From a virus: 29,323 nt of DNA. Location: the IMG/VR virus record IMGVR_UViG_3300045135_000575, positions 1 through 29,323 of that record; one strand, given 5' to 3'. Of the stretch, positions 1-29,323 are shown one piece after another (positions within the stretch are counted from its first letter, which is position 1; the number at the start of each line of letters is the position of its first letter). Both the position numbers and the translations under genes were made by a program. The notes below the pieces were generated by a model. The model saw nothing but the letters and a program-made list of their open reading frames with translations, had not been told where the DNA came from and ran no database searches.

Positions 1-1094
1 TCGGGCCCAAAGCAGTCGCGCAGGGCAGAATGTATCCGTTGAATATCGTGGGTGTACGATGCCCAAATTATACATTTTCCCTGAAGCTCTTCCGTAATGC
101 TCATAAGCTCATCCAGACGGTTACTGTCCAAGCTTCTGGTTTCTCCTATGTCAGGAGTAAAATGCCCACAGCATATTTGCTGCAAGCGCATAATCTGTGT
201 CAGGACGCTGGTAGTCGTGGCTAACTCTCCATTGTCCAGTTGGGCCAAGGCCATATCTTTCATCTGGTTATACAGTTTCCCCTGTTCCGCCGTGAGAGGC
301 ACGTAGCGCTTCGTGTAAAGCTTTTCGGGTAGGTCTAGGCATTCCGACTTCAATACGCGTGTGCTGAAGCCTGTCAGGCGGTCGTTAAGCTCGTCTAAGC
401 GTCTATACCCCACAATCTCTTGGAACGAGCGGTGCCCCATCTTTTGTTGGCGTACTACAGCATACCTGTTCTGAAAAGCAAAGTAACTATTATAACCCAA
501 GGCCATTGGAGCCAAGAATGAACACTGGCTGAACAAATCCATAGGGCTCTTTGTGATAGGAGAGCCTGTCAAGATGCGGCGGTACTTGGCAAACTTTTGC
601 AGAACTTGCAGGTTTTTTGTACGCGCTGCCTTGCGGTTCTTAATCGTGGTGCTTTCGTCCACAACCATCATGTTGTTTGGGTTCTGTACAAGGAAGCGCC
701 CCGCAGTCTTCGCGCCACGCGGCGTGGAAAATGCTTCGACATTCATTACAAATATCTTCAGACCATCAAAGTCTTCCATGATGAACTCTTCTAACAGAGC
801 CATGTAGCTCTTAGTTGTCTTCGGATCCCAGCGCACGATGTTACGCTTGATGCTCTCCGGTAGATGCGCGGGGAACTCACCCTTCACCCAGTTATCGTAC
901 ACACCCTTTGGAGCTATGACCAAAGCAGCGTTCAATTCACCCTGCTCATAAAGAAGTCCAATGTTATCAATGGCCACCTTGGATTTTCCTGTACCCATTT
1001 CCATGAACAAAGCATAATACTCCGCGGCCCACGATTCGTTGAGCGCATCCGCTTGGTGTTTGAAAGGTTTTGTTTTAAAGTTGTAGTTCTGCAT
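1..1094 (-). CDS. SNF2-type DEAD/H-box helicase, 3' end outside window
   Basis: This gene reads on the minus strand from ATG at 1094 to 1092 and is still open at base 1, so only about the first 364 residues are present. A Walker A MGTGKSK lies at residues 33-39, a Walker B variant VVDEST at 144-149 and motif III LTGSP at 175-179. This order is typical of SNF2/SF2 helicase-like ATPases encoded by many phages, which act on DNA in replication or recombination. An AAGGAG Shine-Dalgarno lies just upstream of the ATG. The gene is the only minus-strand gene in the window. It is divergent from the replication operon and shares a compact promoter region with it (1103-1147). The C-terminal RecA lobe starts before the cut, with IIWAS-type sequence near the edge. 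The family assignment is firm; the biological role is inferred. Confidence 0.88.
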   Translation of the reverse strand, partial: MQNYNFKTKPFKHQADALNESWAAEYYALFMEMGTGKSKVAIDNIGLLYEQGELNAALVIAPKGVYDNWVKGEFPAHLPESIKRNIVRWDPKTTKSYMALLEEFIMEDFDGLKIFVMNVEAFSTPRGAKTAGRFLVQNPNNMMVVDESTTIKNRKAARTKNLQVLQKFAKYRRILTGSPITKSPMDLFSQCSFLAPMALGYNSYFAFQNRYAVVRQQKMGHRSFQEIVGYRRLDELNDRLTGFSTRVLKSECLDLPEKLYTKRYVPLTAEQGKLYNQMKDMALAQLDNGELATTTSVLTQIMRLQQICCGHFTPDIGETRSLDSNRLDELMSITEELQGKCIIWASYTHDIQRIHSALRDCFGP

Positions 1095-1102
1095 CTTTTT
1101 CT

Positions 1103-1147
1103 CCTTGACTATGGGATAAGATACAAATATATGGGAATATGTCAAGG
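1103..1147. promoter_or_regulatory. Divergent sigma70-like promoter pair
   Basis: On the plus strand TTGACT (1105-1110) is followed after 17 bases by TATATG (1128-1133), reading into the replication block. On the minus strand TTGACA (complement of 1140-1145) is followed after 16 bases by TATCTT (complement of 1118-1123), reading into the SNF2 helicase. The -35 elements are the arms of an inverted repeat, CCTTGAC and GTCAAGG. Each strand's -10 falls inside the other's spacer, so the two promoters should compete. TATGGGA occurs twice, at 1110-1116 and 1130-1136, 20 bases apart, and looks like a tandem operator. Confidence 0.7.
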
Positions 1148-1190
1148 CTCGTAAACGGAGTCTTTAACCACGAAAAACGGAACATGAAAC

Positions 1191-1772
1191 ATGAATGATA
1201 TATCTGAACTAATGGAAGCGGACTTTGAGTCCACCTTCGCAAACCCTCTCGAAAAAACCAATAACTCAGCTTTGTCCACAGTGTCAAAGTTGGCTCGTGC
1301 TATCAAGGCAAAAGAAAAGGAAGTCCAGTCACTGGATGACCAGCTTAAACTTGCCAAAAAAGAATTGCTCAAGTTGACAGATGAAGAATTGCCTGCCTCT
1401 ATGGCAGAGGTGGGTCTTGCATCATTCACCTTGGACGATGGTTCGGAAGTAAACATCAAGCCAACGTATGGTGCTTCGATTTTAGTAAAGAACCGTGAAG
1501 CCGCTTATGAGTGGCTACGCGAAAACGGCTATGACGATATTATAAAGAACACAGTTTCTTGTAGTTTCGGCAGAGGCGAAGACGACAAGGCTTCGGCCTT
1601 TAAAGCTTTCGCTGCGAAAGAAGGTTATTTGGCAGAGCAAGCTACGGGCATTCACTCTTCAACCCTTCGGGCGTTTGTCAAAGAACGTGTCGAAAACGGA
1701 GATGAATTTCCAATGGATTTGTTTGGGGCGTATGTAGCGCAACGCGCTGTTATTAAGAGAGGAAAAGCCTAA
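1191..1772 (+). CDS. Coiled-coil early protein of unknown function (DUF7173-like)
   Basis: This is a 193-residue protein. Residues about 25-65 are rich in K, E and heptad-spaced hydrophobics, predicting a coiled coil. They are followed by a compact alpha/beta-looking part with SFTLDDGSEVNIKPTYGA and EAAYEWLRENGYDDIIKNT. The layout resembles coil-containing phage proteins found next to SSB-like genes in marine phages (DUF7173 is my tentative family match). It is the first gene after the divergent promoter and its stop overlaps the start of the SSB-like gene (TAATG), so the two are almost certainly co-translated. That pairing suggests a role in DNA replication or recombination, but no catalytic motif is visible. 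Confidence 0.75.
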   Translation: MNDISELMEADFESTFANPLEKTNNSALSTVSKLARAIKAKEKEVQSLDDQLKLAKKELLKLTDEELPASMAEVGLASFTLDDGSEVNIKPTYGASILVKNREAAYEWLRENGYDDIIKNTVSCSFGRGEDDKASAFKAFAAKEGYLAEQATGIHSSTLRAFVKERVENGDEFPMDLFGAYVAQRAVIKRGKA

Positions 1773-2545
1773 TGGGTAAAGTTGCTAAGAAAAATGAAAC
1801 AAATGTCGTAGAGTTTGACATCTCTATGATGGAAGCCGACGCAAGCGTTGGTGTTTCAAACATGGGCCAAGACGATCTGGCCCTGCCGTTCCTTAAAATC
1901 TTGTCAGGGTTGGACCCCTTGCTGGATGAGTTAGATGAAGCCAAACGCGGTGACCTATACAACACCGTCAGCGGTCAAATCTACAAAGGAAAAGAAGGTG
2001 TTCTTTTAATTCCCTGTGCCTACCAACGTAGGTTCATCCAATGGGCTCCACGGGGCGCAGGAACTGGGGCACCAATAGCTATCTTTGATACGGCGCAAGA
2101 TTGCCCAAAGACAGAGCGCAGCAAAGACGACAACAAAGATTACGTTGTCGGCGGCGACGGCTCTTACATTGAAGAAACTCACCAGCATTTTGTAATATTG
2201 GTGAACGACGATGGTTCGGCAGAAACGGCGCTTATCGCCATGAAGTCAACCATGCTCAAGAAAAGCCGCAAGTGGAACAGCATGATTGCCTCCGCTACGG
2301 TGCAGGGCAAGAACGGTCCATTCACTCCACCGCGTTTTGGTTTTATATATCGCGCAAAAACAGTGATGGAAGAAAACAGCAAAGGTAGTTGGCACAACTG
2401 GGAAATCTCGCGAGAGAAACAGGTGGACGATGCCGCGCTGTATGTTCGGGCAAAAGACTTTTCTTCAACCATCGACAGCGGTGATGTTGTGGTAAAGCAC
2501 CAGAACGAAGAGGCGCAGAATAAGTCGGACGACGTTCCATTTTAA
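1772..2545 (+). CDS. Probable ssDNA-binding protein with SSB-like acidic tail
   Basis: This is a 257-residue protein. The middle has a beta-rich pattern (VLLIPCAYQRRFIQWAPRG, HFVILVNDDGS, ETALIAMKSTMLKKSRKWN, FTPPRFGFIYRAKT) shared by a family common in marine podovirus-like phages and usually placed in the gp2.5 position. The last residues are NKSDDVPF. Bacterial SSBs end in DDIPF, the acidic tip that recruits other replication proteins, so the ending is strong supporting evidence for an ssDNA-binding role. The preceding AGAGAGGAAA is a good ribosome binding site. The gene is translationally coupled to the upstream gene and is followed by primase and helicase genes. I infer the function from the tail, family resemblance and context; I cannot show an OB fold directly. 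Confidence 0.72.
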   Translation: MGKVAKKNETNVVEFDISMMEADASVGVSNMGQDDLALPFLKILSGLDPLLDELDEAKRGDLYNTVSGQIYKGKEGVLLIPCAYQRRFIQWAPRGAGTGAPIAIFDTAQDCPKTERSKDDNKDYVVGGDGSYIEETHQHFVILVNDDGSAETALIAMKSTMLKKSRKWNSMIASATVQGKNGPFTPPRFGFIYRAKTVMEENSKGSWHNWEISREKQVDDAALYVRAKDFSSTIDSGDVVVKHQNEEAQNKSDDVPF

Positions 2546-2551
2546 TGCAAC

Positions 2552-2587
2552 GGGCGGCGCAAGCCGCCCACCTTTTCTGAGGTATCA
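2552..2587 (+). promoter_or_regulatory. GC hairpin leader before primase
   Basis: GGGCGGC (2552-2558) pairs perfectly with GCCGCCC (2563-2569) around a GCAA tetraloop. TTTTC and a TGAGGTA ribosome binding site follow, then the primase ATG. It could be a weak terminator or attenuator, or an mRNA-stabilising hairpin. The same design occurs at 14789-14832 and 16014-16053. Confidence 0.6.
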
Positions 2588-4126
2588 ATGTCTGTCCAAC
2601 AATTTTCAGCCATCTTTGATGGCCTGCAAGAGGCATACGGCACATATCGTGTAGATAAAAAGCAGGCTAACGGGAAAAATACTGGCAAAGCACAAATCAT
2701 TCGGGAGCCACGCTCCGCGAAGCTATGGCGGGAGCATCTTTCTGGTAAAGGTGCCTCAATGGGTATCATCCCCATCAACGCCGAAAACAAATGCAAGTGG
2801 GGTTGCGTAGATGTAGACCAATATCCCCTTGACCATAAATTATTGGTGGAAAAGATCCGCAGGCTCAAGCTGCCGTTGGTGGTATGCCGCTCCAAGTCAG
2901 GTGGGGCGCACTGCTTTCTGTTCTCTACTGAATGGGTCGAAGCTGCCGACATGCAGAAGGCCCTGCAAAATATTGCCGCGGCCCTTGGCTATGGCGGAAG
3001 TGAAATCTTCCCAAAGCAAGTCAAGCTGCACCTTGACCGTGGTGACGTAGGTAACTTTTTAAACCTGCCGTATTACGACGCAGAGGACGGGCTACGCTAC
3101 GCTATCTTAGACGATGGCACCTCTGGTACTCTGGAAGAGTTTTTGGCGCTGTACGAGGCGCATAAGCAAACACCAGAGCAAATCATTAATCTGCAAGTCA
3201 CGCAGGAAAACGACAGTGAGGCCTTTGCTCACGGTCCGCCGTGCCTAAAAGCCTTAGCGCGTATCAAAATATCAGAAGGTGGGCGCAATAACGGACTTTT
3301 CAACGTCGGCGTATATCTGCGTAAGGCGCACCCTGACACGTGGGAAACAGAAATCCTGCGCTACAATAACGATTACTTTGACCCTCCTTTGCCTCTTAAC
3401 GAGGTCAATGTGGTCGCCAAGCAAGTGCAGCGCAAAGAATATGCGTACAAGTGTAACGATGCGCCGATCAACGCCTACTGCAATAAAGATCTGTGCCGTA
3501 CACAGCGGTTTGGTGTCGGTGCCGCAGCTTCCGGAGTGCCTGTCGCAAACCTACGCAAATATAACTCCACGCCACCTGTATGGTTCTTAGACGTTAACGG
3601 TGAGCCTTTGGAGCTAGACACCGACGGCCTGATGAACCAGCCCTCGTTCCAACGGGCCTGCATGGAGCAACTTAATATCATGCCGCACACTGTAGCCAAG
3701 CCGCAATGGGAAGGGCGGATAAGTTCCCTGCTAAGAGAAATGGCAGAGAATGACAGTGCTATCGTTGAGGTCGCGCAAGATGCCAGCATCAACGGCCAGT
3801 TCTACGATTATCTGGAAGAGTTCTGCGTCTTATTGCAAACCGCGCAGGATAAGGAAGAAATCCTACTCCGCCGCCCGTGGACAGATGACGAAGAGCAGAT
3901 GACTTACTTCCGTCTGAAAGACTTTGAAGCCTTTCTCAAAAAGAATAAGTTTTTCGAACTCAAGTCGCACAAGATTGCCCAACGCCTACGGGACATTAAC
4001 GGCGAAAGCATGTTGCTTAAAATCAAAGGTCGCCCTGTCCGCGTATGGAAGATCCCTGCTTATGACAGCGGTGACGTCGAACTGGCCACTCCAATCTTTG
4101 CAGCAAAAGGCGAGGCACCTTTCTGA
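2588..4126 (+). CDS. AEP-superfamily primase/PrimPol (TOTE-like primase domain)
   Basis: This 512-residue protein shows the hallmarks of the archaeo-eukaryotic primase catalytic core. They are the metal-binding DxD in GCVDVDQY (D75, D77), the SGGAH motif (residues 104-108, nucleotide-contacting His 108), EIFPKQ at 139-144, and LDRGDVGNFLNLPYY at about 149-163. The pattern GxDxD, S-x-S-GxGxH and FPKQ is close to the TOTE-conflict/LigD-like primase group. Residues about 215-310 look like a primase C-terminal (PriCT-like) helical domain with GRNNGLFNVGVYLRKAHP and a Cys-containing stretch, YKC..API..YCNKDLC. It probably makes primers for the PolA encoded downstream. The stop overlaps the helicase start by one base (TGATG), so primase and helicase are likely made together. 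A DnaG TOPRIM domain is absent. Confidence 0.85.
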   Translation: MSVQQFSAIFDGLQEAYGTYRVDKKQANGKNTGKAQIIREPRSAKLWREHLSGKGASMGIIPINAENKCKWGCVDVDQYPLDHKLLVEKIRRLKLPLVVCRSKSGGAHCFLFSTEWVEAADMQKALQNIAAALGYGGSEIFPKQVKLHLDRGDVGNFLNLPYYDAEDGLRYAILDDGTSGTLEEFLALYEAHKQTPEQIINLQVTQENDSEAFAHGPPCLKALARIKISEGGRNNGLFNVGVYLRKAHPDTWETEILRYNNDYFDPPLPLNEVNVVAKQVQRKEYAYKCNDAPINAYCNKDLCRTQRFGVGAAASGVPVANLRKYNSTPPVWFLDVNGEPLELDTDGLMNQPSFQRACMEQLNIMPHTVAKPQWEGRISSLLREMAENDSAIVEVAQDASINGQFYDYLEEFCVLLQTAQDKEEILLRRPWTDDEEQMTYFRLKDFEAFLKKNKFFELKSHKIAQRLRDINGESMLLKIKGRPVRVWKIPAYDSGDVELATPIFAAKGEAPF

Positions 4127-5643
4127 TGTTTAGAATATTTGGACCGCCCGGAACGGGCAAAACCACCACGCTACTAAATATGGTAGACAAAGCCTTGGAA
4201 GCGGGCACCCCACCACAATCTATAGGGTTCTTGGCCTTTACCCGCAAAGCGGCAAATGAGGCAAAGGAACGCGCTGCGGCGCGTTTTCGTTTGGACCCAC
4301 AGAAAGATCTGCAATACTTTCGCACCTTGCACAGCTTTGCACTCTCCCTGTCAGGCATCCGCCCAGAACAAATCATGCAACCTGAGAACTATAAAGAACT
4401 CAGCGAAGCAATGGGCATCAAGCTCGAAACGGGGCGCGTTAATCAGTTAGAAGAAGACGTCCAAGATGCGGTCAAAGCCAGTGACCCCATCCTTGGGCTT
4501 ATCAACCTTGCGAGGCTGAAAAAAACATCTTTGCGCAAGGAGTATAATCTTAGTAGCCTTGAACACGATTGGAATACCGTTAACCATGTAGACCGCTCGC
4601 TGCGCTCCTATAAACACGAAAGCGGCCTCTATGACTTCACCGATATGTTGCAAGGTTTTATTGACAAGGGCCATCAGTTTTGTCCGCGCTTTAACCTGTG
4701 CTTTGTAGATGAAGCTCAAGACTTATCTCCCATGCAGTGGGACATTGCCCATCTGATAGAAGCCAAAACCAAGCAGATGTACTGCGCGGGAGACGATGAC
4801 CAAGCCATATACAAATGGGCAGGGGCCGACGTCGAACACTTCCTTTCATTGGACGGCGGATCAGAAACGCTCAAACAATCCTACCGTATACCCGCAAGCG
4901 TTCACCGCGTGGCAGAAACAATCGCTCGCCGCATTCACCACCGTTACCCCAAGATATACAAGCCTCGCGAAGAAGAAGGCCAATGCCGACGCGTAGCGCA
5001 AGTCGGGGAACTAGACATGAGCGAAGGCTCGTGGCTCATACTCGCACAAGCAGGATACCAACTACAGCCCGTGGCAACAGACCTGCGGTCCTTCGGTTAT
5101 CTGTACGAATATCGCGGATCACGGTCCATTGGTCAAAAACTCAGTGACGCCGTAAACGGGTGGACTGACCTGCAACGCGGTAAGGAAATACCTATCGACA
5201 CCGCCCGAAACATCTATAGCTTTATGTCCACAGGTAAACGCGTGGCACGGGGGTATAAAAAAATTAAAGGCGTTCCAGATGACGAATTGGTTAATATCGA
5301 CGATCTTCAAATATCCCACGGCCTTATAGCCACAAAGGATATGATTTGGTCTGAAGCAATGGACCGCATTGCAGATAAAGACCGCGCCTACGTGACAGCA
5401 TTGCTGCGCCGCGGAGAAAAGTTCAACGGCGTTCCCCGCATTGTAGTGTCCACGATCCACGGTTCAAAAGGTGGAGAGGCGGACAACGTTGTATTGTTTA
5501 CGGACCTGTCCCCCGCTGCGGACAGCACTATGCGAATTGCACCCGACGATGTTCATCGTGTTTTCTACGTCGGCGTGACGCGTACAAGAAAGAACTTGTA
5601 TTTGGTGGAGCCTGAAGACGCGACAAGGAGTTATGATATATGA
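4126..5643 (+). CDS. SF1 DNA helicase (UvrD/Rep-like)
   Basis: This 505-residue helicase has its motifs in canonical order: Walker A GPPGTGKTT (6-14), motif Ia FLAFTRKAANEAKERA (35-50), Walker B FVDEAQDLSPMQWD (193-206), motif III AGDDDQAIYKWAGAD (221-235), motif IV LKQSYRIP (249-256), motif V STIHGSKGGEADNV (about 440-453) and motif VI VFYVGVTRTR (479-488). DEAQD and GDDDQAIY place it in SF1A with UvrD, Rep and PcrA. It is shorter than bacterial UvrD (about 720 residues) because the 1B/2B insertions are reduced. It likely unwinds DNA ahead of the phage polymerase. It starts by overlapping the primase stop and ends with an ATGA overlap into the next gene, deep inside one operon. Confidence 0.93.
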   Translation: MFRIFGPPGTGKTTTLLNMVDKALEAGTPPQSIGFLAFTRKAANEAKERAAARFRLDPQKDLQYFRTLHSFALSLSGIRPEQIMQPENYKELSEAMGIKLETGRVNQLEEDVQDAVKASDPILGLINLARLKKTSLRKEYNLSSLEHDWNTVNHVDRSLRSYKHESGLYDFTDMLQGFIDKGHQFCPRFNLCFVDEAQDLSPMQWDIAHLIEAKTKQMYCAGDDDQAIYKWAGADVEHFLSLDGGSETLKQSYRIPASVHRVAETIARRIHHRYPKIYKPREEEGQCRRVAQVGELDMSEGSWLILAQAGYQLQPVATDLRSFGYLYEYRGSRSIGQKLSDAVNGWTDLQRGKEIPIDTARNIYSFMSTGKRVARGYKKIKGVPDDELVNIDDLQISHGLIATKDMIWSEAMDRIADKDRAYVTALLRRGEKFNGVPRIVVSTIHGSKGGEADNVVLFTDLSPAADSTMRIAPDDVHRVFYVGVTRTRKNLYLVEPEDATRSYDI

Positions 5644-5954
5644 AAGTCTTCGAAGAGAAGTTGGGCCAAGCTATGGCCAAACTCGCTATCGTTGAGAATG
5701 CACGAGCCCGAAAAACTTGGGGAAACCTGAACGCATATAGTGCAGAGAAAAATCAAAAAAACGCATACAAAGGGGGCAGGCCAAAGTCGGATAAGTCATT
5801 AAGACCGCTCAACCCCACCGCTCGCATGGTCGATAAGATGCTAAAAAATGGTTTGAATTGTGTTGAGATTGCGGATGTCTTAGACAAACACCCCGATACT
5901 GTGCGCGATATCAAGTCGCGTTATGAACTACCGCGGGAAGAAAAAAATGACTGA
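5640..5954 (+). CDS. Small HTH DNA-binding protein
   Basis: This is a 104-residue basic protein. Residues about 58-97 (TARMVDKMLKNGLNCVEIADVLDKHPDTVRDIKSR, shown in part) read as a helix-turn-helix of the kind found in resolvase/sigma-4-like domains. A hydrophobic helix is followed by LNCVEIADVLDKHPDTVRD, with ADVLDKHPDTVRDIKSR as turn plus recognition helix. The N-terminal half is Ala/Lys-rich and contains GGRPKS. The ATG overlaps the helicase stop by four bases (ATGA). It may be a transcription or replication regulator, but the target is unknown. Confidence 0.75.
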   Translation: MKVFEEKLGQAMAKLAIVENARARKTWGNLNAYSAEKNQKNAYKGGRPKSDKSLRPLNPTARMVDKMLKNGLNCVEIADVLDKHPDTVRDIKSRYELPREEKND

Positions 5955-6336
5955 GTATTCTAAGCCAAGAGATTGGCATTACGAATGCTCCTGTGGATAT
6001 TCGTGGACAACTTCTTGGAACAGATATTCACAAGACATGTGTGTTAAGTGTGAACTTTATAGTTATCCGTCAGGAAAGAAAAAAATGAAACGGGACGAAA
6101 TTCTTCAAACAGCACAGTCGCTCATTAATGGCGAGCGGGCTTCCGAATACGGTGATGCAAAAGAGAACTTCCAAGATATCGCGGACCTCTGGTCCGTCTT
6201 TCTTGGTCGCCAGATAACGCGCCAAGAGGTTGCGGTCTGCATGATTTTAGTGAAATCAGCACGGCTGATGAAATCAAGCAAAGAGGATTCATGGGTGGAC
6301 ATCTGTGGGTATGCAGCATTAGGAGGAGAGCAATGA
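5947..6336 (+). CDS. Zinc-ribbon plus DUF6378-like protein
   Basis: This is a 129-residue reading from the ATG at 5947, which overlaps the previous stop by 8 bases. A start 24 bases earlier is also open but would lie deeper in the upstream gene. Residues 14-35 contain CSC and CVKC, a probable zinc-binding knuckle. From residue 47 the sequence matches the phage DUF6378 pattern (EILQTAQSLINGERASEYGD, then ENFQDIADLWSVFLGRQITR, then a VKSARLMKSSKEDSWVDICGY ending). DUF6378 proteins in other phages usually begin exactly there, and an in-frame ATG at 6085 has AGGAAAG upstream. Two products, fused and short, are therefore possible. Function is unknown. The gene ends with an ATGA overlap into the next zinc protein. 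Confidence 0.75.
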   Translation: MTEYSKPRDWHYECSCGYSWTTSWNRYSQDMCVKCELYSYPSGKKKMKRDEILQTAQSLINGERASEYGDAKENFQDIADLWSVFLGRQITRQEVAVCMILVKSARLMKSSKEDSWVDICGYAALGGEQ

Positions 6337-6512
6337 ATTGCTGGCACTGCAAAGCAGAATTAATCTGGGGCGGAGATGATGATGCAGAGGATGAGCCTGA
6401 ATATGACATGGTTACCAACCTCTCATGCTCTAACTGCGATACGTTTGTATTAGTTTATTATAAGGAACCAGAAGATGAGCCTACAGATGGCAATGTTCAC
6501 ACCGGAGAATGA
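6333..6512 (+). CDS. Small zinc-ribbon protein
   Basis: This is a 59-residue protein with two CxxC pairs, NCWHC (C3, C6) and SCSNC (C32, C35), around an acidic centre (GGDDDAEDEPEYD). That is a classic single zinc ribbon of small phage proteins. The start at 6333 is chosen over an upstream in-frame ATG at 6291 because AGGAGGAG ends about five bases before it and it gives an ATGA overlap with the upstream stop. The gene overlaps the polymerase start by 38 bases. Function is unknown. Confidence 0.8.
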   Translation: MNCWHCKAELIWGGDDDAEDEPEYDMVTNLSCSNCDTFVLVYYKEPEDEPTDGNVHTGE

Positions 6513-8367
6513 ATGGGTTCCGCCCAGTGAACTCCCTGATCTTACTGGTGCCAAGCGCATTGCAATAGATTTGGAAACCAAAGACCCAAACCTAAAAACC
6601 GCGGGCCCCGGATGGGCCACCGGAGATGGGGAAGTCGTGGGCTACGCTGTTGCCACAGAGAACTGGAGTGGCTACATTCCTATTAGACATTTTGGCGGCG
6701 GGAACATATGCGAAAAACAAGCCAATCGGTGGTTAAAAAAAGTTTTCGAAAGCCCCGCGGAAAAAATCATGCACAATGCTCAATACGACGTTGGATGGGC
6801 ACGGCGCATGGGTTTTACCGTAAATGGCAAAATAATCGACACTATGGTCATAGCATCCCTGCTAGACGAAAACAGGTTCAGCTACACTCTTAACTCCCTG
6901 TCGTTTGACCATCTGGGCAAAGTTAAATCCGAAAAGCAACTGATCGAAGCAGCTAAAGCCTTTGGGGTGGATCCCAAAGCAGAAATGTGGAAGCTGCCCG
7001 CCATGTTTGTCGGACCCTACGCAGAAGCCGACGCGGAACTCGCGCTCGAACTCTACAACTATTTTGCTGTAGAAATTTCTAAAGACGGCCTGTCAAACAT
7101 CGTGGACGTCGAAACACGGCTCCTGCCCTGCTTGGTGGACATGACTTGGCGCGGCGTCAGGGTTGATACAGACAAAGCAGAGCGTACACGCAACGCTCTT
7201 CTCAAGCGCGAGAAAGAAGTTTTAAAAAAGATTAGGTCTACCGTAGGCTTTGACGTCGAGATATGGGCCGCGCAGTCTATAGCCAAAGCCTTCGACGAAG
7301 CATCTCTCCCCTACGAGCGCACAGAAAAAGGTCAGCCATCCTTCACTAAAGGGTTTCTCTCTGACCATCCGTCAGAACTGGCGCAACTTATCGTGCAGGC
7401 CCGCAACCTAAACAAAACCTCTGGCACATTTATCAACACCATCCTCAAGCATTGCCGCTCAGATGGTCGTATCCACGCTCACATAAACCAAATTCGCTCC
7501 GACGATGGCGGCACGGTCAGTGGGCGCATATCCATGAACCACCCTAACCTCCAACAAATCCCTGCACGGGATCCAGAGTTGGGCCCCATGATCCGCAGCC
7601 TGTTCCTACCAGAAGAGGGCGAACAGTGGGCGGCAATTGATTTCTCGCAACAAGAACCGCGGATCTTGGTTCACTACGCGCACTTGTTTGGTGAACAGAG
7701 AGGCCGTCCGCTCAAAGGTGCGAAGGAATTTGTAGACAGCTACAACCAAGATAGCAGCACAGACTTCCACACAATGGTCGCAGAGATGGCGCAAATCCCA
7801 CGCAAACAGGCCAAGACAATTAACCTTGGCATGATGTACGGCATGGGCGTGGCGAAGCTAGCGGACCAACTAGATATTCCTGTAGACGAAGCCAAGGGTC
7901 TGGTTTCCCAGTACCATGACCGTGTGCCATTTGTTAAAGGACTGATGCACGGGGTGATGAACAGACTTAACGAAAAGGACAGCCGCGGGGCGCTGCGCTC
8001 GCTTCTTGGCAGAAAACTACGCTTTCCGTTATGGGAGCCCGACACGTTTGAGATGAACAAAGCACTGCCATATGAGGAAGCCGTGAAAACATATGGCGAC
8101 ACAACACGCTTAAAACGCGCTTACACGTACAAAGCGTTGAACCGTTTAATCCAAGCGTCCGCCGCGGACATGACAAAGCAGTCTATGGTCAACATATACG
8201 AAAGCGGGCGTATCCCTTTGATACAAATCCACGATGAAATCGCCATGTCAGTAACTGACAGAGATGATGCGAAAAAGGTTGCAGAGATGATGCAAAGTGC
8301 TGTACCATTAAGTGTACCTAGCCTGTGTGACGTCGAAGTAGGCCCATCTTGGGGTGAAGCCGTCTGA
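6475..8367 (+). CDS. polA: Family A DNA polymerase with 3'-5' exonuclease
   Basis: This 630-residue replicative polymerase resembles the Klenow part of Pol I. Exo I is AIDLETKDP (D32, E34), Exo II HNAQYDVGWAR (N101, D105) and Exo III YAEAD (Y182, D186). Polymerase motif A is AAIDFSQQEPRIL (D389, E394), motif B is RKQAKTINLGMMYG (K447, Y455) and motif C is IQIHDEIAMS (H586, D587, E588). There is no 5'-3' exonuclease domain. The residue equivalent to E. coli Pol I Phe762 is Leu (L451 in INLG). AAGGA eight bases before 6475 supports this start; ATGs at 6487 and 6493 are alternatives. It closes the replication operon and is followed by a strong terminator. Confidence 0.95.
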   Translation: MSLQMAMFTPENEWVPPSELPDLTGAKRIAIDLETKDPNLKTAGPGWATGDGEVVGYAVATENWSGYIPIRHFGGGNICEKQANRWLKKVFESPAEKIMHNAQYDVGWARRMGFTVNGKIIDTMVIASLLDENRFSYTLNSLSFDHLGKVKSEKQLIEAAKAFGVDPKAEMWKLPAMFVGPYAEADAELALELYNYFAVEISKDGLSNIVDVETRLLPCLVDMTWRGVRVDTDKAERTRNALLKREKEVLKKIRSTVGFDVEIWAAQSIAKAFDEASLPYERTEKGQPSFTKGFLSDHPSELAQLIVQARNLNKTSGTFINTILKHCRSDGRIHAHINQIRSDDGGTVSGRISMNHPNLQQIPARDPELGPMIRSLFLPEEGEQWAAIDFSQQEPRILVHYAHLFGEQRGRPLKGAKEFVDSYNQDSSTDFHTMVAEMAQIPRKQAKTINLGMMYGMGVAKLADQLDIPVDEAKGLVSQYHDRVPFVKGLMHGVMNRLNEKDSRGALRSLLGRKLRFPLWEPDTFEMNKALPYEEAVKTYGDTTRLKRAYTYKALNRLIQASAADMTKQSMVNIYESGRIPLIQIHDEIAMSVTDRDDAKKVAEMMQSAVPLSVPSLCDVEVGPSWGEAV

Positions 8368-8408
8368 TCATGTTAGTTCTGCTCATGGACAGTTCGCCTG
8401 TCATAACT

Positions 8409-8446
8409 CCCGTCCACTAGGTTTCGCACTGTTGGACGGGTTTTTT
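8409..8446 (+). terminator. Rho-independent terminator after polA
   Basis: CCCGTCCA (8409-8416) pairs with TGGACGGG (8433-8440), followed directly by six T residues. The 16-base loop is long but the stem is perfect. It should end the replication transcript. Confidence 0.85.
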
Positions 8447-8448
8447 CC

Positions 8449-8477
8449 TTGCTCTCCCCCATAACATCCTATATTGT
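8449..8477 (+). promoter_or_regulatory. Sigma70-like promoter for RHH gene
   Basis: TTGCTC (8449-8454), a 17-base spacer and TATTGT (8472-8477) lie directly after the terminator and before the RHH gene. The spacer contains CCCCATA (8457-8463), one base from the TCCCATA seen in other promoters of this phage. Confidence 0.55.
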
Positions 8478-8502
8478 TAGTTAAAACTAGAGAGGTTCAC
8501 AT

Positions 8503-8649
8503 ATGGATACCGATAAATGGAAAAGCGTTCTTGTCCCAATTGAGGTGTACAAGGAAATTAAAGCGCTCTCACAGACAGAAGGTCGAACAATTAGCGGTCA
8601 ATTGCGAATTATCTTTGAAGCATACAAACGCGAACAAGAAAACGCTTGA
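8503..8649 (+). CDS. Ribbon-helix-helix (CopG/Arc-like) regulator
   Basis: This is a 48-residue protein. KSVLVPIEVYKEIKAL followed by SQTEGRTISGQLRIIFEAYK has the ribbon-helix-helix layout: a short strand with alternating residues, helix A (VYKEIKALSQTEG), then a turn and helix B (ISGQLRIIFEAYKRE). RHH dimers bind operators through the paired strands. GAGAGG before the ATG at 8503 is a good ribosome binding site. It has its own promoter and ends where the next promoter's -35 begins. It is a candidate repressor or modulator of the neighbouring TCCCATA-containing promoters, which is inference. Confidence 0.78.
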   Translation: MDTDKWKSVLVPIEVYKEIKALSQTEGRTISGQLRIIFEAYKREQENA

Positions 8650-8674
8650 CTTATCCCATACACTTCTATATTCA
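8646..8674 (+). promoter_or_regulatory. Sigma70-like promoter
   Basis: TTGACT (8646-8651), a 17-base spacer and TATTCA (8669-8674; TATATT two bases earlier is also possible). The spacer holds TCCCATA at 8654-8660. The -35 overlaps the RHH stop codon. It drives the gene at 8731. Confidence 0.65.
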
Positions 8675-8726
8675 GGGCATACCTCATAAAAGATTTGATT
8701 GCGCCCTGAAGTTTACTTTGGGGCGT
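8673..8726 (+). promoter_or_regulatory. Two mutually exclusive leader hairpins
   Basis: CAGGGC (8673-8678) can pair with GCCCTG (8703-8708). The same segment, GCGCCC (8701-8706), can pair with GGGCGT (8721-8726), which covers the ribosome binding site of the next gene and is followed by a short T run. Both cannot form at once. Only transcripts that begin upstream of 8673 would contain both arms, so read-through and local transcripts could behave differently. Confidence 0.35.
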
Positions 8727-8730
8727 TTTC

Positions 8731-8970
8731 ATGTCTAGCCAAGACGATTATCTTATAGCGCTCAAAGAAACCAATAAATTTATTGACGATCTAATAGACT
8801 CGGACCTCGACGCAGGGGCCGCGTACACAGGCCTTCTTACCGCCGCAGTCTTCCGCCTACTCAAAGGTTGTACCGATAAACAAGACGCAACAGGCATTAT
8901 CGGTGCCGCAATGGCCTCGGCCAGCGCACATGTAGAGATGGAAGAAGGGATTTTATCAGATATTCACTAA
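8731..8970 (+). CDS. Hypothetical small early protein
   Basis: This is a 79-residue, mostly helical, acidic protein (net negative, with DDLIDSDLDAGAA and HVEMEEGILSDIH). It has an Ala/Gly-rich middle (GIIGAAMASASA) that is too short and polar to be a clear membrane segment. I do not recognise a family. It has its own promoter and a weak GGGG ribosome binding site that could be masked by a hairpin. A separate promoter follows it, so it appears to be a single-gene unit. Confidence 0.65.
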   Translation: MSSQDDYLIALKETNKFIDDLIDSDLDAGAAYTGLLTAAVFRLLKGCTDKQDATGIIGAAMASASAHVEMEEGILSDIH

Positions 8971-8975
8971 GGGTA

Positions 8976-9005
8976 TTGACATCCTCCTATAACCTCCCAT
9001 ATACT
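8976..9005 (+). promoter_or_regulatory. Sigma70-like promoter
   Basis: Consensus TTGACA (8976-8981), an 18-base spacer and TATACT (9000-9005). TCCCATA spans 8995-9001, overlapping the -10, where a bound protein would block RNA polymerase. It drives the possibly RAMP-like gene at 9043 and perhaps the repeat array behind it. Confidence 0.72.
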
Positions 9006-9042
9006 CCTTTACGTTAACAACGCTAACCAAAGGAAAAAAGAT

Positions 9043-9603
9043 ATGCGGAATGTTAGAGTACACTTTGAAGGCATCGCCCCTTACAGCCAATCTAAAATGC
9101 ACGAGGAGCCCAAGCTCCCTAAAGAAACTGCCGACGCTTACGAAACAAGAACGTGGCGTTCTAAATGCACCGTCGATAAAGACGGCTACATCATTATCCC
9201 CGCTATGGCTATCAAGTTCAGCCTGTCCGCCGCCGCTAAAAAATTAGGAACACAAATTCCGGGCCGCGGTAAATCAACTTATACAAAATACTTTGAAGCG
9301 GACGTCGTACCGCTCAACGAACCCAAGCTTGATGTCAAACAATCCGAAGTCAGAGGTGATCGCCTCAACGTTAATTCAGATGGCGTCAGGGGATCAGGTA
9401 AGCGCGTCTGGCGTACCTTCCCTGTCGTGGACACGGGATATAAGTCTTACATTGATTTTATGATCATGGATGACACCATTACCAAAGAGGTGTTTGAAGA
9501 TGTATTCTACGCCGCGGGTAACGGTATCGGCATTGGTCGATTCCGCCCAGAAAAAGGCGGAACCAACGGTCGATTCCGCGCCATAAAGTTTGAATGGCAA
9601 TAA
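9043..9603 (+). CDS. Conserved-looking protein with possible RAMP/Cas7-like features
   Basis: This 186-residue protein has AAAGGA upstream of the ATG. It opens with a strand-like VRVHFEGIAPYS. It then has DGYIIIPAMAIKFSLSAAAKKLG (about 48-70, given here in full meaning only as position), which resembles the 'IPgSslkGalr' segment of RAMP/Cas7-type proteins. It ends with a glycine-rich GIGIGRFRPEKGGTNGRF (161-178), reminiscent of RAMP G-loops. A Lys/Arg/Gly-rich stretch at 69-80 could contact nucleic acid. No catalytic His/Lys set is certain. The gene is immediately followed, with no gap, by the 889-bp repeat array. I do not recognise a named family. The RAMP idea is inference from sequence pattern only, and a generic phage RRM-fold or unknown protein is the alternative. 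Confidence 0.6.
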   Translation: MRNVRVHFEGIAPYSQSKMHEEPKLPKETADAYETRTWRSKCTVDKDGYIIIPAMAIKFSLSAAAKKLGTQIPGRGKSTYTKYFEADVVPLNEPKLDVKQSEVRGDRLNVNSDGVRGSGKRVWRTFPVVDTGYKSYIDFMIMDDTITKEVFEDVFYAAGNGIGIGRFRPEKGGTNGRFRAIKFEWQ

Positions 9604-10492
9604 GTTTATCATCGCGTCGCGCCGTACTACGGCGCTTCGCTGCGCTCCGCAATTCGACGCAAGGATTTGTTATGTACAACGCTGCGCTCCGTCCCTCCGC
9701 TCCGCGCTACTCGCTGCGCCTTTCCTCGACGCTACGTTCTACTGCGCGGCTCAACTCAACGCTACGATTTGTTATGTACAACGCAACGAACGCCGCAACT
9801 TGGCTCTGGGCACCTCAACGATTCGCAACGCGACTTCGCGTATTGCGACGCGCCTCTCCGCAATTCAACTCAACGATTTGTTTGTCAATTTATCATCGCA
9901 TCGCGGCTCCTCGTGACGTGTCGCTCCTTGGCTCTTTGCAGCGCAAGGCGTCGCAACGTAACGTAACGCTACTCAGCGATTTGTTTGTTAATTTATCCTC
10001 GCTTCAAGCCGCAGCTCTACTCGACTTCCCGCAGCGTTACGCTTCGCTACTCAACGATTTGTTTATTTCTTTTCGCGCCTCAACTCGCAGCGACTTGGCT
10101 CGCCGCGTCGCGGCACCCCGCATCGCACCTCAACTCAACGATTTGTTTGTTACTCCGCGTCTTGTCGCTTCGCCCCGTATCGCGGCTCCACGCCTCTTTA
10201 CGCAACGCAACGATTTGTTTGTTACTCCGCGAGGCAACGTGGCTTATAGCATCGCTGCGCTCTTCTACTCAACTCAACGATTTGTTTGTTACACCGCTTC
10301 TCCCCGCAGCAATACGCATCTCTACACTGCGCAACGCAACCCTTTGATCATTTTGTTAACGTCAACAAAATGATCGCTAAAATGATTTGTTTATTACTCC
10401 GCTTCTCCCCGCATCGCCCCGCAGCACATCACACTGCTCCGCGCCGATCATCAACGCAACGCAACGAACTGAAACTTAACTAGGAAAAACAA
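9604..10492. repeat. 889-bp non-coding array of nine degenerate repeats
   Basis: The core GATTTGTT occurs at 9664, 9766, 9875, 9978, 10056, 10140, 10212, 10279 and 10384. It is usually preceded by two CTCAA/CGCAA-C units and followed by a second conserved block. The typical repeat is CAACGATTTGTTTGTTA plus about ten bases each side, roughly 28 nt. Intervals are 102, 109, 103, 78, 84, 72, 67 and 105 bases. Neighbouring copies match best: 1-2 share GATTTGTTATGTACAACGC, 3-4 share AATTTATCNTCGC, 6-7 share GATTTGTTTGTTACTCCGC, and 8-9 share CCGCTTCTCCCCGCA. Some inter-copy stretches contain short near-perfect palindromes (9619-9635, 9823-9848, 10033-10043, 10102-10114, 10346-10375). Long plus-strand frames are open here by composition, but the intervals are not multiples of three and the repeat is read in different frames. 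I therefore treat the region as non-coding. Confidence 0.85.
10346..10375. repeat. 30-bp near-perfect palindrome inside the array
   Basis: GATCATTTTGTTAAC is followed directly by GTCAACAAAATGATC. The two 15-base arms match at 14 positions with no spacer. The AT-rich arms stand out from the GC-rich array. It could be a dimer operator (a winged-helix gene starts 118 bases downstream), a cruciform or origin element, or an RNA hairpin. Confidence 0.8.
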
Positions 10493-10897
10493 ATGTTCAA
10501 ACGTTCAAAAATAACTTTGGATATGTGCGACTTATTCCGTAATGCAAACGGACACCTAAGCTACGACACAATCCAATCACACTTTGGCAAAACAATAAAT
10601 GAACTGCGCCCAACAATCCTCGCAGCCAGACGATATCTCGAAAGAGACGAAAGCGTCGTCTTCGAAAATATCAGAGGCGAAGGATACAAACGCCTCGATG
10701 ATAGCGAAAAAGTGGACAGCCTTAAAACGTTCACACGGCGCATCCGACGGACCGCCAATAACGGCCAGCTACGGGCCCATACCGTCGAAAAACGTGAGGA
10801 ACTGTCCAACGATGACAGACTACGCCTCACGATCCGCGAAACGGCACTCTTTGCCATCCAATCTCAACTCCAAGAAATCAATGATAAGGACAGGTGA
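10493..10897 (+). CDS. Winged-helix DNA-binding protein
   Basis: This is a 134-residue protein. Residues about 20-68 read LSYDTIQSHFGKTINELRPT, then ILAARRYLERDESVVFENIRG and EGYKRL. This is the shape of an OmpR-type winged helix: helix, turn, recognition helix, then the wing strand ending in I-R-G-x-G-Y. The C-terminal half is charged and helical (KTFTRRIRRT, then REELSNDDRLRLTIRET), perhaps for dimerisation. AGGAAAAAC precedes the ATG. It follows the repeat array and its palindrome directly, so those repeats are candidate binding sites (inference). Its stop overlaps the next start (TGATG). Confidence 0.72.
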   Translation: MFKRSKITLDMCDLFRNANGHLSYDTIQSHFGKTINELRPTILAARRYLERDESVVFENIRGEGYKRLDDSEKVDSLKTFTRRIRRTANNGQLRAHTVEKREELSNDDRLRLTIRETALFAIQSQLQEINDKDR

Positions 10898-11106
10898 TGA
10901 AATATAAAATTTGCGCCTTCTATGTTATTAAACAACTAGAAGATATTCAAAAATCCAGCAATCCCGACGTTTTATTGCGAGACTTTCTTCACCAATGCAT
11001 ATATAATGTCGGCATTGATAGCATCGCAACTTGGAACGAGGAAAAACCACCAGAACCAAATCTGGTCGTCAAAAGAAAGAGAGGAAGGCCCAAAAAAAAT
11101 GGGTGA
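10897..11106 (+). CDS. Small AT-hook protein
   Basis: This is a 69-residue protein ending in VVKRKRGRPKKNG. KRGRPKK is a canonical AT-hook (RGRP core), which binds the minor groove of AT-rich DNA. The N-terminal part (ICAFYVIKQLEDIQKSS, then DVLLRDFLHQCIYNVGIDSI) looks helical. The ATG at 10897 overlaps the winged-helix stop by one base; a GTG one codon earlier is possible. Together with the upstream gene it forms a pair of likely DNA-binding proteins. Confidence 0.72.
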   Translation: MKYKICAFYVIKQLEDIQKSSNPDVLLRDFLHQCIYNVGIDSIATWNEEKPPEPNLVVKRKRGRPKKNG

Positions 11107-11287
11107 TGAAAATCTTTCAATGTTCCAGTCAGCGCACCTGCGCTGGCTGAAACGGCAAGTAGATAACCTGCAAGACCTGCGGTACACCCGACACGCGCCA
11201 AAAGATCTGGAAGTTCAACTGTTCGTCGCTCGCGAAGAACTAGACAACTTCGTTAACGAACTAAGAAAAGCCGACGTATCAATATGA
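11099..11287 (+). CDS. Hypothetical helical protein
   Basis: This 62-residue protein starts at 11099. GAGGAAGG lies ten bases upstream, and this start overlaps the AT-hook gene by only 8 bases, whereas longer in-frame starts would overlap far more. The sequence is amphipathic and charged (LRWLKRQVDNLQDLRY, then LFVAREELDNFVNELRKAD), predicting a helical hairpin or coiled coil. I recognise no family. It ends with an ATGA overlap into the next small gene. Confidence 0.65.
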   Translation: MGDENLSMFQSAHLRWLKRQVDNLQDLRYTRHAPKDLEVQLFVAREELDNFVNELRKADVSI

Positions 11288-11457
11288 AATTCAATATGAT
11301 AAACATCGTGCAGCAAATTAAAAAACTAGAAAAAGAGTTCGACGATATCGTTTGGGAAAACGGCATCGACGATCCACGGCTCACGTTCCTCGCAACCGAA
11401 CTAAAAATGTATCGCGAGATGGACGCAAACGGCGAAGTCGTAGAACCGCCCTTCTAA
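11284..11457 (+). CDS. Hypothetical small protein
   Basis: This is a 57-residue protein beginning MKFNMINIVQQIKKLEKEFD and ending GEVVEPPF. The first half is a likely amphipathic helix and the C-terminus is acidic. The ATG overlaps the upstream stop (ATGA) and the TAA sits two bases before a strong terminator, so it is the last gene of this early operon. I recognise no family. Confidence 0.62.
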   Translation: MKFNMINIVQQIKKLEKEFDDIVWENGIDDPRLTFLATELKMYREMDANGEVVEPPF

Positions 11458-11458
11458 T

Positions 11459-11483
11459 AAGCCCGCAAATCGCGGGCTTTTTT
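11459..11483 (+). terminator. Rho-independent terminator
   Basis: AAGCCCGC (11459-11466) pairs with GCGGGCTT (11472-11479) around a five-base loop, ending in a run of T. It closes the operon beginning at the winged-helix gene. Confidence 0.9.
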
Positions 11484-11489
11484 ATTGTC

Positions 11490-11518
11490 TTGACGTTACT
11501 CCCATAATATCCCATACT
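11490..11518 (+). promoter_or_regulatory. Sigma70-like promoter with two TCCCATA sites
   Basis: TTGACG (11490-11495), a 17-base spacer and CATACT (11513-11518). TCCCATA occurs at 11500-11506 and 11510-11516, ten bases apart, i.e. on the same face of the helix. This is the best case for a tandem operator. It drives the gene at 11544. Confidence 0.7.
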
Positions 11519-11543
11519 GGGCTTCTTTATGAGGAGACCAAAA

Positions 11544-12053
11544 ATGCCATACCTATACGAAAACCCCATCTTAAATATCGGCGTCTATTACGACAAAGAG
11601 AGCATGGCCGACGATCCGTCGATACATTCTTTCGATAACGGTATCGCAGAATACAACGCATCAACCATGCGTGATCACTTCTGTACCGCAGAAAAAACCG
11701 CCGCAATGTTTGGAAAACGCCGCGACATGAAAATGTGCGTCAAAATAAAAGTGCCGTATGATGAAGAAAAGTTCAAAGCCGATCCGTCAGATCCTTGGAA
11801 ATATGGAGGGTATTACGAAGTTTGGCGGGATCTAGTTAATTACAACGATATTACAGACCATCCCGAAGAAGCACCTAAGTGGCCTCAAAAAAAATGGCGG
11901 GTTGTAGTTGAGCAGCGCAGCGTGTTCTACGAAGAAGCCGACACAGAACAAGAAGCACGGCGCATCGTCGCAGAAGATCGTGTGTGGGATGAGATGCTTG
12001 AAGAAAGAGATACCTACGATTTTGAAATTACTGTGGAGGAGGATGACGAGTGA
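11544..12053 (+). CDS. Hypothetical early protein
   Basis: This is a 169-residue acidic protein. I chose ATG 11544 because GAGGAG lies seven bases upstream; an ATG at 11529 lies before that site. The sequence has aromatic, strand-rich parts (YEVWRDLVNYNDITDH) and a C-terminal WRVVVEQRSVFYEEADTEQE followed by a charged helix. No motif or family is recognised. It has its own promoter and is coupled to a tiny GTG-start gene. Confidence 0.7.
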   Translation: MPYLYENPILNIGVYYDKESMADDPSIHSFDNGIAEYNASTMRDHFCTAEKTAAMFGKRRDMKMCVKIKVPYDEEKFKADPSDPWKYGGYYEVWRDLVNYNDITDHPEEAPKWPQKKWRVVVEQRSVFYEEADTEQEARRIVAEDRVWDEMLEERDTYDFEITVEEDDE

Positions 12054-12175
12054 AAACGTTTTATGTTGAGTTGGACAAACGCAAGGGCTTTTATATGAAA
12101 GCCTATAGCAGCAACCAAGTCTACGACATGTTCAAAGACTTTTATGTAATCTATGAAATCAAAAGCGTTGAGTAA
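12050..12175 (+). CDS. Tiny protein with GTG start
   Basis: This is a 41-residue reading starting at GTG 12050, overlapping the upstream stop by four bases (GTGA). GGAGGAGG ends seven bases before the GTG, an excellent ribosome binding site that supports translation. The sequence MKTFYVELDKRKGFYMKAYS followed by SNQVYDMFKDFYVIYEIKSVE has a strand-turn-strand-helix look shared by many very small phage proteins. Function is unknown. Confidence 0.6.
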   Translation: MKTFYVELDKRKGFYMKAYSSNQVYDMFKDFYVIYEIKSVE

Positions 12176-12227
12176 CTCTTTCTATATATATAGCCAGAAA
12201 AATAAAAAAAATAATTTTTGCGTTTAA

Positions 12228-12331
12228 GGGTGTTACCCGTGTTACGGTGTTACCTTTGTATCTATGTATATAATAAGAAAGGGTTTTCTGGTAACTTTTT
12301 TGGGTAACACCTCTGTCTTGAAGGTGTTACC
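12228..12331. repeat. GGTGTTACC iteron cluster before terS
   Basis: GGTGTTACC occurs at 12229-12237, 12246-12254 and 12323-12331, and inverted (GGTAACACC) at 12303-12311. Partial copies are GTGTTAC at 12239-12245, GGTAAC at 12290-12295 and GGTGTTACG at 12461-12469 inside terS. The inverted pair 12303/12323 can form a hairpin with an 11-base loop. The surrounding 12176-12428 gap is AT-rich and otherwise has no gene that I can support. The position suggests a packaging (pac/cos) recognition site or an origin. Confidence 0.68.
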
Positions 12332-12428
12332 TTATATACATTCTCAGAATGTCTTATAAACTCTTACGCTAGATTTAGTATGTTAGCCTTGTTATGACAC
12401 AATTATAGCAAAATAAACGAGGCTAAAA

Positions 12429-13076
12429 ATGGCAAAAACACCCCCAATTCCGAAGGGTTTGGTGTTACGGGCAAAGAAAAAACCCACCGGAAAGCGTTGG
12501 ACAAAACAAAATCCGGATGAATTGAGAGGCCGCAAGAGATTGCATGAAAACTCGCCTCTGACCCGTATGCAAGAGAAGTTTGTAAAAGAACTGGTTTCCA
12601 ACGATGGAACCATCACAATGTCAGAAGCCGCAGAACGAGCGGGCTATACAAAAAAGTCCGCTCCGGTTCGTGCGTCTCAAATGACAAATCCCCATATCAG
12701 CCCACACGTTTGCGCAGCGATAAAAAGATATCGTGATGAGCTAGATGAAAAGTTTGGCATAACCTATCAAAGACACGTGCGAGACCTACAGCGCATTCGA
12801 GACCTAGCTATTGAAAACGGCGCGTACAGTGCCGCAGTGCAGGCAGAATATAGGCGAGGTCAAGCGCAGGGCGATATCTACGTCAGTAAGTCGGAAATCC
12901 GTCACGGCAGCATTGATAGTATGAGCCGCGAGGATGTTCAAAAAGCTTTGGATGAGTTGAAGCAAACATATGGCGCAATTGACATTACCCCAGACGAAGA
13001 TGGAAGCGGGGCTTTATCAGCAATTGAAGGCAGCTACGAAGAGATCGACGCGGAATCTGATTCTTACGCGGATTGA
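12429..13076 (+). CDS. terS: Terminase small subunit
   Basis: This is a 215-residue protein. After a basic N-terminus (KGLVLRAKKKPTGKRWTKQ), residues about 43-100 read LTRMQEKFVKELVSNDGT, MSEAAERAGYTKKSAPVRAS and HISPHVCAAIKRYRDEL. This matches the Terminase_2 small-subunit pattern, in which the first helices form the DNA-binding HTH. The middle is helical (RHVRDLQRIRDLAIE and GAYSAAVQAEYRRGQAQG) as expected for ring oligomerisation. The C-terminus is acidic (EEIDAESDSYAD) and may contact the large subunit. The large subunit is 4 kb downstream rather than adjacent, which is unusual. The gene overlaps the nuclease gene. Confidence 0.83.
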   Translation: MAKTPPIPKGLVLRAKKKPTGKRWTKQNPDELRGRKRLHENSPLTRMQEKFVKELVSNDGTITMSEAAERAGYTKKSAPVRASQMTNPHISPHVCAAIKRYRDELDEKFGITYQRHVRDLQRIRDLAIENGAYSAAVQAEYRRGQAQGDIYVSKSEIRHGSIDSMSREDVQKALDELKQTYGAIDITPDEDGSGALSAIEGSYEEIDAESDSYAD

Positions 13077-13398
13077 AAACTGGGCAAGCCAAGGCATTCC
13101 TGACCTTCTCATTTGTGATGAGCGCGGAAAGTTTCACTTTGTTGAATTAAAGTTTTGTAAGGCTAACGCTGTTAACCTTAGCCCGCATCAAGTTGCATGG
13201 CATGTCCGCCATAAGCATTCATCATGCTGGACCTTGATCAAAAAACAAAACAAGCCCGACAGTACCCCATACCTATTTCTCTATCATGCGGATCAAGCAA
13301 TGGACCTAAAGGCGGACGGTTTGAAAACTGAGCCCCGATTAGCGCACGAAAAGAAATTTATCTGGGAGGAAGTTTTCAGCTTGATATGTCCTATTTAA
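13000..13398 (+). CDS. VRR-NUC (PD-(D/E)XK) nuclease
   Basis: This is a 132-residue reading from ATG 13000; an ATG at 12970 is also open. The core is QGIPDLLICDERGKFHFVEL followed by K, the PD...(E)xK catalytic signature of VRR-NUC nucleases (GIPD then VELK), and then SPHQVAWHVRH. Small stand-alone VRR-NUC proteins in phages are thought to cut branched or flapped DNA. The N-terminus overlaps terS by at least 77 bases, and neither candidate start has a strong ribosome binding site. Lying between the terminase genes, it may resolve replication intermediates before packaging (inference). Confidence 0.85.
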   Translation: MEAGLYQQLKAATKRSTRNLILTRIENWASQGIPDLLICDERGKFHFVELKFCKANAVNLSPHQVAWHVRHKHSSCWTLIKKQNKPDSTPYLFLYHADQAMDLKADGLKTEPRLAHEKKFIWEEVFSLICPI

Positions 13399-13433
13399 TC
13401 GCATATTCTCTCATTATCAGAAAGTGAGGTAAT

Positions 13434-13706
13434 ATGAATTATAAAGACATAAACAGATACATGTTTGAGGACATTCAAATGTGCATGGAAAAAATACATG
13501 CTTTTGATAGGCTAATGACTGATCCGGATTTAGATAGTTTTTGGGATAAGGTGCCGCGCAGCGAGCCCGTAGGTCATCAGAAAATTGTTTGCGAGGCTTT
13601 GGATCAAGCGTTTAGCGCTTTGAACCGTGTCCAGTTAAACTGGCTGGCCGCTTCAAAATATAACAATGCCGCGGTTGATCCGTTGCCTAAACGTGAGGCG
13701 GTGTGA
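13434..13706 (+). CDS. Hypothetical protein
   Basis: This is a 90-residue helical protein with AGTGAGGTAAT before the ATG (the recurrent TGAGGTA ribosome site of this phage). It has DINRYMFEDIQMCMEKIHAF at the N-terminus and VQLNWLAASKYNN near the C-terminus. I recognise no family. The stop overlaps the next gene's ATG (TGATG). Confidence 0.65.
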   Translation: MNYKDINRYMFEDIQMCMEKIHAFDRLMTDPDLDSFWDKVPRSEPVGHQKIVCEALDQAFSALNRVQLNWLAASKYNNAAVDPLPKREAV

Positions 13707-13885
13707 TGGGATTGCATAGTGAATATTGCGTAGGTTGCGGCGTGGGCGTTACTGGTTTTTATTGGCCCGATGTAAATTGGGATTTATGCGTGGAATGTTA
13801 TAAAATGACAAAAGAAACTGAAGCGGAAAGCCAAGCAGAATATGAAGCTGAAGAAAAAGCGAGGTGGTCCGATGTTTCTGCTTAA
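13706..13885 (+). CDS. Small zinc-ribbon-like protein
   Basis: This is a 59-residue protein with CVGC near the N-terminus and CVEC about 20 residues later, a probable four-cysteine zinc site, followed by an acidic, Ala-rich helix (ETEAESQAEYEAEEKARW). The ATG overlaps the previous stop by one base. Function is unknown; it resembles other tiny phage zinc proteins. Confidence 0.65.
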   Translation: MGLHSEYCVGCGVGVTGFYWPDVNWDLCVECYKMTKETEAESQAEYEAEEKARWSDVSA

Positions 13886-13967
13886 TTGGATTGGCCGCTT
13901 GTTATATGGTCCGGATTTTGACGATTTAAGCCGCCGCGCAAATAAGCCGCGCCGTCGCAGAAAATAA
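13872..13967 (+). CDS. Tiny basic protein
   Basis: This is a 31-residue reading starting at ATG 13872 with GCGAGGTGG upstream and overlapping the previous gene's end. It begins MFLLNWIGRLLYGPDFDD and ends RRANKPRRRRK: a short hydrophobic N-terminus and a strongly basic tail, so it could be membrane- or DNA-associated. Its position just before a terminator fits the last gene of the operon. It is too short to be sure. Confidence 0.42.
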   Translation: MFLLNWIGRLLYGPDFDDLSRRANKPRRRRK

Positions 13968-13976
13968 TAAAAGTTT

Positions 13977-14003
13977 AACCCGCTTGCATGGCGGGTTTTC
14001 TTT
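13977..14003 (+). terminator. Rho-independent terminator
   Basis: AACCCGC (13977-13983) pairs with GCGGGTT (13991-13997) around a seven-base loop, followed by TTTCTTTT. A promoter -35 starts inside its loop. Confidence 0.8.
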
Positions 14004-14012
14004 TGCTATAGA
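13984..14012 (+). promoter_or_regulatory. Sigma70-like promoter overlapping terminator
   Basis: TTGCAT (13984-13989), a 17-base spacer and TATAGA (14007-14012). A second reading, TTGCTA-N17-TTATAT (14003-14031), would start transcription too close to the ribosome site. It drives the gp88-like gene. Confidence 0.6.
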
Positions 14013-14042
14013 TATGCGATAAATCTTATATGAGGTAAGAAC

Positions 14043-14738
14043 ATGCTTAGAACAGTTGAAACATCACGCGCAAAAAAAACTAAAGGAATAGCCGTCACAT
14101 ATAGGGCGGGCCGCGGGGATAAATTCGGAACGTGCCCGCCGTCATGTTCTTTAAACGATAGCGGCAAGGGCGCGAAAGAAATAGATTGGCAATACTTTGA
14201 CGTTTTGCTTCACGCCGTGCCGCGTAAAGGGGTTTCTTTTACTTATACGCATTTTGATTGGGGTTTATGGCAGGGCAAAAATGAAAAGGGGAAAACCGTT
14301 GTTAATTATTCCGCGGACAATTTACCGGACGCGGCAATTGCGGCGGCCGTTGTTCCTACTGTAACGGTTGTTTCTGAGGCGCAATGGCAAGGGAAAAAAT
14401 CTTTCCGATTGGATGAAAACCGCGCCGTTGTGAGATGCCCCGCGGAATATCGCGATATATCTTGTGCCCAATGCGGAGACGGCGAGCCGTTTTGTGCCCG
14501 TTTAAATCGTAAGTTTATTATTGGTTTTACCGCGCATGGTCCAAATAAACGCAAAGCGGCGGATAATACGGCGCAGGGCGGTTGCTATGCCGCGCAAGGT
14601 AATTGCCGCATATGGTGGCAGGATACCGCCGAAAGTGAACAAAGCGAAACCGACGGCGAAAAGTTAAAGCGCTTTGTTTCTGGCCTGCCTCCGCGTTCAG
14701 TTATTCGGCACCATGTTGCGGGGGACATTGGCAAATAA
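14043..14738 (+). CDS. gp88/DUF7227-like cysteine-rich protein
   Basis: This is a 231-residue protein. TCPPSCSLND (about 31-40), CAQCGDGEPFC (about 141-151) and GGCYAAQGNC (about 180-189) form a cysteine set typical of the gp88/DUF7227-type proteins of phages and plasmids. Those proteins appear to bind a metal or FeS group but have no established activity. GAGGTAAG precedes the ATG. It lies beside a DUF932 gene, a pairing seen on other mobile elements. The family name is my recognition from the motif pattern; the function is unknown. Confidence 0.68.
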   Translation: MLRTVETSRAKKTKGIAVTYRAGRGDKFGTCPPSCSLNDSGKGAKEIDWQYFDVLLHAVPRKGVSFTYTHFDWGLWQGKNEKGKTVVNYSADNLPDAAIAAAVVPTVTVVSEAQWQGKKSFRLDENRAVVRCPAEYRDISCAQCGDGEPFCARLNRKFIIGFTAHGPNKRKAADNTAQGGCYAAQGNCRIWWQDTAESEQSETDGEKLKRFVSGLPPRSVIRHHVAGDIGK

Positions 14739-14758
14739 ACTTTTAAAAAGTTTTTACC

Positions 14759-14832
14759 TTGCATAATATGGGAAAATATAAGATAATACGGGGCGGGGCA
14801 ATTCCGCCCTGTTTTTTATGAGGTAAATCAAA
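14759..14832 (+). promoter_or_regulatory. Promoter plus GC-hairpin leader
   Basis: TTGCAT (14759-14764), a 17-base spacer holding TATGGGA (14767-14773), and GATAAT (14782-14787). GGGCGG (14791-14796) pairs with CCGCCC (14804-14809), extended by one GU and one CG pair. Six T and a TGAGGTAAA ribosome site follow. The expected start site is at the hairpin's 5' edge, so the mRNA would begin with it. The hairpin plus T run could also stop read-through from upstream. Confidence 0.68.
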
Positions 14833-15942
14833 ATGCAAATTGAAAATCAAAAAGGCGACCTTTACGCGTTAATGGCAAAAGTAAAGGAACAACACGACAA
14901 ACAAGGCGATTTTGTAACAAGCACCGCGCAGTTGCAAAAGGCAACAGATGCGGACGGTAACCCGCAAATCATTATTGAGCAAAACGGCGGCGAGCCAACC
15001 CGCATTTTGGACGTTAATGACCACGCGCACGGCCAAATAGCGGCGGCGGCTGAAATTGACACCAGAACGGCGCGGCGGTTGCAAGCTAGTTATCCACAAG
15101 AGTACGACGCTTTAATAAATGCGCGGTGGCAAAAGGAACCAGTCAACCGCATGATCCGGACATATTTAGAAGTTGAAGAGACACGCGGGCAGGCCCGTGC
15201 TTTTGTTTCTGATAAGTTTAAAACTTTTGACAATTTAAATTTGTTGGAAGCAAGCTTGCCGCAATTGATGGAAAGTGAAGCGCAATGGCAAGTTGTAAAC
15301 GCTAACGTCACTGACAAGCGCTTAAACTTGCGTTTAAAAAGTTTAGTACAGCAAGGCCTTGCCGCCGTCGGGGATAAAATGGCCAATGGCATTGGCTTGT
15401 CTAATAGCGAAGTTGGCGCGGGCGCGGTGACCGTTTATCAAACTATCTGGACGTTGGCTTGTACGAACGGTATGCAAACCGAAAACCGCAACCGTTCAAG
15501 CCATATTACAAGCGCGCGTGATAGTGATGATTACGGCTTGCTTTCCAATGAGGCAAAGAACGCGGACAATTTGGCGCTTGAATTAAAATTGCGCGATTTA
15601 ACGGGCGCATATGCGAGCCGTGACACGTTTGACAAAGTGCTTGATCAAATGAACGCTGCGCATGGTGATATTATCGAGGGCGAATTTTCCGAAATTCCGG
15701 AACGCGTCGGAACGGTTTTAAAACTGACAAAAAAAGAAAACACTGACGTTTTAAATGGTTTAATGGCAACCATTGGACAAAGCGGTTACGAACAAGGCAA
15801 GCCACTGACACGCGCAACGCTGGTCAATGCTGTAACGGCGGTTGCCAATAAATGTGATCCGGACGATGTTGACATGTGGCAACAACGCGGCGGCAAGCTT
15901 TTGAATTTATCAACCCGCGATTGGCAACGCATTGCCGCATAA
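14833..15942 (+). CDS. DUF932 family phage/plasmid-like protein
   Basis: This is a 369-residue protein matching the DUF932 layout: an N-terminal region with ILDVNDHAHGQIAAAAEID and an R-T-A-R-R stretch, a central EETRGQARAFVSDKFKTFDN, then GAGAVTVYQTIWTLACTNGM, which is the conserved 'WRLVCTNGM'-like signature. The C-terminus ends with WQQRGGKLLNLSTRDWQRIA. DUF932 proteins are widespread on plasmids and phages and have no proven function; links to DNA maintenance or anti-defence have been suggested. It has its own promoter and leader hairpin, implying regulated, possibly abundant expression. Confidence 0.85.
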   Translation: MQIENQKGDLYALMAKVKEQHDKQGDFVTSTAQLQKATDADGNPQIIIEQNGGEPTRILDVNDHAHGQIAAAAEIDTRTARRLQASYPQEYDALINARWQKEPVNRMIRTYLEVEETRGQARAFVSDKFKTFDNLNLLEASLPQLMESEAQWQVVNANVTDKRLNLRLKSLVQQGLAAVGDKMANGIGLSNSEVGAGAVTVYQTIWTLACTNGMQTENRNRSSHITSARDSDDYGLLSNEAKNADNLALELKLRDLTGAYASRDTFDKVLDQMNAAHGDIIEGEFSEIPERVGTVLKLTKKENTDVLNGLMATIGQSGYEQGKPLTRATLVNAVTAVANKCDPDDVDMWQQRGGKLLNLSTRDWQRIAA

Positions 15943-15949
15943 AATGGTT

Positions 15950-16053
15950 ACCAAGTGGCAAAGGTTGTCACTTGGCATTTAATATTTACATAAGCGCAAA
16001 TATGCGTTTATATAAGGGCGGGCAATCCCGCCCTTTTTTTATGAGGTAAAACT
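15950..16053 (+). promoter_or_regulatory. Promoter-like region and GC-hairpin leader
   Basis: CCAAGTG...CACTTGG forms a seven-base stem just after the DUF932 stop. TTTACA (15985-15990), 17 bases and TTATAT (16008-16013) make a fair promoter. GGGCGGG (16016-16022) pairs with CCCGCCC (16027-16033) around CAAT, extended by two AT pairs, then seven T and TGAGGTAAA. It is nearly the same leader as at 14789-14832. Confidence 0.6.
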
Positions 16054-16410
16054 ATGAACACAGAAAACGCTAATGGCCCCGCTTGGACAAGTGCCGCTAA
16101 TGTGGCAGAACGTGACGCCGCGCAGCTGCGACAAGAAAATGAACGTTTGACCGAAATGCTCTACAATTTACGCAAAGAGCGTGAGCAAATGCGCAACGGG
16201 ATTTTTGAATTAATCGCGCCGTCGCTGGACCAGTGGCTTAATGATAATGCGGACGATTTTCTGGAGACGCATTTCGATATCGCTAACCATATTGACGACA
16301 TCGCGGACGCGTTGCCCGAAAAAGAAATAAACTTTGATGAATATGACGACGAACTGCGCGACGCTGTGCGCGACATCATCAAATATGCTGAAATCAAAAT
16401 TGAGGTTTAA
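16054..16410 (+). CDS. Hypothetical acidic coiled-coil protein
   Basis: This is a 118-residue protein. Residues about 20-47 (RDAAQLRQENERLTEMLYNL and onward) have heptads typical of a coiled coil. The rest is very acidic (DQWLNDNADDFLETHFDIAN, NFDEYDDELRDAVRD). No family is recognised. It could be a DNA mimic or a binding adaptor, but nothing proves it. It is followed after three bases by another small gene. Confidence 0.65.
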   Translation: MNTENANGPAWTSAANVAERDAAQLRQENERLTEMLYNLRKEREQMRNGIFELIAPSLDQWLNDNADDFLETHFDIANHIDDIADALPEKEINFDEYDDELRDAVRDIIKYAEIKIEV

Positions 16411-16413
16411 ACC

Positions 16414-16590
16414 ATGACTGAGCAACAACGCGACGCAATAAAGCGCATTCATGCAATCCATGACATCAAGATGCCCTTGCATCTTTATATGGAAACGGCG
16501 CAACCCGAACTTGGATGGCCCGATAGTTTGATCATTAAAGCCAATGATATGGTTATCGGGATTGAACCGGACGGTTACGCTCACACATAA
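16414..16590 (+). CDS. Hypothetical small protein
   Basis: This is a 58-residue protein beginning MTEQQRDAIKRIHAIHDIKM and ending GIEPDGYAHT. It sits three bases after the acidic coiled-coil gene's stop and just before a strong terminator, so it is the final gene of this operon. The sequence is mixed helix and strand, and I recognise no family. Confidence 0.58.
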   Translation: MTEQQRDAIKRIHAIHDIKMPLHLYMETAQPELGWPDSLIIKANDMVIGIEPDGYAHT

Positions 16591-16614
16591 AACTGCGCCA
16601 TGGTTGCGCTCATT

Positions 16615-16646
16615 GGCTCGCCAGTTCTTTCTGGCGGGCCTTTTTT
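16615..16646 (+). terminator. Strong rho-independent terminator
   Basis: GGCTCGCCAG (16615-16624) pairs with CTGGCGGGCC (16631-16640) with one GU pair and a six-base loop, followed by six T. It ends the early/middle transcription block. Confidence 0.92.
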
Positions 16647-17071
16647 ATTTGTTTATAAAACTTGCGCCCGCCGCCCGCCCTCTATCGTTCTTAAACGTAT
16701 GACCGTGGCGCGTGGCGCGTGAACGGTGGCACCGGATCCGCCAATTGCGCCGCGCAGCTGCGCGACGGTTGCGGCGATTGCTGCGGATTTACTGCGCCGG
16801 AAACGGCCCAAAATTAATTGCAGCGCTGCAATTAATTGGATCCGTGCAATTAATTAATTGCACCGGCTGGCGCGATCCGCGGACCGTTTTTTGCGGCAGG
16901 GGCCCCGGGCTATCGGGTCAAATTGCGCAGTTTTTGCGCCAGCTGGCGCGGATTTCGCGCCGCGCACAGGGGTTTGCGCCACGGGTGCAAGGGCCATGTT
17001 TTTGACAAATAATCATGTAGAAAATACATTTGGTTTGCGCTAAGTTACATAAAATCGCATAGGGGCCCCCG
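16647..17071. repeat. Gene-free region dense in perfect palindromes
   Basis: Perfect palindromes lie at 16733-16740 (CGGATCCG), 16751-16764 (CGCGCAGCTGCGCG), 16812-16837 (26 bp, centre GCAGC|GCTGC between AATTAATT arms), 16844-16863 (20 bp, GTGCAATTAA and complement), 16876-16883 (TCCGCGGA), 16899-16906 (GGGGCCCC), 16936-16949 (GCGCCAGCTGGCGC) and 17062-17069 (GGGGCCCC). GGCGCG/CGCGCC at 16945-16961 makes a hairpin. TTAATT/AATTG blocks recur. A 97-codon frame at 16712 lacks a ribosome binding site. The region divides the early and late blocks and lies directly before the large terminase, fitting an origin, packaging or regulatory site. Confidence 0.82.
17002..17030 (+). promoter_or_regulatory. 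Late promoter before terL
   Basis: Consensus TTGACA (17002-17007), 17 bases and TACATT (17025-17030). It has no TCCCATA, unlike the early promoters. It should start the long terminase-portal transcript. Confidence 0.72.
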
Positions 17072-18529
17072 ATGAATGCAACCGTAGGTTCAGTTGAAGA
17101 AAGAATGTTAAAATTGCAGTTGCGTTTAGCGCAATTGGAGAAAAACGAATTAGCGCAAAATAATTTCCTACATTTTGTGCATGCGATGTGGCCAGAGTTT
17201 ATATCTGGTAGGCACCATAAAATTATCGCGGAGAAGCTTCAGCGGGTCGCGAACGGCGAGCTAAAGCGCTTGATTATTAACATGGCCCCGCGGCACACGA
17301 AGAGTGAGTTTGCGTCTTTTTTGTTTCCTGCTTGGATGATGGGTCAGAACCCGCGGATGAAGATTATTCAGGCGACGCACACGACGGAGTTGGCTGTTAA
17401 CTTTGGCCGTAAGACTAAGAATTTGATTGACAGTGATGAGTACAAGGAGGTGTTTCCGGAGGTTAAGTTAGCTGCGGATAGTAAGGCTTCTGGACGGTGG
17501 GACACGAGCCGTGGCGGGATGTATTATGCTGTTGGTGTTGGTAGTAACTTGGCTGGTCGTGGTGGTGATTTGGTGATTATTGATGATCCTCATTCTGAGC
17601 AGACGGCTATGAGTAACAGTGGTTTTGATGATGCTTGGGATTGGTATACTGGGGGCCCTCGTCAGCGTTTACAGCCGGGAGGTAGTATAGTTTTGGTTCA
17701 GACTCGTTGGTCTGAGAAGGATATGACGGGTCAGTTATTGCGGGCTATGGCTAAGGATCCTTTGGCGGATCAGTGGGAGGTTGTTGAGTTACCTGCGATA
17801 TTTGATGATGGTAAGCCTTGTTGGCCAGAGTTTTGGAGTTTGGAGGATTTGACTGCGGTTAAGGCTTCTATTCCACCTAGCAAGTGGAATGCGCAGTATC
17901 AGCAGAAGCCAACGGGTGAAGAGAATGCGATTATACCGCGGGAGTGGTGGCGTATTTGGGAGGGTGAGAACATTCCACAATTGCAGTATGTGATACAGAG
18001 TTATGATACTGCGTTTACGAAGCGGGAGCGTTCTGACTTTAGTGCGATAACGACATGGGGTGTGTTTTATCCGGAGGAGGGTGGTCCTCCTAATTTGATA
18101 TTGTTGGATGCGAAGAAGGGTCGGTATGATTTTCCTGAGTTAAAGGCGTTGGCGTTTGAGGAGTATGAGTATTGGGATCCTGACACGGTGATTATTGAGG
18201 CGAAGGCGAGTGGATTGCCCTTGACGCATGAGATGCGGCAGACGGGTATTCCTGTTGTAAATTTCACGCCTAGTAAGGGGAATGACAAGGTAAGTCGTGT
18301 TTATGCTGTTAGTCCTTTGTTTGAGGCTGGTATGGTTTGGGCCCCCGACAAGAGTTGGGCGGAGGAGTTGATTGAGGAGGTTGCGGCGTTTCCGGAGGGG
18401 GAGTATGACGATTTGGTAGATAGCATGACGCAGGCGTTAATGCGGTATCGTCAGGGGAACTTTATTCAGTTACCAACAGATGATTGGCAAGATGTAGAAA
18501 AGTCTGCTATGGTTAGGGCGTATTACTAG
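17072..18529 (+). CDS. terL: Terminase large subunit
   Basis: This 485-residue packaging motor and nuclease has a Walker A-like APRHTKSE (72-79), Walker B LVIIDDPH (167-174) and coupling motif VQTRWSEKD (209-217). The RNase H-like nuclease acidic residues lie in QSYDTAF (D312), VIIEAKASG (E376) and EYDDLVDSM (D446, D447, D450). The motif set resembles Terminase_6-type large subunits. It docks on the portal and translocates DNA into the head. The ribosome site is weak and overlaps GGGGCCCC. From about 17240 the codons become strongly G/T-rich compared with the earlier genes. The portal gene follows nine bases later. Confidence 0.95.
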   Translation: MNATVGSVEERMLKLQLRLAQLEKNELAQNNFLHFVHAMWPEFISGRHHKIIAEKLQRVANGELKRLIINMAPRHTKSEFASFLFPAWMMGQNPRMKIIQATHTTELAVNFGRKTKNLIDSDEYKEVFPEVKLAADSKASGRWDTSRGGMYYAVGVGSNLAGRGGDLVIIDDPHSEQTAMSNSGFDDAWDWYTGGPRQRLQPGGSIVLVQTRWSEKDMTGQLLRAMAKDPLADQWEVVELPAIFDDGKPCWPEFWSLEDLTAVKASIPPSKWNAQYQQKPTGEENAIIPREWWRIWEGENIPQLQYVIQSYDTAFTKRERSDFSAITTWGVFYPEEGGPPNLILLDAKKGRYDFPELKALAFEEYEYWDPDTVIIEAKASGLPLTHEMRQTGIPVVNFTPSKGNDKVSRVYAVSPLFEAGMVWAPDKSWAEELIEEVAAFPEGEYDDLVDSMTQALMRYRQGNFIQLPTDDWQDVEKSAMVRAYY

Positions 18530-18538
18530 GAGAGTCGG

Positions 18539-20947
18539 ATGGCGCGGGCACCTATTGGCGGTTTGATGGACACGAATGTTCCGTCTCAGTTGGATGAGGC
18601 GGATTTGAGTGCGGAGTTAGAACTAGAGATACCGGATTCCCAAGAGACTCCTTTGATGCTTGATAGCGGGGAGGAGATTGAGGTTGTTGAGGAGGATGAC
18701 GGGAGTGTTCTTGTAGACTTTGATCCTTCTGAGGACATGGCGGATGTTGGGTTTGATGAGAACTTGGCGGAGGTTATGGATGATCGTGAGTTGGGTGCGA
18801 TTGCTTCGGAGTTGATGGGGGAGTTTGACGCGAACAAGGCCAGTCGTCAAGAATGGGAGGATGCGTATACTGAGGGTTTGGAGCTTTTGGGCTTTAACTA
18901 TCAGGAGCGGACGGAGCCGTTTCGTGGAGCCTCTGGTGTGACTCATCCGTTATTGGCGGAGGCTGCGACGCAGTTTCAGGCGCAGGCGTTTAACGAGTTA
19001 CTGCCGTCTTCGGGGCCTGTTCGGACTGCTATTATGGGTGATGAGACTCGTGAGAAGCAGGATCAGGCGTCCCGTGTTCGAGGGTTTATGAACTATTACA
19101 TTACGAATGTGATGGATGATTACACTCCTGACATGGATCAGATGTTGTTTTATTTACCGTTGGCGGGGAGTACCTTTAAGAAGGTTTATTACGATGAGGT
19201 AATGGGCCGTGCGGTAAGTAAGTTTGTCCCTGCGGAGCAATTGGTTGTGCCGTATGAGACCTCTGATTTGGATACGTGTTCGAATATTGCGCATGTTATT
19301 CGGATGAATTTGAATGATTTACGCAAGCAACAGATAGCTGGGGTGTATCGGGATATACCGATTATACCGCAACAGGCTGATGCGGGTGAGGTACAGGGTG
19401 AGTTGGATCGTATTACGGGATTTGAGCCCGGAAGTATTGATTATGACTGTACTTTGGTTGAGTTTCACGCAGACTTGGACCTTGAGGGGTTTGAGGATGT
19501 GGATGAAGACGGGGAGCCTACGGGCATTAAGATTCCCTATATTGTGACGATTTCGCAGGATAATGGGCAGGTTTTGTCTATTCGGCGTAATTATCGCGAG
19601 GACGATGAGTTAAAGCGTAAGATACAATATTTTGTACATTACAAGTTTTTACCGGGCTTTGGTTTTTATGGGTTGGGGTTGATCCATACGATTGGCGGTT
19701 TGTCACGAACTGCCACGGCGGCGCTGCGACAGTTGATCGACGCTGGTACGTTGTCCAATCTCCCAGCGGGTTTCAAGGCCCGCGGACTACGGATCAGGGA
19801 CGACGATGATCCGTTGCAGCCGGGTGAGTTCAGAGATGTGGACGCGCCGGGAGGGGCTATTCGTGACAGCCTGATGCCGCTGCCATTTAAGGGTCCGGAC
19901 CAGACGTTGTTTCAGTTGTTGGGTTTTGTGGTTCAGGCGGGTCAGCGGTTTGCGACTATTACTGACATGAAGGTTGGTGATGGTAATCAGCAAGCTGCGG
20001 TTGGTACGACGTTGGCTATGTTGGAGCAGGGTTCGCGGGTAATGAGTGCTGTACATAAGCGGCTTCATTATGCGATGCGGATTGAGTTTAAGTTGCTTGC
20101 GCGTGTGATGAGCGAGTTCTTGCCGCAGGAGTATCCGTATACGGTTGAGGGCGGCAATCAGTCTGTGATGGCGTCAGACTTTGATGATCGTGTGGACATT
20201 GTTCCGGTCAGTAATCCGAATACGTTTAGTCAGGCGCAACGGATAGCTTTGGCTCAGACTAAGATGCAGTTGGCGGGGTCGGCACCTGAGTTGCATAATA
20301 TGCACGAAGTGTATCGTGATATGTATGAGGCGATTGGTGTTACGGATGTTGATCGTTTAATGAAGAAGGTTCCGGACGAGGAGCCACGGCCCTTGGACCC
20401 TGCTTCTGAGAATATCAATGCGATGGACATGGTTGAGTTGAATGCGTTTCAGGGTCAGAATCATCAGGCTCATATTATGGCTCACTTGGTGTTTGCGTCT
20501 AGTCCGATGATTGGAGGTATGCCTCCTGTTGCGATGTCTATGCAGAAACATGTTATGGAGCATGTAAAGTTGCAGGCTGAAGAGCAGGCTATGATGCAGT
20601 TACAGCAAGCTGGGCCGATGCCCGCGGACCAACAGGAGATGCAGTATCAGGCGTTGGTTGCGCAAGGTGTTGCGCAGGGATTGCAGCAAGTTAAGCAGAT
20701 GAGCGCACAAGTCTCTGGTCAGGGACCGGATCCTCTGGTAAAGTTGAAGGAGCAGGAGTTGCAGATCAAGGCTCAAGCGGAGCAGGCGGATGCGCAGTTG
20801 GATCAGGCGAAATTGCAGCTTGATGCGCAGAACCAGCAGATGCGGGCACAACAGTTTGATAAGCGGCTCGCGAGCCAAGAGGCTATGACGCAGGCGCGTA
20901 TTGACAGTGCGATGCAGCGTGAAGTTATGAAGCAAAGGGGTCAGTAA
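18539..20947 (+). CDS. Portal protein (large, marine-phage type)
   Basis: This is an 802-residue protein with AGGAGA before its ATG. The first 100 residues are very acidic (EEIEVVEEDDGS). Then comes ASRQEWEDAYTEGLELLG and TEPFRGASGVTHPLLAEAAT, followed by a long core with VGDGNQQAAVGTTLAMLEQG near residue 490, the region where P22-like portals keep their conserved helical part. The C-terminus (about 680-800) is Gln/Ala-rich coiled coil (ELQIKAQAEQADAQLDQAKL), like the barrel of large podovirus portals. It forms the dodecameric vertex through which DNA enters. Its position directly after terL supports the call. Codon use is G/T-biased like terL. Confidence 0.87.
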   Translation: MARAPIGGLMDTNVPSQLDEADLSAELELEIPDSQETPLMLDSGEEIEVVEEDDGSVLVDFDPSEDMADVGFDENLAEVMDDRELGAIASELMGEFDANKASRQEWEDAYTEGLELLGFNYQERTEPFRGASGVTHPLLAEAATQFQAQAFNELLPSSGPVRTAIMGDETREKQDQASRVRGFMNYYITNVMDDYTPDMDQMLFYLPLAGSTFKKVYYDEVMGRAVSKFVPAEQLVVPYETSDLDTCSNIAHVIRMNLNDLRKQQIAGVYRDIPIIPQQADAGEVQGELDRITGFEPGSIDYDCTLVEFHADLDLEGFEDVDEDGEPTGIKIPYIVTISQDNGQVLSIRRNYREDDELKRKIQYFVHYKFLPGFGFYGLGLIHTIGGLSRTATAALRQLIDAGTLSNLPAGFKARGLRIRDDDDPLQPGEFRDVDAPGGAIRDSLMPLPFKGPDQTLFQLLGFVVQAGQRFATITDMKVGDGNQQAAVGTTLAMLEQGSRVMSAVHKRLHYAMRIEFKLLARVMSEFLPQEYPYTVEGGNQSVMASDFDDRVDIVPVSNPNTFSQAQRIALAQTKMQLAGSAPELHNMHEVYRDMYEAIGVTDVDRLMKKVPDEEPRPLDPASENINAMDMVELNAFQGQNHQAHIMAHLVFASSPMIGGMPPVAMSMQKHVMEHVKLQAEEQAMMQLQQAGPMPADQQEMQYQALVAQGVAQGLQQVKQMSAQVSGQGPDPLVKLKEQELQIKAQAEQADAQLDQAKLQLDAQNQQMRAQQFDKRLASQEAMTQARIDSAMQREVMKQRGQ

Positions 20948-21303
20948 TGGGGGAATACACCGTTAAGTATGAGCTTCGGGAACCTAAATCCCGTAATCCG
21001 AAAACGGGATCTGTTTCTTACTCTCGCGTTGTTCCTAGCACTGTAACGGTTGATGCCGCAAATGAATCTGAGGCAAGAAAAAAAGTTGCAAAGCATCCTA
21101 AAGTTGTTAAAGCGCGTGAGCGAGTTAATGCCAGAATTGCAGACAGCGTTCAAAATTCTGGGGGGAAAGCTCGTTTAAAGATAAACTCTGTTTCTCGTGG
21201 TGGAGGGGGCGGTGTTATGTTGAATTTAAACAGATTGGCATCTGGAACAGACATGCCGAAGATGAAAAAACTTAAACGTGGTGGTTCCGTAAGAAAGAAA
21301 TAG
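20947..21303 (+). CDS. Basic hypothetical protein after portal
   Basis: This is a 118-residue basic protein. The ATG overlaps the portal stop (TAATG). It begins with strand-like TVKYELREPKSRNP, has a central helix AANESEARKKVAKHP, a Gly-rich linker SRGGGGGVM, and a Lys/Arg-rich tail (KMKKLKRGGSVRKK) that could bind DNA. I recognise no family. Its place in the head operon suggests a minor virion or assembly protein. Confidence 0.68.
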   Translation: MGEYTVKYELREPKSRNPKTGSVSYSRVVPSTVTVDAANESEARKKVAKHPKVVKARERVNARIADSVQNSGGKARLKINSVSRGGGGGVMLNLNRLASGTDMPKMKKLKRGGSVRKK

Positions 21304-21312
21304 GAGTTTTTA

Positions 21313-21516
21313 ATGGCAAGTGTAAAGATTGTGACGAATACACCGGGCGCGGCACCTAAACCGCAGAGATATGCTGATATTAAGGATCAAGGGAAGATTC
21401 CTTATTGTCAGATGGAAGAGATAGCTACGCCTAACACAGCTAAAGCCACTGTAACAAAAGGGAAGAAGCGAGGCATGGGGGCCGCGTTACGCGGTTCACG
21501 TTTCACTAATGCCTAA
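21313..21516 (+). CDS. Small virion-block protein
   Basis: This is a 67-residue protein with AGGAGT before its ATG. It begins MASVKIVTNTPGAAPKPQRY and ends KKRGMGAALRGSRFTNA. The short VKIVTNTPG opening recurs in small genes beside portals in other marine phages, as I recall. Basic C-terminus; function unknown. Its stop overlaps the next gene's ATG (TAATG). Confidence 0.62.
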   Translation: MASVKIVTNTPGAAPKPQRYADIKDQGKIPYCQMEEIATPNTAKATVTKGKKRGMGAALRGSRFTNA

Positions 21517-21692
21517 TGCTGTGCGCTCTCACCGCGGTTTTGGTGGGAATGCAAGGGGGCGACCTGCATAAGGCGTGTGTGTACCGCTGTCCTAAAGACG
21601 TTTCGTATTTTTATTATCACTATCCGCGGATAGTACGGATTCCGTATGATTATCGCTGTCCGCCTTTTGTTAAGGTGGGCAAGAAGGTATGA
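21516..21692 (+). CDS. Small Cys-rich protein, possibly exported
   Basis: This is a 58-residue protein that starts inside TAATG and ends overlapping ATGA of the next gene. It opens with a short hydrophobic stretch (MLCALTAVLVGMQGG), followed by CVYRCPKDVSYFYYHYPR and YDYRCPPFVKVGKKV. Three cysteines after the hydrophobic part, and aromatic richness, suggest an exported disulfide-containing peptide or lysis accessory. A standard signal peptide is not clear, since there is no basic start. No family is certain. Confidence 0.5.
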   Translation: MLCALTAVLVGMQGGDLHKACVYRCPKDVSYFYYHYPRIVRIPYDYRCPPFVKVGKKV

Positions 21693-22132
21693 TTGATCCA
21701 TTTACGGCGTTTGCCGCTGTCAAGTCCGCTGTTTCTGCGGGCAAGGAATTGGTCAATGTAACCAAGCAGATTGGTGAGTTTTTCGACGGCGTGGATGAAT
21801 TACGCGCTGCGCACGAAAAAAAGAAAAACAGCTTGTTTTCTGGAACCGATGAAAACGCGATGGAGACTTTTGTGAATTTACAGAGGGCCAAAGACGCGGA
21901 GGAGGAGCTTCGTCAGATCGTTATTGCAACTAGAGGGTTCAGTGCGTGGGGCGAGTTGCAAGCTATACGTGTACAAGCAAGAAAAGATAGAAAAGCGAGG
22001 CTTGAAGCGGAGAGAAAACGCAAAGCGAAGCGGATTGAGCGCATTATTGTGTATGGCGGGTCTACAATTATCGTTTCAATAATGATCGGAATTACTGTTG
22101 TTATTATTTTAGCCAAGCAGGGTCGGTTATGA
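21689..22132 (+). CDS. Membrane-anchored coiled protein, possibly virion
   Basis: This is a 147-residue protein. The N-terminus FTAFAAVKSAVSAGKELVNV resembles a family seen in marine podovirus-like phages. A long charged helical part follows, rich in K, R and E (RVQARKDRKARLEAERKRKA). The C-terminus has one membrane segment (about 122-142, GSTIIVSIMIGITVVIIL). The topology, a long basic helix then an anchor, could suit an internal virion or lysis-associated protein. ATGA overlaps join it to both neighbours. Function is unproven. Confidence 0.6.
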   Translation: MIDPFTAFAAVKSAVSAGKELVNVTKQIGEFFDGVDELRAAHEKKKNSLFSGTDENAMETFVNLQRAKDAEEELRQIVIATRGFSAWGELQAIRVQARKDRKARLEAERKRKAKRIERIIVYGGSTIIVSIMIGITVVIILAKQGRL

Positions 22133-22383
22133 GCGACGGAGTAAGCGGTGTTGGGTCTGCACCTTTCAATGTTGGTAGCCACATTCACGAGCAAACTAGA
22201 GCCCGTGAGGCTATTGAAACACATTTAGCGGAGCAACGTGTAGAAAAAGAACATAGGGCCAATCACAGGCACTTAGAGAGCCTCGTACAGCAAAGATTGG
22301 ACTTACAGCAAAGTTATGATAGGTTTGGCCGCAAGACGAATGCGGACAGGCCGCAGGGAACGAAGTTAAACATAGAGGTTTGA
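22129..22383 (+). CDS. Hypothetical helical protein
   Basis: This is an 84-residue protein in ATGA overlap with the upstream gene. It has a Gly/Ser-rich opening (MSDGVSGVGSAPFNVGS), then a helical, His-containing part (ETHLAEQRVEKEHRANHRHL) and a basic tail. Possible coiled coil in residues 25-70. I recognise no family. It lies between a membrane-anchored gene and small membrane proteins, so an assembly or lysis link is plausible. Confidence 0.6.
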   Translation: MSDGVSGVGSAPFNVGSHIHEQTRAREAIETHLAEQRVEKEHRANHRHLESLVQQRLDLQQSYDRFGRKTNADRPQGTKLNIEV

Positions 22384-22384
22384 C

Positions 22385-22573
22385 ATGGAAAAATTACTAG
22401 CTTGGAAGATTATGCCGCGTCTTATGATGTTGGTTATGACAGTCATGTACATTCGCGTAATTGAGTGGGGAATGAGTCTTGAGGACTTGTCAACGCAACA
22501 ATCCGCAATGATAAGCGTGTGTTCTGGGGCCATGACGGGCGCGTTCGCCGTGTGGCTAGGTTCTGAGAAATGA
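22385..22573 (+). CDS. Small membrane protein, possibly holin-like
   Basis: This is a 62-residue protein with two hydrophobic segments, about residues 10-26 (PRLMMLVMTVMYIRVI) and 41-58 (MISVCSGAMTGAFAVWLG). The layout of a short basic start and two helices fits a small holin-like or DUF7940-like phage membrane protein. It sits directly before the three-helix-type holin candidate, with an ATGA overlap. One of the two may regulate the other. Confidence 0.6.
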   Translation: MEKLLAWKIMPRLMMLVMTVMYIRVIEWGMSLEDLSTQQSAMISVCSGAMTGAFAVWLGSEK

Positions 22574-22959
22574 GTATTTTCACCGCGGCACTAGGGCCGA
22601 TAGCCAATCTTGCTGGATCATGGCTGCAAGGTAAGGCCGATAAGAATGCAGCCGATGCTGAATTAAAGCTTACTGAGGCGAAAGCGAAGGCGCAGATACT
22701 TTTGTCTGAAAAGACAAGCGTTGCCGATTGGGAACGCATCATGGCAGAGGGTGCAAAATCAAGTTGGAAGGACGAGTGGTTCGTAATTATTTTGTCTATC
22801 CCATTGATTTTATGTTGGATTCCGGGTGCAGAGGGCTGGGTAGATCGTGGGTTTGAGCAGCTTTCTAAGGCCCCCGACTGGTATTTTTACAGCCTTGGAA
22901 TTGCAATTTCAGCCAGTTTCGGTGTGCGCGGGGCGCAAGCTTTCTTTAAGAGGAAATGA
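22570..22959 (+). CDS. Holin (GTA_holin_3TM-like)
   Basis: This is a 129-residue protein. After a helical N-terminus (ADKNAADAELKLTEAKAKAQ) it has SWKDEWFVIILSIPLILCWI and then PDWYFYSLGIAISASFGVRG. That spacing of conserved W, P and G residues matches the PF11351-type GTA/phage holin of three helices. The stretch at 1-20 (IANLAGSWLQ) can supply a further helix. It would form the membrane lesion that releases the downstream endolysin. The endolysin ATG lies just after its stop. Confidence 0.8.
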   Translation: MSIFTAALGPIANLAGSWLQGKADKNAADAELKLTEAKAKAQILLSEKTSVADWERIMAEGAKSSWKDEWFVIILSIPLILCWIPGAEGWVDRGFEQLSKAPDWYFYSLGIAISASFGVRGAQAFFKRK

Positions 22960-22960
22960 T

Positions 22961-23434
22961 ATGAGCTTTAAACTTAGCAGACGTAGCCTTGATAGGCTTG
23001 AAGGAATTGATGATAGCCTACAGGCGGTCGTAAAGATGGCAATAACTCTGACCAAGACAGACTTTGGCGTGGTTCAGGGCATGAGAACCATTGAGCAACA
23101 GAAAGAATTAGTTGCCAAAGGTGCCAGTAAAACCATGAAGTCTAAGCACCTTGAGGGTAAGGCATTCGATATCATGGCATTCATAAATGGCAGGGCGAGT
23201 TGGGAACTCTCGCTCTATGATGACCTTGCGGATGCAATCAAAGAGGCTGCGACACAACTGGGGGTTCCTATTTGCTGGGGCGCTTCTTGGGGCACACCTG
23301 ACATGCCGTATCCAATGGATATCCGTAAATGGGAAGGCACAATGGAAGAGGCTATGAACGCTTACATTGACCTTCGCAGGTCACAGGGGCGCAGACCTTT
23401 CATTGACGGTCCACATTTTGAGCTAATAGACTAA
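22961..23434 (+). CDS. M15-family peptidase endolysin
   Basis: This 157-residue protein starts at ATG 22961 with AGAGGAAA upstream; a longer in-frame reading from 22847 would lie within the holin gene and is not supported. SKHLEGKAFDI (61-71) is the SxHxxGxAxD zinc motif of the M15 D-Ala-D-Ala/L-Ala-D-Glu peptidases (H63, D70). GPHFELI near the C-terminus supplies the third zinc His (H152). The opening SRRSLDRLEGIDDSLQAVVK and VVQGMRTIEQQKELVAKGAS are typical of T5-type Lys enzymes. It cuts peptidoglycan cross-link peptides, and lacks a separate cell-wall binding domain. Confidence 0.92.
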   Translation: MSFKLSRRSLDRLEGIDDSLQAVVKMAITLTKTDFGVVQGMRTIEQQKELVAKGASKTMKSKHLEGKAFDIMAFINGRASWELSLYDDLADAIKEAATQLGVPICWGASWGTPDMPYPMDIRKWEGTMEEAMNAYIDLRRSQGRRPFIDGPHFELID

Positions 23435-23442
23435 TCATTTTC

Positions 23443-23471
23443 TTGCATATCTCTCCGATTATTCCTATAAA
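23443..23471 (+). promoter_or_regulatory. Sigma70-like promoter
   Basis: TTGCAT (23443-23448), 17 bases and TATAAA (23466-23471) in the gap after the endolysin. It would drive the capsid-assembly genes (GroES, scaffold, capsid) separately from the terminase/portal transcript. Confidence 0.72.
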
Positions 23472-23500
23472 TGGGTAGATTTTGTGGGAGTTTTTAGGAA

Positions 23501-23698
23501 TTGGACGAGATTTACATTGCGGAAGCGGTTTTTCGCATTATAAAAGAACGTAGACAAGGCGTTGTTGACCTCATGCAGTACGGCAACGTTAAGTCGATGG
23601 AGCAATATCGTGAGCTTATGGGCAATATGGAAGCCTTGAATCACGTGGAACAGGAACTCAAGGGCCTGCTAGATAAACAGGAGCGTAGCGTTGACTAA
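23501..23698 (+). CDS. Small protein with TTG start
   Basis: This is a 65-residue reading from TTG 23501 with GGGAG ten bases upstream; the first ATG would cut off a conserved-looking beginning (MDEIYIAEAVFRIIKERRQG). The rest is helical (GNVKSMEQYRELMGNMEALN then HVEQELKGLLDKQE). Such proteins sit just before GroES or scaffold genes in related phages, as I recall. It overlaps GroES by eight bases. Function is unknown. Confidence 0.58.
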   Translation: MDEIYIAEAVFRIIKERRQGVVDLMQYGNVKSMEQYRELMGNMEALNHVEQELKGLLDKQERSVD

Positions 23699-24128
23699 GG
23701 TTGACCTCTCTGGCGTACAAGACGCCGTAAAAAATCTTTCGGACGCGTATGACGCTCCCAAAGTGCTTAATCCAGATGCCATTGATGGATCTCTTTTAGA
23801 CCGAATGCCGTCTCCTACGGGTTGGCGCATTCTTATTTTGCCGTATCGCGGCAAAGGGAAGACAGAATCCGGAGTCTACTTGCCTGATCAGGTGGTAGAA
23901 CAGAACCAAGTGTCTACACAGGTCGGTTACGTTTTGAAAACGGGGCCTCTTGTATACAAAGATAAGGAAAAGTTTCCGGACGGACCTTGGTGCGCGGAAA
24001 AAGATTGGGTGATGTTTGCCCGATATTCTGGTTCTCGTTTTAATATTGACGGGGGCGAGGTTAGAATTTTGAATGACGACGAAATTCTTGCACGTATTAG
24101 TAATCCCGAAGACATCCTTCACTACTAG
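23691..24128 (+). CDS. GroES-like co-chaperonin
   Basis: This is a 145-residue protein. TGWRILILPYRGKGKTESG (43-61) is the first strands plus the start of the flexible loop of GroES, and VYLPDQVVEQNQVSTQVGYV follows. DWVMFARYSGSRFNIDGGEV and ILNDDEILARI match the end of the GroES barrel (WVmfaryaG-like). It likely replaces or adapts host GroES in the chaperonin for folding the phage capsid protein, as T4 gp31 does. CAGGAG lies seven bases before TTG 23691, so the start is TTG. It has a longer N-terminus (about 40 residues) than host GroES. Confidence 0.83.
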   Translation: MTKVDLSGVQDAVKNLSDAYDAPKVLNPDAIDGSLLDRMPSPTGWRILILPYRGKGKTESGVYLPDQVVEQNQVSTQVGYVLKTGPLVYKDKEKFPDGPWCAEKDWVMFARYSGSRFNIDGGEVRILNDDEILARISNPEDILHY

Positions 24129-24136
24129 AGGTAGAA

Positions 24137-24997
24137 ATGGCAGAAGAAGAACAAATTGAATTGGAACTGGAAGGCGTTGAAGAGGCGGAAATTGAGGTAG
24201 ATCCGCCTGCGAAAGAGGAAGAAGCGCCTGCTATGGAGGTTTCTGAACAGGATGAGTTTCAGAAAGCTGAAAGCAACACGCAAAAACGTATTGATCGTTT
24301 AACGAAAAAGATGCGTGAAGCGCAGCGGCGCGAGGAAGAAGCTCTTCGTTATGCAAAAAGCGTACAACAGGAAGCGGAGCAGCTTAAAACTCGTTTTGAG
24401 AGCTTAGACACGAGCTATGTTAACGAGTATGAGAGCCGTGTAACTACTCAAATGGACCAAGCAGAGCAGGCTTTAGCTCGTGCTATGGAAATTGGAGACA
24501 CCAGCGCTGCGGTAGAAGCCAACAAGCGTATTGCATCATTAGCGATTGAAAATGACCGCTTGTCTCAGGCAAAAATGCAGCAAGAGGCTCGTGCGCAACA
24601 GATTCAACAACCGCAGCCGCAACAAGCTCCCCAACAGCCACAGCAAATGCGTCGCCCTGACGCACGTGCGGAGCAGTGGGCCCAGCAAAATGATTGGTTT
24701 GGCCAAGATGAAGCCATGACTTTTGCGGCTTTTGGAATACACAAACGTTTGGTCGAGGCAGAAGGGTTTGACCCGACGACCGAAGAATACTATACTGAAC
24801 TTGATCGGCGCATTGGAGACAAATTCAATATGCCTGCAAAAACCGCTAGTAAACGGCCCGCTCAGACCGTTGCTGGGGTATCAAGATCCTCTGGGCGCAG
24901 CAGTGGGAAAAAGGTTAGACTCTCCCCTAGCCAAGTCGCAATAGCGAAGAAATTGGGAGTGCCGCTTGAAGCATACGCGAAGCACGTGAAGGAGTAA
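24137..24997 (+). CDS. Capsid scaffolding protein
   Basis: This is a 286-residue protein. The N-terminus is very acidic (ELELEGVEEAEIEVDPPAKE), the middle a long charged coiled coil (about 45-160), followed by a Gln/Pro-rich linker (QQIQQPQPQQAPQQPQQ). The C-terminus is basic and helical (RSSGRSSGKKVRLSPSQVAI, then KKLGVPLEAYAKHV). An acidic coiled coil with a basic C-terminus, placed shortly before the capsid gene, is characteristic of scaffolding proteins, which contact the capsid through the C-terminal helices. It sits eight bases after GroES. There is no protease domain. Confidence 0.82.
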   Translation: MAEEEQIELELEGVEEAEIEVDPPAKEEEAPAMEVSEQDEFQKAESNTQKRIDRLTKKMREAQRREEEALRYAKSVQQEAEQLKTRFESLDTSYVNEYESRVTTQMDQAEQALARAMEIGDTSAAVEANKRIASLAIENDRLSQAKMQQEARAQQIQQPQPQQAPQQPQQMRRPDARAEQWAQQNDWFGQDEAMTFAAFGIHKRLVEAEGFDPTTEEYYTELDRRIGDKFNMPAKTASKRPAQTVAGVSRSSGRSSGKKVRLSPSQVAIAKKLGVPLEAYAKHVKE

Positions 24998-25000
24998 GTG

Positions 25001-25465
25001 ATGACAGATACAGTGAAACGAACTTCTCGCGCAAATGAAACGAGAGAGAAAACGGCGCAGCGTAAGCCGTGGGCTCCTCCCTCTATGTTAGATGCACCGC
25101 CTGCACCGGATGGTTTTCGGCATCGTTGGATCCGCGCAGAAACGCGTGGTTTTGATGATACCAAAAACATTAGCGCGAAAATGCGCGAAGGTTGGGAATT
25201 GGTTCGTAAGGACGAATATCCTGATTTTGAGGCCCCGGTACTTGATACAGGTAAATACGAAGGTGTTTTTGGCGTAGGTGGCTTAGTTTTGGCTCGTATA
25301 CCAGATGAAACCGCGGAAGAGCGCAATGCGTACTACCAAGCACGTAATGCGGATCAAGTAGAAGCGATTGATTCTGAGTTGATGGCCCAAAACCAACATT
25401 CAACCATGACGATTTCTAAACCGGATCGTCAATCCCGTGTAACCTTCGGCGGCCCTCGCAGATAG
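25001..25465 (+). CDS. Head-assembly-block hypothetical protein
   Basis: This is a 154-residue protein starting at ATG 25001, with GGAG six bases upstream and a GTG one codon earlier. It has a basic N-terminus (TVKRTSRANETREKTAQRK), FRHRWIRAETRGFDDTKNIS, a WELVRKDEYPDFEAPVLD stretch and GVGGLVLARIPDETAEERNA. It lies between scaffold and decoration genes, and proteins like this recur in that place in marine phages. It is probably a head component or assembly factor. Confidence 0.68.
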   Translation: MTDTVKRTSRANETREKTAQRKPWAPPSMLDAPPAPDGFRHRWIRAETRGFDDTKNISAKMREGWELVRKDEYPDFEAPVLDTGKYEGVFGVGGLVLARIPDETAEERNAYYQARNADQVEAIDSELMAQNQHSTMTISKPDRQSRVTFGGPRR

Positions 25466-25495
25466 TTAGGGCTGCTCTGATAAGAGGAAAAACAA

Positions 25496-26143
25496 ATGGC
25501 AAATCAAGACACTGCCTTTGGTCTTCGTCCTATCGGGCTTAATGGCGCAGGCTCAAACACCACTGGTGTAACTCAGTATGAGATTGCATCAAACAATACG
25601 AATGCTATCTTCCAGTATTCGCCAGTTATTCCACTGGCGGCTGGAGTAGTTGATATTGTTGGCAATGCCAATGGTGGTACAGTTCCTGCTCTTGGAGTCC
25701 TAATGGGCGTAGAGTATGTTGATAGTTCATCAAAGAAACCAGTTTTCTCGAACTATTGGCCCGGTTCAAACAACGTAAGTGTTGATACGAACCACCCCGT
25801 AAAAGCTTTTGTGGCGGATAATCCAAATCAATTGTTTATGGTTGCGGCAGACGGCAGTTCAACTGACCGCGCAACTGCGCTATCGAACATTTTTGCAAAC
25901 TGTTCTTTGGCTACAGCAACTTCGGGTTCAACCACAAATGGTCGTTCTACTGCGGAACTTGATATTTCCACAGTGGCAACCACTGCTACATTGTTCATGC
26001 GCGTTGTCGGCCTTACGGGCGACGAAGCCAACTTGGATTATGACGCGGCTGGTGTGAACTATGTTGTTCGCTTTAACTTCCACCACAATGCGCCTGTTGC
26101 GGCTTCGGCTTCGCAAACGACGTCATTGTCAACTGGCATTTAA
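25496..26143 (+). CDS. Probable capsid decoration/stabilising protein
   Basis: This is a 215-residue protein opening MANQDTAFGLRPIGLNGAGS. It is rich in Ser, Thr, Ala and Asn, and looks beta-rich throughout (VIPLAAGVVDIVGNANGG, PALGVLMGVEYVDSSSKK). It is 30 bases after the upstream gene, with AGAGGAAAAAC before the ATG, and 13 bases before the major capsid gene. This composition and location fit a capsid decoration or cement protein. No sequence motif proves it. Confidence 0.7.
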   Translation: MANQDTAFGLRPIGLNGAGSNTTGVTQYEIASNNTNAIFQYSPVIPLAAGVVDIVGNANGGTVPALGVLMGVEYVDSSSKKPVFSNYWPGSNNVSVDTNHPVKAFVADNPNQLFMVAADGSSTDRATALSNIFANCSLATATSGSTTNGRSTAELDISTVATTATLFMRVVGLTGDEANLDYDAAGVNYVVRFNFHHNAPVAASASQTTSLSTGI

Positions 26144-26156
26144 GGAGGGCTGAAAT

Positions 26157-27065
26157 ATGGCTATCTCTCGCGCACAATTAGCGAAAGAGTTGGAACCCGG
26201 CCTTAACGCCTTGTTCGGACTTGAGTATGATCGTTACGAAAACGAACATGCCGAAATTTTTGAAGAAGAATCTTCGGATCGTGCATTCGAAGAGGAAGTA
26301 ATGCTGGGTGGTTTTTCCACAGCACCTATTAAAGCTGAAGGCGCTGCCATCAACTTTGATGATGCACAGGAAACATACACTGCGCGTTACACACATGAGA
26401 CAATTGCTCTTGCGTTCTCAATTACGGAAGAAGCAATTGAAGACAATCTTTATGATCGTCTCGCATCTCGTTACACAAAAGCTCTGGCTCGCTCTATGGC
26501 GCAGACAAAGCAGATCAAAGCGGCTTCTATCTTGAACAATGCGTTCAACACAGGTGCCAATGCGATTGGTGACGGTGCGGCTCTGTGTTCTTCTACACAC
26601 CCATCATTGTCTGGAAACCAGCGTAACTTGTTGTCAACCGCAGCGGATCTGAACGAGACTTCTCTTGAGCAGATGCTGATTGACATTGCAGGCTTCACTG
26701 ACGAGCGTGGATTGAAAATTGCTGTACGCGGCATGAAACTGATTATTCCAAAAGAACTTCAGTTCATTGCGGAGCGTGTACTTAATTCAAATCTACGTCC
26801 CGGCACTGCCGACAATGACACCAATGCGATGCGCAGCATGGGTATGCTGCCAGAAGGTGCTTCTGTAAACCACTTCCTTACAGACACTGACGCATTTTTC
26901 ATCAAAACGGATGCTCCAAACGGTTTCAAATACTTTAATCGTTCAGCCATCAAGACTGCGATGGAAGGTGACTTTGATACAGGAAACATGCGTTTCAAGG
27001 CCCGTGAGCGTTATAGCTTCGGTGTTTCTGACTGGCGCTGTGTTTTTGGTACACCCGGCGCGTAA
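26157..27065 (+). CDS. Major capsid protein, HK97-fold (Mu gpT-like)
   Basis: This 302-residue protein has AAGGAGGGC as an excellent ribosome site. The pattern, an N-terminal EIFEEESSDRAFEEEVMLGG, the middle FSITEEAIEDNLYDRLASRY, then CSSTHPSLSGNQRN, GLKIAVRGMKLIIPKELQF, and the C-terminal SFGVSDWRCVFGTPGA, resembles the Mu gpT-like capsid group (CSxTHP and LIIPKEL-type signatures). Strong codon order and the ribosome site suggest high expression, and a strong terminator follows. There is no protease-type delta domain, consistent with a separate scaffold. Confidence 0.85.
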   Translation: MAISRAQLAKELEPGLNALFGLEYDRYENEHAEIFEEESSDRAFEEEVMLGGFSTAPIKAEGAAINFDDAQETYTARYTHETIALAFSITEEAIEDNLYDRLASRYTKALARSMAQTKQIKAASILNNAFNTGANAIGDGAALCSSTHPSLSGNQRNLLSTAADLNETSLEQMLIDIAGFTDERGLKIAVRGMKLIIPKELQFIAERVLNSNLRPGTADNDTNAMRSMGMLPEGASVNHFLTDTDAFFIKTDAPNGFKYFNRSAIKTAMEGDFDTGNMRFKARERYSFGVSDWRCVFGTPGA

Positions 27066-27081
27066 AGTGTGTTATAAGGGG

Positions 27082-27149
27082 GGAGGATACTTCATTAGTC
27101 CTCCTCACTCTCGACTTAGGGGCAACTTCGGTTGCCCCTTTCTTTTTTT
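27082..27149 (+). terminator. Double hairpin terminator after capsid gene
   Basis: GGAGGA (27082-27087) can pair with TCCTCC (27099-27104). Then AGGGGCAAC (27118-27126) pairs perfectly with GTTGCCCCT (27131-27139) around TTCG, closed by C-G: the hyperstable cUUCGg tetraloop. TTTCTTTTTTT follows. The second hairpin is a very strong terminator. Confidence 0.92.
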
Positions 27150-27180
27150 AAAAATTACTGTATGCTCAAGTTATCCCTGA

Positions 27181-27199
27181 CAAACACACGGTGTGTTTG
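27181..27199. repeat. Inverted repeat upstream of 27223 gene
   Basis: CAAACACA and TGTGTTTG surround CGG, forming an eight-base stem with a three-base loop. It sits between the capsid terminator and the next gene's ribosome site (CAGGAG). It could be an operator or a leader hairpin; no convincing promoter is visible between them. Confidence 0.55.
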
Positions 27200-27222
27200 A
27201 CTAACCCAGACAGGAGATTAAC

Positions 27223-27684
27223 ATGGGTACTACGACTTTTTCTGGTCCAATCAAGGCCGGGACCATCCGAAACACCACAGGCACTACACTTGGAACTGAC
27301 GTTGCAAACGTTGGTCAAGTAGTCATGTCGCAAACGTTTGCGGCGGATTTGTCAAACGGTGCAATTGCTGCCGATACTACAAACGTGGTTATTCCAGCAA
27401 ACTCACAGATTATTGATTGTGTGATTGATGTTATTACTGCGGCAAGCGGAGCAACCAACTTGAGCGTTGGTGACACTGTAGGTGGCGCGACATCTATCCT
27501 TAACACCTTTGCTATTGGAACTACTGCGGGCCGTAAATACCCTACTACGCAAGCGGGAGCCGCATTAGCGTGGGAGGATACGGGAACAGCGGACATTCGT
27601 CTGACCGTTACTGCTTCCGCGGCAACTACTGCGGGTGAAGTTCGGGTTACAATTCTGTACGCTCAAAACAACAATCTTGGATAA
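27223..27684 (+). CDS. Beta-rich probable virion surface protein
   Basis: This is a 153-residue protein, Ala/Thr/Gly/Val-rich and low in charge (TFSGPIKAGTIRNTTGTTL, IPANSQIIDCVIDVITAASG, then ADIRLTVTASAATTAGEVRV). Its strand-turn pattern fits a beta-sandwich or jelly-roll protein on the head surface, or a small fibre. It lies behind the capsid gene and is followed at 9 bases by another small beta-rich protein, suggesting a pair. It has no clear family. Confidence 0.62.
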   Translation: MGTTTFSGPIKAGTIRNTTGTTLGTDVANVGQVVMSQTFAADLSNGAIAADTTNVVIPANSQIIDCVIDVITAASGATNLSVGDTVGGATSILNTFAIGTTAGRKYPTTQAGAALAWEDTGTADIRLTVTASAATTAGEVRVTILYAQNNNLG

Positions 27685-27693
27685 GAGGTTGTA

Positions 27694-27972
27694 ATGGCTA
27701 ACTCAGATGTAAGATCAAAACGTCTGACTGGAACGGGCGGGGCCTCTGTAGGTCGTGCCCGCTTACGTCAGATACAGGTTTTGACCAGTTCAGGCGGTGC
27801 AGGCCGCTTAACTCTCACTGATGGAAATGGCGGCAGCACTGTTTTAGATCTGGATTTTTTAGCATCTGATTCTCACTCTGTTAACATTCCAGACGAAGGC
27901 TTGTTATTTACCAGTGACATACATGTCGGAACAGCGACAAATGTTACGGCATTAACTATATTCTTTAGTTAG
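27694..27972 (+). CDS. Small beta-rich structural protein
   Basis: This is a 92-residue protein with AGAGGTTGT before its ATG. It contains VGRARLRQIQVLTSSGGAGR, LTLTDGNGGSTVLDLDFLAS and DIHVGTATNVTALTIFFS. It is beta-rich with several turns. Like its upstream neighbour it is probably a virion surface or attachment accessory. No family is recognised. Confidence 0.62.
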   Translation: MANSDVRSKRLTGTGGASVGRARLRQIQVLTSSGGAGRLTLTDGNGGSTVLDLDFLASDSHSVNIPDEGLLFTSDIHVGTATNVTALTIFFS

Positions 27973-27980
27973 GGTTAAGC

Positions 27981-28286
27981 ATGGCTTCTGCGGCAAAAAC
28001 GAAGTCAAAGCGCGACGACAAAATGCCTAAGCGCAACAAAAAGAATTTCCGCCCTACGAAAAAAGGGGCGGGAATGACGGAGGCTGGCGTCAAAGAATAT
28101 CGTCGCAAAAATCCGGGTAGTAAGCTTCAAACCGCTGTTACAGGAAAAGTAAAAAAAGGAAGTAAGGACGCCAAGCGCCGTAAGTCCTTCTGCGCTCGTT
28201 CTGCGGGGCAAATGAAAAAGTTTCCTAAAGCGGCAAAAGACCCTAATTCAAGATTAAGACAAGCAAGAAAGCGTTGGAAATGTTAG
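27981..28286 (+). CDS. Very basic DUF6321-like protein
   Basis: This is a 101-residue, strongly Lys/Arg-rich protein. KKGAGMTEAGVKEYRRKNPG, TAVTGKVKKGSKDAKRRKSF and CARSAGQMKKFPKAAKDPNS match the DUF6321-type proteins found in many phages and large viruses, a family without assigned function. Its basic charge would suit DNA binding in the head. It ends overlapping the next gene's ATG region. Confidence 0.78.
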   Translation: MASAAKTKSKRDDKMPKRNKKNFRPTKKGAGMTEAGVKEYRRKNPGSKLQTAVTGKVKKGSKDAKRRKSFCARSAGQMKKFPKAAKDPNSRLRQARKRWKC

Positions 28287-28480
28287 ATCGCCCGTTACTA
28301 ATAGTTGTTTTATCCACAAGTTTAGGTCTTATTGGCGCGGTATCTTACGCGTGGGCGAGTTGGACCACAGAAACTCTTATATCCGTGGACAAACGCACCG
28401 CAGTAATGGCAACTCAGATTGAGTACATAAAATTAGAGATGGAGAAAGCCTATGGCAATGTCCAAGCGTTCAATGAGTAA
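28280..28480 (+). CDS. Single-span membrane protein
   Basis: This is a 66-residue protein (start ATG 28280; a TTG two codons earlier is possible). Residues about 5-28 are a clear membrane helix (LLIVVLSTSLGLIGAVSYAW), followed by a polar helix (DKRTAVMATQIEYIKLEMEK). The arrangement, an N-terminal anchor then a soluble helix, could be a lysis accessory or inner-membrane assembly protein. It overlaps the previous stop by seven bases. Function is unknown. Confidence 0.6.
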   Translation: MLDRPLLIVVLSTSLGLIGAVSYAWASWTTETLISVDKRTAVMATQIEYIKLEMEKAYGNVQAFNE

Positions 28481-28679
28481 CAAAACTCCCAAGGGTTTAA
28501 CCTACTTTCGAAAAGGTGGAGAAGCTTCGTCTAAAAGCAAAGGGAGTAAGATCTGTCCAAAGGGTAAAGCTTGGGCGCAGCGCACGTTTGATACATATCC
28601 GTCAGCATACGCTAATATGGCTGCTTCTAAATATTGTAAGGATCCGAATTATGCTAAGAAGTCTAAGGGTAAAGCTTAA
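28452..28679 (+). CDS. Small basic phage protein
   Basis: This is a 75-residue protein. It starts at ATG 28452, inside the upstream gene, with GGAGA at the right spacing. KICPKGKAWAQRTFDTYPSA then YANMAASKYCKDPNYAKKSK (two Cys, many Lys) is a motif I recall from small basic phage and large-virus proteins of unknown function. It is part of a run of basic proteins that could be internal head proteins. Confidence 0.7.
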   Translation: MAMSKRSMSNKTPKGLTYFRKGGEASSKSKGSKICPKGKAWAQRTFDTYPSAYANMAASKYCKDPNYAKKSKGKA

Positions 28680-29057
28680 ATGGGCGAGCTTAAAAAATGG
28701 CGTGATCAGAATTGGGTTAGGATTAACTCAAGCGGTGAAATCGCTGGCAAATGCGGTACGTCTAAGGATAAGAAAAATCCTGACCGCTGTCTTCCTGCGT
28801 CCAAAGCAAGATCCCTCTCCAAAAGCGAAAGAAGAGCCACCGCTGCAAAGAAAAAGCGTGAAGGCGCAAAAGGCAAAACCGTCGTCAAAAACACAAAAGC
28901 CGCGGAAGTCCAAAACGCAAGATACGGCGGCGAAATCACCCACCAAAAAGCCAAGAGGAAGACCCCGCGCCCAAAAAACGGCAAAGTAGTAGCGCGGGGA
29001 TGCGGTAAAGTGCTTTCAAATCGCCGTAAATATACGGCGGGGTCAGTGAGTACGTGA
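28680..29057 (+). CDS. Basic DUF5872-like protein
   Basis: This is a 125-residue, Lys/Arg-rich protein starting one base after the previous stop. ELKKWRDQNWVRINSSGEIA, GKCGTSKDKKNPDRCLPASK and ARSLSKSERRATAAKKKREG resemble the DUF5872 pattern (WVxIxxxGxIxGxCG, then PxRCLP). The C-terminus is basic and ends VLSNRRKYTAGSVST. The third basic protein in a row, it probably associates with DNA in the virion or during assembly. This is inference from charge and position. Confidence 0.72.
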   Translation: MGELKKWRDQNWVRINSSGEIAGKCGTSKDKKNPDRCLPASKARSLSKSERRATAAKKKREGAKGKTVVKNTKAAEVQNARYGGEITHQKAKRKTPRPKNGKVVARGCGKVLSNRRKYTAGSVST

Positions 29058-29323
29058 TGCGCGTGGAGTTCTTTGAACCGAAGCTTGAACAAGGCATTGT
29101 CCACGAAATACTTCAGTGGTCTAAAGACGTTTTAGAAACAAATAGTCCTTTCTTTGGAGGGTTGCCGCCGTGTCCTTACGCGCAAAAGGCTTGGGCTGAC
29201 CACAAAGTATCAATTATGTTCAAGTACGAACCTAGCTTTCAGGTTTTGTATACGTCCATCTCACAGTTTGACGATAACTTTGATCTTAATATAATTGTGG
29301 ATATTAACTATGAGCAAGATCCA
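29057..29323 (+). CDS. Hypothetical protein, 3' end outside window
   Basis: The ATG at 29057 overlaps the previous stop by one base (TGATG) and the frame stays open to the window edge, giving 89 residues. It begins MRVEFFEPKLEQGIVHEILQ and contains GGLPPCPYAQKAWADHKVSI and strand-rich FDDNFDLNIIVDINYEQD. I recognise no family. It continues the late operon. Confidence 0.62.
   Translation, partial: MRVEFFEPKLEQGIVHEILQWSKDVLETNSPFFGGLPPCPYAQKAWADHKVSIMFKYEPSFQVLYTSISQFDDNFDLNIIVDINYEQDP

Follow-up and report, generated by a model that had tools for sequence, protein, structure and literature searches.

A probable VIPR system built on C-K-C-N-N pentamers in a marine phage genome

Between positions 9043 and 10897 of a 29,323-base IMG/VR sequence (hereafter the window, meaning the whole stretch of DNA that was analysed) lies what is very probably a VIPR system of a marine phage: about ten vrRNAs, carrying guides that would read the DNA of rival mobile elements with one base skipped between successive dinucleotides. 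The case is built by sequence comparison, from the homology of one protein to Vipr, a pentamer code in the adjoining array, an invariant tail, the conservation of a gene–array–gene order, and one-nucleotide-skip matches to genes of SAR116 elements.

VIPR (Viral Interference Programmable Repeat) is presented in a 2026 preprint (PMC13142463) as a phage system and an early relative of CRISPR. As set out there, it comprises a small phage RAMP protein and vrRNAs of 9–16 YNNGG pentamers (GGY constant, NN variable) followed by a 3′ tail; an accessory gene is often present. The NN letters recognize double-stranded DNA, with one base, usually the codon wobble, skipped between dinucleotides. According to the same source, GGY/NN 'or a related consensus (fig. 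S17)' is used by all seven VIPR types; its authors also cite IMG/VR, the collection from which the window comes (PMC13142463). The code has been shown experimentally for one type.

Organization of the array

The array occupies 9604–10492, where the initial annotation had placed it, and nine cores on the + strand span 9663–10396 at the claimed spacing of 67–109 nt. Core starts (N-GATTTG) fall at 9663, 9765, 9874, 9977, 10055, 10139, 10211, 10278 and 10383, giving core-to-core spacings of 102, 109, 103, 78, 84, 72, 67 and 105. The nine cores vary around the consensus GATTTGTTTGTTA. The 17-mer that had been offered as the core recurs exactly in 3 copies only, and in 7 when up to three mismatches are allowed (0.18 expected by chance); copies 1 and 2 carry the variant GATTTGTTATGTA. 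The CTCAAC and CGCAAC blocks reported to flank the cores are real.

The DNA between the cores is made of pentanucleotides of the form C-K-C-N-N, that is, CGC or CTC followed by two free letters. Measured against dinucleotide shuffles, autocorrelation in the window is elevated at lag 5 (z = 11.7), lag 10 (z = 7.6) and lag 15 (z = 8.1); five relatives give lag-5 values of z = 11.5–13.7, with peaks at 10 and 15. It is this 5-nt periodicity that makes unit lengths cluster in steps of five, at 67, 72, 77, 82, 87, 92 and 102. When pentamers were parsed backwards from each core, position 1 was C in 77% of cases, position 2 was G in 48% or T in 38%, position 3 was C in 77%, and positions 4 and 5 were nearly free (n = 1794). 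No CKCNN tract was found elsewhere in the window.

Each unit consists of (CKCNN)n and then an invariant tail, CGATTTGTTTGTTA and variants (Table 1). Beyond the last core there is a tenth tract, missed by the initial annotation, which ends in a different tail, CGAACTGAAAC; this distinct last tail is kept in close relatives. At the other end, the first tract begins right at the stop codon of the 9043–9603 gene. Nearest the tail, CTCAA or CGCAA usually fills the last two pentamer positions; these may belong to a constant handle and not to the guide. The tail itself is predicted to form a 5-bp hairpin only (−1.6 kcal/mol), not the conserved secondary structure claimed for the SUSP1 clade (PMC13142463), a structure that thus does not define all VIPRs. 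Between orthologous units, substitution rates of the NN letters and of scaffold letters 1–2 are about equal, so that short-term evolution does not separate NN from scaffold and this substitution test is not diagnostic.

The roles of the two parts are the reverse of those first assigned. The initial annotation took the core as the functional repeat and the remainder as spacer, and missed the pentamer code: the core forms the invariant 3′ tail of a guide RNA, whose programmable part is the 'spacer'. Its broader view of the array as functional, non-coding and RNA-related stands; among the options it listed, an RNA-processing substrate pointed in the right direction, and a replication origin or protein-binding array found no support. 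It was also correct that the array does not encode a repeat protein: intervals and unit lengths are not multiples of three, and long open frames occur in all three + phases because a CKCNN tandem cannot hold a stop codon in any + frame. The 'palindromic spacers' reduce to a single strong inverted repeat at 10346–10375 (near-perfect, 15+15 nt, GATCATTTTGTTAAC/GTCAACAAAATGATC), which interrupts the degenerate ninth unit just before its tail; palindromes are not the organizing principle of the array. This inverted repeat was not seen in the relatives' arrays compared and is possibly a small insertion; the unit that holds it, unit 8, is possibly inactive.

General searches returned nothing for the array: there was no match in a DNA homology search of the phage collection, none from the tRNA search, none in Rfam and none from PADLOC. 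The sole Rfam match in the window is Mu-gpT-DE RNA at 27175–27225 (56.1 bits), which closely follows the gene for the major head protein.

Table 1. Features of the vipr–array–accessory region of the window; the vrRNA units are putative, and NN lists the variable dinucleotides of a guide in order.
Feature	Position	Strand	Basis
vipr gene, 186-aa Vipr-family RAMP protein with C-terminal glycine-rich loop GIGIGRFRPEKGGTNGRF	9043..9603	+	
vrRNA unit 0; NN: AT GT GC AC GG TT TG TC AA GA AA; tail GGATTTGTTATGTAC	9604..9677	+	pentamer parse
vrRNA unit 1; NN: TG TC CC CG CG TA GC GC TC GA ...; tail CGATTTGTTATGTAC	9678..9779	+	pentamer parse
vrRNA unit 2; guide frame shifts two bases near start; tail CGATTTGTTTGTCA	9780..9887	+	pentamer parse
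vrRNA unit 3; tail CGATTTGTTTGTTA	9888..9990	+	pentamer parse
vrRNA unit 4; tail CGATTTGTTTATTT	9991..10068	+	pentamer parse
vrRNA unit 5; tail CGATTTGTTTGTTA	10069..10152	+	pentamer parse
vrRNA unit 6; tail CGATTTGTTTGTTA	10153..10224	+	pentamer parse
vrRNA unit 7; NN: TC GA AA GG AT AT TG TC TA; tail CGATTTGTTTGTTA	10225..10291	+	pentamer parse
Degenerate unit 8; CKCNN tract broken by 30-nt palindrome (10346-10375); tail TGATTTGTTTATTA	10292..10396	+	
Unit 9; final CKCNN tract; ends shortly before next gene in a different tail CGAACTGAAACTTA	10397..10478	+	
Candidate vipr-accessory gene, 134 aa, winged-helix-like N-terminal domain	10493..10897	+	

The flanking proteins and the conservation of the module

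A first profile of the 9043 family, run against all PDB sequences, found one relevant entry, 36pp, 'SUSP1 Vipr protein' (E = 0.0056). With a profile of 10 relatives that took in the more distant homologues from L174, L176 and DSL-LC04, 36pp was recovered at E = 1e-8 and was the sole match below 1. The AlphaFold2 model of the protein is of low confidence (pLDDT 63.5); a Foldseek search with it gave CRISPR RAMP subunits and complexes as best matches (lowest E = 2.6e-3, probability 0.95). Judged by these comparisons, the 9043–9603 protein is a Vipr homologue with a predicted RAMP-like fold. For the protein encoded at 10493–10897 the model is better (pLDDT 78.7), and its best Foldseek matches, weak ones (E ≥ 0.06), are mostly winged-helix DNA-binding proteins; the product is a candidate accessory protein, probably winged-helix-like at its N terminus.

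The main genes of the region are co-oriented: a polymerase (6475–8367) and a small gene (8731–8970) precede the 9043–9603 gene and the array, and downstream of 10493–10897 the small (12429) and large (17072) terminase subunits follow in the same direction. The small terminase subunit gene (12429–13076) overlaps a VRR-nuclease-like gene (12970–13398) by 107 bases in another frame, and this pair of neighbours recurs in many relatives.

IMG/VR was scanned with the core and with the proteins encoded on either side of the array, a search of relatives that the initial annotation had proposed. More than 20 contigs with arrays were recovered. Wherever a contig spans the array, a 9043 homologue precedes it, with Vipr identity as low as 63–67%, and a 10493 homologue always follows; the arrays comprise about 4 to 11 units. 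Since more than 10 other metagenome contigs show this anatomy between the two genes, an assembly artefact can be dismissed. L007 is one of several contigs that break off within the array, an expected effect of repeats, and others include one flank.

One relative, L008, whose polymerase is 91% identical, retains the flanking genes but has none of the three parts between them (9043 gene, array, 10493 gene); this joint loss indicates that the three behave as one module. The empty site of the vipr–array–accessory module lies at L008 4482–6027.

Two distant members of the clade (Vipr identity 59% and 38%) retain CGC/CTC-NN, although their tails differ. L174, a 63-kb contig, has a CKCNN array with tail CAACGAAAGGTTATGTCC at 5560–6040, between Vipr (59% identity) and a homologue of the accessory gene. 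L176 has four single CGCNN tracts ending in CAACGTTTTTT (4591–4650, 4801–4870, 4910–4975 and 5571–5630), which flank a Vipr gene 38% identical to that of the window; no recognizable accessory homologue lies beside that gene.

A deposited phage genome, DSL-LC04 (OR003939), served as a positive control. At ∼22.4–23.4 kb it has a Vipr homologue (29% identity), and its DNA polymerase is related to that of the window; it differs in having YNNGG repeats (TGCGG TTCGG TGTGG TTAGG etc., just upstream of the Vipr gene) and no CKC array, and in a next gene with no search link to 10493. DSL-LC04 holds a VIPR locus. The YNNGG repeats are unannotated (4511–4640 of L177, the DSL-LC04 sequence), and the Vipr homologue is annotated as an HTH regulator.

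Matches of the guides in SAR116 elements

The published one-nucleotide-skip rule was used as a prediction, and guides were scanned as NNxNNx. The unit 0 guide (AT GT GC AC GG TT TG TC), which is common to at least 13 contigs, gave four matches in a scan of all IMG/VR, one of them in a tyrosine integrase (contig L178), antisense, with the skipped base at the codon wobble. Extended by one dinucleotide and scanned against 84,980 genomes, it gave 11 matches, about the estimated chance number, one of which lies in the same integrase family (81% identical) in the SAR116 alphaproteobacterium L327. Since the genome matches are at about the level of chance, the support from unit 0 consists of the two independent matches in one integrase family together with the convergence of other guides. 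Once the leading TT is counted, the window guide matches over 19 contiguous bases, and a relative's version over as many as 23.

The SAR116 mobile element is present in L178 (13 kb) and in L395 (G001 contig 44). Its genes encode the integrase, a VapE/DUF5906-type replication protein, a divergent family A polymerase and a resolvase; the element polymerase was found in 7 of 61 SAR116 genomes. No capsid gene was recognized in the 13-kb contig, and the targeted element may represent a satellite, an island or part of a prophage.

Guides of other contigs of this phage family that had not been used in finding the element loci match there too. Two fall in the polymerase of the same element, L120.1 at IHDALL and L147.3 at TFLNWPMQA, the latter with 20/20 bases in four SAR116 genomes; L099.4, of which several contigs carry versions, and L120.3 match a small HGG-STGP gene. 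Over the 61 SAR116 genomes, 12 sites fit L099.4 and none its reversed pattern; several of the 12 adjoin an integrase or the element polymerase. Best scores on the element loci are at most 14.2 at skips 0, 2 and 3 and at most 16.2 for 1332 shuffled guides; real guides at skip 1 reach 23. The matches to the integrase and HNH genes and that of L120.1 are antisense, those of L147.3 and L099.4 sense. The control loci were not neutral (some had been picked with the unit 0 pattern, and L405 is an integrase island matched by L099.4 and L120.3); reliance was placed instead on shuffled guides, reversed patterns and other skip lengths.

Within the window, support for the one-nucleotide-skip rule is strong for unit 0 and less so for units 1 and 7, the targets of which are conserved protein motifs common to many unrelated elements. 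Unit 1 fits C-terminal motifs of two SAR116 integrases (17/20); over IMG/VR, 7 of its 32 matches are wobble-skipped and antisense, split between integrase-like and terminase-like proteins. Decoded antisense, unit 7 spells the HNH endonuclease motif YDHIIPFSE(GG), and it matches 18/18 in the HNH gene of a phage contig, L236. Among 80 IMG/VR matches examined for this unit, 21 are antisense and in frame, mostly in HNH-like proteins; some 40 of the 80 are copies of one enterobacterial gene and were taken as chance. In SAR116 genomes unit 7 has 9 sites, against 2 for the reversed pattern.

No target was found for units 2–6, 8 and 9; in the 61 SAR116 genomes, units 3 and 5 did no better than reversed patterns. 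Nor were targets found among closely related phages, where real and shuffled guides score alike. Two 25-base guide matches among these phages proved to be a low-complexity artefact of one mis-framed unit, and the skip-3 matches in that scan are self-matches to other arrays, which are not evidence. All guides were also decoded as peptides, but pieces of 10–15 residues give scores too low for use against protein families.

Mechanism, alternatives and meaning

If the locus works as a VIPR, the + strand of the array would be transcribed and yield about ten vrRNAs, each of roughly 9–19 C-K-C-N-N pentamers followed by the invariant 3′ tail CGAUUUGUUUGUUAC or a variant. Vipr monomers would bind side by side on the RNA, gripping the CKC triplets and leaving each NN exposed; the dinucleotides would then pair with double-stranded DNA at matching dinucleotides one base apart, the skipped base in genes being the codon wobble. 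Bound Vipr would block transcription of the target (integrase, replication and other element genes), possibly helped by the winged-helix accessory protein. These steps, from transcription and processing through RNP formation to DNA binding and silencing, are inferred from the published VIPR, as are the accessory protein's role and the gain for the phage. The rival mobile elements would be those in the phage's host, which the targets suggest is most likely a SAR116 alphaproteobacterium.

The resemblance to the type II VIPR of SUSP1 and Pseudomonas fulva is extensive: a small Vipr RAMP protein with an adjoining vrRNA array and an invariant 3′ tail; pentamer tracts with a constant triplet and free NN; targets read with a 1-nt skip in rival mobile elements, the wobble being skipped; and, as a candidate here, an accessory gene with a predicted DNA-binding fold (from weak model matches in the window). 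The two differ in the triplet, which is C-K-C here and G-G-Y there; in the tail, which is short and weakly folding here whereas there it is structured or pseudoknotted; and in the number of vrRNAs, about ten in direct succession between the vipr and accessory genes here and four there. The window Vipr is only 29% identical to the nearest GGY-code homologue found.

Given a constant triplet unlike the published one, the mechanics could differ, and the transcripts could be VIPR-related RAMP RNAs in which CKC denotes another reading rule or target (for example RNA as the target, or a skip of another length). On the element loci, however, strong matches occur at skip 1 only, and matches on both gene strands favour DNA over mRNA as the target; we regard a different rule as improbable. 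A further reader of triplets at pentamer intervals, (G/U)AGNN, is the TRAP attenuation protein; its fold is unrelated and the letters between its triplets are uninformative. Here, in contrast, the NN letters match DNA targets.

The remaining readings are less probable still. Directly repeated cores of strand-asymmetric composition, with a DNA polymerase upstream and a winged-helix-like protein downstream, are what might be expected of a protein-binding or replication-origin element, its iterons bound by the 9043 or the 10493 protein. Yet sites repeated every 5 nt would alternate between helix faces, letters 4–5 of the pentamer are free, unlike those of iterons, the 9043 gene is a RAMP homologue, the guides have targets, and the module is lost in a close relative that keeps the polymerase; we think this very unlikely. 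The least credible is a degenerate CRISPR array with palindromic spacers. A constant element does alternate with variable stretches beside a RAMP protein, and the window's Vipr shares a predicted fold and a glycine-rich loop with CRISPR RAMPs (type VII Cas7, Csm3), but the repeats are non-uniform, the intervals run from 67 to 109 nt, and the interval DNA is pentamer-periodic. In contrast to the systems of those RAMPs, there is no CRISPR array here, genes for adaptation or processing are missing (a scan of the window proteins gave no cas1/cas2-like gene), and the guide is non-contiguous: a contiguous (skip 0) reading finds nothing on the element loci where skip 1 does.

We therefore keep to a VIPR system as the reading of the locus, on the evidence of code, homology and targets, in which a marine phage family would use the VIPR code with different scaffold letters. 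Tentatively, and with slightly less than even confidence, we suggest that the CKC/NN clade is an unpublished scaffold variant, with a CKC backbone, the same 1-nt-skip DNA code and natural targets in SAR116 elements; CKC/NN may already be listed in fig. S17 of the preprint (PMC13142463). If it is such a variant, non-contiguous guides have at least two 'alphabets'. As GGY and CKC scaffolds are accompanied by homologous Viprs, in DSL-LC04 and in the window family respectively, their comparison should reveal the residues that read the triplet. The natural targets recovered by whole-collection scans lend independent sequence support to the 1-nt-skip rule, the skipped wobble included, and the guides suggest both the competing elements and the likely host of an uncultured phage.

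Follow-up and report, generated by a model that had tools for sequence, protein, structure and literature searches.

On balance, sequence comparison suggests that the interval in front of the large terminase gene terL holds a packaging-initiation site of the pac type, in the style of SPP1 and SF6 and in a new arrangement, and this candidate packaging site may double as a control region of the late operon. The reading is based on the rigid spacing of a bipartite element, on a drifting, phased spacer between its two boxes, on its position next to the terminase genes in both gene orders and on a small terminase (TerS) of the SF6 type. We call the element "pac-type" and not an "SPP1 pac site" because the start of terS lies 4.5 kb upstream of it in the DNA analysed here (the window), a 29.3-kb piece of a tailed-phage genome with the called genes on the + strand. 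The left side of the window carries the genes for primase, helicase and DNA polymerase I, the right side terL, the portal gene and the capsid genes. The features needed are:

12429-13076, + strand: terS, small terminase with an SPP1/SF6-type HTH (PF03592, phrog_51, SF6 TerS structures)
16615-16640, + strand: intrinsic-terminator-like hairpin (10-bp stem, 8 GC) and T-run (TTTTTTATTT tail), ending the upstream gene block
16650-16898: hypervariable palindrome-rich stretch (26-, 20- and 14-bp palindromes), with indels and duplications between near-identical phages
16899-16920, + strand: box 1, GGGGCCCC (GGGkCCC in relatives), N4/5, TATCGGGTCA, conserved in relatives
16921-16993, + strand: spacer with phased A/T runs, 73 bp here, 72-76 bp in 179 loci
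16991-17013, + strand: box 2, GGGCCATGTTTTTGACAAATAAT (GGGCCATGTTTcTcnCAAATAnT in relatives), conserved in relatives
17002-17030, + strand: sigma-70-like promoter TTGACA-17-TACATT overlapping box 2; such promoters are no more numerous than in shuffles
17062-17069, + strand: second copy, GGGkCCCC, at the terL ribosome-binding region
17072-18529, + strand: terL, large terminase (phrog_38, E 7e-108)
18539-20947, + strand: portal protein gene (phrog_1216, E 5e-53)

The preliminary description of this DNA had placed the interval exactly between the early and late gene blocks. This agrees with the early-type terminator before it (16615-16640, kept in close relatives) and terL after it, but terS sits 4 kb upstream, within the "early" side. 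An Rfam search of the window revealed no structured RNA in the interval; the sole match was RF03012 (Mu-gpT-DE RNA; 27175-27225, 56.1 bits), right after the major head protein gene. A 97-aa frame in the interval was rejected as a small protein, having no Pfam match and being crossed by indels in relatives.

Conserved element and phased spacer

The element lies partly beside the palindromes of the interval and reads GGGkCCC-TATCGGGTCA (16899-16920), then GGGCCATGTT...CAAATAAT (16991-17013). The consensus order across relatives is GGGkCCC, 12 bp on TATCGGGTCA, then GGGCCATGTTTnTnnCAAATAnT. The TATCGGGTCA and GGGCCATGTT cores occur once each, both here, in the window as well as in three long relatives. 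GGGkCCC itself is repeated, at -173 and -10 of terL.

Relatives were gathered by TerL (80) and by portal protein (80 loci). Furthermore, viral contigs were scanned by the DNA pattern alone, without TerL, and the matches pooled with the prior loci gave 183 element loci. In 170 of these terL follows downstream in the examined stretch, and most of the others are cut by contig ends. Apparent chance matches of the pattern are L357, L387, L391 and L362, possibly also L376. The element is thereby known from about 180 related marine phage contigs and provides a sequence tag for a possible packaging start in this uncultured marine phage group.

The distance between the two boxes is practically fixed. 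In all 179 loci that satisfy the strict pattern the spacer measures 72-76 bp (73-74 bp in 147 of them). TATCGGG and CCATGTT are set 82-85 bp apart in 65 of 65 relatives retrieved through TerL or the portal protein. The distance from the element to the gene start varies, the one from box 1 to box 2 does not.

Base conservation within the spacer is low, and its A/T content recurs every 10-11 bp or so. Among 27 spacers less than 70% identical to each other, autocorrelation reached z values of 7.1 at lag 10, 7.8 at lag 11 and 6.3 at lag 21, with -4.0 at lag 16. In a set of 58 representatives less than 65% identical (mean aligned identity 0.47, compared to 0.38 for shuffled pairs), the strongest period in the range of 5-20 was 10.25 bp, with a mean A/T power of 0.69 vs 0.228±0.029 after shuffling. 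The phase coherence of these 58 spacers was 0.66, a value inflated by shared ancestry. The phase is fixed relative to box 1, being strong in the adjoining half and weak when the spacers are aligned on box 2. For 10-11-bp A/T power the spacer of the window ranks at the 99.8th percentile of all 68-bp windows of this DNA; many relatives show only modest phasing at the single locus, the median being the 80th percentile. The resemblance to the bent or phased DNA of about 100 bp in an SPP1/SF6-type pac site is seen in this 10.25-bp periodicity.

Transversions in the spacer that keep the W/S class outnumber the others by 226:142, compared to a ratio of 1.12 expected from composition, which is a mild preference. 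The ratio is 1.59 in the spacer and 1.30 in the flank, so that the two are poorly separated, and this test is only suggestive of a selection for A/T versus G/C class.

Probable packaging start and possible late-operon control

The TerS encoded in the window belongs to the SPP1/SF6 family, matching phrog_51 (E 7e-12) and, just under the cut-off, Pfam Terminase_2 (PF03592, E 3e-5). A profile of 28 TerS sequences matched the SF6 TerS structures 4zc3, 3zqp and 2cmp (E 2.6e-5 to 7.2e-5) via the HTH region. SF6 TerS was the sole terminase in the PDB matched by sequence; PaP3 was not matched. Orthologues are present in 19 of 19 records, and homologues in GenBank carry the TerS annotation. An AlphaFold model of the monomer shows helices in the HTH region at low overall confidence (pLDDT 63), and a fold search with it against the PDB was uninformative. 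Directly 3' of terS lies a nuclease-like gene (12970-13398; phrog_93 endonuclease, phrog_5702 resolvase).

Two gene orders occur. In order A, to which the window belongs, the element adjoins terL, with terS 4-7 kb upstream of the two. Order B (L041, L042, L043, L133, L318, L386, L398, L399 and others) has terS immediately after the element and terL about 1 kb beyond; a location of the site at the start of terS is accordingly seen in order-B relatives only. In both orders the genes of the packaging block begin right behind the element, and it adjoins a terminase gene, terL (A) or terS (B), in about 170 of the 183 loci. Two order-B loci, L041 and L272, carry a gene similar to the one at 12970-13398 between terS and terL. 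The terL of L272 (about 1947-4874) is broken into three matching segments by inserts, suggesting an intein or intron.

For SF6 and SPP1 it was proposed that TerS selects a piece of pac DNA of about 100 bp, intrinsically bent and with regular A/T runs, by a ring of weak HTH contacts and also represses the motor operon (PMC4737164). This recognition model predicts a tolerance of sequence drift (PMC4737164). By analogy, a ring of TerS subunits would recognise box 1 and box 2 and bend or wrap the roughly 80-100 bp between them, picking the DNA mainly by its shape. TerL would then cut the DNA for the first time close by, and packaging by the headful mechanism would start. Occupancy by TerS may also damp a late promoter overlapping or following box 2, an effect reported for the motor operon of SPP1. 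We tentatively consider it possible that the packaging start is chosen by DNA shape, i.e. that anchors, helical distance and A/T phasing are kept while the sequence between them drifts.

Site recognition by small terminases has been called a key unanswered question, and the wrapping ("nucleosome") model of TerS is disputed, its evidence being scarce and inconclusive (PMC9611059). Selection by shape, if true, would add comparative evidence for this model across more than 100 natural variants. Because the model is disputed, such a variant series is useful: it comprises more than 100 natural sites along with their own TerS genes, which makes spacing and phase accessible to direct tests in vitro.

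The pac-type reading is mainly rivalled by a late promoter whose upstream DNA is curved. Box 2 and the sequence downstream of it would then form the late promoter or promoters, box 1 would bind a phage activator, packaging would start elsewhere, and the phased spacer would be curved upstream DNA wrapping RNA polymerase or the activator. Taken as a whole, we regard this explanation as unlikely, at a level that still deserves weight. Promoters, too, are known with curved A-tract DNA on their upstream side. The promoter-like TTGACA-17-TACATT overlapping box 2 in the window and the terminator upstream of the interval are in line with it, and the position ahead of the first late or terminase gene in both orders fits equally well. 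A fixed helical spacing would also suit contacts between an activator and the polymerase. However, the -35 hexamer in box 2 is not preserved in most relatives, which read TTTCTCnCAAATA instead, and it is the distance from the element to the gene start that varies and not the one between the boxes. Furthermore, no candidate activator was identified.

A cos site of the PaP3 or lambda kind, in which a cosB and a staggered cut would produce fixed cohesive ends, appears improbable. It would likewise be expected before the terminase genes, the conserved dyad GGGkCCC could serve as a symmetric nick site, and PaP3 TerS is also in the HTH nonamer class (PMC7672466). On the other hand, contig ends near the element are scattered without a pile-up at one homologous base, and contigs of 44-56 kb run through it, which is weak evidence as these are metagenome assemblies. 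The PaP3 cos 20-mer was unmatched at up to 3 mismatches, and the PDB match of the TerS profile is SF6, a pac phage, and not PaP3. A clustering of contig ends (8 of about 28 contigs of at least 14 kb end 187-444 bp before terL) was considered as a sign of physical termini and rejected; the ends are scattered and several contigs start inside tandem repeats, so that assembly breaks explain them. A comparison of those ends of 51-56-kb contigs that lie far from terL did not reveal a shared terminus.

Supposed replication signals, palindromes and parS sites

The preliminary description had hinted that the palindromes may form a replication origin or packaging signal. Of the readings of this locus a packaging-type signal fits best, but what is conserved in it are the bipartite motif and the phased spacer instead of the palindromes, and a replication origin, with neither a cluster of DnaA boxes nor a mirrored skew, is unsupported. 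An origin built from the palindromes and AT-rich repeats is very improbable. The AT-rich dyads (AATTAATT), the phased DNA, the location between gene blocks and a strand skew starting at terL would all suit it, but close relatives have lost the AATTAATT dyads, and matches to the DnaA box, which would mark an origin of the DnaA type and not one of a phage-specific initiator, are at chance level over the window with none clustered in the interval. The skew, too, is a two-gene plateau with sharp edges, neither mirrored nor centred on an origin. At 4-fold degenerate sites GC skew is about 0 before terL and +0.64 to +0.82 over terL and the portal gene, where AT skew is -0.51 to -0.69 (17072-20947). 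This extreme strand bias begins at terL and falls sharply after the end of the portal gene at 20947. On a coarse scale it looked like a decay from the site, and this gradient was rejected as an origin signal once the finer scale gave the terL-portal plateau. The change in base composition assigned earlier to the interval is therefore real but starts at terL. The third-position bias of terL in relatives has the same sign as in the window.

The interval is indeed packed with palindromes, as first described. It contains 13 maximal perfect palindromes of at least 8 bp (8-26 bp, nested ones included) between 16652 and 17069, compared to 4.6±2.3 in dinucleotide-preserving shuffles of the interval, of which only 5 of 2000 reached 13. 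Four palindromes are at least 12 bp long (0.48 in shuffles), and no other 400 bp of the window are as dense. The long palindromes are:

16751-16764: palindrome CGCGCAGCTGCGCG
16812-16837: palindrome AATTAATTGCAGCGCTGCAATTAATT, 26 bp
16844-16863: palindrome GTGCAATTAATTAATTGCAC, 20 bp
16936-16949: palindrome GCGCCAGCTGGCGC, inside the spacer of the bipartite element

Palindromes of 6 bp show no excess in the interval (17, about 15 expected). The presumed avoidance of such sites by the phage was confirmed for the rest of the window, where 6-bp palindromes number 318 vs 473±16. Those of 8 bp are avoided there as well (77 vs 120±11), and not inside the interval.

The palindromes are mostly not conserved, an outcome that the preliminary description had itself named as refuting, and its palindrome part fails on this point. 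The 26-bp palindrome was found in the window only, and the 20-bp one in some relatives only. An exact search of viral contigs with the 26-mer, tried as a search tag and rejected, gave no other match. Even in the closest phages, with 95-97% identical TerL, the interval has undergone many duplications and deletions. L004, L006, L007 and L010-L013 are without the AATTAATT block, the one with the 26- and 20-bp palindromes, and the 26-bp palindrome is disrupted in L005, L008 and L009. L005 and L008 possess a 12-bp palindrome with another centre (TGCAGGCCTGCA) at the same spot. Across the intervals of the relatives 61 palindromes of at least 12 bp were counted vs 10.4 expected, parS sites accounting for part of them. 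Without parS their density is 3.3/kb in the hypervariable part and 0.7-1.3/kb in the spacer and in what follows up to terL. The long palindromes look like products of a fast-changing, slippage-prone and indel-rich stretch and would not be the sequence recognised in the packaging element.

Least probable of all is a function of the palindromes themselves, as restriction decoys, operator sites or cruciform signals, with the bipartite element being incidental: their excess here and in the corresponding stretch of relatives (about fourfold there if parS is left out), their avoidance elsewhere in the window and the 12-bp palindrome carried by L005 and L008 agree with it, but sequence, number and position change between phages with nearly identical TerL, up to the loss of the whole AATTAATT block.

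The hypervariable stretch of other phages contains different repeats. About 300 bp upstream of box 1 relatives such as L261, L253, L081 and L048 show a period of 7 bp, with z about 17 for 36 divergent loci and harmonics at 14, 21, 28 and 35, in varied GC-rich heptads like NCCGYGG. This periodicity was not used for the window, where it is absent (lag-7 identity 0.26). Phage-specific tandem repeats with units of 7 to about 34 bp occur in the interval of L275, L032, L081, L041 and L221, and metagenomic contigs often break at the tandem repeats upstream of terL.

The exact 16-bp bacterial parS (TGTTTCACGTGAAACA; consensus as listed in PMC7022226) was detected in 26 of 85 relatives, in one or two copies 31-137 bp before terL, i.e. 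between the element and terL. Among these are L034, L041-L043, L050-L053, L063, L067, L073, L076-L078, L080, L083 and L275, and some carry a second site, TGTTCCACGTGGAACA, as well. Some order-B loci have parS close to where terS starts, about 1.04 kb ahead of terL. The window has no exact site, its best match to parS (TGTTNCACGTGNAACA) containing 3 mismatches (23637), which is at chance level. In the parS-bearing contigs tested, the copies in the interval are the only ones, and no ParB_N protein is encoded. Because these contigs lack a ParB_N gene, ParB of the host would have to be the reader. Host-type parS beside the element in about a third of the relatives raises the question of whether host ParB is recruited, and a recruitment at the terminase promoter or candidate packaging site of these phages is possible. 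A literature search found no paper reporting such phage parS sites, which may still be known.

Comparison with known packaging systems

Homologous terminases are found in the pelagiphages of the HTVC023P/HTVC027P type and in phage DSL-LC04, with TerL (53-62% aa identity) and TerS (34-55%) at the same kind of junction. The cultured HTVC023P and HTVC027P, however, are without the element, TATCGGGTCA being entirely absent, and in these two phages and DSL-LC04 the intergenic stretches hold other palindromes. The chromosomal parS of bacteria, as described above, is exact in 26 of 85 relatives and absent from the window.

With the cos sites of PaP3 and lambda the element shares a place before the terminase genes and a role in recognition by the terminase through binding of TerS, which is putative here. 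It differs from them in that the contig ends give no signal of fixed ends and that the PaP3 cos is unmatched.

The likeness to pac of the Bacillus headful phages SPP1 and SF6 goes further. TerS is of the same HTH family and the site adjoins the terminase genes; both comprise about 100 bp with regular A/T runs, for which recognition by shape was proposed, and pac overlaps the control region of the motor operon (PMC4737164), as the element may do here. In contrast to pac of SPP1 and SF6, two strongly conserved boxes flank the phased DNA at a fixed distance here, and the candidate site of the window stands beside terL, 4 kb from terS. Of direct repeats, which SPP1 has as boxes A, B and C, only the two copies of GGGkCCC were noted. 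In the order-B relatives the element is located directly before terS and thereby in the SPP1-like position.
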